Assembly: GCF_000969445.1 (NCBI RefSeq)
Contig: NZ_JZEY01000054.1
Coordinates: 1,116,001 to 1,180,000, forward strand
DNA: 64,000 nucleotides
Direction of reading: 5' to 3'
Source of the DNA: Devosia chinhatensis
GTDB lineage: Bacteria; Pseudomonadota; Alphaproteobacteria; Rhizobiales; Devosiaceae
In this document: in pieces, positions 1-64,000 of the stretch
How positions within the stretch are numbered: position 1 is the stretch's first letter
How the letters are laid out: every line of letters starts with the position of its first letter
Program-made: the position numbers and the translations under genes
The notes under the pieces: model-generated
What the model was told of the DNA's origin: nothing
What the model saw: the letters and a program-made list of their open reading frames with translations, nothing else
Database searches by the model: none

Positions 1-275
1 CTATCCGCCCCCGTTTCGCCAGCCACACGTTTGAGGACGTCCAGCGACAAACCGCACTCTACCTTCAGTTTCACCCCGATCTTGGCAAGGTCGGCAGCCA
101 CCGAATTAAGGCTTCGGTTCAGCCACCACCGCGCTGCACCGCCTTCCGGGCGTAATCCCTTGTCCGTCGCGTGGATGTAGATCGCGATAGTCTCGTCCAA
201 CTTGCAGCCTTCGACGAGAGCGGGGTTGTCCGACAGGCGCAGATCGTTGCGCAGCCATACGAGAGCTTTTGACAA
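1..275 (-). CDS. phr: Deoxyribodipyrimidine photolyase, N-terminal fragment (runs off the window)
   Basis: The visible 91 codons read as the start of a FAD-dependent CPD photolyase/cryptochrome, which repairs UV pyrimidine dimers using light. The opening VWLRNDLRLSDNPAL matches the family's hallmark VWFRxDLRxxDNxAL, and the Rossmann-like antenna-binding domain continues (AIYIHATDKG, ARWWLNRSL). The start is a TTG at 273-275 preceded by GGAG six bases upstream; no in-frame ATG fits. The C-terminal catalytic FAD domain lies outside the window. It follows the SRPBCC and MFS genes on the same strand, so it may be the last gene of that operon. Confidence 0.85.
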   Translation of the reverse strand, partial: MSKALVWLRNDLRLSDNPALVEGCKLDETIAIYIHATDKGLRPEGGAARWWLNRSLNSVAADLAKIGVKLKVECGLSLDVLKRVAGETGAD

Positions 276-330
276 GACGGGCTCCAGATTGATCCTATCG
301 CTTACGCATGACGCGGCACGATGGTTCAAT

Positions 331-777
331 CTATTCCATCAGTTCGGCCAATTCTTCGAGCGCCCCGCTCCATGCCTCCATGGAAAAAATGCGCGTCTGC
401 GCATCGGCATGGGCAAGGCCACGCTCGGTCAGGGTGATCGTGGTCGCGTCCTCCCCGATGGCTTTGAAGACGATATCGAGCACGAAGATCAGTTCGTCTT
501 CCTCGTCCTTGTAGACCCAGGAAAGAACGAGGCGTTCATCCTCAACGAACTGCAGAACATCGCCGGAAACCTCGTGATCGGCGTCCTCGTCTTCATCGGC
601 ATAGGTGACGAAGTGGTAGTGCCCGCCTTCGAAAGCGTCGAACTCGGCTTCGTCGGTCTGCCATTGTTCGATCAGCGCCGGGTCGGTCCAGGCCGCAAAG
701 ACGTCGCTCACATTGGCCGCGATCGTACGGGTGAGGGTGATTTCGCCTTCACCTTCGATTTCGATACCTGTGCTCAT
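331..777 (-). CDS. SRPBCC/AHSA1-domain protein
   Basis: A 148-residue single-domain protein of the START/SRPBCC (AHSA1) fold. It has the typical opening (EITLTRTIAANVSDVFAAWTDPALIEQWQ) and the later 'TTITLTERGLAHA' strand. The fold makes a hydrophobic ligand pocket; the ligand cannot be told from sequence. It is rich in Asp and Glu. Its ATG overlaps the stop of the upstream MFS gene by four bases, so the two are translationally coupled. Confidence 0.8.
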   Translation of the reverse strand: MSTGIEIEGEGEITLTRTIAANVSDVFAAWTDPALIEQWQTDEAEFDAFEGGHYHFVTYADEDEDADHEVSGDVLQFVEDERLVLSWVYKDEEDELIFVLDIVFKAIGEDATTITLTERGLAHADAQTRIFSMEAWSGALEELAELME

Positions 778-1994
778 GCTGACGCCCTTTCCGGATGCAG
801 TTCGGCCGTTCTCGGCAGGAGGATTGTGAGAATGCCCAGGACGGGCAGGAACGCGCAGATCTGGAACACGGTGATCATTCCGATCCAGTCAGCCAGCGCC
901 CCCATGGCGGCAGCGCCCAGAGCGCCGATGCCGAACGCGAAGCCGAAGATGAAGCCCGCGATCATGCCGACCTTGCCGGGCACCAGTTCCTGTGCGTAGA
1001 CGACCATGGCCGAGAAGGCGGACGACAGGATCAGCCCCACCATGATGCTCATCACAGCTGTCCAGAAGAGATCCAGATAGGGCAGGGCCAGCGTGAACGG
1101 CAGAGCACCCAGAATGGACACCCATATCACCGCGAGGCGTCCATAGCGGTCGCCGATGGGGCCGCCGAAAAAAGTGCCCGCCGCAACTGCACCCAGGAAG
1201 GCGAACAGGTAGAACTGGGCCTCCTGAGCCGTCAGCGCGAATTTTTCGATCAGGAAGAAGGCGTAATAGCTCTTCAGCCCTTCGATATAGATGAATTTGC
1301 TGAACAGCAGAGCGCCGATGATCGCGAAGGCGAGGATGAGTCGCTGCCGGCTGAGGGCTGGCTTCTGCACCACGGGCCGGGGACGCGTGGCGGCCTGCCG
1401 TTCGTGTTCCACGAACCAGCGACCGACATAGGTCAGAAGGGCCAGGCCTATGGCTGCCACGCCGAGAAAATAAGCGACGCTGTGCTGTCCGAGCGGCAGC
1501 AGGATCAGCGCAGCCGCCAGCGGACCGAGCGCGGTGCCGGCATTGCCGCCGACCTGGAACAGCGACTGGGCAAAGCCCAGGCGCCCGCCCGATGCCATGC
1601 GGGCGACGCGGGAGGCTTCGGGGTGAAAGATAGCCGACCCCGTCCCCAGGATGACCGACGCGAAAAACAGCAGCCAGAATCCATTTGCAGCTGCAAGCAG
1701 CGCCACGCCTGCGGCAATGATGCCCATGGAAAGCGCGAGCCAGTAAGGCTTGGGCCGCAGATCACCGGAAAGCCCGAATATGGGTTGCAGCAGGCAGGCA
1801 GTAATCTGTTGCCCCAGGGTCAGCAGCCCGATCTGCAGATAGGACAGGTTATAAGTGTCCTTGAGCAGCGGATAGAGCGCTGGCAGCAGGAATTGAAGCA
1901 GGTCGTTCAGCAGATGTGCGCCGCTCACTGCCAGGATAATGGTCAGGGTCGTGCGCGGCGCACTGGGCGCTGAAACTGAGGACATGCTGGTCAT
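774..1994 (-). CDS. MFS transporter, fosmidomycin-resistance (Fsr) type
   Basis: A 406-residue inner-membrane protein with about 12 hydrophobic segments, a normal length for a major facilitator. The N-terminal GAHLLNDLLQFLLPALYPLLK and the FHPEASRVA loop after TM4 resemble the Fsr group of drug efflux antiporters. Likely role: proton-driven export of a small molecule. It heads an apparent operon with the SRPBCC gene (4-base overlap) and possibly phr. The actual substrate is unknown. Confidence 0.85.
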   Translation of the reverse strand: MTSMSSVSAPSAPRTTLTIILAVSGAHLLNDLLQFLLPALYPLLKDTYNLSYLQIGLLTLGQQITACLLQPIFGLSGDLRPKPYWLALSMGIIAAGVALLAAANGFWLLFFASVILGTGSAIFHPEASRVARMASGGRLGFAQSLFQVGGNAGTALGPLAAALILLPLGQHSVAYFLGVAAIGLALLTYVGRWFVEHERQAATRPRPVVQKPALSRQRLILAFAIIGALLFSKFIYIEGLKSYYAFFLIEKFALTAQEAQFYLFAFLGAVAAGTFFGGPIGDRYGRLAVIWVSILGALPFTLALPYLDLFWTAVMSIMVGLILSSAFSAMVVYAQELVPGKVGMIAGFIFGFAFGIGALGAAAMGALADWIGMITVFQICAFLPVLGILTILLPRTAELHPERASA

Positions 1995-2093
1995 AGGAAA
2001 AAACTTGCGAAAGGTTCAGCCGCTCCTATCCCCGGCGAGGGACAAGAGCAATCTCAATTGCGCAAGCTTAGCAATTTGAGGGGAAAAAGAAGA

Positions 2094-2169
2094 TGGCTCC
2101 GCGAGCTGGACTCGAACCAGCGACCATTCGATTAACAGTCGAACGCTCTACCAACTGAGCTATCGCGGA
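2094..2169 (-). tRNA. tRNA-Asn (anticodon GTT)
   Basis: On the minus strand the acceptor arms TCCGCGA and TCGCGGA pair, the anticodon loop reads CTGTTAA, and the T-loop is GTTCGAGTC. The 3' GCCA is encoded in the DNA. All four arms fold normally over 76 nt. Confidence 0.96.
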
Positions 2170-2263
2170 ACACTTCTTGCGCCCTCATTCCGAGAGCGAG
2201 GTCCGTGTAACCAAACTGATCCGGTTTGCCAAGCCCAGAATGCAATCGCTTGTGAATAACTTG

Positions 2264-2860
2264 TCATTTGTCCGTCGCGCGGGCACGGCTGCCGAGGCTC
2301 AGGAGATCGTTCAACGTGTTGAGGCCCGCGAACGGATCGTCTGGCAGAAAGTGGCTCCAGTCCAGGGGCGTTGCAGATAGAGCCTGCAACAAGGCCTTGG
2401 GGCTTTGCAGTCCAGGGTCCGCGAGCGCTGCGATGAGGCTCGGCAGCTCATAGATGGCATGGGTTGGATAGGCTTGGTCCCTCCAGGCAGCAAAGACTGC
2501 TTGGTCTGCCGCACCCATTGCGGCCTCCATCCGCGATACGAAGTCGGCTGGCAGCAAGGGTGTATCGACGGCAACGGTCAGGAGCCTGGCTTCGAGCTTT
2601 CCCATTGTCGCCAGGTAGCGCGTCGCGGCTCTGATTCCGGCAATCGGGCCTTTGTAGGAATCATCCTCATCGGCGATTGCCATGCCTCGGGGAAGGTGCT
2701 GCATGCCGGACGGACCTGTCGAGACCAGAAGGCCTTCGGCCGGCAGGACACTCGCGACGCGGTCGAACACCGTTCGGCCATTGATGCGAAGCGCGGCCTT
2801 GCGCACACCGCCGAGCCGGCTGCCGCGGCCGCCAGCCAGAATCAGGGTGTAGAGCGTCAC
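2264..2860 (-). CDS. mobA: Molybdenum cofactor guanylyltransferase
   Basis: A 198-residue nucleotidyltransferase that attaches GMP from GTP to molybdopterin to give the MGD cofactor. The N-terminal LILAGGRGSRLGGVRKA is the glycine-rich nucleotide-binding loop, followed by DxPLLP (VAVDTPLLPADF) for metal binding. The start is a GTG at 2858-2860, which overlaps the upstream benE stop by four bases. A longer frame runs further upstream but only as a shadow of benE. Coupling with a BenE transporter is unusual functionally; it may simply be local operon structure. Confidence 0.9.
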   Translation of the reverse strand: MTLYTLILAGGRGSRLGGVRKAALRINGRTVFDRVASVLPAEGLLVSTGPSGMQHLPRGMAIADEDDSYKGPIAGIRAATRYLATMGKLEARLLTVAVDTPLLPADFVSRMEAAMGAADQAVFAAWRDQAYPTHAIYELPSLIAALADPGLQSPKALLQALSATPLDWSHFLPDDPFAGLNTLNDLLSLGSRARATDK

Positions 2861-4035
2861 GCGCTTTTTTCCTTGCGCAGCAGGAGCAGCATCAGAATGC
2901 CCCCCACCAGGCCCCAGAACGGTGCTCCGACACCGACAATGGTGATGCCCGAGGCTGTGGTCGCAAAAGTCAGGATCGCAGGCAGGCGGGAATTCTCGTC
3001 GGCCAACGCCGCCGAGAGCGACGAGGCAAGGCTGGAAAACAGCGCCAGTCCGGCCACGGCCTGGATCAGCAGGGGCGGCGAGGCTGCAATGAATGCGGCT
3101 GCCAGGCTGGCGAGCAGGCCGAGCGCCAAATAGGTAAACCCTGCCGCGACCGGGGCCGGCCAGCGCCGGTTCGGGTCGGCATGGGCCTCTGGGCCTGCGC
3201 AGATGGCCGCAGTGATCGCTGCGAGATTGTTGGTCACGCCCCCGAAAAAGGCCGCGATGCCACTGAAAATGCCCGTCAGGACAAAGATCGGTGCCGGCTT
3301 GAGCGTGAAGCCATTGGCCTTCATCACGGCCACACCGGGCAGGTTTTGTGAGGCCATGGTCACGATATAGAGCGGCAGAGCGATACGGATCGTGGCGTCG
3401 AGAGTGAATTCGGGCATGGTCGGCACCAGCGCCGGCCAGGTGCCATCCAGGGTACCGGGCGGCAAATGCGTTGTCATCCCCAGCACGATGCCGGTGGTGG
3501 CGACTGCGATGGGGACGGCATAGCGCCGGGCGAAACGCAGGCCCAGCGCCCATGCCGCCAGGATCGGCAGCGCCTGCCAGGGCATCTCTGCGACTGCGTT
3601 GATGGGTGCCAGGCACAGAACGAGCAGCATCCCGGCCAGCATGGCATTGGCGATGGCCGCAGGAATAGCTGCAATTAGCTGTGCCAGCGGCCGGATGATG
3701 CCGGTGAGCACGATCAGCGCCGCACAAACCAGAAATGCGCCGATCACCGCCCCAAACCCTCCCGCCGGCTCGCCCACAGTGAGCAGGAAGGCGAGCCCCG
3801 GCGTCGTCCAGGCAAAGCTCGTCGGGGTGCGAACCCGCCAGGCCACCGCGATATTGAGAATGCCGATGGCAATGCAGGTGGAGAAGAGGCCCGAGCCCGC
3901 CTGCTGCGGCGAGGCGCCCGCCGCCGCGAGCGCCGCCAGCATCAGGGTGAAGGTACTGGCATAGCCGACAATGGCGGCCAGCACGCCCGCAATGATCGGC
4001 TGCGCCAGATCGCGATTCTTGGAAAGCTCGGTCAT
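2857..4035 (-). CDS. benE: BenE-family benzoate/H+ symporter-like transporter
   Basis: A 392-residue, very hydrophobic inner-membrane protein with about 11-12 TM segments, the usual BenE length. Family features are the N-terminal ..IIAGVLAAIVGYAST.., the TPTSFAWTTPG loop and ..FFGGVTNNLAAITAA... Members are thought to import benzoate or related aromatic acids with protons. No aromatic-degradation genes are visible nearby, so the substrate is uncertain. It is translationally coupled to mobA. Confidence 0.85.
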   Translation of the reverse strand: MTELSKNRDLAQPIIAGVLAAIVGYASTFTLMLAALAAAGASPQQAGSGLFSTCIAIGILNIAVAWRVRTPTSFAWTTPGLAFLLTVGEPAGGFGAVIGAFLVCAALIVLTGIIRPLAQLIAAIPAAIANAMLAGMLLVLCLAPINAVAEMPWQALPILAAWALGLRFARRYAVPIAVATTGIVLGMTTHLPPGTLDGTWPALVPTMPEFTLDATIRIALPLYIVTMASQNLPGVAVMKANGFTLKPAPIFVLTGIFSGIAAFFGGVTNNLAAITAAICAGPEAHADPNRRWPAPVAAGFTYLALGLLASLAAAFIAASPPLLIQAVAGLALFSSLASSLSAALADENSRLPAILTFATTASGITIVGVGAPFWGLVGGILMLLLLRKEKSA

Positions 4036-4090
4036 TGCACGATTCCCGCTGCGTCGGTTGCGGGAAGCTAATGCTTTGCCATCGGCAAGG

Positions 4091-4303
4091 CTACCGGGCT
4101 CTGCCGGACGGGCTCGGGCGCTTGAACTGATCGGTCAAAGCCAGCAGCACCACCATATGCACCCGCTCGGGCGTCGTGGGTTCCTTGAGGCACTTTACCC
4201 GCGAGGAAACCGTGTAGCGCGCACCGTCCCGCTCGCCGCTTGCGGTGTAAACCAGATAGCGGCTGGCCTCGACATAATAGGCTGAGATGACCTTGAACTG
4301 CAT
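4091..4303 (-). CDS. Small hypothetical protein
   Basis: A 70-residue protein beginning MQFKVISAYYVEASRYLVYT, with the ATG at 4301-4303. A longer version from a TTG at 4333 is possible. No known domain is recognised; the N-terminal half has beta-strand-like alternation. It is the last host-side gene before the disrupted tRNA-Cys and prophage integrase. Confidence 0.45.
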   Translation of the reverse strand: MQFKVISAYYVEASRYLVYTASGERDGARYTVSSRVKCLKEPTTPERVHMVVLLALTDQFKRPSPSGRAR

Positions 4304-4381
4304 TGGGTCCGTGGATTGTTCACGACTTGGCAATCAGCCTATTGCATAAGCGATGTGGCTCAAATAGGAACGGCGCCCAGA

Positions 4382-4433
4382 GGCCGCGTGGCGGAATGGT
4401 TACGCAGCGGATTGCAAATCTGCTTATACCCGC
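4382..4433 (+). pseudogene. tRNA-Cys (GCA) 5' part, disrupted; probable prophage attachment site
   Basis: Bases 4382-4388 (GGCCGCG) form an acceptor 5' strand. A D-arm with a GCG/CGC stem follows, then a good anticodon stem-loop with TTGCAAA (4412-4418). After the variable region, CCCGC at 4429-4433 starts a T-stem, but no T-loop, matching GCGGG or CGCGGCC acceptor strand follows. The gene therefore ends at about 4433. The phage integrase lies immediately beyond, so this is the likely left attachment site. Phages usually restore the tRNA end; here it is not restored. Confidence 0.6.
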
Positions 4434-4490
4434 GGAATCGCTGAACTTTCCTGCACACACCACGAGAATTGCACGGTTGAAAACGGCCCT

Positions 4491-5591
4491 TTACGAGCCG
4501 TTTTGCACACGCTTTTTGTGAACCCGTATGCTGGTCTTCCGCATCTCGGCGCCGCGGCTGTAGCGCTTGCCCATACCCTCCGATAGATCGCCAAGCATGT
4601 CGGCCACTTCTCGGTCGGTGAAGCCCGATTCCCGCAGCTCGCTGCTGAACGTGACCCGAAGGCCGTGCAGCGTCAGGTCATGGCTATTAGGCAATGCCTT
4701 CCTGAAAGCGTCCGATAGCTTCACCTGTTGCCACACCTGGCGCATCGCGTTCTCAGATGGGTATGCCTTCCCGAGGCTGTTCCGGCAGATCGGCGCATTG
4801 CTTGCCGGCTGCACCACGCCATCGCCGGCCTTCATCGCGTCGAGCAATTTCCGCAATTCGGCTGGCACCCCGATGGTAATCTCCCCCACCTTGTCGCCGT
4901 TCTTCCTCGGAATGAACGCCAGCACCTTCCCCATGTCGGGGTCAGTGCGATAATTCTCCCACCTCAGTCGTGCTATGTCTTGGCCGCGCAGCCCGCAGTG
5001 CTTGGCTATAGCTAGGACCGGGCGCAGATGGTCAGGTGAAGCCATGAAAGCCTTTTCCCACTCATCAGCGCTCCAACGTCGGTTGGCATCCTTATTGGCC
5101 TTGTAGAGCCTCGCCACGCCAAGGACGGGGTTGGCTTTGATGAGGCCGGCTTCCAGCGCATCGCTGAAAACGGCGGAGAGAACTGCCAGCACGAAGTCGG
5201 AGAACTTGTCGCCCTTATCTGCGGCAGCGCTATCGCGCGCCTCTACGATATCGACCGTCTCATATTCGGCGGCATTGTCCTCGAACAGTGGGTCAAGATA
5301 GAGCAGCACCTTGTCGTAGTCGGCCTTGGTGCGGGTTGCCAGCTTCGCCCACCGGCGCCCAGCCTTGTACCGCTCCACAAGCGCACCGAGCGTCCCGGCG
5401 GAGTAAACCTTGCGGCGCTTTCTCTCTGCCGTTGAATAGGCATGAAGAAAGTCAGGACCTTCGAGGATGGCGTCCAGCTCGTCGCGGCTTTTCGCCTTGG
5501 CCAGGAGTTTGCCAGTCGAGCGCAGGGACACATACCAGGTGCCAGCGCTGTTCTTGCGGATATTAAGCCCTTTGAGCTTCACCTTTGGCAC
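4491..5591 (-). CDS. int: Phage tyrosine-recombinase integrase
   Basis: A 366-residue tyrosine recombinase that catalyses prophage integration and, with Xis, excision. An N-terminal DNA-binding/core-binding part (about 1-170) precedes the catalytic domain. Visible catalytic residues are Arg in CGLRGQDIARLRW, HxxR in LHGLRVTF, and the nucleophile Tyr in GKRYSRGA. The usual LGH before the Tyr is LGD here, so the second His/Trp position is substituted. It lies last in the leftward operon, next to the broken tRNA-Cys, and overlaps the excisionase gene by 29 bases. Confidence 0.93.
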   Translation of the reverse strand: MPKVKLKGLNIRKNSAGTWYVSLRSTGKLLAKAKSRDELDAILEGPDFLHAYSTAERKRRKVYSAGTLGALVERYKAGRRWAKLATRTKADYDKVLLYLDPLFEDNAAEYETVDIVEARDSAAADKGDKFSDFVLAVLSAVFSDALEAGLIKANPVLGVARLYKANKDANRRWSADEWEKAFMASPDHLRPVLAIAKHCGLRGQDIARLRWENYRTDPDMGKVLAFIPRKNGDKVGEITIGVPAELRKLLDAMKAGDGVVQPASNAPICRNSLGKAYPSENAMRQVWQQVKLSDAFRKALPNSHDLTLHGLRVTFSSELRESGFTDREVADMLGDLSEGMGKRYSRGAEMRKTSIRVHKKRVQNGS

Positions 5592-5832
5592 GCAGTCTTT
5601 CTCCCACGCCTAGTCGACGCTGCGGGCGTGGATTGTCGAGGGAAGTTAGCCATTCGTCCAGCCGGGTTTTCAAATAGCGGCGGCCGGTCTTCGAGCTTGT
5701 GATCGATACGGGTAAGACCGGGCAGGTGGCAGTGAATGTGTCGACAGACACACCGCAATAAGCTGCCGCCATCTGCTGGTTCATTGCGGCCGGCCAGCCC
5801 GGCATCTGGGATGGTGCAAGGCCTTTCGTCAT
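5563..5832 (-). CDS. xis: Excisionase-like helix-turn-helix protein
   Basis: An 89-residue protein containing MNQQMAAAYCGVSVDTF, a MerR/AlpA-type HTH, followed by GRRYLKTRLDEWL typical of phage excisionases and AlpA-like proteins. It directly precedes and overlaps int, the normal position for a recombination directionality factor. Role inferred from fold and location. Confidence 0.7.
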   Translation of the reverse strand: MTKGLAPSQMPGWPAAMNQQMAAAYCGVSVDTFTATCPVLPVSITSSKTGRRYLKTRLDEWLTSLDNPRPQRRLGVGERLRAKGEAQRA

Positions 5833-5846
5833 GGCACATTGCCCCC

Positions 5847-6080
5847 ATGACCCCAGCCGAAGCCGACCAGCGCATCATCCTGTCCCGCCAGACCCTGCAC
5901 CGATATGCCGATATGACGCGGGCAGGGCAGTGGCCTATGGCTGATATCCAGATCATTGCCGACGAAATTGCGCTGCTCGAGCAGATAGCCGTAGTGCATC
6001 CGGTCAAAGCGGAGAAGATCTATCGGTTGGCAGAATCCTGGGGCGCGCTGGCTGATGCTGTGCGAGGCAAGCTGCACTGA
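5847..6080 (+). CDS. Hypothetical protein, opposite strand within the leftward operon
   Basis: A 77-residue, mostly helical protein (MTPAEADQRIILSRQTLHRYADM ...). It starts 15 bases from the divergent xis start and ends two bases before the HNH gene's end. No domain is recognised. Its amino-acid make-up looks like a real protein, but its orientation is against its neighbours and no clear ribosome-binding site is visible. Confidence 0.45.
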   Translation: MTPAEADQRIILSRQTLHRYADMTRAGQWPMADIQIIADEIALLEQIAVVHPVKAEKIYRLAESWGALADAVRGKLH

Positions 6081-6082
6081 GC

Positions 6083-6484
6083 TCATGGAAGTAGGCTCCA
6101 CTTCTGGATCGGGCGGGTGGCAGAACGCTGCTGGTTTCCTTTGCCCAGGCGCTGGGAAAACCATTTATACTTGGGACGGCTGATGCCCTGGTGCTTGTCC
6201 GAAACCCGCTTTCCCTTCGCCTGCATTGGCGTGTCATAGGTCCGGGTCTTGAACCCGTGGCAGGTCTTGCAGGCAGCAACACAGTTCTCCAGCGTGTCGC
6301 TGCCCTTGTCCGTTGCCGGGGCGGGGTAGTGATCGAACTCGACGCCACTATCCAGCGGCGCATTGCAGCGCTGGCCGGCCTGGAGGCCATAGACAGACCC
6401 TTCGGCCTCGCAGAGCTTCCCCGACCGCTGTAGGGCCTCGCGCTTAGTCTGTTTGTTGAACTCGTAGCGTCGGGATCTAGCCAT
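6083..6484 (-). CDS. HNH nuclease (small phage type)
   Basis: A 133-residue protein with a Lys/Arg-rich N-terminus, a VEFDHYPAPATDKGSD core providing the Asp-His metal site, and ENCVAACKTCHGFKT, a Cys pair plus His forming the HNH/beta-beta-alpha-metal motif. It is the small HNH type common in alphaproteobacterial prophages and probably cuts or nicks DNA. It overlaps the end of the ASCH gene by eight bases and belongs to the leftward operon. Confidence 0.75.
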   Translation of the reverse strand: MARSRRYEFNKQTKREALQRSGKLCEAEGSVYGLQAGQRCNAPLDSGVEFDHYPAPATDKGSDTLENCVAACKTCHGFKTRTYDTPMQAKGKRVSDKHQGISRPKYKWFSQRLGKGNQQRSATRPIQKWSLLP

Positions 6485-7160
6485 TGGACTCGCTCGCTAA
6501 CTGATCAATGTTCCGGCGCTCAACGGTGAAGGTGTAAGCGGCAACCCAAGGGTTAGCGTCCCATGAGCCGGGGCCATTAATGGTGTCCCAAAGCTCGCGA
6601 TAGGCGATCTGCGGGTATTCAGACCAGAAGGTAAAGTCGTCCCACCATTTGTCTTCGAACCGCTTGCCCTCTACGTCTTTGGGGCGCCAGTGGCTGGTGG
6701 AAGAAACGCCTTCACCCAATGCGTCATCGGCCGTGCATTCGTTGAGCCCTTCAACCCGCACTTCAGTGACGGTGAGTGTCAGGCGCGAGAACTCACGAGG
6801 CATGTGGATCGAGGGCCACCAGCCGTCGATGCTTTTGTCGCCATCAGCCTGATAGATAAGCTCGGTCTGATACATGCCCGATCGCGCATCGGCGATGGTC
6901 CAGCCATGAACCATGCGAGCGGACCACGTCTCTCGGACCCACAGCCAGTCGCCAACCCCTATGCGGAGGTAGTCGACGGCTGTCGCGCCGATATCGCTCT
7001 CAGCGACGTTCACTATCCCGCCGCCTGCGCCGCTGACATGGTAGAGGCCGTTGCCCTGCAACTCAGGCTGCGGCTTTAGAATGCGCCGCGTTTGGGTCTT
7101 GGTCCCGGCGAGGAGCGCCCTGACCATCGGGCCGCTGAATAGTATCGATTTGTCAGCCAT
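6477..7160 (-). CDS. ASCH-domain-like phage protein
   Basis: A 227-residue protein starting MADKSILFSGPMVRALLAGTK, with GGAGG ten bases upstream. The N-terminal ILFSGPMVRALLAGTKTQTRR motif, the WVRETWS segment and SRLTLTVTEVRVEGLNE are hallmarks of a phage ASCH-like (PUA-related) protein family. ASCH/EVE/PUA folds bind RNA or modified bases. It sits between a DndC-like enzyme and an HNH nuclease, suggesting a part in nucleic-acid modification or sensing. Exact role unknown. Confidence 0.7.
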   Translation of the reverse strand: MADKSILFSGPMVRALLAGTKTQTRRILKPQPELQGNGLYHVSGAGGGIVNVAESDIGATAVDYLRIGVGDWLWVRETWSARMVHGWTIADARSGMYQTELIYQADGDKSIDGWWPSIHMPREFSRLTLTVTEVRVEGLNECTADDALGEGVSSTSHWRPKDVEGKRFEDKWWDDFTFWSEYPQIAYRELWDTINGPGSWDANPWVAAYTFTVERRNIDQLASESNG

Positions 7161-7368
7161 GTTCAGCCTCCTGATTTCCAAGGTCAGAAAGGTGGAAGCG
7201 TGGCCCGTCATCGGTTTCTTCGACGCGCAGCAGCCCAGCCCGCTCCATCCTGCGAAGCGACCTATGCCCCTCGCGCGGTATCTGGACGTCGACGCCAGGG
7301 CACACGCTGCCGCCGGCGCTGGAGATGAGCTGCAATAACTGGCGCTCTTGGCCGGTGAGCTTTCTCAT
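7153..7368 (-). CDS. Small winged-helix-like protein
   Basis: A 71-residue protein (MRKLTGQERQLLQLIS ...) with a helix-helix-loop pattern ending RSLRRMERAGLLRVEETDDGPRFHLSDLG. That pattern resembles the recognition helix and wing of MarR-like winged helices. Its ATG overlaps the DndC-like gene's stop by four bases, and its 3' end overlaps the ASCH gene by eight. It may be a small operon-internal regulator; this is inferred from fold only. Confidence 0.6.
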   Translation of the reverse strand: MRKLTGQERQLLQLISSAGGSVCPGVDVQIPREGHRSLRRMERAGLLRVEETDDGPRFHLSDLGNQEAEHG

Positions 7369-8591
7369 GCTGCACCTCCAAAAAGCAGCGGCTGGATCGA
7401 TCCATCCTGAAATACAGTGTCTAGCCATTCTTCTGCAGATGGCTCATTTCCGTCCCACCCTTTTGGCCAGGTATGGTTGGTAATAAGCTCTCGGATACGC
7501 GCTTCTTCCTGTTCGTTAATAAGGTCGATCGGCGGTCGGCCGAGACGATGTGCGGATGCGTTACATTCCGCTTGGATCGAAAGAACGCGGCTTAATCCCA
7601 TCAGGCGGGCTTTGAAGGTCAGTGGGCCCATGCGCTGCGGGTTCGCTGCGATCGAACCGTCCTTAAGGCGCTCAGCGCCCTCCTTGCGGATGCGATGCCG
7701 CGGCTCGCGAAGTTCACGATAGAGCGGCTTGAGCCCTTTCAACGGCGCAAGGTATGCCCAGGCCGGAGTGGCGATAACTGTATCCAGAGCTTTGTCCTGA
7801 TCGGTCAGTGGACAGCCGATGCATCCGGTGCGGGTGTTGATCTCAGCCGCTTCTTCACCACCATATGCATCTGCGACGTCCGCAGTGGCCCAGGCGCCAT
7901 AGGCCTCGGTGGGCGCAAAGATGCGAAGCCAATCCCATACGTTGCAAACCCGCCAATGTAGGAGCGGCGCCAACGTGGCAACTCTGCCGCGAATGCCTTT
8001 CGAGTTCGGCAAGACTTGCTGATACCAGCCTTGGCCGCACTCGGCGCCGTCTTTCGAGCAGCTCATGACTATGCGCTGATCGCGGATCGCGCTTTCGCCC
8101 TGGCGGACGCCGGTGATCATCAGAACATTGCCGTCGAGCGCGTCAATGCGGGCGGCGAGCGCCTCCGTCATGGGGTCGACCTTGATCTGCCGAGTACACC
8201 AGCGGAGAGTATTGTTATTGGGGGGCGGTACACCGCGGCCAAGAATGTAGACCATGAAACGCTTATCGAGGGGCGCCCGCACGACTTCAACATGGATCCC
8301 GCGGTCTCGGAGCTGCTGCATTACCCGCTCGGCTGCTATCGCGAGCGGCGGGAGCTCCTGCCGGGTGTCAGCGTAGAACACAGACAACGTTTTTGGCCGT
8401 TCAAGCAGGCCAACATCAAGCAAATGCGCGATGACAGTTAGCGTGGCAGAGCTGTCTTTACCACCAGAGTATGCGATAGCCCAATGGTCGTGCGACGAAC
8501 CATAGGCACGCATCGAGGTGAGCGTCATCTCCATGGCATCATCGTAGCTAAGGCGCTGGGTGCCGCCAAACAGGGTAGGCTGAAAGCTCAT
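7365..8591 (-). CDS. DndC-like ATP-pyrophosphatase (PAPS-reductase superfamily)
   Basis: A 408-residue enzyme with the PP-loop SGGKDSSATL near residue 43, LRWCTRQIKVDPM in the middle, and TGCIGCPLTDQDKAL near residue 260. This combination resembles DndC, the sulfurtransferase that activates the DNA backbone for phosphorothioation, more than assimilatory PAPS reductase. DndA, DndD and DndE are not in the window, so it may act alone, use a host cysteine desulfurase, or modify another substrate such as tRNA. It is divergent (74 bp) from an SRA-like HNH restriction protein. Confidence 0.75.
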   Translation of the reverse strand: MSFQPTLFGGTQRLSYDDAMEMTLTSMRAYGSSHDHWAIAYSGGKDSSATLTVIAHLLDVGLLERPKTLSVFYADTRQELPPLAIAAERVMQQLRDRGIHVEVVRAPLDKRFMVYILGRGVPPPNNNTLRWCTRQIKVDPMTEALAARIDALDGNVLMITGVRQGESAIRDQRIVMSCSKDGAECGQGWYQQVLPNSKGIRGRVATLAPLLHWRVCNVWDWLRIFAPTEAYGAWATADVADAYGGEEAAEINTRTGCIGCPLTDQDKALDTVIATPAWAYLAPLKGLKPLYRELREPRHRIRKEGAERLKDGSIAANPQRMGPLTFKARLMGLSRVLSIQAECNASAHRLGRPPIDLINEQEEARIRELITNHTWPKGWDGNEPSAEEWLDTVFQDGSIQPLLFGGAA

Positions 8592-8665
8592 ACTGCTGCC
8601 CTCGTGGGTGGCGAATCCCCTATGCCGCCGGTATCGTTTACGGGCACAAGCTTGGGGGAGCTTTG

Positions 8666-9478
8666 ATGAGCTACGGCTTCGAGAAAGGGCGATCGTATAA
8701 CCGACGCCAGGATATTCACGCTCGTTTTGGGGGAAGCCAGCAGTCGGGGATCATTCCGGTCCCAGCTCATAACGTCATCTTCATAATGTCCGGTGCCCGT
8801 GGACCTGAGTATGGCTACGACGACGAAGTGCTCGAAGACGGGACCGTGCTCTACTTCGGCGAAGGGCAGCGCGGCGATCAGCTGTACGTCCGTGGGAATA
8901 GGGCCATCGGAGATCATGCGGCCGATGGTCGGTCGCTGTTGCTGTTCCACAAACGCTATCCACAGCGGGATATCCTCTTCGTTGGAGAGATGGTTTGCGA
9001 GAGCTTCGAGTGGCGACAAGGCCGAGATGCCGACGGCAATACGCGACAGGTCATCGTGTTCCGCCTCCGACACATCGAAAAAGTTGTCGAGCAGATGGAA
9101 GCGACAGCGCCGATCGTTGATGACCTGGACGGTCTCCGAGACCTGGCTTACGCAGCCGCAGGTATTCGCGATGCAAAGGTGGGCGGCAAACCTCGAACGA
9201 TTTACGAGCGAAGCGCCGACGTTCGAAATTATGTGTTGGCCCGCGCCCGGGGCGTCTGCGAGGGTTGTAGCGCTCCGGCCCCATTTGTGCGTCGTGACGG
9301 CAGCCACTATCTGGAGCCCCATCATATCAGACGCGTCAGCGATGGCGGGCCGGATCATCCCGCGTTCGTAATAGGGCTTTGCCCGAATTGCCACCGACGC
9401 GTTCACGCTGGCGTGGACGGCACCGAGTACAACGCGACACTGCTTGCTCGCATGCCTGGCCTGGAAAAGAAGCGATAG
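8666..9478 (+). CDS. HNH endonuclease with ScoMcrA-like SRA domain (modification-dependent restriction type)
   Basis: A 270-residue protein with an ATG at 8666 behind a strong GGGGGAG. The N-terminal half (GRSYNRRQDIHARFGG, QQSGIIPVP, YGYDDEV.EDG, YFGEGQRGD) matches the SRA-type domain found in ScoMcrA-like type IV restriction enzymes. The C-terminus is a zinc-stabilised HNH domain with CEGC, EPHHIRR and LCPNCHRRVH. Such enzymes cut DNA carrying modified bases or phosphorothioates. It is transcribed against the leftward operon and divergently from the DndC-like gene. It may serve in superinfection exclusion, which is inference. Confidence 0.75.
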   Translation: MSYGFEKGRSYNRRQDIHARFGGSQQSGIIPVPAHNVIFIMSGARGPEYGYDDEVLEDGTVLYFGEGQRGDQLYVRGNRAIGDHAADGRSLLLFHKRYPQRDILFVGEMVCESFEWRQGRDADGNTRQVIVFRLRHIEKVVEQMEATAPIVDDLDGLRDLAYAAAGIRDAKVGGKPRTIYERSADVRNYVLARARGVCEGCSAPAPFVRRDGSHYLEPHHIRRVSDGGPDHPAFVIGLCPNCHRRVHAGVDGTEYNATLLARMPGLEKKR

Positions 9479-9489
9479 ATAGAGGGCCA

Positions 9490-9585
9490 TCACGCTGCCT
9501 TTCTCGATTCAACAGCCCCGTCAGAAAGCTCGAAGCTCTTCCGCCACTCATGCTTGAATTGGATCTGCTCATTGCACCTGGTCAT
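9490..9585 (-). CDS. 31-residue small phage protein
   Basis: A tiny frame (MTRCNEQIQFKHEWRKSFEL ...) whose ATG overlaps the ninB stop in an ATGA junction, the coupling used throughout this operon. It is charged and soluble-looking. No family recognised. Supported mainly by the coupling and the fit of the gap up to the convergent HNH gene. Confidence 0.4.
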   Translation of the reverse strand: MTRCNEQIQFKHEWRKSFELSDGAVESRKAA

Positions 9586-9977
9586 GCCGCGTTCCCTTCG
9601 TCTTGAAACTGAACGCCGTGTTCCGCGCCGAACTTGAAGATGAGTTCTATAAGTCCGGTCATCTCGTCCTTCGAGAGGTCAGATGACGACTGGCCCCAAG
9701 GCACAAAGCCGTGGCCATCGAGGCTGGGAAGCAACTGGATTTCCTGACCAAGCGCGTGGAGGAAGATCACCTTCCACTGGTCGGGAGTGAACTTCTTCCC
9801 CCCAAGCGCTGCCTGCTGCGAAACATCAGTGAGCATTGCCCACATGCGGTCATTCTGAGGTAGGGAGCGTTTGACCTCCTTGAACTCGACGCGAGTTCCA
9901 AAGGGAACGCCTTGCGCCCAACGCTGGACCTTCTCGCGGTCGGCTTTGCCATTGATGATGACGGTTGCGCGGCTCAT
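9582..9977 (-). CDS. ninB: NinB-like recombination mediator
   Basis: A 131-residue protein (MSRATVIINGKADREKV start) with KRSLPQNDRMWAMLTDVSQQ and FTPDQWKVIFLHALGQE, characteristic of lambda NinB (Orf), a single-strand DNA-binding recombination mediator. It clusters with an ERF annealing protein and a YqaJ exonuclease, so the three probably act in one recombination pathway. It overlaps both neighbours by four bases. Confidence 0.85.
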   Translation of the reverse strand: MSRATVIINGKADREKVQRWAQGVPFGTRVEFKEVKRSLPQNDRMWAMLTDVSQQAALGGKKFTPDQWKVIFLHALGQEIQLLPSLDGHGFVPWGQSSSDLSKDEMTGLIELIFKFGAEHGVQFQDEGNAA

Positions 9978-10183
9978 GGAACGAGAGCCCCACTGCAAGC
10001 CACAAATGCATCGCGATAAAGCGCCCGGCAATCGGTCTGTGCATCCAACGGCAAGCGCATGAACGCTGCTGACAGCATCAGCTCATTACCTTTTCTAAGC
10101 TTATCAGTGTCACGTTCATCGCGGGCCTGACGCAAGATCGCCTGCACATCGGTAATCAAGCAGGCTTGGGCTTCTAGGGTCAT
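9974..10183 (-). CDS. Hypothetical phage early protein
   Basis: A 69-residue, mainly helical protein (MTLEAQACLITDVQAILRQARDE ...). It is translationally coupled to ninB by an ATGA overlap and lies downstream of the exonuclease gene in the leftward operon. No known domain. Confidence 0.6.
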   Translation of the reverse strand: MTLEAQACLITDVQAILRQARDERDTDKLRKGNELMLSAAFMRLPLDAQTDCRALYRDAFVACSGALVP

Positions 10184-10239
10184 CAGAATTTCCGGGCGCC
10201 GCTTGTTAAGCTGACGCGCCCGCCCTGCATGGGAAGGGG

Positions 10240-10968
10240 TTAAACGGCCATGGCGTCGGGAAGCCCGTACTTGCGGACCTTCTCGACCACTTCCGCCAGT
10301 TCGGAATTGAAGGCGTCGATCGCGGTGGCGAGTTTGGCGATATAGCCTTCATCGCGCTCGACACGGACGATCAGCGGCGGAAGGCCGGGGGAATAGGAGA
10401 CAAAGTCCCACCATGCCCGCTCGGTGATCCAAAGGTTGCCGTGAACCTGCGCTTTATGCTCGGTCGGAAGTTCGTTTTTCTGAAGCCGCTCGATCTGGAT
10501 ATGAGCCAGAGCGGTTTTGATTTCTAGGCCGCCATCATCAGCGATCAAACTGTCAGGACTGGCACCGGCATCGCGGCGGCGGACGAAACCAATCTGCAGC
10601 GGTTCGACCCCGCGTGCGAAGGCGTAGAGGTCGCGGGCCTCGGCCTCCATTACCCTACCGCGCTCCATGGCTGGACTGCTGTAGCCTTCATCTTCTGGCG
10701 TGCCGCGGATAATCTCCCCAGCAAGGGTGCGCAGGTACTTGAGGCGCGCCTGCGAAGGGCTTGCGCCACGAGCGCGTGCAGCTTTCACCGCGGCGGCAAG
10801 TTGCTCTGCAGTGCAACCGTTCTTGACCATGGCATCCATGATCGTCGCGGGAAGCAGCCCTTCTCTGCCCTCGGCCAAGACGGTCGAGAACTCGGATGCG
10901 GTCGGGATACCCTTGCGGGCTTCAAACCATTCGGGCGTGCCCTGATCGCAATCGAACACTTGGATCAT
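10240..10968 (-). CDS. YqaJ-family viral exonuclease
   Basis: A 242-residue lambda-exonuclease-like (PD-(D/E)XK) nuclease starting MIQVFDCDQGTPEWFEARKG. The WFEARKGIPTASEF opening, MERGRVMEAEARDLYA, and catalytic Asp/Glu-x-Lys in DSLIADDGGLEIKTA are visible, with HKAQVHGNLWITERAWWDFV after. It resects double-stranded ends to give the strand used by the ERF annealing protein encoded just upstream (ATGA overlap). Confidence 0.92.
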   Translation of the reverse strand: MIQVFDCDQGTPEWFEARKGIPTASEFSTVLAEGREGLLPATIMDAMVKNGCTAEQLAAAVKAARARGASPSQARLKYLRTLAGEIIRGTPEDEGYSSPAMERGRVMEAEARDLYAFARGVEPLQIGFVRRRDAGASPDSLIADDGGLEIKTALAHIQIERLQKNELPTEHKAQVHGNLWITERAWWDFVSYSPGLPPLIVRVERDEGYIAKLATAIDAFNSELAEVVEKVRKYGLPDAMAV

Positions 10969-11735
10969 CGTGCTGCCCCCGTCGAATTGATGGCAGTTAC
11001 GGCCTTCTGATAATCGCGGGCGGCAATGTCCTCGATGCAATCAACCTTCATGAACTTGAGGAAGGTGGTGACATAGCCGGGTCGCTTGGCGCCAAGGCGC
11101 TCAACAACCGTGTCGATCAGGTCATTGAGATCGAGAACCTGTTGTTCTGTGATCAGCTCGGCAGGCATGTTGCCGTCGGTGTCGCCTTCACCCACAGCCA
11201 CGTTGAAAATCATCCGCAGGAGGTAGCGCATGGCATAAGACTGAGCCGCACCAACCGCGTGTGTTTTCGTCATCACATCATTGCCACGAGCACCTTTGCC
11301 GTCTGCCGGCATGTCCTTGTGATAGGTGCGGGTGTGGCCAGAGTTGGTAACGTGGCAAACGATGCGGACCCAATCCGCCGGTGCGCCAACACCATCGTTG
11401 AAGCTGAGCGCAAAGCCGTGCTTCGTGTAGATCGGGCGCAACGCCTTATCCAGCTGCGCATAGTCGGCATAGCGGCTTTTGGTCTGGGTATTGGCCATAT
11501 TGGTGGCCACGACGCCCATTTCCTTCTGCGCCGCAGCCATTGCCTCGTTGAAGGCTTTCTCAGCAGCGTCTGCTTCAAGCTCTTTGCCAAAGGCAATCAT
11601 TTCCTTGACCGCCCCCAGGTCGTGCCCGTTAGACAGCAGCTGATAGGCCATCTGGATCGGGGTGAGCTGGCTGGCGGGTTGCATCGCCTCGGCGACATCC
11701 TTCGGGACTTCAAGACGTTCTGCAAGCGCGGACAT
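10965..11735 (-). CDS. ERF-family single-strand annealing protein
   Basis: A 256-residue protein of the ERF superfamily, which anneals complementary single strands in phage recombination. Visible family features are NEAMAAAQKEMGVVATNMANTQ, KSRYADYAQLDKALRPIYTKHGFALSF and the GAAQSYAMRYLLRMIF segment. The ATG at 11733-11735 follows GGAG by six bases and is preferred to the ATG at 11747. It forms a recombination module with the exonuclease and NinB. Confidence 0.92.
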   Translation of the reverse strand: MSALAERLEVPKDVAEAMQPASQLTPIQMAYQLLSNGHDLGAVKEMIAFGKELEADAAEKAFNEAMAAAQKEMGVVATNMANTQTKSRYADYAQLDKALRPIYTKHGFALSFNDGVGAPADWVRIVCHVTNSGHTRTYHKDMPADGKGARGNDVMTKTHAVGAAQSYAMRYLLRMIFNVAVGEGDTDGNMPAELITEQQVLDLNDLIDTVVERLGAKRPGYVTTFLKFMKVDCIEDIAARDYQKAVTAINSTGAAR

Positions 11736-11736
11736 G

Positions 11737-11865
11737 CTAGGCTCCATACCTGGCCCAATCGGCCACAATAAAAATGGGTGGAAAGATCAGGACCATCAGA
11801 AGCAGCAGCCCTAGAGCGTCTGCTATCTGGCGGCGGATGGGGTAGGGGAGGATGTTTTCCATCAT
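11737..11865 (-). CDS. 42-residue single-TM membrane protein
   Basis: A short frame (MMENILPYPIRRQIADALG ...) with a hydrophobic stretch LLLLMVLIFPPIFIV that would span the membrane. GCAGGAG precedes the tandem ATG, whose first A directly follows the upstream gene's stop. It ends two bases before the ERF start. The coupling on both sides argues that it is real. Phage early membrane peptides can affect exclusion or host takeover; no specific function is visible. Confidence 0.6.
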   Translation of the reverse strand: MMENILPYPIRRQIADALGLLLLMVLIFPPIFIVADWARYGA

Positions 11866-12021
11866 CTATCTCCTGCCCGCCTGGTCGAGTGTTTGGGGAC
11901 TTTCGGCCTTCTCAGCGTCTGATTGCTGGCCAGAGGCAGTTGCTATGCGCAGGGCAAGGATAGGGTCTTGGCGACGGGTCCAAGCAAGCTGCGCTATGTC
12001 GTGGGGTGTGGGGGCGGTCAT
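11866..12021 (-). CDS. 51-residue hypothetical early protein
   Basis: A short soluble protein (MTAPTPHDIAQLAWTRRQDP ...). It starts inside the stop of the upstream gene (ATGA at 12018-12021) and ends at the start of the small membrane protein. No domain recognised; the strict end-to-end packing supports translation. Confidence 0.55.
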   Translation of the reverse strand: MTAPTPHDIAQLAWTRRQDPILALRIATASGQQSDAEKAESPQTLDQAGRR

Positions 12022-12464
12022 TCTGCCGCCACCGGATAGATGGTTTCGACGGGGGCCGAGAGCGCGCCGCGAACCCGATACTGCGGCCAGCCGCGAGCAG
12101 CAGCGCGCTTGGCCAGCTCTTCCGGCGTCCGCCACGATCCGCAGTCCTGATAAGCGCGCATTAGATCAGTGACGGCAGCGCGATTGAGCGGGATCAGATG
12201 GTGCAACCATTCCTCGGCATCGACATCACGGCCATTGCGGGCAAAGTGAGCGCGAATGTCTTCCTTGCCAGCCTCAATGCCGCCCATGCTGTTGATGGTG
12301 AGGAAGAAGGTGCCGGCAGAGCCATTGCTGTTGCCGCAGAAAGACCAGAAGGCAGGCTTGCCATTCGACAGGTTCTCAATCGCGCTGTCTTCAACGCCAA
12401 AGGTGCTGGTCACGTCGATCAGGTCATTGATCTGCTTGCGCGCCTGGGTCCAGAACTTGTCCAT
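12018..12464 (-). CDS. Hypothetical protein, first gene of the leftward operon
   Basis: A 148-residue protein beginning MDKFWTQARKQINDLIDVTST, with GGAG six bases before the ATG at 12462-12464; an ATG at 12476 is an alternative. It ends in a helix-strand segment (TPEELAKRAAARGWPQYRVRGAL). It is the first gene behind the leftward operators, the position of regulatory early genes in lambda-like phages. No family recognised. Confidence 0.65.
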   Translation of the reverse strand: MDKFWTQARKQINDLIDVTSTFGVEDSAIENLSNGKPAFWSFCGNSNGSAGTFFLTINSMGGIEAGKEDIRAHFARNGRDVDAEEWLHHLIPLNRAAVTDLMRAYQDCGSWRTPEELAKRAAARGWPQYRVRGALSAPVETIYPVAAE

Positions 12465-12536
12465 CTGTCTCTCCATTCCTTGAGGAGATCGGCCCTGCCC
12501 TCAGGGGGAGCTTGTTCGTCCTCGACATGGATTGAG

Positions 12537-12587
12537 TTATGACAAACTCATAATGCAAACGCAAGTAAAATTATGACAAAATCATAA
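12537..12587 (-). promoter_or_regulatory. Leftward (pL-like) operator pair
   Basis: Two copies of an inverted repeat, TTATGACAAACTCATAA (12537-12553) and TTATGACAAAATCATAA (12571-12587), share half-sites TTATGA and TCATAA. Their starts are 34 bp apart, about three helical turns. They lie 73 bases upstream of the first leftward gene. Matching sites occur at the rightward promoter next to the repressor start, so both sets are probably bound by the CI and Cro proteins. On the minus strand a TTGTCA could be the -35 element. Confidence 0.75.
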
Positions 12588-12628
12588 TGCGAGCGAGCCT
12601 GATAAGGTCGCGCCAGAATCGCAGGCAC

Positions 12629-12651
12629 AAAAAAGCCCGCCGGAGCGGGCT
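12629..12651 (-). terminator. Intrinsic terminator, leftward
   Basis: Stem AGCCCGC/GCGGGCT with a 4-base loop, followed on the minus strand by a run of Ts (As at 12629-12633 on plus). It would stop transcripts from the repressor operon before the leftward promoter. Confidence 0.75.
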
Positions 12652-12699
12652 AGGGCAGGGTGCTTGCAAATGTTTGCAAGTCAGTTGGTGAGGGCAAAG

Positions 12700-12724
12700 A
12701 AAAAGCCCCGGCGGTTGCCGGGGT
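12700..12724 (-). terminator. Intrinsic terminator downstream of the P63C pseudogene
   Basis: Stem CCCCGGC/GCCGGGG with loop GGTT, followed on the minus strand by a CTTTTTCTTT tract. It lies just beyond the P63C frame and forms a tandem pair with the terminator at 12629-12651. Confidence 0.75.
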
Positions 12725-12747
12725 TTCTCCGCGTGCGTAGTAAACGA

Positions 12748-13119
12748 TCAGGCGCTCTTGTCGTCGTAAACGTTGCAGAGCATCTCCTGCTTGCCGTAGT
12801 GATGGGCAACCTTCTTTCGAAGCTCTTTCATGCTGGTGCAGGATTTAGCAAGGCCGACAATTTCATAGCACCTCGAAACCAAAGCGCGTACGCCGGTGTC
12901 TTCCGTAAGCTGCCTGTGCCAGCGGACTCCGGGGGGTGGACGGTTGTCGCGTAGGTACTTGGCGACATCAGCATCCAGGGTGTCTTAAAAAAGCTCAATG
13001 ACCAGCTTGCCCCAATACTTCGGTCGAGCGATCAGCGAACCCTGCCAGTTTGTAAGTCGTCCAAATTCTTCCCAGAGCTCGTCAGGAAAGGTTTTCTCAT
13101 TCCATCTCCGGGACCTCAC
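12748..13119 (-). pseudogene. P63C-domain protein, interrupted by an in-frame stop
   Basis: The minus-strand frame from a GTG at 13119 reads WNEKTFPDELWEEFGRLTNW and RPKYWGKLVIELF, then TAA at 12985-12987. It continues in the same frame with LDADVAKYLRDN, PPPGVRWHRQLTE, YEIVGLAKSC and KVAHHYGK to a stop at 12748-12750. This is the conserved C-terminal P63C domain, common in phages, with a stop where I would expect a Tyr. The usual N-terminal part is also absent. A single-base nonsense change is the simplest reading; readthrough or an assembly error cannot be excluded. Confidence 0.75.
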
Positions 13120-13357
13120 CCTCTGAAAACAGCACGACGGGATCGCCAAATTCTCCATTGATCAGATCGGCAGAACGCCACCAGGCGATAGCGCCGGCAT
13201 ACTTGCCGGATGACCACAGTATTCTTGCCTGCTGCTTTGCCTGATCCTCCGACTGAGCTTCGCGAGCTTCGAAAGCTGGTTGGATCTCACCATCTTCGCC
13301 GCTGATGAATGCCAGATAGACGATCAGTTTTGTTGGCGTGGGCGCTTTATCCGTCAT
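13097..13357 (-). CDS. Hypothetical protein co-transcribed with the repressor
   Basis: An 86-residue acidic protein (MTDKAPTPTKLIVYLAFISGEDGE ...). Its ATG overlaps the repressor stop (ATGA), so it is made from the lysogenic transcript. No domain recognised. Its position suggests a lysogeny-expressed accessory gene; its 3' end overlaps the start of the P63C remnant. Confidence 0.65.
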   Translation of the reverse strand: MTDKAPTPTKLIVYLAFISGEDGEIQPAFEAREAQSEDQAKQQARILWSSGKYAGAIAWWRSADLINGEFGDPVVLFSEGEVPEME

Positions 13358-14037
13358 GCCTTTTCAACCACCAGATCAGTGATGGGCACATTTGGATGGC
13401 GCCTAATGTACTTCTTTGCCGCCGCACGCGTTTTTATGTCAGTCACCAGTGCCATGGCTTCCACGGACACATCGGCCATGGTGCGGGCATTGACGCTGGT
13501 AAGATGGAATAGGCCGGGAGCGCTCCCCGGCTGCGGTTCCTTGATCAGTACTCGGCCAGACGCCAGCCAGCACACGCAAGGTTCGCCCATGTGCTCCGGC
13601 CCCGGCACGGCTTTGTCCTCGTAGAAAATAAGCCAACCGTCGTTAGCCAGGCCGTGCATGGAGTCCCCCCGAACTTCAAGCGCCTCGGCTGTTTCCGCAG
13701 CGTCGATGGGCGCGGTGGCCTCACCGTAGTTGCCATCACCCTGAGCAAACAATACCGACCCGTCCGGACCCGCGCCAGCATAGCCGACAATGGGAACCGT
13801 CCGCTCCCCGTCCGGCAGCATCGGCCCTTTGCCTCGCATGAGCCACTCAAATGAGACCTTGAACTTCTTAGCATAAATCTCGCCAGTCGGTGCTCTGAAG
13901 CCGGATGACCCGTTCTCGTGTCCTGCATATGTCGGGTATTTAACGCCGAGCCCTTCCATGGCGTCGGCAGCCTCTTGGGCGTTTCGGTAGCCCGCATGAA
14001 TACGGGCCTTCATCAATCGATCTGACATTTCGCTCAT
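13354..14037 (-). CDS. CI-like phage repressor (HTH plus S24 peptidase-like domain)
   Basis: A 227-residue repressor that should hold the prophage silent. The N-terminus has an XRE-type HTH (RIHAGYRNAQEAADAM ... YPTYAGHENG). The C-terminal LexA-like domain has an Ala-Gly cleavage site in GYAGAG, the nucleophile Ser in RGDSMHG and the Lys in RVLIKEPQ. An ATG at 14061 lies under a CATAAT sequence that could be the maintenance promoter's -10, so the ATG at 14037 is preferred. Operators lie on both sides of the divergent cro promoter. RecA-stimulated self-cleavage is expected. Confidence 0.9.
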   Translation of the reverse strand: MSEMSDRLMKARIHAGYRNAQEAADAMEGLGVKYPTYAGHENGSSGFRAPTGEIYAKKFKVSFEWLMRGKGPMLPDGERTVPIVGYAGAGPDGSVLFAQGDGNYGEATAPIDAAETAEALEVRGDSMHGLANDGWLIFYEDKAVPGPEHMGEPCVCWLASGRVLIKEPQPGSAPGLFHLTSVNARTMADVSVEAMALVTDIKTRAAAKKYIRRHPNVPITDLVVEKA

Positions 14038-14060
14038 GACTATGAGTTTGCCAGAAAACA

Positions 14061-14102
14061 TTATGAGAAACTCATTGACTTGATATTATGAGTAAGTCAT
14101 AG
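14061..14102 (+). promoter_or_regulatory. Rightward (pR-like) promoter and repressor operators
   Basis: Two copies of the phage operator lie here: TTATGAGAAACTCATTG (14061-14077) and TTATGAGTAAGTCATAG (14086-14102). A TTGACT at 14075-14080 with a 17-base spacer and CATAGA at 14098-14103 could be the rightward promoter, so the second operator covers the spacer and -10. A weaker copy may lie at 14039-14055. The predicted start of transcription falls at or next to the cro ATG (14112), suggesting a leaderless or nearly leaderless message. Confidence 0.7.
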
Positions 14103-14111
14103 ACTGTCGGC

Positions 14112-14315
14112 ATGCTCACAAAAGACGACATTCTCGCCCTGCGCGGCGACCTCAACGAAAGCCAGCAGAAGTTCGCTTCGCGGTTTGGCCTGACACAAAC
14201 CGCTGTTTCGCGCTGGGAGACTGAAGGCCCACCGCAGAAGGGGCTTGTTGCAATGGCGCTCGAAAAGCTGCGAGCCCGCACCCCGGCCACACCTTCTTCC
14301 GAAGAGGTAGCGTAA
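14112..14315 (+). CDS. Cro-like HTH regulator
   Basis: A 67-residue protein with a clear HTH: LTKDDILALRGDLNESQQKFASRFGLTQTAVSRWE. It is divergent from the CI-like gene and first in the rightward operon, as for lambda cro. It probably binds the same TTATGA/TCATAA operators to favour lytic growth. No ribosome-binding site is visible, consistent with a leaderless transcript. Confidence 0.8.
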   Translation: MLTKDDILALRGDLNESQQKFASRFGLTQTAVSRWETEGPPQKGLVAMALEKLRARTPATPSSEEVA

Positions 14316-14566
14316 TGGCCATCACCGGTCCTGTCCGCTCTTCCTTCTCCGAGCATCAATCCAAGACCGAGCGCAAATACTACCTGCGCTCCGGCGCCCG
14401 GTGGCTGCACTGGTCTGGCACTAAGCTGACGGACAAGCGCAGAGAGGCATGGAAAGGCTCGATTGAGCAGGCCCGTTCCTGCCGCCGGTCCTTCGACGCC
14501 GCCGCAGGCTGCCGGGCTGTTCCCGTAAATTCCATCATTCCCACAGTGCTTGCCGAGGAGGCTTGA
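14315..14566 (+). CDS. Hypothetical early protein
   Basis: An 83-residue basic protein (MAITGPVRSSFSEHQSKTERKYYLRSG ...). Its ATG shares a base with the cro stop (TAATG). No known domain. Confidence 0.6.
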   Translation: MAITGPVRSSFSEHQSKTERKYYLRSGARWLHWSGTKLTDKRREAWKGSIEQARSCRRSFDAAAGCRAVPVNSIIPTVLAEEA

Positions 14567-14569
14567 GAT

Positions 14570-15277
14570 ATGGCCGTTGAAGACTCCGTCGCACAGGACC
14601 AGCTCCGCGCTTTCATCGAACGCATCGAGCGGATGGAGGAAGAAAAGGCGGCAATCGCAGCCGACATCAAGGAAATCTACGCGGAGGCAAAGGGCACAGG
14701 CTTCGACACCAAGATCCTGCGTAAGGTCGTAACGATCCGCAAGCAGGACGCCAATGAGCGCATGGAGCAGGAAGCCCTGCTTGAGCTCTATATGAATGCT
14801 CTGGGCATGCAGCAGGCGCATGAAGCGGACATGGACCGCGCTCTGCGCCGTGGTGTTTCTGGGCGTTCCGCCCCGCTTGCGACTGACTGCAATGAGAGCA
14901 TTTCCGAACCAATAACCGAACAGCAGGCTGCCCCCCAGCTTGCCAGCGACCTGACTGCTTCCCCCAAGATCCCTAAAGGTCAGGTCGCATCCATTCAGGA
15001 ATCCCCGCGCAAGGCGGCGGAGGTGGCAGGCGAGAGCCCCCGCAAGCAGGACGGCGGCGCATTCTCTGCAGCCACGGGGGCCAAGGCCCGACTGGAGAAC
15101 GCCGTTGGCGTTGAACCGTCGCCGTCCAATCCTATTCAGCCGGAAACGGCGAACGACGACCGGAGCTGCGTATCGGTCCCTGGCGGCTTGGCTAAAGGTT
15201 TGCAGCAACAAGCGACCCGAGAGGGAGAGGCGGCTAGACCCTTGCCGCCAAACAATCCAGCCGACGGTGCATTCTGA
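14570..15277 (+). CDS. GapR-family (DUF2312) nucleoid-associated protein with long tail
   Basis: Residues 1-80 ([29 protein letters not shown] ... [20 protein letters not shown]) match GapR/DUF2312, an alphaproteobacterial protein that binds overtwisted DNA ahead of polymerases. Normal GapR is about 80-90 residues. Here a low-complexity tail of about 150 residues, rich in Ala, Ser, Pro and Gln, is added. In a phage it may aid replication or chromatin takeover. The tail is unusual and its function unknown. Confidence 0.85.
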
Positions 15278-15387
15278 TGCGCCCCGGCCGTATAAACCCA
15301 GCACCAACCCTCTGGTCATTGGTCTGCGCGCTTGCGCTGGTCCTTTGCACCGCAGCGGTGTTGAACGCGAGTGGCGGGTTTGCGTGA
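15277..15387 (+). CDS. 36-residue small membrane or exported peptide
   Basis: A short frame ([20 protein letters not shown] ...) with one hydrophobic helix, starting in the stop of the GapR-like gene (TGATG). Likely a single-TM peptide. No family recognised. Confidence 0.45.
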   Translation: MRPGRINPAPTLWSLVCALALVLCTAAVLNASGGFA

Positions 15388-15464
15388 TGGCACCCGTATC
15401 CCCCTCAACCAGGCGGGCTGTGACTGGCGGATTTTGGTCCACGGCATCGCTCTGCGTATCTCAG

Positions 15465-15731
15465 TCATCGCTTGCCGCCCTTGATCATTGGAAAGGGCGT
15501 CCGCTTGTTGGCGCGCTTCTCAATGGCCGCGGGATTTACCCAGGCCAATCGCACTCCGCTGCATTTAGGGGCGCCCTGAACTCCCGGGGTCGCAGCGGTA
15601 ACCTGCCGGGTCGCGCCTTCGCAGACGCGCCCGGCATTTTCATTCACGCGGTCCGCTTGCCGGCGGGCCTCGTCCAACATTTGCCGACGCACCCGGTCCT
15701 GAAGCTCCTGTGTGGTCGGTGGGTATTCCAT
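15465..15731 (-). CDS. Hypothetical protein on the opposite strand
   Basis: An 88-residue basic protein (MEYPPTTQELQDRVRRQMLDEARRQADRV ...) with a helical N-terminus. AAGGA lies about 10 bases before the ATG. It opposes the rightward operon. The frame on the other strand here looks like a shadow, so this is the better candidate, but evidence is compositional only. Confidence 0.45.
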   Translation of the reverse strand: MEYPPTTQELQDRVRRQMLDEARRQADRVNENAGRVCEGATRQVTAATPGVQGAPKCSGVRLAWVNPAAIEKRANKRTPFPMIKGGKR

Positions 15732-15852
15732 CTCGTCAGCGTCCTTTCCATTCGTGCCTCAACTGCTGGTTCAATGTTTGCCAGCAAGTGGAGACAAGAG
15801 CTTGGAAAGATCATCCAAGGACTTGGACAAATCGTCCAAGCCGGAGGGCGCT

Positions 15853-16293
15853 GTGACTGATGCCCACCACGCCGCCGAACTCATTCACGAAACCTATCCC
15901 ATTCGCCCTGGCCGAAATGCCAAGGCAGCAATCGGAGAGGCGTTCGAGGCGCTGAAGAAGCGCGAACGACAATTACCTCGAGACGTGCTGCGCGAGCGGC
16001 CCCGGCAATGGACGGAGCGGCGCGTTCGCGCCCTTTGGCATCGGGAAGCGCGGCGCGTCGATCACTACGAAATTCAAGACCTGACGGCGATTGCCGTGGA
16101 GGAGGCCCGGATTGAAAGACAACGGCTTAGGGCCCGCGAGCTCCGGTTGGAGGCGTTTCTTGCCTCTCAAACGGAGAGCTTGGCTGGCGAAGAAGGTGAG
16201 CTCGATAGCGGGCGACCTGGCGGACTGGATTTGCCCGGAACTGGCTTCACCGACGCCGACGAACAATCAGACCAGTCCCATTGGGGCCGGTAA
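15853..16293 (+). CDS. Hypothetical phage protein, charged and helical
   Basis: A 146-residue protein from a GTG at 15853 preceded by GGAGG (VTDAHHAAELIHETYPIRPG ...). The central part is rich in Arg and Glu (EALKKRERQLPRD, TERRVRALWHREARRVD) and probably forms long helices. The frame is open further upstream, but only the GTG has a good ribosome-binding site. Unknown function. Confidence 0.65.
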   Translation: MTDAHHAAELIHETYPIRPGRNAKAAIGEAFEALKKRERQLPRDVLRERPRQWTERRVRALWHREARRVDHYEIQDLTAIAVEEARIERQRLRARELRLEAFLASQTESLAGEEGELDSGRPGGLDLPGTGFTDADEQSDQSHWGR

Positions 16294-16322
16294 GCAAACC
16301 TCACGTGTGGAGGACTGACGCC

Positions 16323-16544
16323 ATGAATTCACATTACGCACCGACGCTTCCAAACTGGCTCAATCGACTGATCACCAGCAAGCCAACGCTCACGTCTCAG
16401 CCACGATGCGAGTGCGGGCGATTTTGCAATCAAGATAAGCCCGATATCACGGACAAGCTTGTGAAAGACATGTCGGCAGCTGGCCTCTATGTCCCGGCCA
16501 AGTTCCGCCAGAACGCCATAGACAGCATTGCGGGGCTGGCATGA
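16323..16544 (+). CDS. Small protein with CxC-x3-C cluster
   Basis: A 73-residue protein (MNSHYAPTLPNWLNRLITSK ...) with RCECGRFC, a possible metal-binding cluster, before a helical C-terminus. GGAGG lies nine bases upstream of the ATG. Its end overlaps the methyltransferase start by four bases. Confidence 0.6.
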   Translation: MNSHYAPTLPNWLNRLITSKPTLTSQPRCECGRFCNQDKPDITDKLVKDMSAAGLYVPAKFRQNAIDSIAGLA

Positions 16545-17611
16545 CCGTCTCGATCCTGATTGGTGATTGCCGCGAGGTGCTTAAGACGCTGCCCGACCAA
16601 TCCGTGCATTGCGTCGTGACGAGTCCGCCATATTTCGGATTGCGCGACTATGGGGTCGACGGGCAGATGGGCCTTGAGCCCACGCCTGCCGAGTTTGTGC
16701 AAGGCATAGTTGACTTGTTCCGCGATGTTCGCCGCGTGCTTTGTAACAACGGCACCCTGTGGCTTAACCTTGGAGACAGCTACGCCGGCAGCTGGGGAGC
16801 GCAAGGACGCAACGGCCAAATGGCTGAGCGCTGTGTAGTGCAGGCTCGCAGCATCGATGCTCACCCCCAGAAGGCAAGTCGCACCGGTGCGATTCCCGAA
16901 GGCTCCGGCCTGAAGCCGAAAGACCTGATCGGTATACCGTGGCGCGTTGCGTTGGCGCTCCAGGCAGACGGTTGGTATCTGCGCCAGGACATCATCTGGG
17001 CCAAGCCCAACCCTATGCCGGAAAGCGTCACCGATCGTTGCACGAAGTCGCACGAGTATCTGTTTCTGCTCAGCAAGTCGGAGCGCTATCATTTTGACGC
17101 TGAGGCAATTGCGGAGCCGCTTGCGGACGCCAGCATTGCGCGCTTGGCTCAGGATGTCGAAGGGCAGGCGGGCAGCGACCGCGTTCCTGGCAAAACCAAC
17201 GGACGCATGAAGGCTGTCGCCAAGGGCAACCGCAAAACCTTTCGGGGTGGTGGCGTCTACACTCAGGGTCGCAGCTTCGACAATGGGGCCGCGGCCTGCA
17301 ATGACAGCGTTGGCAATGAACCGAACGAGCGCGGCACGCGGAACAAGCGTTCAGTTTGGTCGATAGCTACGCAGCCTTTCAAAGAGGCCCATTTCGCTAC
17401 GTTTCCGCCCGCTCTTGTGGAGCCGTGCATCCTTGCAGGCTGCCCGGTAGGCGGCACTGTGCTCGATCCATTCGGAGGCGCCGGCACAACTGGTCTTGTC
17501 GCTGACAGGCTTGGCCGCAACGCCACACTCATCGAGTTGAACCCAGCCTATGCCGACCTGGCGCGAAACCGCATCCAAGACGATGTCGGCATGTTTGGAG
17601 CAGTCGCATGA
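16541..17611 (+). CDS. Site-specific DNA methyltransferase, beta class (TSPPY motif)
   Basis: A 356-residue SAM-dependent methyltransferase. Motif IV, VTSPPYFGLRDYG, comes at residue 27, and motif I, DPFGGAGTTGLVADRLGR, near the C-terminus: the beta-class order. The SPPY form is typical of N4-cytosine enzymes, though N6-adenine specificity is possible. No partner restriction enzyme is adjacent, so it is probably an orphan phage enzyme protecting or marking phage DNA. Coupled by four-base overlaps to both neighbours. Confidence 0.9.
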   Translation: MTVSILIGDCREVLKTLPDQSVHCVVTSPPYFGLRDYGVDGQMGLEPTPAEFVQGIVDLFRDVRRVLCNNGTLWLNLGDSYAGSWGAQGRNGQMAERCVVQARSIDAHPQKASRTGAIPEGSGLKPKDLIGIPWRVALALQADGWYLRQDIIWAKPNPMPESVTDRCTKSHEYLFLLSKSERYHFDAEAIAEPLADASIARLAQDVEGQAGSDRVPGKTNGRMKAVAKGNRKTFRGGGVYTQGRSFDNGAAACNDSVGNEPNERGTRNKRSVWSIATQPFKEAHFATFPPALVEPCILAGCPVGGTVLDPFGGAGTTGLVADRLGRNATLIELNPAYADLARNRIQDDVGMFGAVA

Positions 17612-18168
17612 CCATCAGAGCATCAAACTACGCGAGGGCCGAGAACGAACTTTACCAGACCGAGCCATGGGCGACGGAAGTGCTGCTACGGCACTTCCCT
17701 GTGGCTGGGCTGCTCGTCTGGGAGCCCGCAGCTGGCAACCATCTCATGGCCGACGTACTTAGCGCGGCTGGTGCCAGGGTCTACACCTCGGACATAGCCA
17801 CCTATGACCGTGAGCATGATGTCGACTTCGACTTTCTGAACGCTTCAAACATCTGGCAATACCGGTGCGACGCGATCATAACCAATCCGCCATACGGCAA
17901 GGGCAACCGTGACGCTGTCCGCTTCGCCGAGCTGGCTATCGAGCGCTGCGATGGCATGGTGGCTTTGCTGCTCACCGCCAAATTCGACTTTGGCAAGACC
18001 CGCCGGCACCTCTTCCAGGACAATCGCCGCTTCATGGCGAAGATCGCGCTCCTCAACCGCATCAGCTGGGCTGGGAACGGCGAGACCGGCACCGAGGACC
18101 ATGCTTGGTATGTCTGGGGCCCAAGGGAATACACCCATGCCCGCATGCTCTGGGGTGACAAGCAATGA
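17608..18168 (+). CDS. Second DNA methyltransferase-like protein (NPPY)
   Basis: A 186-residue class I SAM fold with VWEPAAGNHLMADVLSAAG as motif I and ITNPPYGKGNRDA as motif IV, the alpha/gamma order typical of N6-adenine methylases. It is shorter than most DNA methylases and lacks an obvious target-recognition domain. It is coupled to the beta-class enzyme upstream, so the phage may apply two modifications. Confidence 0.8.
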   Translation: MTIRASNYARAENELYQTEPWATEVLLRHFPVAGLLVWEPAAGNHLMADVLSAAGARVYTSDIATYDREHDVDFDFLNASNIWQYRCDAIITNPPYGKGNRDAVRFAELAIERCDGMVALLLTAKFDFGKTRRHLFQDNRRFMAKIALLNRISWAGNGETGTEDHAWYVWGPREYTHARMLWGDKQ

Positions 18169-18374
18169 CCCGCCAAGAATGGGCACTAGCCGAATTGGAC
18201 CTTCGAACCGCCGAAGATCGCCGCTTCCCGGTCGATCCGCCATACGGCCATCCAGACCGCCCGGCATTCAACCGCATGAAACGCCAACGCGCCTTTCGCC
18301 GAAAGGCCATGGGCTATTCCCGTGCCAAGGCCAATGACCTTGTCGCCGGGGCAAAGCAGATGGAGCCAGCATGA
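18165..18374 (+). CDS. Hypothetical small basic protein
   Basis: A 69-residue Arg/Lys-rich protein (MTRQEWALAELDLRTAEDRRFPVDPPYG ...) with a helical basic C-terminus. It is tied to its neighbours by ATGA overlaps at both ends. No domain recognised. Confidence 0.6.
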   Translation: MTRQEWALAELDLRTAEDRRFPVDPPYGHPDRPAFNRMKRQRAFRRKAMGYSRAKANDLVAGAKQMEPA

Positions 18375-18985
18375 CTGTCTCCTACATAAACCTCATGAAG
18401 GCCCAGCGGAGGCCAACAATGCTGGATGCCAAGACCGGCAGCCTGCCGAATAGCCGTTCAGAGATGATAAAGCGCGCTGTCATCGCCCGCCGCCGATTGA
18501 TGTCAGGCAAGGAGCCGCCATCAGTGCGTGCGAACGTGCGCATCGTCAGCGTGGTGCCGATCGCCAAGCCTCCTGCGCAGGTAAAGTCACCTCGCAAAAG
18601 GAGTTTCATTGACCTTTATGCGACGGGTGCGGACAAATGGCTCAGCACCCGTCGCCGGCATGCCGGCCTCATGCCAAATTGGCCGCCCAACGCTAAGGAG
18701 CTGAGGGCTGCGGAGCAGCGCGTCGAAGAGAGCCTTAAGCTGCGTCCTGTGCTGCTCGAGGTCGCGGAACGGCATAAGGTCTCGGTCAAAGCAATCCTGG
18801 CTCGCGGTAGACGTCCATCGGTCGTCAAAGCCCGGCAGGAATTCAGCTACATCGCCTGCGAATTGCTCGGCTTCAGCCTCATCGCCGCCGGCCTGATTTT
18901 AGGGCAGGACAGGTCAACCATCCGGCATGGGGTGGCGGTGCATCGCCAGACTCTGGCGGCGCTGCCTGAAGGCAAGGATCGATGA
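18371..18985 (+). CDS. DnaA domain IV-like DNA-binding protein
   Basis: A 204-residue protein whose C-terminal third (VSVKAILARGRRPSVVKARQ ... LGFSLIAAGLILGQDRSTIRHG) matches the DnaA-box-binding HTH of DnaA, with DRSTIRHG as the signature. It lacks the AAA+ domain. The N-terminal half is basic and unstructured. Its place next to the replication gene suggests it helps bind or regulate an origin, or mimics DnaA. Confidence 0.75.
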   Translation: MTVSYINLMKAQRRPTMLDAKTGSLPNSRSEMIKRAVIARRRLMSGKEPPSVRANVRIVSVVPIAKPPAQVKSPRKRSFIDLYATGADKWLSTRRRHAGLMPNWPPNAKELRAAEQRVEESLKLRPVLLEVAERHKVSVKAILARGRRPSVVKARQEFSYIACELLGFSLIAAGLILGQDRSTIRHGVAVHRQTLAALPEGKDR

Positions 18986-19839
18986 GTGGTCCCCGCTATG
19001 CCATCGTACCTGCAGATTGCCTGGAAGACCCACGCTTCAAGGATGTGCACTTGCGCGTCCTGCTCAAGCTCGGCAGTCACACCAACAATCGCGGGTGGTG
19101 CGAGGTCAACCAGAAGAAGCTTGGCGAGGCCATTGGCAAGACCCGAGAAACGGTCAATCGCGCCATTCGTGACCTCTGTGAGATGGGCTACGTAATGAAA
19201 CGTGAACAGGCCACCAAAGCCGGCGGACGCACCATCAGCCAGTACCGTGTCTTGATGGATCGTCCCGACCCTGCACCACATTCAGCCCCCCCTGTGACGC
19301 AAACTTCACAAGGGGCTGTGACGCCTGAAGATCACAACCCCTGTGACGAAGCTACGTCACAACATAACGACCTTTCTTCCAACGACCATCCTTCGCTTCG
19401 CTCGGATGCCGAGCGCGTATCGTTTGATGAAGTTTGGGACGAATTCCCTCAGCGGCCTGGTGCGAACCGGACAGAGGCCAAGCGAGAATTCGCCCGGCTT
19501 AGCGACGGAGAGACCGTTCGCTGCCACATCGCGGCCAAGCGCTTTGCCCAGTGGCATCTCGAGGATGCCGAGGCTAGGAAGATTGATCCCGACGCGCAGC
19601 TGCAGTTCCGACCCGGTATGGGCAAGTGGATCCGAACCGGCGCCTGGGTCGATGCACTTCATATCACTCTGAAATCCGACCCTGTTCCGCCGGCTGCCAA
19701 TGGCTTGGTCGTCCTTCCGCCAGATCATCCGGACTTCATCGCAGTTCAGAAGATGCGTGGTCGTCCTGTCATCGTTGGTAGGGCCGGCACATCCACATTT
19801 CGCATTGAAGAAATTGAGCAAGCAAGGGCAGCCGCATGA
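18982..19839 (+). CDS. Phage replication-initiation protein (winged-helix, O-like)
   Basis: A 285-residue protein. Residues 1-85 (YAIVPADCLEDPRFKDVHLRVLLKL ... RETVNRAIRDLCEMGYV) form a winged helix like lambda O and other phage replisome organisers. A linker rich in Ser, Pro and Thr follows (about 93-135), then a C-terminal domain (FDEVWDEFPQRPGANR..AKREFARL). The DNA encoding the linker holds three regular inverted-repeat iterons, the arrangement seen at lambda ori inside gene O. It probably binds them to start phage replication. Confidence 0.8.
   Translation: MSGPRYAIVPADCLEDPRFKDVHLRVLLKLGSHTNNRGWCEVNQKKLGEAIGKTRETVNRAIRDLCEMGYVMKREQATKAGGRTISQYRVLMDRPDPAPHSAPPVTQTSQGAVTPEDHNPCDEATSQHNDLSSNDHPSLRSDAERVSFDEVWDEFPQRPGANRTEAKREFARLSDGETVRCHIAAKRFAQWHLEDAEARKIDPDAQLQFRPGMGKWIRTGAWVDALHITLKSDPVPPAANGLVVLPPDHPDFIAVQKMRGRPVIVGRAGTSTFRIEEIEQARAAA
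19293..19361 (+). repeat. Iterons within the replication gene: candidate phage origin
   Basis: Copies of TGTGACG lie at 19293, 19317 and 19342. Each is followed by a reversed half-site: CTTCACA at 19304, GATCACA at 19330 and CGTCACA at 19355. Six half-sites thus alternate orientation every 11-13 bp, making three tandem 24-25 bp units, each an inverted repeat. They fall in the region encoding the Ser/Thr/Pro-rich linker, as in lambda O. AT-richer sequence follows (ACATAACGACC). Best read as initiator-binding iterons. Confidence 0.75.
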
Positions 19840-20054
19840 TGCCCGCCGTCCTCCGCCAGTCTGGTCCGAAATACATGCGCAACGGCGCTGTGTTTACCCC
19901 GCGCGCCGTCATAGGCCAATGCGAGGTCTGTGGCTTCGAGCATGCGCCCCACGGCACCGCCGATGAACAGGGCAAGCGGCTCTACTGGTGCCGTGACCAC
20001 GTACCCACAGAACAGGCAAGGGCAGGGGACCAGCCGAAGAAGAGGGAAGGGTAA
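19836..20054 (+). CDS. Small zinc-ribbon-like protein
   Basis: A 72-residue protein with GQCEVCGFEHAPHG and LYWCRDHV, a CxxC plus C/H set that could hold one zinc. It overlaps the replication gene and the next gene at its ends. Unknown role. Confidence 0.6.
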   Translation: MMPAVLRQSGPKYMRNGAVFTPRAVIGQCEVCGFEHAPHGTADEQGKRLYWCRDHVPTEQARAGDQPKKREG

Positions 20055-20743
20055 TGCCCGCATATCGTAGCAGCGCAGAGGCCGATGTTCGTGGCGCGGT
20101 TGTTGACCGCCTCCGTCAGCGCCGCCCCGAAGCCAGGATCATCCACGAAATCAACGTCAGCACTTATGGCCCGAACCGCATTGATGTCCTGGCTGTGTCT
20201 CCTGTTGAGATTATCGCGGTTGAGATCAAGTCCGCGAAGGACAAGCTCGACCGCCTCCCGAAGCAGATCGAGAGCATGAAAGGCTGCGCTCATCACGTTA
20301 TCGCGGCGCTGCACGACAAGTTCCTAGTCGAGAAAGAGACTGGCCCCCACGCTGCGCATTTCGAGCGCGACGGCAAATTCTACCTCAAGACATTGCCGGA
20401 CGGCATGAGCCTCTACAGCTCGCGCCTGAGCTATTGGGTGTTTCCCGAAGTGCGCCGAGCCCTGGGCTCTGCCAGCCACGATTCTCTTGAAAAGTGGCAA
20501 CTGCCATCTCAGCAATTCGAGGCAGCTTTGCCGGCCGGAGCAATCGACTTGCTTTGGCGCGACGAGTTGGCGTGGCTCTGCGGTTCGCTTGGGATAGCCG
20601 CAGGCCGACGCTCTACCATGCCCGAAATGGTCGCCACGCTTCGCTGGCACTGTAACGGCCGAGAGCTGACCAAGGGCATTTGCGCCGCGCTTCGCCGGCG
20701 TGAATGCGTCGAGGCTGACGCTCCAATTTCACTCGCATCCTAA
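20054..20743 (+). CDS. PD-(D/E)XK nuclease-like protein
   Basis: A 229-residue protein. Residues 10-70 (VVDRLRQRRPEARIIHEINV, NRIDVLAVSPVEIIAVEIKSAKDKLDRLPKQ) have the Asp plus Glu-x-Lys core of the restriction-like nuclease fold. The rest is mixed alpha/beta with LLWRDELAWLCGSLGIAAG. It could be an origin- or junction-acting phage nuclease. Assignment rests on the motif only. Confidence 0.7.
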   Translation: MPAYRSSAEADVRGAVVDRLRQRRPEARIIHEINVSTYGPNRIDVLAVSPVEIIAVEIKSAKDKLDRLPKQIESMKGCAHHVIAALHDKFLVEKETGPHAAHFERDGKFYLKTLPDGMSLYSSRLSYWVFPEVRRALGSASHDSLEKWQLPSQQFEAALPAGAIDLLWRDELAWLCGSLGIAAGRRSTMPEMVATLRWHCNGRELTKGICAALRRRECVEADAPISLAS

Positions 20744-20761
20744 CCCAAGAGGCAGAACACA

Positions 20762-21346
20762 ATGGGCAAACGCGGTCCAAAACCAAAGAGCGGCGCGCGG
20801 CTTCCGAATGGACGCCTCTCTCGGAAAAAGCCGGACATCATGAACCGGCTGATTGGCGAACACGACAAAGAGGAGCGAGAAACAATGCGGCCAGCAATCG
20901 AAGCGCGTCACCGTCACTACGGCTATGACGCCAAGACCGCCAAGGACCAGATGGCCGGGTCATTCGTCGGTCGGCTGCGCATGGGCGGCGAAATCACCGA
21001 TCAGCAGTATCAGGCAGCGGTGCTGTATCTTGACGTCTATCACGAGATGCAGATCGCGGTCGGCGGCCCTAAGCCATCCGGAGCGGTCAACCTCAATGCC
21101 ACGAAGGGCCTGCCGGGGCCAGAGAACGTCGAACGATCCGCAAAAGCGCTGGCAGACTGGCGGGCGGCTGAAAAGGCCATCCAATACCGCCAGAACGAAT
21201 TGCGCGGGCAGGGGGCAATCTATGCGGCACTCGACTATTGTGTGATCCGCGACGGTGAGCACATGCACATGCTGGGCTGGCTCCGCGAAGGGCTCAATGC
21301 ACTGGCGAGGCACTTCAAGATTGGGGACAAGCGCAAAGCCGCTTGA
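20762..21346 (+). CDS. Hypothetical phage protein, last of the early operon
   Basis: A 194-residue protein starting MGKRGPKPKSGARLPNG, basic at the N-terminus and helical after (KDQMAGSFVGRLRMGGEITDQQYQAAVLYL). It ends 60 bases before a strong terminator, where lambdoid phages often place an antiterminator or late activator. No family identified, so that role is speculative. Confidence 0.65.
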   Translation: MGKRGPKPKSGARLPNGRLSRKKPDIMNRLIGEHDKEERETMRPAIEARHRHYGYDAKTAKDQMAGSFVGRLRMGGEITDQQYQAAVLYLDVYHEMQIAVGGPKPSGAVNLNATKGLPGPENVERSAKALADWRAAEKAIQYRQNELRGQGAIYAALDYCVIRDGEHMHMLGWLREGLNALARHFKIGDKRKAA

Positions 21347-21374
21347 CACAAATCAGCAAATCAGGGATGAGTTT

Positions 21375-21392
21375 TTACGCTCGGGAGCGTAA
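21375..21392. repeat. Perfect 8-bp inverted repeat upstream of the early terminator
   Basis: TTACGCTC and GAGCGTAA flank two Gs. The loop is too short for a stable RNA hairpin of full length, so a dimeric protein-binding site is as likely. Confidence 0.5.
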
Positions 21393-21407
21393 CGCCCCCA
21401 AATCAAG

Positions 21408-21430
21408 GCCCGCCAAGTGCGGGCTTTTTT
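21408..21430 (+). terminator. Intrinsic terminator ending the early rightward operon
   Basis: Stem GCCCGC/GCGGGC with loop CAAGT, followed by TTTTTT (21425-21430). It separates early genes from the late region. Confidence 0.85.
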
Positions 21431-21463
21431 ATTGCCCAATCCCTTCCATCGAAAGGACTGCCC

Positions 21464-21784
21464 ATGCGCATCACTGCGTTCATTGGGGCGGCTGTCCTCG
21501 CTCTTTGCTCTCTGGCCATGGCGCCGGCGGTAATGGCTCTGGACGATCCGCCGCCGGAAATCTGTGTCCTGAATCTCTCTGAGCCTGTTGCGCTGGAACA
21601 TGCGCTGTTCACCGACAAGGCAAGCTGTGCTGCCGTCAATATCGCAGATGTCCGCCTTGATCCCGCCAGTACCGGCGGCGCTCAGGGCGAAGCCGATCCG
21701 GCCCTGTGTTCGATCACCCAGATGAATGCGCTCGACCTTGCCGGTTATCGCCAGCACGAAGACCCTGGCCGATGTCTAGTCTAA
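21464..21784 (+). CDS. Exported hypothetical protein (signal peptide)
   Basis: A 106-residue protein with a clear signal peptide (MRITAFIGAAVLALCSLAMAP, cleavage probably after VMA). The mature part has Cys residues in EICVLNL, ASCAAVN, ALCSIT and GRCLV, suggesting disulfides in the periplasm. It is transcribed alone after the terminator. Possibly a lysogenic-conversion gene. Confidence 0.65.
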   Translation: MRITAFIGAAVLALCSLAMAPAVMALDDPPPEICVLNLSEPVALEHALFTDKASCAAVNIADVRLDPASTGGAQGEADPALCSITQMNALDLAGYRQHEDPGRCLV

Positions 21785-21882
21785 TCCATAGTTTCGGTCG
21801 GGCGCTCCGGCGCTTGGCCTATTCTTCCGGCAAATTGCATGATCTGCTGATTGCTCGATGAGCAGGTATCGCGCCGGTACAC

Positions 21883-22356
21883 TCAGAGACCCATCATCCT
21901 CTTCGCGGCGTCAGTGGCGATGGAAACAACTATATCCCGTATGCCTCCGCCGATTACTGGGCCGGCCTTCTGAAGCAATTTTGTCACTCGTGCAGCGGCA
22001 ACAGGTGTTTGAGGCGTGTCCGACACGAGGACGATAAAGCTGTCCTTTGCCTTGGTGAGTTCGGCGCCATCTAGCCCTTCGACTTCGTCCGCTAGATCCT
22101 TTGCTGTCTGAACACGGCGCTCGGTCCACGGAAAAGGCCTGCCGCATGCATAACAGAATGCCGGCAGTTTCATTGGATAGTAACCGTACTCTGTCTCGTA
22201 GGCGCCCCTCAGTGGCTTAGTGCATGACAGACACGCATTGATGGTCGCTTCGCCGCATTCGGCGCAGAACGGAGTGCTGTCCCTATCGTTGATGTTTCCA
22301 GTGACGATATGGCCATTGAGGCAAGCTTGTCCCGTTAAGAAGTGTTTTTCCACCAT
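21883..22356 (-). CDS. DUF2321 zinc-ribbon protein
   Basis: A 157-residue protein of the DUF2321 family: CLNGHIVTGNI, FCAECGEATINACLSC and PAFCYACGRPFPWTE give several Cys pairs for zinc ribbons. The C-terminal helices (DTPQTPVAAARVTKLLQKAG ... DIVVSIATDAAKRMMG) are also typical. Members occur in bacteria and prophages with unknown function. It is oriented against the late genes and divergent from the metallopeptidase gene, so it is probable cargo. Confidence 0.8.
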   Translation of the reverse strand: MVEKHFLTGQACLNGHIVTGNINDRDSTPFCAECGEATINACLSCTKPLRGAYETEYGYYPMKLPAFCYACGRPFPWTERRVQTAKDLADEVEGLDGAELTKAKDSFIVLVSDTPQTPVAAARVTKLLQKAGPVIGGGIRDIVVSIATDAAKRMMGL

Positions 22357-22392
22357 GCCTATTCTTCCCACCCAAAGACATGTGAGCGTGGC

Positions 22393-23007
22393 ATGAACAG
22401 GCCAATGCCGCCAGCGGAGATCTTCGATAATCCCGCAGCCCCGGTATTTATCCCTGCGCCTGATCTAATCGAGTGGTTGCAGCAGACGTTCATTGCCGAT
22501 GGCGCTCCGCTGCAGAACGAGGACCACAAGCACCTAGCTTGGGCATCACTTGGCGCGCTGTGGACAAATGTTCCAAATGGCCGCGCTGGTCGCCGTGTCA
22601 TAGGTCAATGTGAAATGGGCCTGCCACCAATGAACAAGTGGGGCAGGGCAAGGGCGGAGCGCCAACTACTCGACTGGTTCGGTGATCTGCCAATCTTCCT
22701 GCTGACATTCGATGCAGAGTACGCCCGTGACTGTGGCGATGCGGAGTTCATGGCGCTGGTCGAGCACGAGCTTTACCACGCCGGCCAAGAACGCGATCCA
22801 TTCGGCGCACCGAAGTTCCGAAAGAACGGGACGCCTGCATTCGCCATTCGCGGACATGACGTGGAAGAGTTCGTGGGTGTCGTGCGCCGGTATGGCGCGG
22901 GCGCGGCGGGCATTCAGGCTATGGTCGATGCGGCAAACGCGAAGCCAGAGATTGCAGACGTGAAGATCGCCCAGGCATGCGGAACATGCCGGTTACGGGT
23001 GGCGTGA
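22393..23007 (+). CDS. Putative phage metallopeptidase
   Basis: A 204-residue protein with the zinc-peptidase motif HELYH in LVEHELYHAGQERD, preceded by FDAEYARD. It resembles the 'phage putative metallopeptidase' domain family found next to terminase genes. The ATG at 22393 is chosen; 22405 is possible. Substrate unknown. Confidence 0.75.
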   Translation: MNRPMPPAEIFDNPAAPVFIPAPDLIEWLQQTFIADGAPLQNEDHKHLAWASLGALWTNVPNGRAGRRVIGQCEMGLPPMNKWGRARAERQLLDWFGDLPIFLLTFDAEYARDCGDAEFMALVEHELYHAGQERDPFGAPKFRKNGTPAFAIRGHDVEEFVGVVRRYGAGAAGIQAMVDAANAKPEIADVKIAQACGTCRLRVA

Positions 23008-23033
23008 AGTTCTAGACGAGATTTGACACAGCA

Positions 23034-23501
23034 ATGGCATCTCCCAAGCTCACTGATGAGGTGAAAGCCTTCATCGTTCAAAGCCTCGCCTGCTTCGATG
23101 GTCTCGCTGTCGTCGTCGCGGCAGTCAAGAAGGATCATGGCGTCGAGATCAGCCGCCAGCTGGCCGAAAGTCACGACCCGACAAAGAAGGCTGGCTCTAA
23201 GCTCGGCGCGAAGTGGAAGGCCCTGTTCGAGGAAACCCGCAAAGCCTTCCTCGAGGACACTTCCCAGATAGCTATCAGCCACCGCGCGGTTCGCCTCCGG
23301 GCATTGCAGCGCATGGCAGAGAAGGCCGAGACGCAAGGCAACATGGTCTTGGCCGCTAATTTCATGGAACAGGCCGCCAAGGAAGTGGGCGACAGTTACA
23401 CGAACCGGAGGGAGCTGACAGGGAAGGGCGGCGCACCATTGCAGCCCCCCGTAATCCAGTTCGTGGTCGATGAAGATAGCTCTGAGCCGACCACAGTTTG
23501 A
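23034..23501 (+). CDS. terS: Terminase small subunit (DUF2280)
   Basis: A 155-residue protein matching DUF2280: VKAFIVQSLACFDG near the start, DPTKKAG, KWKALFEETRKAFLED and AVRLRALQRMAEKAE. It recognises the packaging site and loads the large subunit, whose gene overlaps its 3' end by 32 bases. Confidence 0.88.
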   Translation: MASPKLTDEVKAFIVQSLACFDGLAVVVAAVKKDHGVEISRQLAESHDPTKKAGSKLGAKWKALFEETRKAFLEDTSQIAISHRAVRLRALQRMAEKAETQGNMVLAANFMEQAAKEVGDSYTNRRELTGKGGAPLQPPVIQFVVDEDSSEPTTV

Positions 23502-24717
23502 ATTTGTAACGGCAGAGGAGCAGTTTCCCGCATTCGTGGCGGGCTTCGGATCTGGAAAGACCCACGCCGGCATCAACCGTGCCCTAGCGCGCAAGCTGCA
23601 GTACCCTGGCCAGGACGTTGCATACTACCTGCCGACGTATGACCTGGTCCGGCGCATGGCCTTTCCCCGCTTTGAGGAAATGCTGGGCACCATGCGTCTG
23701 AGCTTCACGCTCAACAAGACCGATGCAGTGATTGAGGTTGGCACCTACGGCAACATCATCTTCCGAACGATGGACACGCCGGAGCGCATCATCGCGTATG
23801 AGGTTGCGGATAGCATCGTCGACGAGCTCGACACGCTGCCGACTGAAAAGGCCCGGGAAGTCTGGAACAAAATCCTTGGCCGAAACCGGCAGAAGAAGCC
23901 GGACGGGTCATTGAATACAGTTGCTGTCGCGACGACGCCCGAGGGCTTCCGGTTCGTCTACGAGCGCTGGCAGCGCAGCCCTGCCAACGGTTATCGCATC
24001 ATAAAGGCGTCCACCTACTCGAACGCCAAGAATTTGCCAGTCGGTTATATCGAAAGCCTGAGGGACAGCTACCCGTCGAACCTCCTCTCGGCCTACCTCG
24101 ACGGTGAGTTCGTCAACCTGACGAGCGGCTCTGTCTATCCGGCCTATGATCGGCGCCGGCACCACACCACAGAAGCCATTGGGGCCGACGACGCGCTTCA
24201 CATTGGCATGGACTTCAACGTCCAGCACATGGCGGCCGTGGTCTTTGTCATGCGAGACGGTGCGCCGCATGCCGTGCTGGAATACACGGACGTGCTCGAC
24301 ACGCCGGCAATGGTCGCGCTACTCAAGTCGCGCCATCCTGGATACAAGATTTTTGTCTACCCCGACGCCTCGGGCAATAATCGCAGGTCCAACGGCGCCA
24401 GCCAGAGCGACATTGCATTGCTCAAACAGGCGGGTTTCACCGTTTGCGTGAACCCGGCAAACCCAGCAGTCAAAGACAGAGTGCTCTCGGTCAACAAGCT
24501 GCTGAAGGTCGAGGGCATCGGCATCAATGTCGATATGTGCCCGGCATTGGTAGAGGGCCTCGAAAAGCAGGCTTACGACAAGAACGGCGAGCCGGACAAA
24601 ACGGCGGGCCTGGATCACGTCATCGACGCAGCTGGCTATTTCATTGCCTACAAGTTCCCGATCGTGAAGCCACGTTCGAGCGAGACGAAATCCACTACGG
24701 TTACGGGACTGATTTGA
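23470..24717 (+). CDS. terL: Terminase large subunit
   Basis: A 415-residue packaging motor and nuclease. Walker A-like GFGSGKTHAG is near residue 27 and Walker B is SIVDELD near 117. The C-terminal RNase-H-like nuclease carries HIGMDFNVQHMA, FVYPDASGNN and a later DHVIDAAGY. It overlaps terS and its stop overlaps the portal ATG. Confidence 0.93.
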   Translation: MKIALSRPQFEFVTAEEQFPAFVAGFGSGKTHAGINRALARKLQYPGQDVAYYLPTYDLVRRMAFPRFEEMLGTMRLSFTLNKTDAVIEVGTYGNIIFRTMDTPERIIAYEVADSIVDELDTLPTEKAREVWNKILGRNRQKKPDGSLNTVAVATTPEGFRFVYERWQRSPANGYRIIKASTYSNAKNLPVGYIESLRDSYPSNLLSAYLDGEFVNLTSGSVYPAYDRRRHHTTEAIGADDALHIGMDFNVQHMAAVVFVMRDGAPHAVLEYTDVLDTPAMVALLKSRHPGYKIFVYPDASGNNRRSNGASQSDIALLKQAGFTVCVNPANPAVKDRVLSVNKLLKVEGIGINVDMCPALVEGLEKQAYDKNGEPDKTAGLDHVIDAAGYFIAYKFPIVKPRSSETKSTTVTGLI

Positions 24718-26099
24718 TGGCCGATGACGTCTCGACAAAGCATCCTGATTATATCGCGCGAGCTGACCAGTGGCAGCTTATGCGCAACACTTCGGGCGGT
24801 GAAGGCGAAGTGAAAGCGGCGGGCGAAGAGTATCTGCCCCAGCCTTCGGGATTCAAAGCCCAGGCAGATGGCGGCCGGGCCCTTTATGCTGCCTATCAGA
24901 AGCGAGCACAGTTCCCCGAGATCGTCCACCCGACGATCCACGGTATGGTTGGCGTCATTCATCGGACCGAAGCCCAGATTGAAATGCCCGAGGCGATGAT
25001 GCCTCTTTGGGAGCGAGCAACCAAGGATGGTCTGCCTCTCGAAGCCCTGCATCGAAGGATCACCGCCGAGCTGCTGACCACTGGCCGTTATGCCTTGCTG
25101 GCTGACGCGGCCACCGAGGGCAGCGACTTGCCATGGTTGGCCGGCTATTCAGGCGAGGCATTGATTAATTGGGCCCATGACCGCTCCCTGTTTGTGCTCG
25201 ATGAAAGCGGCCTCAAGCGCGAAGGCTTCCGTTGGGAACAAGAGCAGCGCTTCCGCGTGCTGGAGTTGCGCGATGGTCGTTATCAGGTCCAGACCTATAC
25301 TGGCACTGAGCGGACGGCAGGCGAGATAATCGAACCTACTGGCAAGGGTAACGCACGGCTTACCGAAATCCCATTCGTGGTAATCGGCGCTCGCGACTTG
25401 TCTTTGCCGCCCGAACTGCCGCCGCTGATGGGTGTGGGGCGATCCGCTATCGCGCTCTACCAGCTCAGCGCAGACTATCGCTGGCAGCTCTTCATGACTG
25501 GCCAAGAGACACTGGTGGTCATCAATGGCGATGCGCCGACCGCCGTTGGGGCAGGGGCCGTCATTGCCATTCAGCAAGGCGACAATGTCGGAACGCCTGA
25601 TGTGAAGTATGTGGGACCGGCAGGCACCGGCATTGGCGCACACCGTACCGCTATCCAGGACGAGCGTGCCGCAGCAGCCCAGGCTGGCGCCAGGCTATTC
25701 AGCAGCGAGCAGAAGTCAGCAGAGAGCGGCGACGCGCTGCGCATTCGGTTTGCCGCAGAGACGGCAACGCTCACGACCATTGCTCAATCAAGCGCCCAGG
25801 GCCTTGAGCGGGCATTGCGGCACATAGCCGTGATGATCGGCCACGATCCGGAAGAGGTTACGGTCAAGCCAAACCTGAGCTTCATCGATACCTCGCTTTC
25901 GCCCGCAGAAGCGGAGTCGCTGGTCCGTGTCTGGCAGGAAGGCGCTATCAGCTACGAGACGCTTTATGAGCGGTTGCAACGCGGCGAGATCGCGAGCGCA
26001 GAGCGGTCTGCCGAGGATGAGCTTGCATTGGTGGACGAGGAACGATTTGGCAGTGAGGAGGATCGCCGGGACGTGCTGCCGGCGCCACTTAGGGTTTAG
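24717..26099 (+). CDS. Portal protein (DUF4055)
   Basis: A 460-residue protein of the DUF4055 portal family: HPDYIARADQWQLMRNTSGG, VKAAGEEYLPQP, then GMVGVIHRTEAQIEMPE and LLTTGRYALLADA. The frame is open upstream inside terL, but the ATG at 24717 overlapping the terL stop is the natural start. It forms the dodecameric DNA entry ring. Confidence 0.88.
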   Translation: MADDVSTKHPDYIARADQWQLMRNTSGGEGEVKAAGEEYLPQPSGFKAQADGGRALYAAYQKRAQFPEIVHPTIHGMVGVIHRTEAQIEMPEAMMPLWERATKDGLPLEALHRRITAELLTTGRYALLADAATEGSDLPWLAGYSGEALINWAHDRSLFVLDESGLKREGFRWEQEQRFRVLELRDGRYQVQTYTGTERTAGEIIEPTGKGNARLTEIPFVVIGARDLSLPPELPPLMGVGRSAIALYQLSADYRWQLFMTGQETLVVINGDAPTAVGAGAVIAIQQGDNVGTPDVKYVGPAGTGIGAHRTAIQDERAAAAQAGARLFSSEQKSAESGDALRIRFAAETATLTTIAQSSAQGLERALRHIAVMIGHDPEEVTVKPNLSFIDTSLSPAEAESLVRVWQEGAISYETLYERLQRGEIASAERSAEDELALVDEERFGSEEDRRDVLPAPLRV

Positions 26100-26497
26100 T
26101 CGGTCATGTCGTGACGCGCACAGGCCTCCGCCCATTGAAGCATGCTATAAGGCGAGCCCCTTTCGTTCACCAAGTACCAAGCTGCCGCGAACTTTGTTTC
26201 CTCGAGCGTCTCGTCACTCCAGTACAGGATGGTCCCACTGAGGCGATTGCCAGCTTCGTCCCATTCTCTGCAGGTGATGAAATAGGTGTCTTGGGCATCA
26301 GTCATTTTCAAGCCAGTTTTGAAGGTCATATCGGCTTCATCGAACTCGGCCCGCCAGATGTTCTCCACATTTACCGGTGGGTCGAAATAGAGCCATTCTG
26401 ACTGCTGAATAGGCCACTGTTCGTAGGTGTACTGCTGCGCCATTGCCGATGGCGCTATGAGCGTGATGAGTGCTCCAAGCATAATCTTTGTTTTCAT
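26096..26497 (-). CDS. Exported protein on the opposite strand (prophage cargo)
   Basis: A 133-residue protein with a signal peptide (MKTKIMLGALITLIAPSAMAQ) and a mature part rich in Trp, Tyr and acidic residues (EWLYFDPPVNVENIWRAEF). It converges on the portal gene, overlapping by four bases. Likely a gene expressed in the lysogen; function unknown. Confidence 0.65.
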   Translation of the reverse strand: MKTKIMLGALITLIAPSAMAQQYTYEQWPIQQSEWLYFDPPVNVENIWRAEFDEADMTFKTGLKMTDAQDTYFITCREWDEAGNRLSGTILYWSDETLEETKFAAAWYLVNERGSPYSMLQWAEACARHDMTD

Positions 26498-26566
26498 GAT
26501 CGCCCCTCTAGTCAGCGGCGATCATGGCGCGCCCCGGTAAATGTGACGTTCCTGAATTCCAATTTG

Positions 26567-26588
26567 AGCCGCCTCCAGGCGGCTTTTT
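26567..26588 (+). terminator. Intrinsic terminator before the scaffold gene
   Basis: Stem AGCCGCC/GGCGGCT with loop TCCA followed by TTTT. On the minus strand the same stem is not followed by Ts, so it acts rightward. Confidence 0.75.
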
Positions 26589-26627
26589 CATGCCCGGCGA
26601 GGCCGTGGCTCAACAAGGAGATGGCCG

Positions 26628-27446
26628 ATGGCACTCAAGACGATCCTCGAAAACCTGGACGATGTGCCAGAGGCTCTGAAGGCCGAATACAAGGAGATCG
26701 ACGGCAAGTTCGTCCTTCAGCTCGACGGCATTGACGCTCACCCTACCGTGGTCAATCTCAAGACTGCTTTCGAGCGGGTGAAGGGCGACAAGAAGAAGCT
26801 CACGACTGATCTTGACGGCGCGAACGCCAAGTTGGCCGAGCTGCCCGAAGACTTCGATGCCGAAGAATGGGTGCGGCTCAAGGCGGAAGCTGGCGATCCC
26901 AATGACCCCGAGAACAAGGCTAAGAAGGATGAGCACCTTCAAAGCCAGAAGAAAGTCTTCGAGCAACGCATTGCAAATCTCGAGACCAAGCACGCCAACG
27001 AACTGAAGTCCAAGGAAACCGAAATCGCCGAGCGCGACGATGTGATTGCCTCGGTGCTGGTCGAAGACGGCCTCACCAAGGCCCTTGTTGATGCCGGCGT
27101 GTCCAAGGACTTTCTCAAGGCAGCCCGTGCCATGCTCAAACCCTCGGTAAAGGTCGTTCGTGATGATGACGGCGCCCGCCGCGCCATTGTCGAGACCGAC
27201 CTGGGCGAAGAAGAGATCGGCAAGTACGTGACCAACTGGGCTCAGTCCGATGAAGGTCGCGTCTTTATCGCCAAACCCAGCGGTGGCGACGCCGGCGGCG
27301 GCAAGGGTCAGCAGTTCGCCGACAATCCCTGGGACAGCGGCAACGGCAAGCGCCCCAACCTGACCAAGCAGCAGCAACTCATTTCGGAAAACCCGGCCAA
27401 GGCGCGCCTGATGGCGCAGGCTGCCGGCGCAACCGTGACCTGGTAG
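26628..27446 (+). CDS. Capsid scaffolding protein
   Basis: A 272-residue, highly charged protein with a long predicted coiled coil (about 45-165: FERVKGDKKKLTTDLDGANAKLAEL ... ANLETKHANELKSKE) and a Gly-rich C-terminal region. Size, coiled coil and position just before the capsid gene fit a scaffold. A 7-bp hairpin (GGTAGGC/GCCTACC) covers its stop codon at 27442-27460. Confidence 0.78.
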   Translation: MALKTILENLDDVPEALKAEYKEIDGKFVLQLDGIDAHPTVVNLKTAFERVKGDKKKLTTDLDGANAKLAELPEDFDAEEWVRLKAEAGDPNDPENKAKKDEHLQSQKKVFEQRIANLETKHANELKSKETEIAERDDVIASVLVEDGLTKALVDAGVSKDFLKAARAMLKPSVKVVRDDDGARRAIVETDLGEEEIGKYVTNWAQSDEGRVFIAKPSGGDAGGGKGQQFADNPWDSGNGKRPNLTKQQQLISENPAKARLMAQAAGATVTW

Positions 27447-27558
27447 GCGTAAAGCCTACCTCGACTACCGCGCCGATGGCGCATCCCAAGCAGCCGGGCC
27501 CGATGGGATGGCTGATCCACTCCCGACATCACCATCCCCTCATTGAAGGATTGACCTC

Positions 27559-28563
27559 ATGGCTACCACTCGCCTGAGCGACGTCATCTATGGCCCGCTC
27601 TTTCTCCCCACCACGATCCAGCGCATTGCGCAGCTTTCGCGTATCCGCAATTCCCCAATCGTTTCCACCGATGCCGAACTGCAGAACTTTGCCAATGGCC
27701 CGGGTGATCTCGTCCAGATGCCGTTCTGGAATGACCTGACCGGCAATTCTAACGTCTCGACCGACGATCCGGGCCAGAACGCCACGCCGAACAAGCTGAC
27801 CCAAGGTCAGGACATGGCTCGTAAGATCCGGCGCAACAATGGCTGGCAGAGCGCCAACCTGGTTGCCTCGATGCTGGCCGAAGACCCGCTCGACGCCGTC
27901 GCACAGCTCATTGCTGAGTATTGGGTGCGTGAAGAGCAGCGCATCATGGGCCAGCAGATGGCCGGCGTCTTCGCGTCAGCTGGCATGGCGGGCAATGTGC
28001 TCGATGTGGCGTCCGAAGATGGCGCGGTGACGCCCATCAATCTCGATGCCGAGATTGCCGCCAATGCTTACGCCCTGTTGGGTGAATACGGCACCACGCT
28101 GTCGGCAGTGCTGATGCACTCCCGCGTGTTTTATAACCTGCGCGCTGCCCGTGCGATCGACAAGTTCAAGGATCCCGCCACTGGCCTCGACTTCAATATG
28201 TGGGACGACAAGATCGTCTATGTGTCCGATCAGTGCCCGCGCGTGGCCGGCGAAGACAGCGGGTTCAAGTACACCAGCTACCTCTTCGGCAACGGTGCAA
28301 TCGGTTACGCCGAGGCTACCGGTGACGGCGGCCCCAAGAAGCCCGTCGAGCTCGCTAGTGTGGCGTCGGCCGGTAACGGTGAGGGCGTCGAAACCGTCTG
28401 GTATCGCCGCCATTGGGTCATGCATCCGCGCGGCGTGGCTTTCAGCGGCACCCCGGCGTCGGCTTCGGGCGTGACCGATACAGAGCTCGCCACCGGCACC
28501 AACTGGTCGCGCGTTTACGACCCCAAGCTCGTCCGCATGGTCGCTGTCACCACCAACGGCTAA
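27559..28563 (+). CDS. Major capsid protein
   Basis: A 334-residue capsid protein (MATTRLSDVIYGPLFLPTTI ...). It includes GDLVQMPFWNDLTGN and AQLIAEYWVREEQRIMGQQMAG, typical of phage coat proteins with the HK97-type fold, and a C-terminal YDPKLVRMVAVTTNG. Between the scaffold and the connector genes it is the only plausible coat gene. Confidence 0.87.
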   Translation: MATTRLSDVIYGPLFLPTTIQRIAQLSRIRNSPIVSTDAELQNFANGPGDLVQMPFWNDLTGNSNVSTDDPGQNATPNKLTQGQDMARKIRRNNGWQSANLVASMLAEDPLDAVAQLIAEYWVREEQRIMGQQMAGVFASAGMAGNVLDVASEDGAVTPINLDAEIAANAYALLGEYGTTLSAVLMHSRVFYNLRAARAIDKFKDPATGLDFNMWDDKIVYVSDQCPRVAGEDSGFKYTSYLFGNGAIGYAEATGDGGPKKPVELASVASAGNGEGVETVWYRRHWVMHPRGVAFSGTPASASGVTDTELATGTNWSRVYDPKLVRMVAVTTNG

Positions 28564-28619
28564 GGGCAGGGGGCCAAGGCCCCGTCCACACCCCTTCATC
28601 ATAATTACGAGGTAACGAC

Positions 28620-29216
28620 ATGGATAAGCACCATGACGATCCCGCCCTGGCCGAAGCAATCGCTCGCCGGGACGAAAGCCGCGCTCAGATTCTGCGCTCC
28701 AAGGCCAATGCTGCCGGCGGCAGCTCTACCGACCGTCTGGCGAATGCTTTTGAGAAGTTGGCTGACCAGGCAGAGAAGGCTTCGCGCCAGTCGGCCACTG
28801 CCCTCGACCTCATTGAACCCGCTCCGCTCGATCCGGAAGGCACCGAGCGCCAACTTGCCGACAGCGAGGGCAATTTTGCTTCCAATGCCGAGGTTGCTGC
28901 AACGGGTGGCATCGGCATCAAAGCAAGCAACACCGCTGTGACCTCCGGTCAGCCTGCGCAGACAGCAGAACAGGCCGGTGAAGCGGTGACCTCTGACGCC
29001 CAGAAGATCATCGGTGATCAGCCGGTCGGCGGCGCCGCCACTAGCCGCACTGCTGAAACCGATGAAACCCGCGCTGCGGTCGTCATCCCCGAAGGCTGGA
29101 AAGACCTGTCTTGGCAGGAGCGACGCTCTATCGCCTCCAAGGTTTCGGACACTCCAATTGCCAATGGCGAAGAAGCAAATACAGCCATCGAGGCCGAGCT
29201 GAAGCGACGGGGCTAA
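28620..29216 (+). CDS. Hypothetical virion-module protein
   Basis: A 198-residue protein with a helical N-terminus (DPALAEAIARRDESRAQILRSKANA) and an Ala/Thr/Gln-rich middle. The C-terminal end (PEGWKDLSWQERRSIASKVSD) resembles a small helical domain. Located between capsid and connector genes. No family recognised; possibly a head decoration or structural accessory protein. Confidence 0.6.
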   Translation: MDKHHDDPALAEAIARRDESRAQILRSKANAAGGSSTDRLANAFEKLADQAEKASRQSATALDLIEPAPLDPEGTERQLADSEGNFASNAEVAATGGIGIKASNTAVTSGQPAQTAEQAGEAVTSDAQKIIGDQPVGGAATSRTAETDETRAAVVIPEGWKDLSWQERRSIASKVSDTPIANGEEANTAIEAELKRRG

Positions 29217-29226
29217 GGCAAAATAA

Positions 29227-29260
29227 CAGTCCCCGGCCTGTGTGCATGAGCCGGGGACTG
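29227..29260 (+). other. Strong stem-loop between capsid and connector genes
   Basis: An 11-bp perfect stem (CAGTCCCCGGC / GCCGGGGACTG) closes a 12-base loop. Only three Ts follow, so it is a weak terminator, attenuator or RNA-processing/stability element rather than a clear intrinsic terminator. It would limit expression of genes after the abundant capsid gene. Confidence 0.6.
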
Positions 29261-29348
29261 ACTTTGGAGGGTGCAGTTGGGAGACTACTGCGCCTCAATA
29301 ACGCCGCCCGAACTGCCGCGTTCCAAATAGTTAAAATGCGAGGCATTC

Positions 29349-29852
29349 ATGTCCGATCACTACGGAACGCGCGAAGACGCCAACACTTATCACGCGGCGC
29401 GCGGCAACGCGTCTTGGGCTGCTGCAACAACGGGAGCTCGTGACGCCGCCCTTGTGCGTGGCTCCCAGAGCCTCGACGGCCTCTATGGCGCCCGATACCC
29501 CGGCACTATCACCGACGCGGCACAATCGCTGCTCTGGCCGCGGCAAGGCGTTATCTTCCGCGGACAGGTTTTCAATGATGATGTTGTCCCCCTGCCGATC
29601 ATCCGCGCAGCTTATGAATTGGCTTTACGCGAACTGGCTGCGCCCGGCTCGACATCACCAGACTATGTGCCGGCGGGTTCGATCAAGCGCCTGAAAAAGG
29701 GCGTCGGGCCGCTCCAGAAAGAAACCGAATATGCCGTGCCATTGACTGCCGCGGCGGCTCGACCTGTGTTCTCGCTGATTGATGGCATTCTGGCCGAACT
29801 GATCATTGCAGCGCCGGGCGGCACAACAGTGACGACCTTGGCGAGGTTCTGA
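29349..29852 (+). CDS. DnaT-like domain head-tail connector protein
   Basis: A 167-residue protein with DANTYHAARGNASWAAA and RAALVRGSQSLDGLYGARYPG (near-identical wording to the phage 'DnaT-like ssDNA-binding' family), then WPRQGVIFRGQVFNDDVVPLPI. These proteins lie in the connector slot of many siphophages. Role as head-completion/adaptor is inferred from position. Confidence 0.75.
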   Translation: MSDHYGTREDANTYHAARGNASWAAATTGARDAALVRGSQSLDGLYGARYPGTITDAAQSLLWPRQGVIFRGQVFNDDVVPLPIIRAAYELALRELAAPGSTSPDYVPAGSIKRLKKGVGPLQKETEYAVPLTAAAARPVFSLIDGILAELIIAAPGGTTVTTLARF

Positions 29853-30049
29853 TGCCGGTCATCGACTTTCCCTGCAAAGCCGAAGAGCCGGCGGCAAAAT
29901 ACGAGATCACAATTGAGCTTGACGCCAAGGGTGGCGTAGTTGGGGTCAAAGCGCCGGATGTCGGTGGGCGTCAGGGCCGCATTTTTATCGCTGAGCACCT
30001 GCGCGATGCGGCCGACTTCCTTCAGAACGGAGCGGCAAACGATGGCTGA
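29852..30049 (+). CDS. Small hypothetical connector-region protein
   Basis: A 65-residue acidic protein (MPVIDFPCKAEEPAAKYEIT ...) whose ATG overlaps the preceding stop (TGATG) and whose 3' end overlaps the next gene by eight bases. No domain recognised. Confidence 0.6.
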   Translation: MPVIDFPCKAEEPAAKYEITIELDAKGGVVGVKAPDVGGRQGRIFIAEHLRDAADFLQNGAANDG

Positions 30050-30437
30050 ATCGTTCGATTACGAAGAAAGCCGGCAAGACGCCAACGAACTCATCGCCGA
30101 GTTTGGGCAGAACGGCGCAATCCGTCGCACCGTTGTCACGCCTCCTGCCCATCCATGGGAAGAGGGCACAGAAACAACGGTCTATCACGCGGTCACGCTG
30201 GTCGTGCTGCCGATGGACGAAAAGCGCATCGATGGCACGCTGATATTGACCGGCGACCGCCAGGTGCTGATCGCCCTTAATGGGCTCCCTGTCGGCCCTG
30301 CGGTCGGCGACGTGATCATGTTCAACGGTGCTTTCTCGGCTGGTGTCTATGCCGGCGAGGAATGGACCATTGCCAAGCTCGACATGCTGGCCCCGGCTGG
30401 GATCATGGTCATGTATGACGTTGTGGCGAGGCGCTGA
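30042..30437 (+). CDS. Hypothetical head-closure-region protein
   Basis: A 131-residue, beta-rich protein (MAESFDYEESRQDANELIAEFG ... ETTVYHAVTLVVLPMDEKRIDGT). It is positioned where head-closure or stopper proteins are encoded and overlaps both neighbours by 1-8 bases. Function inferred from place only. Confidence 0.65.
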   Translation: MAESFDYEESRQDANELIAEFGQNGAIRRTVVTPPAHPWEEGTETTVYHAVTLVVLPMDEKRIDGTLILTGDRQVLIALNGLPVGPAVGDVIMFNGAFSAGVYAGEEWTIAKLDMLAPAGIMVMYDVVARR

Positions 30438-31504
30438 TGCTCAGAAGGCTTTCACAGCGCCAGGTCCTCGAGAACCTCTCCAATGAGTGGGAAACTACTC
30501 TTGCCCGGGAGTGGTTGGAAGCGATCCGATCGATCACTTCGGCAGTCGTGCTCAAGGATCTGATCGCTGAGCTTGAGCGCGGCAATCTCGAAGCGGCAAC
30601 GCGGATGCTCGACATTAGCCCCGAACGCTTCGCGCGCTTTGAGGCCGGGATCGTTCAAGCCTATCACAGCGGTGGCGTGGCGACGGTCAATGGCATGCCC
30701 GCGTTGCGCGACCCCTCAGGCAACCGCGTGACGTTCTCTTGGGGCGTTCGCAACCTGCCCGCCGAAGCGGTGATGCGGCAACACGCTGTGGGCCTCGTAG
30801 ACGGGATTGTGGATGAACAGCTTGCCTCGGTGCGAAATGTGATGGCGGAAGGGCTGGCACGCGGCCAGAACCCGCGCCAGACGGCCTTGGACCTAGTGGG
30901 CAAGATTAACCGCCGCACCGGCTTCCGTGAGGGCGGACTGATCGGGCTCACTCCGTCCCAGGCACAGACGCTCGACAAGATTTATGCAGGGCTGCGGGCT
31001 GGTGCTGCTCAGGCCATGCGGGACTATCTGGGCTACGCCCTGCGCGACAAGCGCTTCGATGGCCATGTCCGCCGCGCGCTGGAGCAGGGCGGTTCAGTGC
31101 CGGCCGATGCCGTCGACCGGATCGTCACCGCCTACAGCAACCGGGCGCTGAAATACCGAGCCGACAATCTGGCTTTGACTGAAACCAACATAGCGCTGAC
31201 GCAGGCCAAGAACGATGCGTTCCAGCAGCAGATCGATGCAGGCAAGCTTGAAGCAGGCTATGTGGTGAAGACCTGGGGCCGCTCCATCTCAAAGGAAAAC
31301 CGCGCCGATCACCTCGCGATGGTCGGGCAGACCGTACCGTTCAACCAGCTCTTCACGCTGCCGGATGGGACGCAGTGCACCGGGCCCCATGATCCAAACC
31401 TGCCGGCGCATCATCTCGTGGGCTGCAAATGCCCTCCGCCCGACGTAACGATCGATTTCACGGCCCAGGCGTTGCGCCGGTATCAGGCTCGCGTCGGTGA
31501 GTAA
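30437..31504 (+). CDS. Minor head protein (SPP1 gp7 / head-morphogenesis type)
   Basis: A 355-residue protein, helical at first, then GLARGQNPRQTALDLVGKINRRTG, ALTETNIALTQAKNDAFQQ and a C-terminal WGRSISKENRADHLAMVGQTVPFNQLF ... HHLVGCKCPPP. That Cys/His-containing tail is typical of phage Mu gpF/SPP1 gp7-like head proteins. Located after the connectors rather than beside the portal. Confidence 0.8.
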   Translation: MLRRLSQRQVLENLSNEWETTLAREWLEAIRSITSAVVLKDLIAELERGNLEAATRMLDISPERFARFEAGIVQAYHSGGVATVNGMPALRDPSGNRVTFSWGVRNLPAEAVMRQHAVGLVDGIVDEQLASVRNVMAEGLARGQNPRQTALDLVGKINRRTGFREGGLIGLTPSQAQTLDKIYAGLRAGAAQAMRDYLGYALRDKRFDGHVRRALEQGGSVPADAVDRIVTAYSNRALKYRADNLALTETNIALTQAKNDAFQQQIDAGKLEAGYVVKTWGRSISKENRADHLAMVGQTVPFNQLFTLPDGTQCTGPHDPNLPAHHLVGCKCPPPDVTIDFTAQALRRYQARVGE

Positions 31505-31952
31505 CTTTGCGGCGACCATTGGCGACTGGTGCCGCAGGGTGCCAGAAGCCATCGACGCGGTACTGAAGAACAGCGCGCAGCGCTTGGCTAAGGAAATAGA
31601 CGCTGAACTGGATCGCCAAGTCTATCAGGCGCCGCCTTCGCCCTCTGGCTATAAGCGCACCGGCTTCCTGCGCGCATCCTTCGTGGCATCGACCTCGGCA
31701 ATGCCGCAACTCATTCGGGACAATCCCGGGGCAGAGATCAATGCCGATGCCGTGGGGCCGATTGTGCTGGTCATCAATGGCTGGGACGGCGGCGGAACGC
31801 TCTATCTCGGCTACACGGCCAAGTATGGCGCATATGTCCACTTCGGTGCTGGAGGTGCTGCGCCGCGCCCTTGGGTGACACTGGCAGCGCAGCGCTGGCC
31901 TCAAATCGTCCGCGAGGAGGCGGCGAAGGTCAAACAGCGGTTCGGACTGTAA
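31497..31952 (+). CDS. Tail-completion / neck protein (HK97 gp10-like)
   Basis: A 151-residue protein from a GTG at 31497 (VSNFAATIGDWCRRVPEAIDAVLK). It has RTGFLRASFVASTS and VHFGAGGAAPRPWVTLAAQRW, the pattern of HK97 gp10-family proteins that join tail to head. It overlaps the previous gene by eight bases. Confidence 0.75.
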   Translation: MSNFAATIGDWCRRVPEAIDAVLKNSAQRLAKEIDAELDRQVYQAPPSPSGYKRTGFLRASFVASTSAMPQLIRDNPGAEINADAVGPIVLVINGWDGGGTLYLGYTAKYGAYVHFGAGGAAPRPWVTLAAQRWPQIVREEAAKVKQRFGL

Positions 31953-31953
31953 C

Positions 31954-32250
31954 CTATTCGGCGGGAACAACTGGCGTAGTGGTCAATCGCACCCCGAGCG
32001 CCTTCATCACCCCAAGCAGGGTAGAAAGCCTTGGATCGCCCTTCTCGCTGAGGGCCTTGTAAAGCGCTTCGCGGGTCACGCCAGCATCCCTGGCAATGCT
32101 CGTCATACCTCGGGCGCGGGCAACCACTCCAAGAGCATTAGCAATGAAGGTCGCATCGCCGGTTTCAAAGGCTTCCGCCAAGAATTCGGCTTGTCCTTCA
32201 GCGCTGTCAATGAATTCGGCAGCGTCGAAGGGAACGGTTTCGAGGGCCAT
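31954..32250 (-). CDS. Type II antitoxin, HTH (HigA / HI1420 addiction-antidote family)
   Basis: A 98-residue antitoxin: N-terminal DAAEFIDSAEGQAEFLAEAFETGDATFIANALG and the HTH GMTSIARDAGVTREALYKALSEKGDP, with the ending MKALGVRLT, all typical of the 'putative addiction module antidote' family. The ATG is at 32250. It is the second gene after the toxin, which is usual for this HigBA-type order, and presumably binds the inverted repeat upstream of the toxin. Confidence 0.88.
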   Translation of the reverse strand: MALETVPFDAAEFIDSAEGQAEFLAEAFETGDATFIANALGVVARARGMTSIARDAGVTREALYKALSEKGDPRLSTLLGVMKALGVRLTTTPVVPAE

Positions 32251-32251
32251 A

Positions 32252-32557
32252 TCAAATCTCCTTTGCCATCTGTTTGGCCTTGGCGATGTCCCGGTCCTGA
32301 GAACCCTTGTCGCCACCACAGAGCAGGACGATAAGAACGTTGCCCCGCTGAACGAAATAAACCCGATAGCCGGGACCGTAATCCACCCGAAGCTCACCAA
32401 TCCCATCGAACACCTTCACGTCGCCCATAAGGCCGGACTGAACTCGAACGATGCGGCGGGCAATAATTTCCGCAGCCTTCTTGTCCTTGAGGGACTTGTG
32501 CCATTTGGCGAAGACAGCGGTTTGGCGAACTTCGATTATGTGTAATCTATAGTTCAC
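32252..32557 (-). CDS. Type II toxin, RelE/ParE superfamily (HigB / HI1419 type)
   Basis: A 101-residue toxin starting at a GTG (VNYRLHIIEVRQTAVFAKWHKSLKD). The family ending GDKGSQDRDIAKAKQMAKEI and the LRVDYGPGYRVYFVQRG strand are diagnostic of HI1419-like RelE toxins, which cut mRNA at the ribosome. It stops one base before the antitoxin ATG. The pair interrupts the tail genes on the reverse strand and would stabilise the prophage. Confidence 0.9.
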   Translation of the reverse strand: MNYRLHIIEVRQTAVFAKWHKSLKDKKAAEIIARRIVRVQSGLMGDVKVFDGIGELRVDYGPGYRVYFVQRGNVLIVLLCGGDKGSQDRDIAKAKQMAKEI

Positions 32558-32591
32558 TGTTGCGCCAGTATCAATACAAGTGTGAACTATA
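32548..32591. promoter_or_regulatory. Inverted-repeat operator at the toxin-antitoxin promoter
   Basis: TATAGTTCAC (32548-32557) and GTGAACTATA (32582-32591) are perfect 10-bp arms 24 bp apart. A second overlapping palindrome, GTGAACTATAATTCAC, starts at 32582. The left arm covers the toxin's GTG start. Best explained as autoregulatory sites for the antitoxin or toxin-antitoxin complex. Confidence 0.65.
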
Positions 32592-32606
32592 ATTCACGGA
32601 GATTGC

Positions 32607-33047
32607 ATGTCAGTCCCGAGCATCGAAACGAAGATCGCCGAGGCGATCAAAGCGCGTGTGGCAACACTGCCCATGGTCGAGCAGTACACCATCGTCTGGA
32701 CCGATGGTCCGCTGCCCGCCGGGCAGAATACCTACACACCCAGCCCGGCACAAAGGTATCTTCGCTGCACATGGACGCCGAACCAGACACAGCGCCAGTT
32801 CATCGGCAGCAAGGATCCGCATCGTCGCCCCAGCATGCTCCAGATCGATGTGATGGGCCTCAAGACACAGGCCAGCCCAGTTGCTCGAGAAGTGGCGGGG
32901 CAGGTGGCTCTGCATTTCCCGGCCGATCTTCGCATGGCCTTCCAAGGCATCGAGACGCGCGTCACGAAGGCACCGTCTGCCCTTGCGCCATTCATCGACA
33001 CCCATATCCAGGTGCCAGTCGTCATCGAGCTGGAAGCCTACGCCTAG
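32607..33047 (+). CDS. Tail terminator-like protein (DUF4128)
   Basis: A 146-residue protein (MSVPSIETKIAEAIKARVATL ...) with YLRCTWTPNQTQRQFIG and QIDVMGLKTQASPVAREVAGQVALHFPADLRM, the pattern of DUF4128 tail terminators that cap the tail tube. It comes immediately before the tube gene, as expected. Confidence 0.82.
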   Translation: MSVPSIETKIAEAIKARVATLPMVEQYTIVWTDGPLPAGQNTYTPSPAQRYLRCTWTPNQTQRQFIGSKDPHRRPSMLQIDVMGLKTQASPVAREVAGQVALHFPADLRMAFQGIETRVTKAPSALAPFIDTHIQVPVVIELEAYA

Positions 33048-33071
33048 CCATTCCGGACTTCCCGGTTGACC

Positions 33072-33096
33072 GCCCGCCCTGATCGGCGGGCTTTTT
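33072..33096 (+). terminator. Intrinsic terminator before the tail-tube gene
   Basis: Stem GCCCGCC/GGCGGGC with loop CTGATC and TTTTT after. The following CATGGAG supplies the tube gene's ribosome-binding site. Confidence 0.8.
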
Positions 33097-33109
33097 CATG
33101 GAGACCATT

Positions 33110-33634
33110 ATGTCCCAGTCGTTCCCGGTCGCTGGCCGGAAAATCTACATGCACGCCGTAGTGCTCGTGCCACCGGTTTCCGGGCTTCTCGATGCAGCTG
33201 ACTTCCCAGACATTGATGATGCCGATTGGGGCGGGATCGGCAAGTGGCAGACCATGGGCAACCTCGGCGGCGACCAAGCCACCATCACCTCAAGCTACCT
33301 CAACGAGGAATACGACGACGTTCAGATGGGGACCAAGAACCCCGGCGTCATGTCGAATACCTTTGGCGTCGTGCCAGCCGATGCCGGCCAGATCGCCCTT
33401 TATGCGGCAGCTGGCGACAAGGCCCTGCGCGCCTTCCTGGTCGAGTTCCCAGACGCCCCGACCGGTGCATCCGCGCATGGCACCATCCGCCTCTTCGCAG
33501 CCTATGTAAAAGAGCCGGTAGAGCAAGGCGGCGAAGCCAACACGATGGGCATGATGACCGTCGAACTGGTCAAGTTCAAGAACACGGTTCGCGTTGCCGC
33601 TGCGGCGACTGGCGGCCCCGTGGGAGGCGCATAA
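33110..33634 (+). CDS. Major tail (tube) protein
   Basis: A 174-residue, beta-rich protein (MSQSFPVAGRKIYMHAVVLV ...) with ATITSSYLNEEYDDVQMGTKNPG and GTIRLFAAYVKEPVEQGG. The ATG at 33110 follows GGAGA. Between terminator protein and chaperone genes, it is the expected tube protein. Confidence 0.8.
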   Translation: MSQSFPVAGRKIYMHAVVLVPPVSGLLDAADFPDIDDADWGGIGKWQTMGNLGGDQATITSSYLNEEYDDVQMGTKNPGVMSNTFGVVPADAGQIALYAAAGDKALRAFLVEFPDAPTGASAHGTIRLFAAYVKEPVEQGGEANTMGMMTVELVKFKNTVRVAAAATGGPVGGA

Positions 33635-33637
33635 TCC

Positions 33638-34075
33638 ATGGATATCAGCGCTCTGAAGCGTGACAGCGCATCGATCACCGCCGGCCAATGGGTGGGAGAT
33701 ATTCCCGGCATGGGCGATGTGCGTCTGCGCGTCCGCGGCCTCTCCAGTCCCATCGTCGTCCAGACCCGCAGCCGTCTGGAGCGGAAGGTCCCGCGCGATC
33801 AGCGGGAGCGGGACGGCTCGCTGAAGGCCGACGTGGCACTGGACGTCTTCGGCCAGGTCCTGCACGAAGTCGTCTTGCTCGACTGGGATGGCCTGACGGA
33901 CGGCGGCAAGGCTGTGCCATATGACAAGGCTCTTGCGCACCAGTGGCTGACCGACCCGGATTTTGCATTCTTTGGCGATGCTGTGGTGTGGGCCGCTCAG
34001 ATCGTGGACAAGGGCCGCGCTGAGGATGCAGAGGCGACTGGGGGAAACTCCGAAGCGCCGTCCGCTGGCAAATAG
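33638..34075 (+). CDS. Tail assembly chaperone, short form (G-like)
   Basis: A 145-residue protein (MDISALKRDSASITAGQWVGDIPG ...). It ends soon after a slippery heptamer G GGA AAC at 34042-34048. As in lambda gpG/gpGT, most ribosomes stop at 34075 and some shift back by one base to make the longer chaperone. The chaperone coats the tape measure during tail assembly. Confidence 0.82.
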   Translation: MDISALKRDSASITAGQWVGDIPGMGDVRLRVRGLSSPIVVQTRSRLERKVPRDQRERDGSLKADVALDVFGQVLHEVVLLDWDGLTDGGKAVPYDKALAHQWLTDPDFAFFGDAVVWAAQIVDKGRAEDAEATGGNSEAPSAGK

Positions 34076-34392
34076 CGCACGGCGCTGCTTATCGCGCGTG
34101 GATCGCGGGGGAGAGCGAAGATCCCCCTGCGGAATGGCCGCCGGAAATTCTTCCCGGCCATGAAGAATATCTGCGGGCCTTCAACGAGCTCTCTGGAGAT
34201 CGTCAAATGGGCGGGCCTATCATGTTCCTGTCAATCGAGAGATGGGCGGAGCGCAATGGGCTGGCCTCGCAGGACGACTTTGCGGGCCTTCTAGCGGCAT
34301 TGAGCGTTCTGGACGAGGAATGGCGCCGGAAAAGCCCAAACGCCCCTAAGGGGCGCCCGCTGAGTCCGGAACTGTTCGACGCGCTGTTTTAG
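34048..34392 (+). CDS. Tail assembly chaperone, -1 frameshift extension (T-like)
   Basis: In the -1 frame, from the C of the slippery GGGAAAC, the reading frame is open without a stop to 34392. It encodes 114 further residues (AAYRAWIAGESEDPPAEWPPE ... FLSIERWAERNGLASQDDFAG). The first in-frame ATG (34207) lies well inside this conserved-looking stretch, so an independent start would lose half of it. The full product would be about 251 residues (G part plus T part). Confidence 0.8.
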   Translation, partial: LRSAVRWQIAHGAAYRAWIAGESEDPPAEWPPEILPGHEEYLRAFNELSGDRQMGGPIMFLSIERWAERNGLASQDDFAGLLAALSVLDEEWRRKSPNAPKGRPLSPELFDALF

Positions 34393-34652
34393 GGCTTCGG
34401 CTCAACTCGGTCGTCACGGCCTTCGCGTCTGCTCTTTCCAAACGACCGCAGGCTTTCGGTGTTGCGCGCTATCTGAGCAAGAAGGTCCAGGACGCGGCCA
34501 ATGGCAAAAAGGCCGATCGATGCACCTACTAGAGACGCTGTGTAGGTCCATGCGAAAGCCCGCGCCATCGGATCAACCGGAGCACCGATAGTGCCCATGT
34601 ACAGCGCCAAAAGCAGTCCAAGCACACCAAATACGTAGAAGACGTAGCCCAT
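34389..34652 (-). CDS. Two-TM membrane protein on the opposite strand
   Basis: An 87-residue protein with two hydrophobic helices (YVFYVFGVLGLLLALYMG and ARAFAWTYTASLVGASIGLFAI) and a basic tail. GGAGG lies five bases before the ATG at 34652. It converges with the chaperone gene (four-base overlap) and sits before the tape measure gene. A prophage-expressed membrane protein could act in superinfection exclusion; this is inference. Confidence 0.6.
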   Translation of the reverse strand: MGYVFYVFGVLGLLLALYMGTIGAPVDPMARAFAWTYTASLVGASIGLFAIGRVLDLLAQIARNTESLRSFGKSRREGRDDRVEPKP

Positions 34653-34702
34653 CGGCCCCTCCAAACGGCTCGAAGCTATCGCCTACCGAGGAACACCGCA
34701 AC

Positions 34703-36727
34703 ATGACTGAGATCGCCACGCTGGGTTTGCGGATTGTCAGTGATGACGTTCCTCGCGCCACCACTCGCTTGAAGGAATTCGAAGGTCAGGCGGATCGGAC
34801 CGAAAAGCGCGCGGCTGCAATGGGCGCTGTCGTTGGCCGGGCCCTCGGGGTTATTGGTGCTGCGCTGAGCGTACGCGAACTGGCGGGGTATGCCGATGCC
34901 TGGTCCGACATGCAGTCCCGAGTTGGCGCCGCCATCAAGGATATGGACGCAGCTCCCGCCATGATGCAGCGCATGGTCGACCTGGCCAACGCGTCCTATT
35001 CACCCCTCGATCAGACAGTCGCGGTCTATTCCCGCAACGTCGGTGTGCTGCGCGACTTAGGGCGGAACGCAGCAGAGGCTGCCGACTTCACTGAAGCGCT
35101 CAATCACGCCCTGGTCGTTACAGCAACGCGCGGGGAACGCGCCGCGTCGGTGCAGAATGCGCTTTCAAAGGCTATGGCTGTCGGGAAGCTGCAGGCCGAC
35201 GGCCTGGAAACTGTTTTGGCGAATGGTGGACGGGTCGCAGAAGCGCTGGCGGCCGAGCTCAACACGACTGTTTCAGGACTTCGCAGCCTGGCCTCACAGG
35301 GGAAGATCACTGGCGATGTAATTTCATCGGCGATGATCGACCGGTTGGGTGAACTGCGTGCTGAAGCTGCAGAGATGCCCGCCACGATTGGAGACGCATT
35401 CACTCGGCTGCAGACGAACTTGACGGCCTTTATCGGCACGATGGACAAGACTTATGGCGTCTCTGCCCGTGTCTCAGAAGCGATCATGTTTCTCGCTGGA
35501 AATATCGAGAATGCCGTTCCTGTTGTCGCCGGTTTGGCTACCGTCATAGCCGTCTCACTCTTGCCTGCGCTGGGCTCCACGACGATGGCCGTAGCGGCGC
35601 TTACTGCGGCTCTGCTCGCGAACCCCTTTATATGGGTCGCGCTGGCTGCCGGTGGCGCTGTCGCTGCCTATCTCTTCCTGACCTCCGCAGTACGCGAGGC
35701 AGAGGGTGCGATCCGGAGCGCCAACGACGCCTATGCGTCCAATGCTACAGCAATGGAAGCCTCGATGAACGCCAGTGGCGGCTATACGGCCGCGCTGCGC
35801 AACCAGGTTGCTATGCAGGTAGAAGCTGCCAAATCGGCCATCACGTTGGCGGAGGCAGAGTGGGCCGCCGCAGCCTCCCGCGCGCAGGCTTTCCGCAAGT
35901 TCTTTGGGTTCGGCTTCGAGCCACTGGATTTTGATGCGAACGTGAAGAGCATGAATATCCGCGTCATGGATGAGGCGCTTGCAAAGCTACAGAGTCAGCT
36001 GGCCACTATTGACGCGAACATAATCGACAGCCCGATTGTCCCGATGCTTGAGGGCGTCGGTACGGCCGCCGCCGCCGCAAACGACAACGTCAAGACGCTC
36101 GGAACCACGCTGACCGATGCTGCTCGCTCGGCATCTCAGGAGTGGGAGTTTTATCGCGCCACTTTCTCTGGCTTCTCCGGTGATCTCAAGCGTGGTCTGA
36201 AGGAGGGCCAGTCCTTCTGGGAGGCTCTTGGCAATGCCGGCGCCAACGCTCTCGACAAGATCGCTGATCGCGCTCTGTCCATGGCCGCTAACGGCATCTT
36301 TGACATGATCTTCGGAGCCGCAATGGGTGGTATCGGAGGTAACTCGCTGGGCGGCGGATGGGGTGTTGCTGGCGGCTTCGGTAAGCCGGGCATCTTCGGC
36401 ATCCCTGGAATGGCCACAGGAGGCACTGTAGGCCGGGCAGGGCTGTCTTGGGTAGGCGAGAACGGGCCGGAGCTTCTCCGCCTTCCACGAGGCGCGGAAG
36501 TCATCCCCAATGGCCCGTCGCTGAGCATGGCCGCAAACCAGAACCCTGGCCCGCAGCGCGTGCAGCTGGAGGTGTCACTGTCTGTCGACGAAAGCGGGAA
36601 CATCGTGCCGCTGATGCGCCAGGTCGCCGGGCAAGTGGCCGACATGCGCGTCGACTATAACAACCGCAAGGTCATGCCCCGAATGATCAACGACATGAAG
36701 GGCAACTCAATGGTGGTGAACGGCTGA
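34703..36727 (+). CDS. Tape measure protein
   Basis: A 674-residue protein. The N-terminus (LGLRIVSDDVPRATTRLKEFEG ... GALSVRELAGYADAWSDMQSRVG) matches the tape-measure N-terminal domain. The middle is helical with two hydrophobic segments (about 270-330, IAVSLLPALGSTTMAVAALTAALLA). A Gly-rich C-terminus has GLSWVGENGPELLRLPRGAEVIPN, a signature of phage tape measures. It sets tail length; this one implies a fairly short tail. Confidence 0.92.
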   Translation: MTEIATLGLRIVSDDVPRATTRLKEFEGQADRTEKRAAAMGAVVGRALGVIGAALSVRELAGYADAWSDMQSRVGAAIKDMDAAPAMMQRMVDLANASYSPLDQTVAVYSRNVGVLRDLGRNAAEAADFTEALNHALVVTATRGERAASVQNALSKAMAVGKLQADGLETVLANGGRVAEALAAELNTTVSGLRSLASQGKITGDVISSAMIDRLGELRAEAAEMPATIGDAFTRLQTNLTAFIGTMDKTYGVSARVSEAIMFLAGNIENAVPVVAGLATVIAVSLLPALGSTTMAVAALTAALLANPFIWVALAAGGAVAAYLFLTSAVREAEGAIRSANDAYASNATAMEASMNASGGYTAALRNQVAMQVEAAKSAITLAEAEWAAAASRAQAFRKFFGFGFEPLDFDANVKSMNIRVMDEALAKLQSQLATIDANIIDSPIVPMLEGVGTAAAAANDNVKTLGTTLTDAARSASQEWEFYRATFSGFSGDLKRGLKEGQSFWEALGNAGANALDKIADRALSMAANGIFDMIFGAAMGGIGGNSLGGGWGVAGGFGKPGIFGIPGMATGGTVGRAGLSWVGENGPELLRLPRGAEVIPNGPSLSMAANQNPGPQRVQLEVSLSVDESGNIVPLMRQVAGQVADMRVDYNNRKVMPRMINDMKGNSMVVNG

Positions 36728-37425
36728 TGGCACTGACTTTCCCCTTACCATTGGCCGATCTGGTCGATCTGCTCAAGATCGAGTCCGTATCATGGAACCC
36801 GGTCTATCAGCAGGAATATTCCGGTCTTGGTTCTGGCGAGGGGCTGTCTCACGATCTCGGGCCGATGCTCTGGGAAGCCGAATGCCAGACCATTCAAGGC
36901 TATCATGCCGAGGTCGAGGGCTGGCGCGGAAAGTTCATGGCGCTAAACGGATCGAATGAAACGTTCATGCTCTATAATCCTGCTGCAGAATACCCATCGA
37001 CAGATCCTCGGGGCGAGGCGCTGGACGGCTTTGTGGCGTATCTGTTCGCCATAGACGGCGACCGGAAAGTCATCGCTCTGGCAGGGCTCCCTGCGGGCTT
37101 TGTGGTGCCAGATGATGCCTATATTGCCGTCGACTATGGCAGCCCAAGCCGCCGGGCCCTGCTCAAAGTGGTAACTGGCGCCACGGCAAACGGGGAAGGG
37201 CGGGCATTGGGCATTGAGATGAGGCCGCACCTTCGGCCAGGCATTACGACCGGCTTGGGCGCTGCGCTGGTCAAGCCAGCTGCCAAGGTGAAGCTCAAGG
37301 CGAACTCGATGCGTGTGGAGACGACAGGCGCGCTGACATCGCGCCTTCGCTTCTCAGCCCTGCAGACGCTTGCCGCTGGCGGCGCTGGCCAGGTCGAGCA
37401 GCCCGATCCGGTGGTACTAACCTAA
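36727..37425 (+). CDS. Distal/minor tail protein
   Basis: A 232-residue protein (MALTFPLPLADLVDLLKIESVSW ...) with QTIQGYHAEVEGWRGKFMALNGS and ETFMLYNPAAEYPS. It sits directly after the tape measure, so it is probably the distal tail protein or baseplate component. It overlaps the tape-measure stop by one base. Confidence 0.72.
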   Translation: MALTFPLPLADLVDLLKIESVSWNPVYQQEYSGLGSGEGLSHDLGPMLWEAECQTIQGYHAEVEGWRGKFMALNGSNETFMLYNPAAEYPSTDPRGEALDGFVAYLFAIDGDRKVIALAGLPAGFVVPDDAYIAVDYGSPSRRALLKVVTGATANGEGRALGIEMRPHLRPGITTGLGAALVKPAAKVKLKANSMRVETTGALTSRLRFSALQTLAAGGAGQVEQPDPVVLT

Positions 37426-37437
37426 GGCTCATTCCAA

Positions 37438-38073
37438 ATGGTCCGACTTCTCGACGCCGCCACGCAAGGGGCGGTGCGCGACCGCTCGCGCATCATCCCG
37501 CGCGATTTCGTGCTGTTCTCACTGACAGATGACGAGACATTCACGAGCTATGGCTTCACCAATTTTGGGGAAGATGTCTCGGTCAATGTGGTGCTCAATG
37601 GGGCCGGCGACGTCGGAAATTACGCCTTCTACGGGGACAATGCGCCGCTCCAGTCGATCGATGCCATCCCGCTGAAGATCGGTCTGGAGGTCGACACTAT
37701 TCAGGTGGTGATGAACCCCCTTCACCCAATCGTCCAGATCATGGCGCGCGGCAATGAGCAGGCGCTTCGCACGGCGCGCGTCCAGATCTTCCGCGGCTAC
37801 CTCGATCCGGCCTCGATGCTGCTGGTGGCCAACCCTCGCAGCCGGTTTCTCGGCCAGGTCAACACGGCGCCCGAGCGTGTGGCGGCGGTGGGCGGGCAGA
37901 GTGTGAGGACCATCAATGTGCGATCGCATACGCATGAAATGACCCGCACCAGCCCTGCCAAAAAGAGCGACGAAACCTACAAGCTGCGCTCTGGCGACCG
38001 CTTCGGCCAGTACAGCGGCACAGCTGGCAAGTGGGAATTGTGGTGGGGTGAAGTGAAAGGCGCGACTTCCTGA
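37438..38073 (+). CDS. Baseplate/hub-type tail protein
   Basis: A 211-residue protein (MVRLLDAATQGAVRDRSRIIPRDFVLF ...) with VDTIQVVMNPLHPIVQIMARGNEQ and VQIFRGYLDPA, resembling short hub or DUF2163-like tail proteins. It overlaps the tip gene. Assignment is mainly by position. Confidence 0.65.
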   Translation: MVRLLDAATQGAVRDRSRIIPRDFVLFSLTDDETFTSYGFTNFGEDVSVNVVLNGAGDVGNYAFYGDNAPLQSIDAIPLKIGLEVDTIQVVMNPLHPIVQIMARGNEQALRTARVQIFRGYLDPASMLLVANPRSRFLGQVNTAPERVAAVGGQSVRTINVRSHTHEMTRTSPAKKSDETYKLRSGDRFGQYSGTAGKWELWWGEVKGATS

Positions 38074-40481
38074 TGTTCGACCCTTTCAGCATAATCATTC
38101 AGATCGTTGTCGGTCTGGTTCTCAGCCTTGCCTCGACACTCATCAAGTCGATCTTCCAGCAAGATCAGAAGCCCAAGGTTCCCGGCGTTCGCGGGTCTAT
38201 CCAGACCGGCGGCGATGCTCCCATGTCGTTCATCATGGGATGGTACGCCACGGCCGGGCACCTGAAATATGCTGGCACCTGGGGCAATGATGGCGATGCG
38301 CCGAATGCCTATTATTCGAAGGTCGTCTCTGTCTCAGATCTGCCGGTGCGCGGGTTCTCTGGCTTTTTCGTCAACGGCGAGAAGGTAACACTGGCCGGCT
38401 CGGTGGCTGGCGATCTTGGCTACCCGGTCCTCGAATATCGTGTGGGCGGCAAAGACCACCTATGGGTCAAGTTTTACGACGGCAGCCAGGCCGCTGCTGA
38501 CCCGCTGATGCGGGCGCAGTTCGGCAGTGATCCGGATCGCCCTTATACAGCCGACATGATCGGTCGCGGCGTCGCCTATTTCGTTGCGACTGCGCTGGTC
38601 AACCGGGAGCTCTTCACGAGCTTTCCGGAATATCTGGCAGAGGTGAATGGCCTCGCGCTGGATGACCCGCGCGGTGACGGCCGGCATGACAACCCTATTG
38701 TCGGCGCCTACACTCTGACGAAGGGCATCTACTACGATGGGAAGTGGGTCTATGGCCCGCAGAACATCACCGATGCAAACTTCTCCTATGCGAACCTCGA
38801 AGCGCAGATGGACAAGTGCGACACGCTGCGCGACGGCACCAGTGAACGGCGTTTCCGGTTCGGGATCGAGATCAATGTCGACGCAGAGCCCCATGCCATC
38901 ATTGGCGAGCTGCTAAAGGCCTGTGAGGGCCGCATCGCTGAAATCGGCGGCACCTACAAGTTCCTGGTCGGAGAGCCTGATGCGCCTGTCGTTTCGGTGA
39001 CCGACGAAGACGTCGTCATTACCGAGGGCCAGACTTACGAGCCGTTCCCAGGCTTTGAGAGCCTGTTCAACGGCATCGGTGCGACCTACCCCGAGCCCGC
39101 AGAGGCTTGGGAAAACAAAGAGGCACCGCCGCGCTATCGCAGCGACCTCGAGGTGCTGGACGATAATCGCCGGCTGCCGTTCACGACATCGTACAAGGCA
39201 GTTCCGTATCCCCTGCAGGTTCAGGAGCTGATGCGTGCCGCGATCGAGGAAATCAGGCGCTTCCGCCGCGAAACGAAGACCCGACCGCCTGAATGGTGGG
39301 AATATGAGCCGCTGGATTCGTATCTCGTCACCAGCACGCGCGACGGGTTTGCGAACAAGCAGTTCATCATCACTGCGATGGAAGACCTGCCGAACGGCAA
39401 TCAGTTCGTCGCCGGTCAAGAAGTCGACCCGGCTGACTATGATTGGATCAGCGATTACGAGCTGCCCTGGGACGTTGTTCCGTTGGTCATTCAGCGGCCG
39501 GCACCGCAGGTCAGCACCGGGTGGAGTGCTGCGCCCTTCACGGTGACAGACGCCGCTGGCAAGTCGCGACGTCCAGCAATCGAGGTCTTCTGGGACAACG
39601 GCCTCGCCGACACTAGCCATGTCCGCATTCAGGTGCGCGAAAGCTGGAACGCCAAGAAGGTCATTTCGGACGTCACCCGCGATTACGACATCGATGATCC
39701 GGCGCCTTCGCATGTGGCGGACAATCCTGCCATCTTGCCCAATGCAACCTATGAGTGGCGCGGCATCTATATCCCCTTTTCGGGTCGGATCACGCGCTGG
39801 TCAAACCAGGATGTTGACGGGACAGATGGGCTATGGGGCACCGTCACCACGCCGAACGTCAAGCTCGGTGCCGACGATATCGATGTCACCTTCGAGGCTC
39901 TGGCCGCTGAGATCACTGCGAAGATCAATTCGATCAGCATCGACGCCCGTAAGGCGGCGCAGCAGATCGAGCAGCTGGGCTCCCTTCTTTCCGAGCAGGA
40001 TCTGGCCAACTTCAACGAGCAGGAAAGCATCAAGCGCGACCTGCGCAAGAAGGTGGGTGATCTCGAAGCAGGCTTTGTGGAGTTCATCGAAGTCGCATTG
40101 GGGCCAGGCGGCGCAATCGCGCAGTCCCTCACAACGCTATACGCGGCAATGGGCGGCGATAGCGCTCAAGTGCTGGTGCGGTTTGCGGCGCAGGCAACTC
40201 CGGCCGGTGTGGAGGCGCGCTGGGCGGTGCAGGTGTCAAGTGATGGATCAACCTTCGCTTCGGCCGGCATGTATCTGGACCTGTTGCCGGATGGATCGAC
40301 ACGAATTGTGTTGGCTGCCGATCAGACGGTGGTGAGCTCTGGGGATGGTTCTTCGGTCTTTGCCCTGTTCGATGAGGACGGTCTCATGGTTCGCGACATC
40401 ACGGCCGCGCTTATTCAAAGCGCGTCTGGCAGCAGCTTCTGGAACCTCTCGACTGGCGGATTCAGGATTTCGACAAGCTGA
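38073..40481 (+). CDS. Tail tip / central fibre protein (host-specificity type)
   Basis: An 802-residue protein with an N-terminal hydrophobic segment (FSIIIQIVVGLVLSLASTLIKSIF) typical of tip proteins in alphaproteobacterial prophages. Then come GSIQTGGDAPMSFIMGWYATAGHLKYAG, a large hub domain, and a C-terminal helical and beta portion from about 590. It should form the tail tip that touches the cell. Largest structural gene of the phage. Confidence 0.82.
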   Translation: MFDPFSIIIQIVVGLVLSLASTLIKSIFQQDQKPKVPGVRGSIQTGGDAPMSFIMGWYATAGHLKYAGTWGNDGDAPNAYYSKVVSVSDLPVRGFSGFFVNGEKVTLAGSVAGDLGYPVLEYRVGGKDHLWVKFYDGSQAAADPLMRAQFGSDPDRPYTADMIGRGVAYFVATALVNRELFTSFPEYLAEVNGLALDDPRGDGRHDNPIVGAYTLTKGIYYDGKWVYGPQNITDANFSYANLEAQMDKCDTLRDGTSERRFRFGIEINVDAEPHAIIGELLKACEGRIAEIGGTYKFLVGEPDAPVVSVTDEDVVITEGQTYEPFPGFESLFNGIGATYPEPAEAWENKEAPPRYRSDLEVLDDNRRLPFTTSYKAVPYPLQVQELMRAAIEEIRRFRRETKTRPPEWWEYEPLDSYLVTSTRDGFANKQFIITAMEDLPNGNQFVAGQEVDPADYDWISDYELPWDVVPLVIQRPAPQVSTGWSAAPFTVTDAAGKSRRPAIEVFWDNGLADTSHVRIQVRESWNAKKVISDVTRDYDIDDPAPSHVADNPAILPNATYEWRGIYIPFSGRITRWSNQDVDGTDGLWGTVTTPNVKLGADDIDVTFEALAAEITAKINSISIDARKAAQQIEQLGSLLSEQDLANFNEQESIKRDLRKKVGDLEAGFVEFIEVALGPGGAIAQSLTTLYAAMGGDSAQVLVRFAAQATPAGVEARWAVQVSSDGSTFASAGMYLDLLPDGSTRIVLAADQTVVSSGDGSSVFALFDEDGLMVRDITAALIQSASGSSFWNLSTGGFRISTS

Positions 40482-41335
40482 TGGCAACAGTCTTCATGAA
40501 TGACCCGGCAACCGGGCGCTTTGCACTTTTCGATGAGGCGCCTGGGGGCGGTGCCGTCGATAATCCGAACTCGCTCCGCAACCGTCCGCTGAACGATCCG
40601 CTGAACTGGCTGGCGAATATCTACTTCCATTCTGACTTCAACTATCTCGAGGTCGCGTTCGGGCCGACCAATGTCACCGTCAACCACAGTGCCGTATCGG
40701 TGGTGTCCCCGCCGATCGGTGCGACGGTGCAATTCGGCTGGAACGGCGGCGCCTCGGTGGATCGCCTGCTGTTCACCCACAGTCTGGGCTACGTGCCGCT
40801 GGTCATGGCCGTCTTGGGAAATAACATGGTCTGGCCAGGGATGCCGGTGCAGTCCCAAGGAGACGGTGGCGTTCGCTTCGCCACGATCTACGCCACGAGC
40901 ACCGAAGTGCGGATGAAAGAGTTCGGGACGACTGGGCCGAGCACTTTGGCGGCAGCAAGCCTGACTTACACGCTGCTGATCTTCGCAAACCAGCCTAGTC
41001 CGACCGGGAACGTGCTATTCGACTTCGACCCGGTGACAGGCATCGTGGAGATGGGTCGGCGGAAGTTCAAATCGGATCGCCGGTATTTACAAGTGGTTCC
41101 GGGTGGATCGCCCTTCGGCATCTCCTATGGAGGCAGGACGATTGATCTCGCCAATGGTGCGCCAAGGGCTGTCAGGGCTGATGGTACGGCCTTTGATCCA
41201 ATCCCAGCCAGCCTTGGGGCGGCACTGTCTAGGCTTGGCTATACCGGGACGGATTGGGGTTTCATCTATGGCAGCGGGATGAACTATACCGGTTCATTCA
41301 CCGGGCCCGGGCAGATCCAGGTGCAGGCGCCATGA
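40481..41335 (+). CDS. Tail-tip-associated hypothetical protein
   Basis: A 284-residue, beta-rich protein (MATVFMNDPATGRFALFDEAPG ...) with HSDFNYLEVAFGP and HSLGYVPLVMAVLGNNMVWPG. It overlaps the tip gene and the next gene, so it probably belongs to the receptor-binding apparatus. No family recognised. Confidence 0.65.
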   Translation: MATVFMNDPATGRFALFDEAPGGGAVDNPNSLRNRPLNDPLNWLANIYFHSDFNYLEVAFGPTNVTVNHSAVSVVSPPIGATVQFGWNGGASVDRLLFTHSLGYVPLVMAVLGNNMVWPGMPVQSQGDGGVRFATIYATSTEVRMKEFGTTGPSTLAAASLTYTLLIFANQPSPTGNVLFDFDPVTGIVEMGRRKFKSDRRYLQVVPGGSPFGISYGGRTIDLANGAPRAVRADGTAFDPIPASLGAALSRLGYTGTDWGFIYGSGMNYTGSFTGPGQIQVQAP

Positions 41336-42150
41336 GCGGGCTCGAGCTGTTCGACGGCGATACCAAGATACGGATCACCTATGGCGCCCGCACCGTGTTC
41401 ACCACAGACGGTACGCTGATCAATCTGTTGCCGCAGTCGATGGACATCTCAGAGACCTTCAACGTGGTCTTTCCAGACTTCAGCAAGGATTACGTTTACA
41501 ACTGGCGGCACGTCTTCAGCTACAGCTCGCTGGCAAACGCCGTGGGCTATCAGAGTGGTTGCGCCACGGCGTTGACCATCCCCAAGCAGGATTTTGCTCA
41601 GGAAACCACGATCGTCGCAGCGCCGGCTGATGCCGACATTTTCGTCGGGCGCATTCAGCTCACCAGGACGTCAGCCCCGTCGAACCAATGGAACGGCGAG
41701 AACATCGACCCACTTCAGCCGATGGGGGTCAGCATCCCTTTCATCAGCGGGTCGCTGCTGATGGAGGCCAAGTTCGGAATGGCCCGGGCCTGCTCGATCT
41801 ATGTGTCGGGCGGGGCGCTCAAACTTCACCGGCAGCAATCGGTCAGCGAACCACCAAGCGGCTGGGGCATCTACGGGACGGAGTTCATCTACACTGCGGC
41901 GGCAAGCGGAAGCGGCGGCGAGAACGTCAATGGCGGGACGCCAGGCATGCCGGTGCTGCAGATCGATAGCCGGGTCAGCGCGCCCTATCAGGAAACGGCC
42001 GGGCTTTTTGCTGACCAATATAGTGAGCGGAGCCGGCGAGGCTACACGGGCGTGGGTGCCAATGTCTGCACCATCCCCAACCCGGCATCATACAATTACG
42101 GATCGACCTATCAGGCGGTTCTGACCGGCTCCTTCGGGCGCCGCAGCTAA
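41332..42150 (+). CDS. Tail-associated hypothetical protein
   Basis: A 272-residue protein (MSGLELFDGDTKIRITYGART ...) resembling the preceding gene's general style: beta-rich, Gly/Ser-rich, with NVVFPDFSKDYVYNW. ATGA overlap with the upstream gene. Probable virion tail component; specific role unknown. Confidence 0.62.
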   Translation: MSGLELFDGDTKIRITYGARTVFTTDGTLINLLPQSMDISETFNVVFPDFSKDYVYNWRHVFSYSSLANAVGYQSGCATALTIPKQDFAQETTIVAAPADADIFVGRIQLTRTSAPSNQWNGENIDPLQPMGVSIPFISGSLLMEAKFGMARACSIYVSGGALKLHRQQSVSEPPSGWGIYGTEFIYTAAASGSGGENVNGGTPGMPVLQIDSRVSAPYQETAGLFADQYSERSRRGYTGVGANVCTIPNPASYNYGSTYQAVLTGSFGRRS

Positions 42151-42163
42151 CTCAGAGGCATCA

Positions 42164-44350
42164 ATGGCAGAGCCCTACAGTGTCGGGACCATAACGGTCT
42201 CGAACGGCGATACCGTCGTGGTTGGAACGAACACGTTCTGGATCGGTTCAGTGCGCAAGAACGACATGCTGCTCGATCCGGCCCAAGGCCTTATCGCCTT
42301 GATCACGGCTGACGCCACAGACAATAACGAACTGACCATCGATGCCTGGCCTGGCGTCGACATTGTCGACGGCGAATACAAGATCATCCCGGCCGGGGAC
42401 TCCACCAGCAACACGGCTCGGTTGCGCGAACTGCTTGCCGATATGTCTGTGATCGAGGCGAACGGTCGGGGGCTATTCTACCGCTTCAGCGACACGACGA
42501 CTGATGGTGATCCTGGTGCCGGCTTCATCCGGCTGAACAATGCCACGATTGCGTCGGTAACGGTGGTGTTCATCGACGTTCTGGACGCCAATGGGGCCTC
42601 GGCAGCGGGAGAGATCGACAGCTGGGACGACAGCACCTCGCTGACCAAGGGGCGGCTCTGGCTTCGCTCTATTGCAGATCCCTCTGCCTTCCACGCCTTT
42701 GTCGTCACCGGCAGCGTGGTGGATGGCACTGGATACCGGAAGCTGACTGTCGAGCACATCGGCGGCTCTGGCAGCTTCTCGGCAAGCGAAGAAATCATGG
42801 TGGCCTTTGCCCCGACAGGAGACCGGGGCGATTCCTACGTCACCGATGCGACTGTGGCCGATCCATCCGAGCTGACAGCCTACGAAAGCGAAACGGCGGG
42901 CTTCCTCGTCTTCGTCACTGATCTTGAAACAGACTTCGGAGCCTATGCCGGGCGCTCGGGCGTCGTGCGGCTCATCGCAGGCCCCGATTGGGAGCTTGTG
43001 GCCATTTATACCGGCCCACAGGGTGCTGCGAGCACCGTGCCGGGCCCTACCGGCCCTATCGGCGTAGCTTGGAAGGGCACTTATAGCGGAGCGACGGCGT
43101 ATGTTCTCAACGACGGTGTGCTCCACAATGGCTCGTCCTGGCGTGCCCTTGGCAGCACGACTGGCAATGCACCGCCGACGCTGCCGACGACGAGCAACAC
43201 CTATTGGTCGCTTATCGCTCGAGCGGGAACGGATGGTGCCGGAACAGTCTCTAGCATTGTGGCTGGCACTGGCATTTCGGTCGACAGCAGTGACCCAGCG
43301 GCACCAGTTGTCTCTGCGGTGCAGGAGAATACCACACTTTCTATCATGGCCATCCAGATCGCAGACAACAGCAATGCTGCGCTGTTTATGGGCGATGGCG
43401 TTGCGGATGCGTTCGACACCCTGACTTATGTGGATGTCGCGGGCGCCAGCAACCTGAATTCGGCCACCACCGGGGTTCTTAAGCCGACTACGGGGACTGA
43501 CACCTATGCCACGTCGGCAAACCCCGCCCTTACGGCGAACTCTACCGGCTATGGCGGGTATTCAACCCGTGAGTTAGTGCCTGCATCTGCACTCACGGTC
43601 AGCGGCGATAAGGTGCGCCTCACTTTGACCCCTCCGACCTCTGGTGCCAATACACCGATTGATGATGTCTGGATCGGGCACGTGGGCGGCACTGCGCCGA
43701 ACTTCGACGGCACCCAAGTTCGGGTAACTTTCGCCGGCGGCGCTACGGGTGTAACGTTGGTGGCGGGTGGCGCATCGGTAGTTTCAGACGCAATAGACTA
43801 CGCCCTCGATGAAACCAAGGACCTAGTCGTGTCCTTTGATTTCGGTGCAACAGCCGACGTTCGCCGGAATTCTGCGGCGTCAGGGTATAATTCCTATCAG
43901 AAGGCTGTGACATCTGGGGACGGCGGATCTACTGTTGTTTCCGGATACACGCCTAATGCTGACTTCTTGGCAGTTCTTGATTTGATTGAGGTGCGGACTG
44001 CAGCGGCTGCCGCCAACAACATGACGGTTCGCTCAAACAGTTTCACTGCGCCGGTTATCCCGCAAACCCTTCGAGCGGTCCTGATGGTCAAGCAGGTGGG
44101 AGGGTCGTCGGTGGCTGGCACTGACTACAAATTGGAGCTCTCTCGCGATGGCGGCGCCACCTTCAATGAAGCAACCCTGACAGAAAAATTCACCCTCCAG
44201 AATGGGATCACAGTTGTTGAAGCCGCGGCGTTAGACGTGACGGCCCAGCCTTCCGCCAACAACCCGCGGTGGCGATTCAGCACTCTGAACAACAAGAATA
44301 TCGAACTGTATGGGGTGCATTTCCTCTGGCCGACCGGGAGCTCCCCTTAG
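42164..44350 (+). CDS. Tail fibre with collagen-like stretch
   Basis: A 728-residue fibre. The N-terminus (MAEPYSVGTITVSNGDTVVVGTNTFW) matches the virion-attachment start found in other phage fibres. A short collagen-like part near 285-305 (GPQGAASTVPGPTGPIG) leads to a carbohydrate-binding-type WKGTYSGATAYVLNDGVLHNG module, then beta-rich repeats. It probably binds a cell-surface sugar. Its 3' end overlaps the first Kelch gene by 41 bases. Confidence 0.8.
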   Translation: MAEPYSVGTITVSNGDTVVVGTNTFWIGSVRKNDMLLDPAQGLIALITADATDNNELTIDAWPGVDIVDGEYKIIPAGDSTSNTARLRELLADMSVIEANGRGLFYRFSDTTTDGDPGAGFIRLNNATIASVTVVFIDVLDANGASAAGEIDSWDDSTSLTKGRLWLRSIADPSAFHAFVVTGSVVDGTGYRKLTVEHIGGSGSFSASEEIMVAFAPTGDRGDSYVTDATVADPSELTAYESETAGFLVFVTDLETDFGAYAGRSGVVRLIAGPDWELVAIYTGPQGAASTVPGPTGPIGVAWKGTYSGATAYVLNDGVLHNGSSWRALGSTTGNAPPTLPTTSNTYWSLIARAGTDGAGTVSSIVAGTGISVDSSDPAAPVVSAVQENTTLSIMAIQIADNSNAALFMGDGVADAFDTLTYVDVAGASNLNSATTGVLKPTTGTDTYATSANPALTANSTGYGGYSTRELVPASALTVSGDKVRLTLTPPTSGANTPIDDVWIGHVGGTAPNFDGTQVRVTFAGGATGVTLVAGGASVVSDAIDYALDETKDLVVSFDFGATADVRRNSAASGYNSYQKAVTSGDGGSTVVSGYTPNADFLAVLDLIEVRTAAAAANNMTVRSNSFTAPVIPQTLRAVLMVKQVGGSSVAGTDYKLELSRDGGATFNEATLTEKFTLQNGITVVEAAALDVTAQPSANNPRWRFSTLNNKNIELYGVHFLWPTGSSP

Positions 44351-45284
44351 CTTAGTTGGCCTCTGGCGGCAGATTAGCGTTACTTCACCGTGGGCGCCAC
44401 TCGACGGTGCTGGGCTGCTCGAACTCAATGGAGATCTCTATCTGCTTGGCGGGTGGTCTCCGGGCACAATACCCGCTCCGCACACCTCCAACCAAGTTTG
44501 GAAATCCACAGACGGCGGTGCCGGTTGGTCTCGCTTGGCAAACGCGCCGTGGACGCCTCGTCACTCCGCTGGATGGCTGGTGCATGATAATAAGATCTGG
44601 GTCATCGGCGGCGACGCCAATTCTGGCGTCTATCAGCGGGACGTGTGGTCGTTCGACGGAACGACGTGGGCGGAGGTAGTCTCTGAAGCTGAGCCCCTGA
44701 CAGTTGGCCGTGTTCTGCATCAGGTATTCTCTCACGCAGGTAAAATGTGGATCGTCGGAGGGCAAACGCTCGACGAGTTCGCCGTCTCTGATCCTGCCGG
44801 CCGGGCAGACGGCCCCTATTACGATGACGTCTGGTCTTCCGAGGATGGCTCAACCTGGACTTTCGTTTCGGACGGGCATGGGTGGTCACCTAGAGGTTCC
44901 ATTATCGGCAATGCGGTAAAGGATGGATACATGTGGCTGGTGGGCGGCGGCGCGTACGACACAGATGGCAACACTCGGGTTTATCATCATGATGTCTGGA
45001 GGTCGGCCGACGGCGTGAGTTGGGCGCAGGTGACGCCTGACGGCGGCTTCCTTGCGCGTCAGTACAACAGCGTAGCTGTGCTCAACGGCGATTTGGTGCT
45101 CATCGCGGGCTACGATGATGAGAACATTGCCGACGCTTGGTGTTCCGGAGATGGTATTGCTTGGCGGCAACTGGCGACAGTTCCTTGGGTCGCGCGTCAC
45201 GCCGCATCTGTGTGCTCTTACAACGGCGAGATAGTAATGCTCGGCGGACCTCTGGATGAAACGACAGTCTGGGCACTGAGCTAA
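44310..45284 (+). CDS. Kelch-repeat beta-propeller, virion-associated candidate
   Basis: A 324-residue protein of about six Kelch-like blades: DGAGLLELNGDLYLLGGW, PRHSAGWLVHDNKIWVIGGD, GKMWIVGGQTLDE, GYMWLVGGGAYD, GEIVMLGGPLDETTVW. No signal peptide. It starts 41 bases inside the fibre gene without a visible ribosome-binding site, so it may be coupled to the fibre or fused to it by a frameshift. Propellers often bind sugars or proteins; a receptor-binding role is inferred. Confidence 0.75.
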   Translation: MGCISSGRPGAPLSLVGLWRQISVTSPWAPLDGAGLLELNGDLYLLGGWSPGTIPAPHTSNQVWKSTDGGAGWSRLANAPWTPRHSAGWLVHDNKIWVIGGDANSGVYQRDVWSFDGTTWAEVVSEAEPLTVGRVLHQVFSHAGKMWIVGGQTLDEFAVSDPAGRADGPYYDDVWSSEDGSTWTFVSDGHGWSPRGSIIGNAVKDGYMWLVGGGAYDTDGNTRVYHHDVWRSADGVSWAQVTPDGGFLARQYNSVAVLNGDLVLIAGYDDENIADAWCSGDGIAWRQLATVPWVARHAASVCSYNGEIVMLGGPLDETTVWALS

Positions 45285-45314
45285 ATCCCTGACTGGACAC
45301 GAAATCCTTGCGGG

Positions 45315-46385
45315 GTGTATCAACCGGCAATGTTCAAGGGCTTCGTTATCGCAGTTGCCAGCGTTTTGGCGACGGCCATTCTGCTAATATGCAACGCTGG
45401 TCTAGCATCGACGCTCTTCAGCAGTTCGCAGTATCGTTGGGTGGCCGTTACGGAAAAGGCACCGTGGCTGCCCCGTGATGGGGCAGGGCTCCTCTCTTAT
45501 GGCGACTATATGTATTTGCTGGGCGGATGGGCCCCGGGCGGGTCTCCGCCGCCTCACACGATCAGCGGCGTCTGGCGTTCGCTTGACGGTCGTGACTGGG
45601 AGCAGCATGCAATAGCGCCATGGCAAGGCCGGCACTCTTCCGGCTACGTCGTTTTCAACGAATACATGTGGGTCATCGGCGGTGATGCGCTCCAGGGTCG
45701 TTATCAGCTTGGCGTGTGGGTTTCCGGAGACGGGATCAACTGGCAGCGTGTCGGCGATCTCCCTGATGGCCTCGATCGCGTGCTTTTCCAGACCTATGTC
45801 TTTGACGGCTATATCTGGTTACTTGGTGGCCAAACCCTTGATGAAATGGCTGGTCAAGCAGGTTCGCGAGAGCCGATATTTTATTCGGACGTGTGGCGCA
45901 CCAAAGATGGGAAGGTCTGGGAGAAAGTTTCAGACGGCAATCCTTGGGCCCCGCGAGGCATGGGCATTGGCTCTGCTGTCCTTGATGGCAAGATGCACAT
46001 TCTCGGCGGCGGCACATACGATACTGGCGGCTTTGACCGAAGCTACCATTCTGACCATTGGTCATCGACTGATGGTATCAAATGGAACCGCGAGGCGGAC
46101 GGTGACCACCTGCCTTGGGGGGATCGTCAATATCACAACACATTCGTCTACGATGGGCGTCTATGGGTGCTGGGAGGCATTGACGACGAAAAAGAGTACG
46201 CCGACACTTGGTACACCTGTCCAGAGGGTTGGTGCAGCGTTCGCGATGTTCCTTGGCCCCCGCGTCACGCTGCATCAGTCGTGGAGCATAAGGGGTCCAT
46301 CTACATGCTGGGCGGCCCCCTTTCCGAAAGGGCTGTTTGGCGGCTGGAGCCGATCCCTTGGTACAGGCCCGATATGAAATTCTGA
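45315..46385 (+). CDS. Kelch-repeat beta-propeller with N-terminal membrane anchor/signal
   Basis: A 356-residue paralogue of the preceding gene: DGAGLLSYGDYMYLLGGW, GRHSSGYVVFNEYMWVIGGD, GYIWLLGGQTLDEM, GKMHILGGGTYDTG, GSIYMLGGPLSERAVW. Unlike it, residues 6-32 (MFKGFVIAVASVLATAILLICNAG) form a signal anchor or signal peptide. It would face the periplasm or cell surface. It ends just before a terminator. Possibly a lysogen surface protein blocking the receptor used by the tail propeller. Confidence 0.75.
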   Translation: MYQPAMFKGFVIAVASVLATAILLICNAGLASTLFSSSQYRWVAVTEKAPWLPRDGAGLLSYGDYMYLLGGWAPGGSPPPHTISGVWRSLDGRDWEQHAIAPWQGRHSSGYVVFNEYMWVIGGDALQGRYQLGVWVSGDGINWQRVGDLPDGLDRVLFQTYVFDGYIWLLGGQTLDEMAGQAGSREPIFYSDVWRTKDGKVWEKVSDGNPWAPRGMGIGSAVLDGKMHILGGGTYDTGGFDRSYHSDHWSSTDGIKWNREADGDHLPWGDRQYHNTFVYDGRLWVLGGIDDEKEYADTWYTCPEGWCSVRDVPWPPRHAASVVEHKGSIYMLGGPLSERAVWRLEPIPWYRPDMKF

Positions 46386-46393
46386 ATTTATTG

Positions 46394-46420
46394 GCCCCGC
46401 TTCTGCGGGGCTTTTCTTTT
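46394..46420 (+). terminator. Intrinsic terminator after the Kelch genes
   Basis: Stem GCCCCGC/GCGGGGC with loop TTCT, followed by TTTTCTTTT. It separates tail and lysis genes. Confidence 0.82.
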
Positions 46421-46442
46421 CCATCATCGATAGGAGGCTGTC

Positions 46443-47195
46443 ATGGCCGATGCAAAGTTCGCGCGGTGCCATGCCGTCACCGCGAATTGGGAGGGCGGCT
46501 GGTCGAATCATGCTGCCGATCCCGGCGGAAAGACAATGTACGGTATCACCGAGGCCGTCTATCACTCCTGGCTCAAGAGCAAGGGGCAGGGCGCAAAGCC
46601 GGTTCGCAACATAAGCCGCGCCGAGGCCGAGGAAATCTACTTCGAGCGCTACTGGAAGGCCGTAGGTGGCCCCACACTGGCCGTGGGCGTCGATCTCGCG
46701 GCTTATGACGCTGGTGTCAATTCTGGCGTCTCTCGTGGCCGCAAGTGGCTGCTGGCCGGGCTCGACCCCAAAAATAACCACGCTCAGACCGTCAAGAACA
46801 TCTGCCGGCAGCGGCTCGGCTTTGTCCAGTCCCTCAACACGTGGAAGGTCTTCGGGAAGGGCTGGGGCAACCGCATTGCTGATATTCAGGCCAAGGGCGT
46901 TGCGTGGGCGCTGGCTGCCCATAATGACCCGCATGTGGTCAAGCAGCAGCTCGAGGATGAGGCGGACAAGTCCAAGGCTACTGCGAAAACGCAGACCGGT
47001 GTCGCTGGCACTGCTGGCGCGGGCGGGGCTGGCGCGGTCGGCGCCGATCAGGTCGACCCGTCACTGTTTGCCAATGGCTGGATCGTTGTCGGGCTGGTGG
47101 TGCTGGCCGTCGTGGTCATGTTCATTCTCGCCTCTCGGTCTCGTATCAACCAGCAGCAGGCCGAAGCCTACGCCCGCGAAGCCGCAGCTATCTAA
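46443..47195 (+). CDS. Endolysin (GH108 muramidase) with C-terminal TM anchor
   Basis: A 250-residue peptidoglycan hydrolase. The N-terminal NWEGGWSNHAADPGGKTMYGIT has the catalytic Glu of glycosyl hydrolase 108; a peptidoglycan-binding-like part (about 85-170) follows. A flexible Gly/Ala linker then leads to a TM helix (NGWIVVGLVVLAVVVMFILAS) near the C-terminus. No N-terminal signal. The C-terminal anchor is unusual for an endolysin and may tether it to the inner membrane or control release. Confidence 0.85.
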   Translation: MADAKFARCHAVTANWEGGWSNHAADPGGKTMYGITEAVYHSWLKSKGQGAKPVRNISRAEAEEIYFERYWKAVGGPTLAVGVDLAAYDAGVNSGVSRGRKWLLAGLDPKNNHAQTVKNICRQRLGFVQSLNTWKVFGKGWGNRIADIQAKGVAWALAAHNDPHVVKQQLEDEADKSKATAKTQTGVAGTAGAGGAGAVGADQVDPSLFANGWIVVGLVVLAVVVMFILASRSRINQQQAEAYAREAAAI

Positions 47196-47222
47196 TCTGT
47201 CGTTCATCTCCACTCGTGATCC

Positions 47223-47243
47223 GCCGCCTGAGGGCGGCTTTTT
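47223..47243 (+). terminator. Intrinsic terminator within the lysis region
   Basis: Stem GCCGCC/GGCGGC with loop TGAG, followed by TTTTT and CATG. Same design as the terminators at 26567 and 33072. Confidence 0.72.
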
Positions 47244-47267
47244 CATGCGCAATCGAAAGGCATAGCC

Positions 47268-47594
47268 ATGAACCGCAGTCGTATTGTCGAAGGTCTCATT
47301 ATTGATGCGGTCCGCGACGTCACGGGCAAATTCACTGCCCAGCCCGGCACGCCGGCCGCCGTTACTGAAGCGGCGAAGGTCATCGTCAACCAGACCAACA
47401 ATGAGCCCTGGTATCAGTCCCGCGTCACCTGGGGCGCCATTGCTGCCATTTTGAGCGGCCTTGGCACCATGGCTGGGCTGGTGGCGGCTGGGGACTGGAC
47501 GCCCAACCTTTGGGTGGCTGCGTTGGGCAGCGTGGCCGGCGGTGTCGGCACCATCTATGGCCGATGGGTCGCAAAGAAGCCGCTGGGCCAGTGA
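47268..47594 (+). CDS. Small membrane protein, lysis region (holin-like)
   Basis: A 108-residue protein with two hydrophobic segments (VTWGAIAAILSGLGTMAGLVAAG and LWVAALGSVAGGVGTIYG) and a basic tail, resembling short phage holins. It lies between endolysin and another membrane gene. Holin role inferred from topology and place. Confidence 0.65.
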   Translation: MNRSRIVEGLIIDAVRDVTGKFTAQPGTPAAVTEAAKVIVNQTNNEPWYQSRVTWGAIAAILSGLGTMAGLVAAGDWTPNLWVAALGSVAGGVGTIYGRWVAKKPLGQ

Positions 47595-47598
47595 CGCC

Positions 47599-48048
47599 GT
47601 GATCATTCTTCGTTTTCGAGAAAAGATCCCGCTGCGCATAGCCGAATGGCTCGGCGCCATCATGATGGTGGGAATCGGCCTCTACCTAGTCATCTGGCCG
47701 GACGCGTTCTCGAGGGCGGGTCTGGCCGGGTTCTCCGCTATCGCTCCGGTCGGCATTTGGGTTGGCGCAAGCCTGATCCTTGGCGCGGCAAGGGTAGGGG
47801 CCTTGGTACTCAATGGCCACAAGCCGGAGGTCTCCGCGCCGATCCGCTGCTTTGTCGCTGTAATGGGCGTCGGGCTCTTTTCCTCGATCGCTGCGGGATA
47901 TTCCATGGCCACGAATGAGCACGGCCCGCCCATGGCCATGCTCTTCGCCCTCACTTTCATGGCCAGCGATCTGTTCAACTCCGGCCGAGCCGGGATGGAT
48001 ACCTATCAAGCCATCAGGAGCCGGGCGTGGATTGGTTCACTTCATTAG
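47599..48048 (+). CDS. Multi-TM membrane protein, lysis region
   Basis: A 149-residue protein from a GTG at 47599 (VIILRFREKIPLRIAEWLGA). It has four hydrophobic helices (MMVGIGLYLVIW, GIWVGASLILGAARVGALV, CFVAVMGVGLFSSIAAGY, AMLFALTFMASDLF). A holin or antiholin candidate. The upstream overlapping frame is a shadow. Confidence 0.65.
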   Translation: MIILRFREKIPLRIAEWLGAIMMVGIGLYLVIWPDAFSRAGLAGFSAIAPVGIWVGASLILGAARVGALVLNGHKPEVSAPIRCFVAVMGVGLFSSIAAGYSMATNEHGPPMAMLFALTFMASDLFNSGRAGMDTYQAIRSRAWIGSLH

Positions 48049-48353
48049 AGGCGCCCACACAGGTTGCCATCATCGGCGTCGTCACGGCCTTGATCGCTGC
48101 CCTTGCCGGCGTGGCCGTGGCCATCGTCAACAATCTTAAGGCCGGTGGCGGCAAGGCCGAGATCGCTGCGCTGACCATTGACGCCAGTTCGGTCAAGCAG
48201 GTGGCAGCCGCCATCGAGGCGCTGAACATTACTCTGATTAAGCAGAACAAGGTTGGGGAAGACATGACCATCGTGGTGAGGGGACTTGTTCGGGAAATTG
48301 AGGAGCTTCGCCGAGAAGTGCGAGCACTCACTGACAAGATGCGTGATCGATGA
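48027..48353 (+). CDS. Membrane-anchored coiled-coil protein (possible spanin)
   Basis: A 108-residue protein from a GTG at 48027. One N-terminal TM helix (VAIIGVVTALIAALAGVAVAIV) is followed by a helical periplasmic-type region ending in a coiled coil (VREIEELRREVRALTDKM). That layout resembles an inner-membrane spanin (Rz). It overlaps the previous gene by 22 bases. Confidence 0.6.
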   Translation: MDWFTSLEAPTQVAIIGVVTALIAALAGVAVAIVNNLKAGGGKAEIAALTIDASSVKQVAAAIEALNITLIKQNKVGEDMTIVVRGLVREIEELRREVRALTDKMRDR

Positions 48354-48484
48354 CCCTGGCCGAAATTACCGAACTGCTCAGTGGGATCGGCAAGCGCAGG
48401 CCCGAGCTAATGCACAGCATAGACAGCCGTCTCTCGGTCGAGGTCATCATTGAGGAGGCAGGGAAGCTGCCCGTTGTACAATAA
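48350..48484 (+). CDS. 44-residue protein ending the lysis cassette
   Basis: A short frame (MTLAEITELLSGIGKRRPEL ...) whose ATG overlaps the preceding stop (ATGA). Soluble and helical; not a lipoprotein, so not an obvious outer spanin. It is the last gene clearly belonging to the prophage. Confidence 0.55.
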   Translation: MTLAEITELLSGIGKRRPELMHSIDSRLSVEVIIEEAGKLPVVQ

Positions 48485-48714
48485 GTGACTGGTTTGGGGT
48501 GGAATGCAGACTGGCAACTATTTACCACCGCATCATGGAAAGCAGTCATTGGGGGCACAGTTCCACCAATGAACCCGACAAATGACTACGTCGGACACCC
48601 TCACCTTCCTCAGTAATACGGGGTAAGGCTGCGCTCGCGACCGGCGCATGCTGCTGGCCTCCGTGCTCCGACGCAGCCGATCCCGCGATCGGATCGGCGG
48701 GCCGACAGAAAGCG
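48485..48714. other. Junction region without a convincing gene
   Basis: No plausible coding frame. It may contain the right phage end, but I see no copy of the tRNA-Cys sequence at 4382-4433. A palindromic CGATCCCGCGATCGGATCG lies near 48679-48697. Confidence 0.5.
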
Positions 48715-49398
48715 CTAGGTTGCGACGGGCGTACGCGCCCGCCATTCCCATATTGCGTTCTCGTTCTCTTGCACCCAGTCAGCAAGGCGTTCCACCTCGT
48801 TGATGGCGGCCATGAGCTTCTCTCGGCTGACTTCGATTGTACGAAGACGCCAAGAACCGTCGTCCTCTTCGGTTGGATCAGCGGCGAAAAACGGATTGGG
48901 GTGCTTCTCCAGCGTCTTCTTGTTGTGGTCCGTCTGGAACGACAGGATGTTGTCGCCATGGGCGAAGTCGTTCCGCGCCAGGATCACTTGCTCGATCACG
49001 TCGAAACGCACGGGGCAGTCGGCAAACTTCCCGCCCATGACGTACTCGAGTATCTGGCGATAGCCTTCGACCTTGCCGTCCCTGAAAACTGCCTTGCGAT
49101 CGGCTTGCGACAGGACGATTCCGATCTTGCGCTCCAGCTCGGCGAAGTAGACGCCGAGGGTATCGGCGAGGAGCGAGACAGCCAACATGCCGACTAGCTC
49201 GCGGGTCTGTTCGGCCTGCAGCCATTCGTCGAGGAATGCCGGTTCCGGAGAATCGGTATCGGGGTTGAAGGGAGGTGGCTCCCAGGGCTTCACCTCTTCT
49301 TCGATGTCGCGCTTAATCTGCTCGAATGGCACTCGGCCCTTGTCGTAGAACAGCCTGATGATGTCGGTGCGCTGCCGGACCCAATATGCGAGGTTCAA
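48715..49398 (-). CDS. HEPN-motif hypothetical protein, partner of the DUF4238 gene
   Basis: A 227-residue protein starting at a TTG (LNLAYWVRQRTDIIRLFYD) that abuts the upstream gene's stop. ILARNDFAHGDNILSF contains the R-N-x3-H motif of HEPN ribonucleases and RNxxAHG-type HEPN proteins. The first part is acidic (FEQIKRDIEEEVKPWEPPPFN). HEPN proteins commonly act as RNA-cutting toxins in defence systems. The assignment rests on one motif and the helical context. Confidence 0.5.
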   Translation of the reverse strand: MNLAYWVRQRTDIIRLFYDKGRVPFEQIKRDIEEEVKPWEPPPFNPDTDSPEPAFLDEWLQAEQTRELVGMLAVSLLADTLGVYFAELERKIGIVLSQADRKAVFRDGKVEGYRQILEYVMGGKFADCPVRFDVIEQVILARNDFAHGDNILSFQTDHNKKTLEKHPNPFFAADPTEEDDGSWRLRTIEVSREKLMAAINEVERLADWVQENENAIWEWRARTPVAT

Positions 49399-50325
49399 CT
49401 ACGCCACCGACCGCCTGGCTCGATCGCGTGCTCGCTTCTCGGCAAGTCGCATCATCCACGTCGGCTGATTGCTGCGGCCGAAATGGTTGAGCACAAACCG
49501 GTCCTGCGAGGTATCGGCGGCGAACACGAAGCGGCGCGCGTTCTGAACGACTTCGAGATTGACCTCGGCGACCAGCTCGTCGGTCGTCAGCTCTTGGATC
49601 TTGGCCAGCGTCTCCATGCGGCGCACACCGATGAAAACCTTCGACGGCGACAGCGGCATCATGACGAACGCATCGAGCTCGTCGAGGGATTTGGTCATGC
49701 AGATCGGCCGATCGGACGTCAGCAGCTTGTGCTTGCCCTTGCCGACATTGGCGACGTTCCAGCTCATGGCGTTGAGCCTGCTGCCGATGCCCTCGTTGTC
49801 GATCATACCCTGCAGCCACTGCAGCCGAGCCGCCTCGCGATACGTCTCGCGGTTCTGCTCCCACCAGTCCTCCGGCTTCTCGGGCATGCCCTCCTGCCAG
49901 CGCTGGTGATATTGTTCCCGCATCTCGTCGGTCAGGTTCGTCCAGTCGTCGTCGACCAATTTCCGCAGTTCGGCAATGTCGTCCGGATGGCGCATCAGCA
50001 TGCTCATGATGAAGCGCGACCACGAACTGCGCTCTTTCCGCGTCCACTTCAATTCCTTGCCAGGCGAGAAGAACACGGCCATGGCGGCCGCAGCATGGGT
50101 ATCGGCGGGCGCCATGAAGCTCTCTTCGAGGCTCGCAACCGAGGCATCGGCCGCCGCATAGATGTCTTTGTCGTAGCCGGTCCCCTTCGGACCGGTCCAC
50201 CGCGGGCGAATGATGCCATCACCGCGCCGGCGATATTCGATGAGCTTCTGCTCGGGCGCGACTATCCAGTTCTTCAAGTAGAAGACCGGCGTGAAGTGGT
50301 GATCGTGCGACGCGTTGTTGGCCAT
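49399..50325 (-). CDS. DUF4238 domain protein
   Basis: A 308-residue protein whose start MANNASHDHHFTPVFYLKNW matches DUF4238 (HHxxPxxYLxxF). Further family segments are LTSDRPICMT and FVMMPLSPSKVFIGV near 200-230. The ATG at 50325 is chosen; a frame further upstream lacks family similarity. It forms a tight two-gene unit with the HEPN-like gene. DUF4238 function is not established; sporadic distribution and location beside a prophage suggest a defence role. Confidence 0.72.
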   Translation of the reverse strand: MANNASHDHHFTPVFYLKNWIVAPEQKLIEYRRRGDGIIRPRWTGPKGTGYDKDIYAAADASVASLEESFMAPADTHAAAAMAVFFSPGKELKWTRKERSSWSRFIMSMLMRHPDDIAELRKLVDDDWTNLTDEMREQYHQRWQEGMPEKPEDWWEQNRETYREAARLQWLQGMIDNEGIGSRLNAMSWNVANVGKGKHKLLTSDRPICMTKSLDELDAFVMMPLSPSKVFIGVRRMETLAKIQELTTDELVAEVNLEVVQNARRFVFAADTSQDRFVLNHFGRSNQPTWMMRLAEKRARDRARRSVA

Positions 50326-50787
50326 GATCAAGTCAATATACGCGAGTCGGGGCCCGTCGCCTAAACCCGTCAAGCACTTTTCCGGCCCACCGCCCTTTTT
50401 TCTCACGAGCAGACCGACGCTCATGAATGACTGCCCGAACGGTTCCAACGATAACGCTGACAACGCTCAACTGCAACGGACGGCAGCTTTCGGGGAAGCG
50501 CCATCGCGACTTGCACGGCCGAAAGGGGGTCGGCAACAGCCTGAACGATCTTGGCGCCAACCAACGGCATATTGGTGGCGCGAGTGAGACTGTCCGCTTT
50601 CTGACTATAAGCCTCGAAAGCCGACGCTGCTGATCTGGAAGTGAAGCAAGCTAGTTCGCTCAATGGGGCGGGAGCAGGATTGCACCATCCGTGTCTGGAT
50701 GGATTGGGAGGACTGCGCTGTCCTCGTTGACCTGAGAAGTCGCACTCAGCTAGGGTCATCAGAAATTCTGAGTAGAAGGAGGCACGC
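50326..50787. other. Intergenic stretch between the DUF4238 unit and the GNAT gene
   Basis: I see no convincing gene. A minus-strand frame of 125 codons (50421-50798) has some protein-like composition but no recognised similarity and no good start. Promoters for the divergent units should lie here. Confidence 0.45.
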
Positions 50788-50949
50788 ATGCACAACACAG
50801 GTGCAATCCGCCGTTCATCTGGCGTGTCTCGCGCGACGGTGCCGTCGCAACTTCCATTACTTACGGCTCCTTTTGGGGCTGAGCTCAGGACTTCCTTTCA
50901 TGTTCGAACTCAAACCACCTGGCTTTGCAGCCATCGAACCCCTTTTTAG
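50788..50949 (+). CDS. Possible short leader frame before the GNAT gene
   Basis: A 53-codon frame (MHNTGAIRRSSGVSRATVPS ...) with a strong AGGAGG five bases before its ATG. It overlaps the GNAT start by 50 bases in another frame. It could be a leader that couples translation, or an unused frame. Composition is not clearly protein-like. Confidence 0.3.
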   Translation: MHNTGAIRRSSGVSRATVPSQLPLLTAPFGAELRTSFHVRTQTTWLCSHRTPF

Positions 50950-51850
50950 CAAACTTTATCTTCGACACGGCAGCGTTAGGGCGGTTCTCCGTGATCCTTC
51001 TCTTGGCCAGATTTTTGTGGATGATCTAGCGTCACCTAGCCAAGCCATTCTGCGTGGACCAGAGGGAGTGTATCTCGCTGGTCAACCCATCCAAGACCTC
51101 GGCAGCTTGGCGGGAGCGATTGCAGATTGGGACTATGTCTATCCCGATGAATCTTGGTTTCCGGTCATCCGCGACGCTCTGCCCAACCGCTTTATGATTG
51201 CGCACGACCGAGTGAGGTTCACCCGAAAGGCAAACCATGCTCGTTCCTTTGCCGTACCCAGCAGCTTCGAACTTATCGTCAGTGGCCAGTCTATGGATGT
51301 GTCAATCAGTCATGCGGATGAGATAGTCTCTCGCTGTTCCGTTGACATGAACGTCGATGGGTACGCAGAGTTCGGCGTTTGGACACACCCGGCCTATCGA
51401 GGGCGCGGCTTGGCGAAGATTGCAGCCAGCGCCAGCATTCACCAAGCTGGCGAGCAGGGCGTCACTGCCTTTGCTTGGCATTGTCATGCTTCAAACACTC
51501 GTTCCCAGAAAGTCGCTGCAGCTTTGGGCTTCGACGTTGCGGATCGCTACCAGGCATTTAGCGCTAGTATCCCTGCCGAAAATGACGGTGACCTCGAAAT
51601 CTCATATTGTCGCGAACTGGCTGAATATTTCGAAACCGGCGCCTCAGAAATCGTGTGGCTCGATTTTCACGCGGCGGTTGCATGGACTTTGGCTGACGAG
51701 CCCTGCAAGGCCGTGATCGCCGTCGAGCGCCTCGTGCAGCGCGGGTGGACGGGCAAGGGAGAATGGCTCCAACAGCACTGGGCGCTTGAGAGGCTCAACG
51801 TCTATCCTCGTTTCCAAAGTGCGGTCAAAGCGCGCCGTTCCGCCCCTTAG
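50900..51850 (+). CDS. GNAT-family N-acetyltransferase
   Basis: A 316-residue protein. The C-terminal half has the GNAT acetyl-CoA loop: FGVWTHPAYRGRGLAKIAASASIHQAGEQG, followed by WHCHASNTRSQKVAAALGF. The N-terminal half (FELKPPGFAAIEPLFSKLYLRHG ... GVYLAGQP) is a non-catalytic GNAT-like or substrate-binding part. The ATG at 50900 follows AGGA. Substrate unknown; GNAT proteins in such islands can be toxins or small-molecule modifiers. Confidence 0.78.
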   Translation: MFELKPPGFAAIEPLFSKLYLRHGSVRAVLRDPSLGQIFVDDLASPSQAILRGPEGVYLAGQPIQDLGSLAGAIADWDYVYPDESWFPVIRDALPNRFMIAHDRVRFTRKANHARSFAVPSSFELIVSGQSMDVSISHADEIVSRCSVDMNVDGYAEFGVWTHPAYRGRGLAKIAASASIHQAGEQGVTAFAWHCHASNTRSQKVAAALGFDVADRYQAFSASIPAENDGDLEISYCRELAEYFETGASEIVWLDFHAAVAWTLADEPCKAVIAVERLVQRGWTGKGEWLQQHWALERLNVYPRFQSAVKARRSAP

Positions 51851-51851
51851 T

Positions 51852-51862
51852 CCCCCCCCCCC
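51852..51862. repeat. Homopolymeric C tract (11 C)
   Basis: Eleven Cs directly after the GNAT stop codon. Such tracts slip during replication; here it is intergenic, downstream of GNAT and beyond the 3' end of radC. Confidence 0.7.
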
Positions 51863-51998
51863 GCACCGCCTGACGAGATCGGCCAGTCCGATGTCGTCAG
51901 GATGCTGTGTCCGCTGTGTGGTCGGATGCGGACCGAAAGGGAGTTGGTCAGCGGGTTATTGGTGCCCGTGCGAATGAGACAGCAGATCCATTTGTCAC

Positions 51999-52682
51999 TC
52001 AGATAAGTTTCAACTGGCGCAGCGACTTGTATCCGGCCTTCCCGATAATGATGTGATCGTGCACCGTGATACCTATAAGGCTCGCGATTTCGGCAATTTC
52101 TTTGGTTGTCCGTACATCTTGCGCCGATGGGCTAGGGTCTCCGGAGGGATGATTGTGGACCAAAATCAGGGCGCTGGCCGAAAGCTCCAGCGTTCGTCCG
52201 ATAACCTCGCGCGGATAGACAGGTGATTGGTCTACCGTCCCCATCTGTTGAACTTCGTCGGCGATGAGGCGATTTTTTTTATCGAGAAAGATCAATCGCG
52301 TCTGTTCGCGCTGTTCGAATGCCATGGTGATGCGACAATAGTCGACTAGCTGCGACCACGAGGCAATTATGGGGCGGCAATCGTCAATGCTCAGGCGTGC
52401 CATTCCAATGGCGACCTCGCGTATCGCGCCAAACAGTTCCGCGGACGCGCGACCGACACCTGGTGTTTCCACAAGTAGGTTTACCGGCGCGGCGATTGCG
52501 GCGGGAAGGGAACCAAAGCGAGCGATCAAGGCAAGCGAAACTTCTTTCGCTCGCTTCGCGCCTAAAGATTGGAGCAGCAGCTGCGCCAACAACTGGCTTT
52601 GTCGCTCCAGCGGCCACTTTTGCACTGTCGCACCATCTGCAAATGATGCAGAAGCCTCGTCAAATCCGGCGCGAGTTCTCAT
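51999..52682 (-). CDS. radC: RadC-family JAB/MPN-domain protein
   Basis: A 227-residue RadC (UPF0758). The N-terminal helix-hairpin-helix part includes LLVETPGVGRASAELFGAI. The JAB metalloprotease-like domain shows VHNHPSGDPSPSAQDV (HxH...D metal site) and ends DHIIIGKAGYKSLRQLKLI. RadC proteins are common in mobile elements; their exact function is unsettled. It starts two bases after the luxI stop, so the two are co-transcribed. Confidence 0.9.
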   Translation of the reverse strand: MRTRAGFDEASASFADGATVQKWPLERQSQLLAQLLLQSLGAKRAKEVSLALIARFGSLPAAIAAPVNLLVETPGVGRASAELFGAIREVAIGMARLSIDDCRPIIASWSQLVDYCRITMAFEQREQTRLIFLDKKNRLIADEVQQMGTVDQSPVYPREVIGRTLELSASALILVHNHPSGDPSPSAQDVRTTKEIAEIASLIGITVHDHIIIGKAGYKSLRQLKLI

Positions 52683-52684
52683 GA

Positions 52685-53314
52685 TTAAGCGGCCTGCTGA
52701 TCCGGAAGCGTACTAAACACCGCCCCCTCAATCCGGCCCAACTTCCTGGCAGCAAGCATTGCTTGCTCGCTGACATCGAAATAGATCGGCAGCCACGGAC
52801 TGCCGTCGATATCGATTGGGCTCCCATGTTTATGGATGGACCAGCCCATTTTCGTCCAAAGCGGCACCCACTTCTGATCTTGGATGCCACCCACTTGTGT
52901 GTAGCCATGGTGCAGACAGTATTCCATGACCGCCGCGCAAGCCTGCGCCAATATCCGCACCGAGGATTTGTCTCTCCGGTGCGGTACAATGAATCCACGG
53001 GTCCACTCCATAACACGCGGGTTGCGGGGCATCGGTAGTAGATCGCAGCTTGCAGGAAAAACCTCGCTAAGCATGTGCGGGAGGTGGGTTGGGATCAGAC
53101 GAGAGCCCGCCACGAATTCATTGCCGTCCATCATGATCAGGTAAGCGGCCGACGCGGTGTCGAATTGATCAATCTCGAGGCCGTCAGGCGACCTCGGAAC
53201 CCAACCGAGCTCCTCGGCATAAACCGCATGCCTCGCCCTAAAAAACTGGTCCAACTCAAGCTGGAACAGGTGTTCATTTGCCTTGGTCACGAAGTGAAAT
53301 TGCATGATAACCAT
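52685..53314 (-). CDS. luxI: LuxI-family acyl-homoserine-lactone synthase
   Basis: A 209-residue autoinducer synthase that joins an acyl chain to S-adenosylmethionine to give an AHL signal. Conserved residues are visible: Arg in FFRARHAVYAEELGW, the EIDQFD Asp pair, Arg in VAGSRLIPT, and MEWTRGFIV. Start at 53314 or at the in-frame ATG at 53305. A GGGATG/CATCCC inverted repeat overlaps the start region (53312-53331). It lies between luxR and radC on one strand. Confidence 0.92.
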   Translation of the reverse strand: MVIMQFHFVTKANEHLFQLELDQFFRARHAVYAEELGWVPRSPDGLEIDQFDTASAAYLIMMDGNEFVAGSRLIPTHLPHMLSEVFPASCDLLPMPRNPRVMEWTRGFIVPHRRDKSSVRILAQACAAVMEYCLHHGYTQVGGIQDQKWVPLWTKMGWSIHKHGSPIDIDGSPWLPIYFDVSEQAMLAARKLGRIEGAVFSTLPDQQAA

Positions 53315-53359
53315 CCCGTTGTGATGGGATGAGATTTCATGCAGGTCAGGGGTTTAACT

Positions 53360-53377
53360 ACCGGCCGAAAGGCCGGT
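53360..53377. promoter_or_regulatory. Hairpin/palindrome between luxR and luxI
   Basis: ACCGGCC-GAAA-GGCCGGT forms a 7-bp stem with a GNRA-type loop. No T-run follows on either strand, so it is either a regulator-binding palindrome (for example for the LuxR protein) or an attenuator. Confidence 0.5.
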
Positions 53378-53434
53378 TGATCCGCAGATTCGGCGACAAT
53401 TTCGATTGCGGACCGAGCGGTTACAACCGGATCA

Positions 53435-54160
53435 TCAAAGAATGATTTGCCGCGATTTAATCGCCTTGGCAACGGCGTGAGTGGTGGTGCTGGCGTTGAG
53501 TTTCTCGCGAGCTTTCTGCAGATGCTCCTTCACTGTCCGTTCGCTTATTGTCAGGATTGTTCCGACGTCGAATGCGGACTTGCCATTAGCAATCCAGCGC
53601 AGGACTTCTCGCTCGCGCTCACTAATGCGGCCGATCGCGGATCGAGTCCGGTCATATAGTTCTGCCGCTCTCATTTCAGCATGCAGGCAGACCAGGTGCA
53701 GCATTTCTCTCTCGAGGAGATCAAGCTGCACAGGCTGATCAGCTGCTAGTGAGACGACCGCCTGCACACTTGAAGGGTCGCCCATTGGAAAGCCTACGCC
53801 ATCGACCAAGCCTATTGAGCGCGCCTCCGAGGCAATCTGCTGGGCTATTCGTGTCCGGCGTGAGGCCTTTCGCGCTTCGCTCCAAGAAAAGGGCCTCGGA
53901 CTGGTCAATGACACTAAGCTGACTGGGTCATTCCAAAAGAAGCGACCCTCCCGATATCGGACTAACCACTCAGGCGGCCAAGTGTGAGCGATGATATACG
54001 GCTCGGCATCCTCCCCAAGGTTCGGAAGGCGCGTCATCATGAAGTATCGAAAACCAAATCGAGCCAGAGTTTGGCTGAGATCTTCGATCAGCGTTCGTAA
54101 GCTATCCTGGTTGTCACAGCGTTCAATGAACGCCATTGCTACGTAGACCAGCTCTTGCAT
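53435..54160 (-). CDS. luxR: LuxR-family autoinducer-responsive regulator
   Basis: A 241-residue transcription factor. The N-terminal autoinducer-binding domain has RFGFRYFMMTRLP, PPEWLVRYREGRFFWNDPVSLVS and GFPMGDPSS (WxxxY, D and G landmarks). The C-terminal LuxR HTH is ISEREREVLRWIANGKSAFDVGTILTISERTVKEHLQKAREKLNA. It should sense the AHL made by the adjacent LuxI and regulate luxI-radC and perhaps the neighbouring island genes. Confidence 0.92.
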   Translation of the reverse strand: MQELVYVAMAFIERCDNQDSLRTLIEDLSQTLARFGFRYFMMTRLPNLGEDAEPYIIAHTWPPEWLVRYREGRFFWNDPVSLVSLTSPRPFSWSEARKASRRTRIAQQIASEARSIGLVDGVGFPMGDPSSVQAVVSLAADQPVQLDLLEREMLHLVCLHAEMRAAELYDRTRSAIGRISEREREVLRWIANGKSAFDVGTILTISERTVKEHLQKAREKLNASTTTHAVAKAIKSRQIIL

Positions 54161-54371
54161 GCTGCCCTCGTGCCTCCACCCGTGACGTTTTTACCAATTG
54201 GAAAAACATCAGGACAAGAGAACAGTTCATTTGGCGCACAGCAAAATTGCTGTTAGCAAAATCGCGACACAACTCTAAAGCGGATTGGCCTCATGCAGGC
54301 CACTGCTTAATCGTTTCACTGGACAATGCTTTTATCTGGCTGCGGGGGCAGTTGAAGGAGCGGCCACGTTT

Positions 54372-54650
54372 ATGATTGCAGACTTTCGATACAACGTTTC
54401 TCCGTCGAACGATCAAGTCATCATTCGGCTGTTCTGGAAGTGTGGCCGCCGAATGGGTCATATCCTAGTGCCTCCGGATGTCGGTGAGGCCATCACGCGC
54501 GAAAGTATTCCTGAACCCGGTGAACTCCCGATTTTCTCGGCGTTGGGCTATGCGGTTGTGCTGGCCGGTCAGAACGCATTGCAGCTGAGCATTACTGGAG
54601 ATCGCTCAGTGTGGGACTGCAGTTGGGGGCATCTGGTCGAAACGCACTGA
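54372..54650 (+). CDS. Hypothetical protein, divergent from luxR
   Basis: A 92-residue protein (MIADFRYNVSPSNDQVIIRLFWKCG ...) with alternating beta pattern. GGAG lies ten bases before the ATG at 54372. It ends four bases before the convergent SRAP gene's end. No known domain; could be a quorum-controlled gene because it faces away from luxR. Confidence 0.5.
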   Translation: MIADFRYNVSPSNDQVIIRLFWKCGRRMGHILVPPDVGEAITRESIPEPGELPIFSALGYAVVLAGQNALQLSITGDRSVWDCSWGHLVETH

Positions 54651-54654
54651 ATGA

Positions 54655-55335
54655 TCAAAGCGTGTTTATGAGCGGCTTCTTGGTGTCAGTGCCTTCGTAG
54701 CGGCTGTTATTCACTGAGCGGTCAACCCGGTGAAACTCCAGCTGGCTATCGATCTGGGCGTCGAGCAGAAGAGCCTTGGCGTCTGATCCTTGAATGCGCG
54801 TGTCCAGCCAGGCGCTGTACGCCTCTTGAGGCAGGATAACCGGCATTCGTGTGTGAATGTGCGCGATCTCGGGCACGGCCGGAGCGGTGATGATCGTGCA
54901 ACTCGTCACGCCCAGATTGTCATTGTGCGCCCAGATCCCGGCGAAGCTAAAGCCCTTGCCGCCGGGCAGCTGCAGCAGCCAAGGATCCTTGCCGCCGTCC
55001 TCGGCCTTGGTCCACTCGAAATAGCCATCGGCCGGGACGAGGCACCGCCTGGATTTGAACCCCTCTCGAAAGGCTCCGCTGGTGTCGACGGTCTCGATCC
55101 GGGCATTGAACATGGCGTTCTTGCTGATCTCTTTCGCAAAGAACGGCACCAGCCACCAACGCCCCCTGTTCAGCTCAATGTTTCCGGCCTTATCCAGATG
55201 CGCGAAATCAACATCCTGGGTCGGCGCGATGTTGAACCGCGGCTGCGAATTGGTTTTTGCCGGTGGCGCATCGTGGATCGAGTAGAGGGCGTGCAACTCG
55301 GCCCAAGTCATCTCATTGGTGAAGCGGCCGCACAT
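54655..55335 (-). CDS. SRAP (YedK/HMCES-like) abasic-site protein
   Basis: A 226-residue SRAP protein, which covalently traps abasic sites in single-stranded DNA. The catalytic Cys2 is in MCGRFTN; Asn in FNARIETV, Glu in PADGYFEW and His in IAHIHTRMPVIL are all present. It lies beside UmuDC and follows, on the same strand, a gene read from the SOS-box side, fitting an SOS-induced damage-tolerance role. Confidence 0.92.
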   Translation of the reverse strand: MCGRFTNEMTWAELHALYSIHDAPPAKTNSQPRFNIAPTQDVDFAHLDKAGNIELNRGRWWLVPFFAKEISKNAMFNARIETVDTSGAFREGFKSRRCLVPADGYFEWTKAEDGGKDPWLLQLPGGKGFSFAGIWAHNDNLGVTSCTIITAPAVPEIAHIHTRMPVILPQEAYSAWLDTRIQGSDAKALLLDAQIDSQLEFHRVDRSVNNSRYEGTDTKKPLINTL

Positions 55336-55820
55336 CAGAACCCCTCTCTAATCGCCAATCGGCCCCATTTCGGCTGCCACAGGCCGGCCTCCGCCAAGGT
55401 GACCACCACCCTGTCATAGCCCATCTTCTCTCTAAGTTGCTCTGCTCGGCATAAAGCGTCCGGCACGGATCGTGGCTGCATTTCGCCGCCGGCGTCAAAG
55501 ATACCCCGAGGCGTCACCCGAGCGCACCAATATATCGCGGCAGTCGGCTCAACATAGCCCATGCCCAACATCAACATGTCGGCGCTAGTTCCGCCAATCC
55601 CAACCATAATGGCATCATCCGCGACTTCGTCGTCGCTTGTTGTCCACCGATAGATTGGCCGCCGTAAATCGGCGATCATGGCCAGGATTGAACGTTCCCT
55701 TTCATCGGCGCACTCCGCCTCGCGCAAGTGCTGAGGGATGCGCTGCAGCTCCCTCAGCAGGCGGCCGAGGCGCGCGATCTCTTTGTCGCGCTTTGGGTCG
55801 GTGTTCGGCACGCGAGGCAT
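55335..55820 (-). CDS. Hypothetical protein upstream of SRAP (SOS-linked)
   Basis: A 161-residue protein starting MPRVPNTDPKRDKEIARLGRLLREL. The frame is open further upstream, but the ATG at 55820 leaves room for the SOS box and divergent promoter. The middle has DRRPIYRWTTSDDEVADDAIMVGIGG-like sequence; the end is LREKMGYDRVVVTLAEAGLW. Its stop overlaps the SRAP ATG (TGATG). No domain recognised. Confidence 0.62.
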   Translation of the reverse strand: MPRVPNTDPKRDKEIARLGRLLRELQRIPQHLREAECADERERSILAMIADLRRPIYRWTTSDDEVADDAIMVGIGGTSADMLMLGMGYVEPTAAIYWCARVTPRGIFDAGGEMQPRSVPDALCRAEQLREKMGYDRVVVTLAEAGLWQPKWGRLAIREGF

Positions 55821-55901
55821 TACGGCAGCGTGCCATGAGGATGCAGTAACCGCTAGAGCCAACGGTGGCTGCTCATCCCCAACAATCGAATTTCCTACGT
55901 T

Positions 55902-55916
55902 GTTCCTTTTTTGTTC
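55902..55916. promoter_or_regulatory. LexA (SOS) box, alphaproteobacterial type
   Basis: GTTCCTTTTTTGTTC is a perfect GTTC-N7-GTTC, the LexA operator known from alphaproteobacteria. It lies between the divergent SRAP-side unit (start 55820) and the umuDC-side unit (start 55959), so one box can control both. Confidence 0.85.
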
Positions 55917-55958
55917 TCGGTGTACGAGTCGAGCCCTTGCACACAGCGAGGTGACAAA

Positions 55959-56117
55959 ATGGGCATAGCGATCAAGGTACCAAGGGCGGTGAATATCCGT
56001 CGCCTCTACGATACCGGTCTGAGTGAAAAAGACATCATCACCCTCACGGGATACGCACCTGCGATCGTGAAAGAAGCGCTGGCAGCTGGTCGAAAAGGCC
56101 ATGCAGTCCAGAAATGA
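55959..56117 (+). CDS. 52-residue protein at the head of the umuDC operon
   Basis: A small protein (MGIAIKVPRAVNIRRLYDTG ...) with an HTH-like pattern: LYDTGLSEKDIITLTGYAPAIVKEAL. AGGTGA precedes the ATG. Its end overlaps the umuD frame by 17 bases. Possibly a small regulator of the mutagenesis cassette. Confidence 0.6.
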   Translation: MGIAIKVPRAVNIRRLYDTGLSEKDIITLTGYAPAIVKEALAAGRKGHAVQK

Positions 56118-56631
56118 AGTCGCCGTCAGCATTATGCCTGCGAAACCCTACCAGCAAGCAATCAGCCATCCGGCGGAAAGCGTTCGGATGATCGACCTTC
56201 TGCACTCCAAGATGCCGGTGCCGGTCACCGCCTTTTCGAGCCTGCGCGTGCCGCTCGTCGGCCAGTCCGTGCATGCAGGCTTTCCGTCTCCGGCTGACGA
56301 CTTCATCGAGGAGATGATCGATCTCAACCAGGTGCTGGTCCAAAATCCGACCGCCACTTTTCTCTGGCGCGTGGTCGGCGATTGCATGATCGACATCAAA
56401 ATCTTTCCGGGCGATGTCGTGGTCGTCGATCGCAGCCTTAATCCTAAGCATCGCAATATAGTCTTGGCCATTATCGATGGGGAACCAACCCTCAAGCGCC
56501 TCAATCGGCGGGGCGGGATGATGTTCCTGCACAACGAGAACGCCAAGCTGCCAGCGTTCACAATTGCCGACGGTATGGAAGTATCGATCTGGGGCATCGT
56601 CACCGCCACCATCCGCGACCTCAAGAAATGA
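56101..56631 (+). CDS. umuD: UmuD-like protein with Cys in place of the catalytic Ser
   Basis: A 176-residue S24-family protein: [24 protein letters not shown], then [22 protein letters not shown] and EPTLKRL. The Lys of the Ser-Lys dyad is present (K132), but the nucleophile position reads GDCM (C95, codon 56383-56385) instead of GDSM. The cleavage site is Ala-Gly (59-60). The N-terminus is longer than in E. coli UmuD; an ATG at 56134 is an alternative start. With UmuC it forms a translesion polymerase V-type complex. Confidence 0.88.
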
Positions 56632-57896
56632 CGCGAGCTCTAGCGCTGATCGACGGCAACAGCTTCTACTGTTCCTGCGAGCGCGTCTTCGATCCCAGGC
56701 TTGAAAGACGGCCCGTTATCGTGCTGTCGAACAATGATGGCTGCGCAGTGGCCAGGACCGCGGAGGCCAAGGCGCTGGGCATCGGCATGGGTGCTCCATA
56801 CTTCAAGATCCGCGCCCTCTGCGAACGAGAGGGCGTCGTTGCCTTTTCCAGCAACTATGCCCTTTACGGCGACATGTCCCGTCGCATGAACCAGCTTTAT
56901 CAGCAGTTCTCTCCCGAGATCGAAATCTATTCGATTGATGAGAGCTTCCTCGACGTGTCCCCACTGCCTGCAACCCAACGAACGGAATGGGCTGCCGACC
57001 TGCGCGCCACAACGAGGCAATGGACCGGAATTCCAACTTGTGTGGGCATTGGCCCGACCAAAACACTTGCCAAGCTGGCCAACAAGGCGGCCAAACGGCT
57101 GCCGGCCGGCGTGCTTGATTTGAGCGATGAGCAAGTGCGGCGGGAGGTCATGGCTTCGTTTCCCGCAGCCGATGTCTGGGGCCTCGGCCGAGCAAGCCAG
57201 GCTAAGCTAGCGAGCGTTGGGATCACCACGGCTGCCCAAGTGCGAGACATGGACCCAAAGCTGGCCCGTCATCTCATGACGGTCGTCGGCGAGCGGATTG
57301 TGCATGAACTGAACGGCCGCGCTTGCATCGAGCTCGAAGCTGTGGCGCCGACCCGCAAGGGGTGCGCGGTGACACGATCGTTCGGGACACGTGTAACGGC
57401 CAAGATCGACATGGAGCAGGCCGTGGCTGGATATGCCACGCGGCTCGGCGAAAAACTGCGCCGGCACGGTTTAGCAACTGATCATGTAACGGTCTTCATG
57501 CACACCTCTCCTTTTGATGAAGAGGGACCGCAGCGCAGCGTCTCAATGACGATCGACATTCCCGAGGCGACCAATGATAGCCTCGAACTGATCCGTGTTG
57601 CTCGACGGGCAGTGGATGGTCTCTGGCGCAGTGGCTTCAGATACTCCAAGGCTGGCATTATCACAGACGACCTGGTGCCGCCGCCAGTCCCGCAACGCGC
57701 ACTATTCGATAATCTGGACCACGAACGTGCCGCGAAAGTAATGGCGGCAATGGATGAGGCGAACCGCAGATGGGGCAGGGCGACGGTTGTGCCAGCGGCG
57801 GTTGGCGTGGCCATGAAAAGCGCATTTCTCACAAAGTTCGAGCGTCGGTCGCCTCGCTATACTACGCGTTGGGCTGAATTGCCGTTTGTCAGATAA
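56628..57896 (+). CDS. umuC: UmuC-like Y-family DNA polymerase
   Basis: A 422-residue translesion polymerase. Catalytic motifs are [50 protein letters not shown] (SxDE) and [33 protein letters not shown] is the helix-hairpin-helix, and a C-terminal little-finger domain follows. It overlaps umuD by four bases and is under the SOS box at 55902. Confidence 0.95.
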
Positions 57897-57991
57897 GGGC
57901 TGGAAAGGGAATGGCGGCTTTTGACCAATCGGATAAAATGGCGGACGGCTAAAATTGGACCCTGCGACACGGCCAAATTGCGGAAAGACCT

Positions 57992-58642
57992 ATGCCCCTC
58001 CAGAACCGCGTGACGCCTTTCGGCGATATTGTCAGCGACCCTAGCCGGGGGGCCCTGATGGGCAATCGCGGCATCTTGCATGATGATAACCAACAGCTCG
58101 GCACAAGCCGCTGGAAACACCACAACTGGGTGACATGCGTCCTATCCTTCAAAGGGCGCAAGCGTGCTCTGATGGCCCTTGGCCACTACACCGAGCTCTT
58201 CTTTCTCGACGAAGCTACAGCGCTGGCGGCAGGCCATCGCCCCTGCGCGGAATGTCGCCGCGCAGACTACGAGCGGTTCGTGATGGCCTGGGTCGAAGGC
58301 AACCGGATGGCCACGCGCCCAGCGGCACCAACCCTCGATTCCGACCTGCATTGCCATCGCGTGACCCGAAATGGCCAGCGCGTGACGTACCGCGCGCCTG
58401 GCGACACACTGCCAGATGGCACAATTATCGCTTTGGCGACCGAGGCCTGGCTCGTCTGGCGCGGGCAGAGGCATCGCTGGAGCTTCATCGGCTATGGCGA
58501 CAGCCAGCCCCTCGATCACACCGAAGTCGAGGTGCTGACGCCGCAGCCCACCGTAGCAGCCTTATGCGCGGGGTATCGACCCGCAGTTCACCAGAGTGTG
58601 GAGGTGATGACGGTGGCTGGCGGACCAGGCGGAGAGCGGTGA
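57992..58642 (+). CDS. Conserved hypothetical protein downstream of umuC
   Basis: A 216-residue protein (MPLQNRVTPFGDIVSDPSRGALMGNRG ...) with WVTCVLSFKGRKRALMALGHYTELFFLDEA and a CAEC pair in HRPCAECRRADYERF. It lies 95 bases after umuC, probably in the same SOS unit. Function unknown. Confidence 0.7.
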   Translation: MPLQNRVTPFGDIVSDPSRGALMGNRGILHDDNQQLGTSRWKHHNWVTCVLSFKGRKRALMALGHYTELFFLDEATALAAGHRPCAECRRADYERFVMAWVEGNRMATRPAAPTLDSDLHCHRVTRNGQRVTYRAPGDTLPDGTIIALATEAWLVWRGQRHRWSFIGYGDSQPLDHTEVEVLTPQPTVAALCAGYRPAVHQSVEVMTVAGGPGGER

Positions 58643-59363
58643 GCGCAGCGTTGCTGCAGCGCTAAGTTTCGGGCGGGATCTCCTTCGTCCCAAATTTCTA
58701 ACCGGTCGGATCAGCATGGCTTTATCGCGCAATCGAGCGACTCAGCCTGGACTTCGCGCTTAGAGCCAGGCCGGAACAGGAGCACCTTGTTGTCTGCTGT
58801 GTCGACCGACGGGGCGAGGCCGACGACCGCTGCGCTGATCATGAAGTTCGCCTGGCTGCGGATGCTTCAGGAACGCCCAAGTCAGGATGGCTAGATTGTG
58901 CATGAACTGCCTGGCCTCTCAGAGGAATGACCAGTTTCAAGATTCAGAACACCAACAGATACCGACCGAGTACGGGCCGTAAGCTGCCTGTCCGCTTTTG
59001 ATAGCCACGTGGTAATAGCGGACAATGGGCAGGCGACGCTGTTGGTGAAGCCAGGGTCGGATATCAACGTCCAACGTTTGGTCGGTGTCGCATCGATTGG
59101 CGGCGGACGAAGGTTTGCCATTGTCATGGGCGACTCCTGAAGGAATCGGGTCGACAACAATATTCTTGCGTCCGTGATTGCCAGAAAATGTCAGCGGCTG
59201 CGGTCAGGGCAAGTAGGAAGGCAAGGGCGGCAGCCGCTGTTAGGTGACGAAGCTGGGGTGGGCATGGAATCGGCCTCACAATGCAGTGTCGCACAAGTGT
59301 CATGACCAGGCCGTGAGCGGCGCTGTAAGCATTTTGTCAGCTTGGGGCGGTTATGATGGGCTC
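58643..59363. other. Low-coding stretch at the island/host boundary
   Basis: No clear intact gene. Short minus-strand frames (for example 58891-59127, starting MTMANLRPPP behind AGGAG) may be decayed remnants. A 10-bp inverted repeat (CAGCGGCTGC at 59192-59201, GCAGCCGCTG at 59230-59239) lies upstream of the next gene. This is the likely right edge of the accessory island. Confidence 0.45.
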
Positions 59364-59987
59364 ATGCGGCTGCGCCTGTCACTCTTGTTTTTCCTCCTGG
59401 TCGTCCCCGCCTTGGCGCAGGGCAATGGCAGCGGGCCGCCTGCTGAGCGGCCCGGCGCCAGTGCAGGCAACGGCCTCGGTTCAGGAAATGGCAATGCCGG
59501 AAGCGGAGTAAACAACGGACCTGACGGAAGTGCCGGCAACAATGGCAGTGCCGGCAACGCTGGCAATTCCGGTGGCCCGGGAATCGGGAGCGGATCGGCC
59601 GGCAATGGCGGCCAGGGCGCCGCCCCTTCTGCAAATGCCGGGCGTCCTGCCCATGCGCGGCCCACGGCCTCAATAGCCCCTAATCCTGCCAGTCCAGCTC
59701 CAGGGCGCGCGCCGCAGGCCGCAGGCGCGCAGCAGCAGGCCGAAAATACGCCTGTAGAATACCTTGGCCAGGATTTTGCCCGTAAGGCTGTCAACGCGGG
59801 TCAGGCGGTAAGCCTGATCAGTCTTGTTCCCGACATACAGGCGCGCACCTCCGGGGAAATCATCGACGCGGAAATGCTCAATGTCCGAGGCATGCTGGTT
59901 TATGCCGTGCGAGTTTTGCAACCCAGTGGACGGGTGACCAGCGAATTCTACTACGCCCGGTCCGGCATCTATATTGGAAGTGAATAG
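59364..59987 (+). CDS. Periplasmic Gly/Asn-rich protein heading the two-component operon
   Basis: A 207-residue protein with a signal peptide (MRLRLSLLFFLLVVPALAQ). A long Gly/Asn/Ser repeat region (about 20-85) is followed by a Pro/Ala linker and a C-terminal domain (AVSLISLVPDIQARTSGEIIDAEMLN ... VLQPSGRVTSEFYYA) resembling PepSY-like modules. It ends two bases before the response regulator ATG, so it is probably a periplasmic modulator of the kinase, a role known for small proteins beside FeuPQ-type systems. Confidence 0.7.
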   Translation: MRLRLSLLFFLLVVPALAQGNGSGPPAERPGASAGNGLGSGNGNAGSGVNNGPDGSAGNNGSAGNAGNSGGPGIGSGSAGNGGQGAAPSANAGRPAHARPTASIAPNPASPAPGRAPQAAGAQQQAENTPVEYLGQDFARKAVNAGQAVSLISLVPDIQARTSGEIIDAEMLNVRGMLVYAVRVLQPSGRVTSEFYYARSGIYIGSE

Positions 59988-59989
59988 GC

Positions 59990-60652
59990 ATGAAGGTTCT
60001 GGTTGGCGAGGACGATGACCGTATCGCTGATGTGCTCAAGTCGGCGCTGGGGCAGTCCGGCTTTGAAGTGCATCGTGAGCGCGATGGCGAGACCACTTGG
60101 TTTCGCGCCGACACCGAGGACTTTGACGCGATCGTTCTCGATCTTGGTCTGCCACAGATGGACGGGCTTACGGTGCTCAAGCGGTGGCGACGCAAGGGAC
60201 TTGATACGCCCGTGCTCATCCTCACTGCCCGAGGCCAGTGGGAGGAACGCGTCGAGGGCATCGAGGCTGGCGCCGACGACTATGTCGCCAAGCCTTTTCA
60301 CGCTTTGGAGGTGGTGGCGCGTATTCGCGCGCTCATTCGCCGCTCCAAGGGGCTGGCATCCTCCAAAATCGCGTTTGGAAAGTATGAAATTGACATGCGC
60401 GCCCTACAGGTGACCCAGGACGGCATCTCAATGGAGCTGACGCCGCAGGAATATAAGCTCATAGCTTATCTGCTGCACAATCGTGGCCGCGTCGTCTCCC
60501 AGCTTGAAATTACCGAGCACATATACCGCGAGAATTTCGAGCGCGATTCCAACGCAGTCGAGGTGCTGGTCGCGCGTTTGCGAAAGCGCCTTGGCCACGA
60601 CGTCGTCAAAACCCGGCGCGGTTTTGGTTACACTTTGGGTGACGCCTATTGA
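59990..60652 (+). CDS. OmpR/PhoP-type response regulator
   Basis: A 220-residue regulator. The receiver has acidic residues in VGEDDDR, the phospho-acceptor Asp in IVLDLGLPQMDG, Thr in ILTARGQ and Lys in DDYVAKPF. The C-terminal winged helix ends VEVLVARLRKRLGHDVVKTRRGFGYTL. It overlaps the sensor kinase gene, its likely partner. Confidence 0.93.
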   Translation: MKVLVGEDDDRIADVLKSALGQSGFEVHRERDGETTWFRADTEDFDAIVLDLGLPQMDGLTVLKRWRRKGLDTPVLILTARGQWEERVEGIEAGADDYVAKPFHALEVVARIRALIRRSKGLASSKIAFGKYEIDMRALQVTQDGISMELTPQEYKLIAYLLHNRGRVVSQLEITEHIYRENFERDSNAVEVLVARLRKRLGHDVVKTRRGFGYTLGDAY

Positions 60653-61986
60653 TGCGGGATTCCATCCGCTTTCGGCTCATGGCGCTGGCGACCCTCATTG
60701 TCGTCTGTGCGCTGGTCGGCTCGGGCATTATTCTTCATGCCCTGTTTGTCACCAATCTCGAGAGAAGTGTTCAAGCCGATCTAGAGGGCGCCATGTCGCG
60801 CATCATTGCGCTGATTGACCCTCAGGCGCCAGAGCCCGCCCTGCTCGGCACATTGCCCGACCCCCGATACGAAACGCCACTTGGCGGTCGGTATTGGCAG
60901 GTCCGCTCGCTGGACAGCGGAGCGATCCTCAGCTCCCGGTCACTGTTCGAACAGCAGCTCGATCCAGTGGAGGGCGACGGCCAAACCACACTTCATTATG
61001 AAGATGCGGCGGGCCATCATCTCATTCTGATCAACCGCGATGTCGAGATCGGTGAGCGCCGCTACCAGGTCACCGTCGGGCAGGATCACGACCCCATCCA
61101 TCGCGCCGGCGAACGCTACGCCAGCGAGATCGCACAGCTCTTTGGGCTTCTGGGCATTGGCATCATCATCGCCTCCTGGATGCAGCTGCGGCTCGGCCTT
61201 AGCCCGCTGATGACGTTACGAAGTGGTGTCGACGCTATTCGGAGTGGAGAGGTCCAGCATTTAAGTGGGCGTTATCCCAGCGAGATCAGCCCGCTTGTCG
61301 ATGAGGTCAACGCGCTCCTAGTCGAGCGGGAGAAGATGGCGGAGCGGGCGAGACGGCGCGCGTCCGATCTCGCTCATGGCCTAAAGACGCCACTTGCAGC
61401 GCTTCAGGGCATAGCCATGCGCCTTCGCGAAAGGGGGGAAGACGCAGAAGCCTTTGCTCTTAATGAACTGGCCACCGAAATGTCGGAGCGTATAGACTAC
61501 CAGATGCGCCTTGCCGCACTTCGGACACGGGCTGAGCAGCATCGCGAGAGCAGCTCTCTCAATACCGCCGTCCTGCGCACCATGGCAGTCCTTCGCAAGA
61601 CCGAGCGGGGGGAATCCCTGAACTGGCTCGCTCAGCTTGGCGATGACCTGCAGGTCGACATCCATCGACAGGACCTTATGGAATTGGTCGGCGTGATGCT
61701 GGAAAATGCCTGCAAATGGGCAGATACGCGCGTGTTGATCGAGAGCGCCCGTCACGGTGACCTAGGAATGCTCGCCATCGAGGACGACGGTCCTGGAATC
61801 ACTTCGGATTTGCGCGACAGGATCGGCAGTCGCGGCATGCGGTTGGATGAGAGCATGCCTGGCACGGGGCTCGGCTTGGCAATTGCAACCGAGATCATGG
61901 ACCTCAACAGCGGTACCATTACCTATAGCGAAGGCCGGCAAGGCGGCCTGCGCGTGGAAATGCGCCTTGCTCTGTCCGAGCCCTAG
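60652..61986 (+). CDS. PhoQ/FeuQ-like sensor histidine kinase
   Basis: A 444-residue membrane kinase. TM1 (LMALATLIVVCALVGSGIIL) and TM2 (LFGLLGIGIIIASWMQLRL) flank a periplasmic sensor of about 125 residues. HAMP-like sequence follows, then the H-box SDLAHGLKTPLAALQG, N-box LMELVGVMLENACKWAD, and ATP-lid motifs IEDDGPGI and GTGLGLAIATEI. The HGLKTPL form resembles PhoQ/FeuQ kinases. The stimulus may be divalent cations, osmolarity or peptides; unknown here. Confidence 0.92.
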   Translation: MRDSIRFRLMALATLIVVCALVGSGIILHALFVTNLERSVQADLEGAMSRIIALIDPQAPEPALLGTLPDPRYETPLGGRYWQVRSLDSGAILSSRSLFEQQLDPVEGDGQTTLHYEDAAGHHLILINRDVEIGERRYQVTVGQDHDPIHRAGERYASEIAQLFGLLGIGIIIASWMQLRLGLSPLMTLRSGVDAIRSGEVQHLSGRYPSEISPLVDEVNALLVEREKMAERARRRASDLAHGLKTPLAALQGIAMRLRERGEDAEAFALNELATEMSERIDYQMRLAALRTRAEQHRESSSLNTAVLRTMAVLRKTERGESLNWLAQLGDDLQVDIHRQDLMELVGVMLENACKWADTRVLIESARHGDLGMLAIEDDGPGITSDLRDRIGSRGMRLDESMPGTGLGLAIATEIMDLNSGTITYSEGRQGGLRVEMRLALSEP

Positions 61987-62096
61987 CACGGCGTCTCCTC
62001 GCTGGCCGATAGCGGATTGTCAGTTCCCAGACTGAGGAAGATACCTGCCAGAAGGCAGATTGGCGCTGCGGCGGCGAGCACGATGAGAGCAATCAT
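61983..62096 (-). CDS. 37-residue small membrane protein
   Basis: A short frame (MIALIVLAAAAPICLLAGIF ...) with one TM helix and a short acidic tail, preceded by AGGAG seven bases before the ATG. It converges with the kinase gene, overlapping four bases. Small single-TM proteins often modulate PhoQ-like kinases, so the position is suggestive. Confidence 0.6.
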   Translation of the reverse strand: MIALIVLAAAAPICLLAGIFLSLGTDNPLSASEETPC

Positions 62097-62277
62097 GTGT
62101 ATTCTCCTTTCATGCAAGACGCGTGAGAAGCCCGGCGGTTCCCAGAATTGTAAGATTACATTTTGCTTACAGGCAATGTAATGCAGTAATAATGTAAATT
62201 TTATTTCGATAAAATTCGGGAACCATTGAATTATGCGCGTGTTCATTTTGCACTAACACAACACGTGCGAGGAAAAA

Positions 62278-62724
62278 ATGAACAAGTTTTTTGTAAGTTC
62301 TGTATCTGCAGTGGCCTTGCTCTTGCCGGTTGCTGCCCATGCCCAGATTATAAAAGGTGACGTAGAGGCCAATGCGGCTGTTGGAGGCGCTGCGGGTGGT
62401 GCGACGGGCGCCGTCGTTGGTGGCCTGGTCTTTGGACCAATCGGTGCTGTGATCGGCGGGTTTACCGGTGCCACCATTGGTGCGGCAGGCGGCGTTGAAG
62501 CCACCTCGGTGGAATATGTTCGGCTGAATCCGACGGAGCCTGTCGTGATCGATAGTACGATTGAAGTCGGTTATGTCGTACCAGCAGAAATCGTAATCCA
62601 TCCCATCGAGGGGGATGCCACCCACGGCTATTTCTACACCAATGACCGCGTGTATTTCGTCGACCTCAGCAACCGCGCAGTGGTCTATTCACCCGGCATC
62701 GTCGTTGCCGCCGAAGCGCAGTAA
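62278..62724 (+). CDS. DUF1236 exported protein
   Basis: A 148-residue protein with a signal peptide (MNKFFVSSVSAVALLLPVAAHAQ). A glycine-zipper-like stretch follows (AAVGGAAGGATGAVVGGLVFGPIG ... GGFTGATIGAAGG), then a C-terminal DUF1236-type beta domain (VEVGYVVPAEIVIHPI..). Found widely in rhizobia with unknown role. An AT-rich promoter region of about 180 bases precedes it. Confidence 0.78.
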   Translation: MNKFFVSSVSAVALLLPVAAHAQIIKGDVEANAAVGGAAGGATGAVVGGLVFGPIGAVIGGFTGATIGAAGGVEATSVEYVRLNPTEPVVIDSTIEVGYVVPAEIVIHPIEGDATHGYFYTNDRVYFVDLSNRAVVYSPGIVVAAEAQ

Positions 62725-62731
62725 ATACCTC

Positions 62732-62761
62732 AAGGCAGCCGTTCAAGCGGCTGCCTTTTTG
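62732..62761 (+). terminator. Intrinsic terminator after the DUF1236 gene
   Basis: Stem AAGGCAGCCG/CGGCTGCCTT with loop TTCAAG, running into TTTTT. Confidence 0.88.
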
Positions 62762-62786
62762 TTTCCATTCATCATCGAGAACGATC

Positions 62787-64000
62787 ATGTCCAGATCCCG
62801 CCTTCTGGCCGGTGTGGCGCTCGCCGCGCTGTGCCTGCCCGTTGCCGCGCTTGCACCAGTGAACCCCTTCGGGGCGGCGCCCGTACAAGCGCAAACTGTC
62901 AATGTCAGCTTTCAGCTATTTTTCGAGCAGCTGGAGCCCCATGGCGTGTGGGTGCACCATTCCCGTTACCAGTACGTATTCTGCCCCACCGGCATTGATG
63001 CTGACTGGCGCCCTTACACCGATGGCCGGTGGCTCTATATGGAAGGCCGCGGCTGGTATTTCGCCTCTGACGAACCACATGCCTGGGCGACATATCATTA
63101 CGGTCGCTGGTTCCCCGATAGCCGGCTGGGCTGGTGCTGGGTCCCGGGCACGAAATGGGCACCGGCATGGGTGAGTTGGCGCCGCAGCGACAATGTTGTC
63201 GGATGGGCCCCGCTCCCGCCCGAACGAAATGGCGTGGCGGTCTCGCTGGAAGTCAGCAACCGCGATCTGCCCGCAGGCTACTGGGTCTATGTACCCACCG
63301 CCCAATTCGTCGAGCCAGATCTGCGCCTCAGTGTCGTAATCGGCAATACCCAGCCGCAATACTACACCGAGACCCGCTTCCTTGGCCCCGTTGTCGTCGA
63401 AGGCGACGTCGTGGTCAACAATGTCATTGACGTCACCTATATCGAACAGACCATCAATCAGGAGGTGATCGTCTATCAGCCGGAGACGGCGTCCAGCCCG
63501 GACGAGCAGTCAGTGACGGCAGACAATCAGATCATCGTCTTCGATCAGGACGTGGCCGAGGCTGCCGCCGAAGTGATGCCGTCAGAGGCGGTTGAAGAGG
63601 AGCAGGCGCTCGAAACCATCGAAGCCGAGGGCGGCACAGCCGGCGCAACGGCGGAAATCGCAGCGGAAGGCGAGGCGGTGGGAGTAGAAGCGCCTGGCGT
63701 GGACGCCGGGGCTATGCCAGAGGAAGACGCCGGGGCTATGCCAGCCGAAGACGACAGTCACGTCAATGCCGGCGCCGCGGCGGAAGTCGAAACCCCTGTC
63801 GATGAAGGCCAGGCGGCGCAGAGCTCTGAGGCGCCGGCCGCTGAGGCTACGCCCAGCGGTTCTGCGTCCTCCGACAAACCTGCAGCGAAAGGCCAGACGA
63901 CCGAAGCGGCGGAGCCGCCTTGCCCGCCGGAAACCATGCAAGACGGTGTCTGCCCCATAATCCCCGCGGACCGCAAGCAGCCTGATGCAGTCGATGCAGC
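62787..64000 (+). CDS. WxxGxW-repeat / DUF6600-like exported protein, partial at right edge
   Basis: The visible 404 codons start MSRSRLLAGVALAALCLPVAALA, a signal peptide. Residues 45-150 (FEQLEPHGVWVHHSRYQYVF ... DGRWLYMEGRGWYFASDEPHAWATYHYGRW) carry the W-rich repeats of this cell-surface family. An acidic, Ala/Glu-rich low-complexity tail follows (from about 230), including two 24-bp direct repeats at 63702-63749 encoding DAGAMPEE/DAGAMPAE. The C-terminal end (PPCPPETMQDGVCP) is still open at the window edge. Confidence 0.8.
   Translation, partial: MSRSRLLAGVALAALCLPVAALAPVNPFGAAPVQAQTVNVSFQLFFEQLEPHGVWVHHSRYQYVFCPTGIDADWRPYTDGRWLYMEGRGWYFASDEPHAWATYHYGRWFPDSRLGWCWVPGTKWAPAWVSWRRSDNVVGWAPLPPERNGVAVSLEVSNRDLPAGYWVYVPTAQFVEPDLRLSVVIGNTQPQYYTETRFLGPVVVEGDVVVNNVIDVTYIEQTINQEVIVYQPETASSPDEQSVTADNQIIVFDQDVAEAAAEVMPSEAVEEEQALETIEAEGGTAGATAEIAAEGEAVGVEAPGVDAGAMPEEDAGAMPAEDDSHVNAGAAAEVETPVDEGQAAQSSEAPAAEATPSGSASSDKPAAKGQTTEAAEPPCPPETMQDGVCPIIPADRKQPDAVDA

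Follow-up and report, generated by a model that had tools for sequence, protein, structure and literature searches.

The locus raises the question of what a DndC-like enzyme does in a prophage, and whether the nuclease gene beside it belongs to the same system. The window, i.e. the whole stretch of 64,000 nucleotides that was analyzed, carries the gene of a DndC-related PP-loop ATPase and putative sulfurtransferase (phrog_12882, 408 aa) at 7365..8591 on the minus strand, and the divergent gene of an SRA-HNH type IV-like nuclease (271 aa; phrog_15103, 259 bits) at 8663..9478 on the plus strand. The minus strand also carries a small ORF of 72 aa (7153..7371), the gene of an ASCH-like protein (6477..7163), and that of a phrog_333-like HNH endonuclease with Pfam and PHROG matches (6083..6484). 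A sequence-only reading of the same DNA had described these five ORFs, all of which were found at the coordinates it gave. The motifs that it had named, SGGKDSS, LRWCTRQIK and TGCIGC, are present in the product of 7365..8591, and its distance of 74 bp between the divergent genes holds with an ATG start at 8666, becoming 71 bp with the TTG at 8663.

The surroundings are those of a prophage, with a tyrosine integrase (4491..5591), the recombination mediator NinB (9582..9980) as phage early-region context, a YqaJ-type exonuclease (10240..10974) and a phrog_4 prophage repressor (13354..14034), all on the minus strand, and an N6/N4 DNA methyltransferase (PF01555, 147 bits) on the plus strand of the opposite arm at 16541..17611. 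The proposed system had been placed inside a lysogeny operon. This is a loose term, since its genes belong to the leftward arm and terminator-like patterns at 12634..12723 separate the repressor gene from the remaining genes. These calls are pattern matches, of which the region has 16 and shuffled sequence 7.3.

The enzyme matches phrog_12882 over its full length with 776 bits, and 324 relatives were found in viral contigs; the best 80 confirmed matches were retained per scan, out of 324, 116, 121, at least 580 and at least 576. Besides phrog_12882, the best HMMs are those of DndC and its relatives. Among the PADLOC models, DndC scores 116 bits, BrxP 48 and SspD 33.9. The DndC model TIGR03183 gives 109.4 bits, below its curated cut-off of 290.4, and two relatives of the enzyme score 119.8 and 112.9 bits. 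On these scores the enzyme is DndC-related but not DndC proper (109 against 290 bits). Pfam PAPS_reduct matches with 43 bits; however, the CysH model NF002537 gives 19.2 bits against a cut-off of 154, and no match of the enzyme to TIGR02057 or TIGR00434 was listed, whereas the control, E. coli CysH, passes all three models.

The PP-loop motif SGGKDS at residues 42-47 is invariant in 62/62 alignment rows and conserved in at least 99% of 106 relatives, i.e. those of the 121 dereplicated enzyme loci that passed the length filter. C132, C257 and C260 align with C146, C280 and C283 of a Salmonella DndC, which are the RWCT and GCxxC cysteines, and C178, C185 and C216 bring the conserved cysteines to six. 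PMC11662687 names C280 as a cluster ligand of its DndC, and we infer from the residue number that it is the aligned C280. The second cysteine pair of DndC, GECP..PSCG, is present in both annotated DndCs and in 14 of 15 DndC-like rows, or 12 of 13 distinct places; the row that lacks it, L284, is a fragment without any cysteine. Between W222 and C257 the dyad is absent from 106/106 phage relatives, and 105 of them have no cysteine there at all.

In the tree, the phage clade and a protein of the Thermus phage Tsatsa join with support of 97/99, inside a group that also holds DndC and other DndC-like proteins, and CysH and CysD stand apart at 98/98; SspD and BrxP were left out, a long-branch warning was raised, and the branching order inside the DndC-like group is left open. 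The comparison of structures gives a PP-loop fold, as in GMP and NAD synthetases, FAD synthase and ATP sulfurylase. The tRNA thiolase NcsA is among the matches with Z 11.8, and many other PP-loop enzymes lie near it in Z. That DndC is missing from the fold matches carries no meaning because the Salmonella DndC has no sequence match in the PDB.

Placement in an assimilatory PAPS-reductase clade had been named as one of the results that would speak against the earlier reading; the enzyme groups with DndC and not with CysH, and the assignment is upheld by the HMMs as well. Taken at its database label, the gene would serve sulfate assimilation as an auxiliary metabolic gene, in keeping with the Pfam match and the PHROG annotation. 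An assimilatory PAPS reductase was rejected on the HMM scores, the PP-loop sequence and the tree, and this reading is regarded as very improbable: CysH has SFGIQ where the enzyme keeps SGGKDS, and the cysteine of the C-terminal ECGxH motif of CysH (C239) has no counterpart in the aligned enzyme. This cysteine has a catalytic role in CysH. By these comparisons, the PAPS reductase label of phrog_12882 is not borne out for the phage clade.

The locus had also been called free of DndD and DndE, and this proved right. Two query sets of DndB, DndD and DndE were run in BLAST. Near the enzyme they find no DndE homologue, and the matches to DndD stay at the Walker-A level, span no more than 62 aa and fall in an SbcC-like ATPase, in one example of which Pfam AAA_23 is below its cut-off. 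This ATPase was considered as a DndD-like partner and rejected on the shortness of these stretches. In the host genome no DndD exceeds the cut-off.

The nuclease was correctly recognized as having a ScoMcrA-like SRA domain and an HNH domain; both parts match ScoMcrA (PDB 5zmm), and the histidines and cysteines of the HNH region are conserved in the SRA-HNH alignment. The SRA match starts at residue 9 in the window protein, against residue 264 in ScoMcrA, therefore there is no room for an N-terminal sulfur-binding domain (SBD), and none was found in the window nuclease. The SBD is the part reported to sense sulfur (PMC7461809). Since it lacks this domain, the nuclease probably recognizes modified cytosine and not the product of the enzyme.

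SRA-HNH genes occur near the enzyme in 5 of the 121 dereplicated loci and on 2 of 50 enzyme contigs. In all five loci the two genes are 24-414 bp apart on opposite strands, and of the 8 distinct co-occurrences, 7 have the genes on opposite strands with a spacing of no more than about 0.45 kb, L239 and L243 (under 0.45 kb) among them. The orientation varies between divergent and convergent. In the near-identical loci L029 and L036 the nuclease gene lies 1.3 kb from the enzyme gene on the same strand, and the loci of their enzyme twins, L004 and L059, have no SRA-HNH gene; dereplication at 95% was imperfect here, retaining both twins and dropping L029 and L036. In the reverse direction, a single-sequence scan of viral contigs gave no SRA-HNH match and an alignment scan gave 121, and within 5 kb on either side of the best 80 of these, the enzyme occurs at L239, L243 and L261 only. 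On 50 whole SRA-HNH contigs it occurs only at L239 and L243, which were put into the set because they were already known to hold it. On the enzyme tree, the SRA-HNH loci are scattered, with 5 changes for 5 loci against a shuffled mean of 4.9. The proposed conserved pairing is borne out as adjacency where both genes occur but not as regular co-occurrence, and its rarity weakens the view of a dedicated pair; the pairing is real but optional.

A methyltransferase is a commoner partner than the nuclease. A C5 or helicase-N6/N4 methyltransferase is present as a separate gene at 56/121 enzyme loci, the nearest of each type lying on the strand of the enzyme, as found with profiles built from the loci themselves; L167, where the helicase match is inside the enzyme ORF itself, is not among the 56. 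At the other 65 loci, the window's included, no separate gene of any of the three methyltransferase types is present. In five of six phage records (from 11 close matches), and likewise in the one close plasmid, an annotated methyltransferase adjoins the enzyme or is one gene away. PF00145 is found on 26/50 enzyme contigs (from 80 loci), on 2/50 SRA-HNH contigs (from 80 loci, without the enzyme-bearing L239, L243 and L261) and on 5/23 YqaJ contigs, a rough control drawn from the longer contigs among 79 loci, many of them environmental. With matches above the Pfam cut-off only, 21/50 enzyme and 5/23 YqaJ contigs show no clear difference (p = 0.12). PF00145 lies within 5 kb of the enzyme on 23 of the 26 contigs, where random placement would give 5.8, although the corresponding P is too small because both kinds of gene sit in phage early regions.

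A motif count over 108 of the 121 loci found C5 methyltransferases in 22/108 and N6/N4 methyltransferases in 14/108, against 22/60 SRA-HNH loci for the latter, therefore N6/N4 genes are not enriched at enzyme loci. Along the enzyme tree there are 29 changes of the C5 label (shuffled mean 38.5), therefore a C5 methyltransferase was repeatedly gained or lost; changes were counted on 120 of the 121 loci, L167 being absent for want of a PP-loop. In the reverse direction, the enzyme occurs at 4/78 dereplicated type A (C5A) and 1/16 C5B methyltransferase loci. The link is one-sided, and it is weak against one baseline.

The product of 6477..7163, a putative ASCH protein, matches phrog_874 (195 bits), and its weak model (mean pLDDT 58) has YqfB and ASCH proteins as best Foldseek matches, with E from 0.005; no Pfam or PDB sequence match was found. 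Its relatives occur at 12/121 enzyme loci, the window's included, always downstream on the same strand, and also at 6/78 C5A, 2/16 C5B and 3/64 SRA-HNH loci; at such similar rates, a role as an enzyme-specific partner was rejected. The small ORF at 7153..7371, winged-helix-like by eye only, has no Pfam, PHROG or NCBIfam match and one PADLOC match of 12.8 bits, and that description was not confirmed; the ORF occurs in 3 of 170 stretches (the window, a copy in the same genome, L001, and Devosia L090). Relatives of the HNH endonuclease at 6083..6484 lie 89 bp (L026) and 74 bp (L106) upstream of the enzyme gene.

If the enzyme and the SRA-HNH protein were one modification-and-exclusion system, the enzyme would mark phage or lysogen DNA and the nuclease would discriminate by the mark. 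The usual adjacency (5/5) and the separate places of the five loci on the enzyme tree argue for this, but the rarity of the pairing in both directions, the displaced gene and nuclease-free twins described above, the inconstant orientation and the missing SBD argue against it, and a mark-cutting nuclease would attack its own phage; it is considered improbable. In another reading the enzyme would thiolate RNA, for example tRNA, during infection, and the ASCH protein would bind or edit the same RNA. There are PP-loop tRNA thiolases with a [4Fe-4S] cluster, which in such enzymes has three cysteine ligands; one of them, NcsA, is among the fold matches, and YqfB, which the ASCH model resembles, is an ac4C amidohydrolase. 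However, NcsA has many neighbors in Z, the ASCH gene is non-specific, the best HMMs point to DndC, and the neighboring methyltransferases are DNA enzymes, which leaves RNA as a minor possibility. ATP-dependent activation of a nucleotide or cofactor, with no sulfur transferred, would suit a fold common to synthetases and ATP sulfurylase; the six conserved cysteines, three of them aligned with those of DndC, make this likewise improbable.

The reading preferred here, with a chance close to even, is that of a phage-borne DndC-related sulfurtransferase in an early anti-restriction set, acting on nucleic acid, most likely phage DNA, with the SRA-HNH nuclease separate. Cysteines 132, 257 and 260 would bind a [4Fe-4S] cluster, like their counterparts in DndC. 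The enzyme would receive sulfur from a host desulfurase, activate its substrate with ATP, and thiolate nucleic acid, in all likelihood the DNA of its own phage. It may be one member of an early set shielding the phage genome from host restriction, in which the methyltransferases of the same phages would do a similar protective job; their frequency as neighbors suggests that the enzyme may protect phage DNA instead of serving sulfur metabolism. The nuclease would be a separate accessory, probably cutting cytosine-modified DNA of rivals and ignoring the enzyme's product. Against the preferred reading stand the missing DndD and DndE, with which DndC acts according to PMC12707154 and PMC10853773, and the one-sided methyltransferase link, absent at 65/121 loci. 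An extended form, rather unlikely, is that a large phage family writes sulfur into phage nucleic acid without DndD and DndE, possibly on a base instead of the backbone, by analogy with the cluster of base thiolases, with the same-operon methyltransferase or helicase-methyltransferase giving access to the target.

PMC10914622 treats 167 phage cysH genes as auxiliary sulfate-assimilation genes. A single Sinorhizobium prophage with a DndC-like gene, said to need verification, is described in PMC12429752, and PMC11437467 calls the phage homologues of PAPS reductase worth further study. A literature search with most subscription journals and bioRxiv preprints outside its scope met no account of the methyltransferase neighborhood or cysteine pattern of this family, and no phage DNA modification by a sulfur-writing family free of DndD and DndE. 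Viral cysH-type genes are counted as sulfate-assimilation genes; such a reading does not fit the sequence of the phage clade, which fits a nucleic-acid sulfurtransferase. If the enzyme acts on DNA, phages would own a sulfur modification made by an enzyme simpler than DndCDE. This would help in asking what DndD and DndE contribute and by what means phages escape restriction.

Compared with known systems, the enzyme shares with DndC the intact PP-loop, three cysteine counterparts and similarity over most of its length (TIGR03183), but it lacks the GECP..PSCG dyad and has the extra cysteines 178, 185 and 216, and its locus differs from Dnd modification systems in having neither dndE nor a real dndD. 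SspD of Ssp and BrxP of BREX type 4, both PAPS-reductase-like, show a remote PP-loop resemblance to the enzyme (34 and 48 bits), weaker than that of DndC. CysH differs in the PP-loop itself. The family phrog_12882, matched at full length, is labeled phosphoadenosine phosphosulfate reductase. The PAPS reductase of the Thermus phage Tsatsa, on the sister branch, has 36% identity and all six cysteine counterparts; however, it is shorter at the C-terminus (319 aa), and no methyltransferase is annotated in the 6.6 kb of its record that were covered. The ASCH-like protein has its counterparts in phrog_874 phage proteins. The window nuclease shares the SRA and HNH domains of ScoMcrA (SBD-SRA-HNH) but lacks the SBD, with 271 aa against 561 aa.

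The DndC-related enzyme of the window (7365-8591, reverse strand) lies in a prophage with genes for an integrase, NinB, YqaJ, a repressor, portal, scaffold, major head and tape-measure proteins. All five genes of the cluster described by the sequence-only reading were found at their positions, and the motifs reported for the enzyme were right. A genome search gave a single copy of the enzyme in its own genome, and the closest named relative among the best 80 of 116 genome loci is in Devosia aurantiaca (L090, 96% identity). On the best reading, the enzyme would be a phage sulfurtransferase that works without DndDE, probably on DNA, as a member of an anti-restriction set.

The proposed absence of DndDE was borne out in the enzyme loci. 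BLAST searches of the enzyme loci with Salmonella and Pontibrevibacter queries gave no match to DndB, DndE or a cysteine desulfurase, the desulfurase query being only a fragment, and DndD matched nothing except up to 62 residues of an SbcC-like ATPase. In the host genome, no DndD passed the cut-off, and the DndE search was one in which no control matched. In the excerpts of PMC10853773 and PMC11662687, IscS stands in for DndA; by analogy, a host desulfurase could supply sulfur to the enzyme.

Neighbours of the enzyme that are DNA methyltransferases (METHYLTRANSFERASES) were counted in 121 loci drawn from the best 80 of 324 viral loci, the best 80 of 116 genome loci, six phage records and the window, for which the 95% dereplication filter is imperfect. 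With profiles built from the enzyme loci themselves, C5 methyltransferases of type A were found in 31 of the 121 loci, those of type B in 18, and a fusion of an SNF2 helicase with an N6/N4 methyltransferase in 24, where the match in L167 is inside the enzyme reading frame. At least one of the three is a separate gene in 56 loci. Wherever a type occurs, its nearest gene shares the strand of the enzyme, and Pfam confirmed one example of each type. PF00145 was detected in 26 of 50 enzyme viral contigs picked from 80 (21 over the cut-off), compared with 2 of 50 SRA-HNH contigs (1 over the cut-off), from which contigs known to carry the enzyme were excluded, and 5 of 23 YqaJ contigs (5 over the cut-off). 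Fisher's test gave p = 6e-8 against the SRA-HNH contigs and 0.02 against the YqaJ contigs, or 9e-7 and 0.12 when only matches over the cut-off were counted. The C5 methyltransferase is within 5 kb of the enzyme in 23 of the 26 contigs, where 5.8 were expected under random placement, a comparison that overstates the proximity because both are early-region genes. When the C5 label was mapped on a tree with 120 enzymes, it changed 29 times (38.5 when shuffled); therefore, the link was gained or lost many times. Of 11 close phage records, six were fetched, and five carry an annotated DNA methyltransferase that adjoins the enzyme or is one small gene off; the sixth has none beside the enzyme by annotation.

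Among the best-matching C5 methyltransferase loci, the enzyme was found in only 4 of 78 dereplicated loci of type A and in 1 of 16 of type B. Methyltransferases are thus far commoner than the enzyme, and they are its commoner link compared with SRA-HNH, though a one-sided one. N6/N4 methyltransferases identified by motif showed no enrichment (14 of 108 enzyme loci versus 22 of 60 SRA-HNH loci). Neither C5 type was found in the window, whose N6/N4 methyltransferase is 8 kb from the enzyme on the opposite arm; two methyltransferase genes (PF01555; phrog_799) overlap at 16541-18168 on the rightward arm.

The helicase-methyltransferase fusion (about 870 residues; L035:8074-10704 and 22 more dereplicated enzyme loci) is encoded on the enzyme's strand and has a TSVPF or TSIPF motif in the examples read, where a PPY-type motif is usual. 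In L167:5155-7050, a single reading frame joins the start of this fusion to enzyme residues 73-405, without the PP-loop, which would reflect a deletion, gene decay or an error of assembly. Aligned type B C5 methyltransferases, such as L142:3124-4911, have a repeated ADPR...GTV.G segment in mid-protein.

The pairing of the enzyme with the SRA-HNH nuclease (8663-9478, forward strand), pointed out in the sequence-only reading, is genuine, with the two genes usually adjacent where both occur; it is optional, being present in only 5 of 121 enzyme loci. In all five, the two genes are 24-414 bp apart on opposite strands, divergent twice and convergent three times. Two further close opposite-strand pairs, which may include near-duplicates of the five, are in viral loci L239 and L243. 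In L029 and its near twin L036, SRA-HNH shares the enzyme's strand and lies 1.3 kb downstream; the loci L004 and L059, whose enzymes share at least 98.5% identity with those two, lack SRA-HNH. Viral contigs contain 121 SRA-HNH relatives, and among the best 80 loci the enzyme is only in L239, L243 and L261, the last on the same contig as L086. Among 385 genomes of the class, SRA-HNH matched in 9, near full length in 3 including that of the window, and the other two of these gave no enzyme match. The family thus occurs mostly without the enzyme. Both flanking genes oppose SRA-HNH in 31 of 64 dereplicated loci under crude gene calling, which would fit an accessory gene under a promoter of its own. 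In the Rhizobium phage locus L008, SRA-HNH is divergent from DNA methyltransferases, and a phrog_424 PAPS-reductase-like protein distinct from the enzyme (467-1276) is about 3.7 kb away.

A C5 methyltransferase is present in 2 of 50 SRA-HNH contigs versus 5 of 23 YqaJ contigs (p = 0.03), and in none of the five enzyme loci with SRA-HNH versus 49 of the 116 others (p = 0.08). No SRA-HNH was found in the 78 type A and 16 type B best-matching loci. Such rare overlap is what a nuclease cutting 5-methylcytosine predicts, and on these small counts the two may exclude each other through incompatibility with 5mC. The enzyme's product would not be the SRA-HNH target, because both share one phage.

The putative ASCH gene, assigned by fold match only, occurs in 12 of 121 enzyme loci and at similar rates in other loci. 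In two loci (L026:5502-5897 and L106:5538-5927), a relative of the window's second HNH precedes the enzyme gene on the same strand, by 89 and 74 bp respectively.

The full length of the enzyme is covered by its match to phrog_12882 (776 bits); its scores with TIGR03183 DndC and PADLOC DndC are 109 bits (cut-off 290) and 116 bits. Identity as CysH was rejected, as the enzyme passed none of three CysH-type cut-offs, all of which E. coli CysH passes. In a 32-row tree, midpoint-rooted, with long branches flagged and the branching order within the DndC-containing group unresolved, the phage clade and the Thermus phage Tsatsa protein form one branch (97/99) in a group with DndC, three plasmid proteins and one phrog_424 protein, and CysH and CysD separate at 98/98. 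The claimed kinship with DndC was upheld. The AlphaFold model (mean pLDDT 82.5, 62 sequences) has a predicted PP-loop enzyme fold at residues 8-273, matching NAD synthetase and ATP sulfurylase (Z 13.7) and, in the same range, the PAPS reductase of yeast (12.6) and NcsA, a tRNA thiolase (11.8); the modelled fold does not give the substrate choice. With an E-value limit of 1e-5, 1067 plasmid records match the enzyme. PAPS-reductase-family proteins of 791-811 residues on enterobacterial plasmids (L271:3827-6262, L272:3869-6244) keep the DndC-like cysteine dyad and GCxxC, with RQC in place of the DndC RWC.

In 106 of the 121 dereplicated relatives, used after a length filter, Cys 132, 178, 216, 257 and 260 are conserved at 1.00 and Cys 185 at 0.99, as is the SGGKDS loop. 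These six cysteines would bind a cluster or relay sulfur. C132, C257 and C260 align with C146, C280 and C283 of Salmonella DndC; C280 is, in the excerpt of PMC11662687, indispensable for the [4Fe-4S] cluster, its mutant lacking phosphorothioation, and is presumably the same residue as the aligned one. DndC has three cluster cysteines and a separate dyad, according to the excerpt of PMC10853773. The dyad, which in the Salmonella protein was read as C262 and C273, is present in both annotated DndCs and 14 of 15 DndC-like rows, the exception being a fragment; its motifs are in none of the 106 phage relatives, 105 of which have no cysteine in that stretch. In contrast to DndC, the enzyme clade has C178, C185 and C216 in place of the dyad, with C153, C159 and C185 of the Tsatsa protein as counterparts. 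The nuclease resembles ScoMcrA in its SRA and HNH parts, and a second McrA-type enzyme in its HNH part. SRA domains favour modified cytosine (5mC, 5hmC or glucosylated 5hmC) and the SBD senses sulfur, as described in the excerpt of PMC7461809; unlike ScoMcrA, the window nuclease is built without the sulfur-binding domain.
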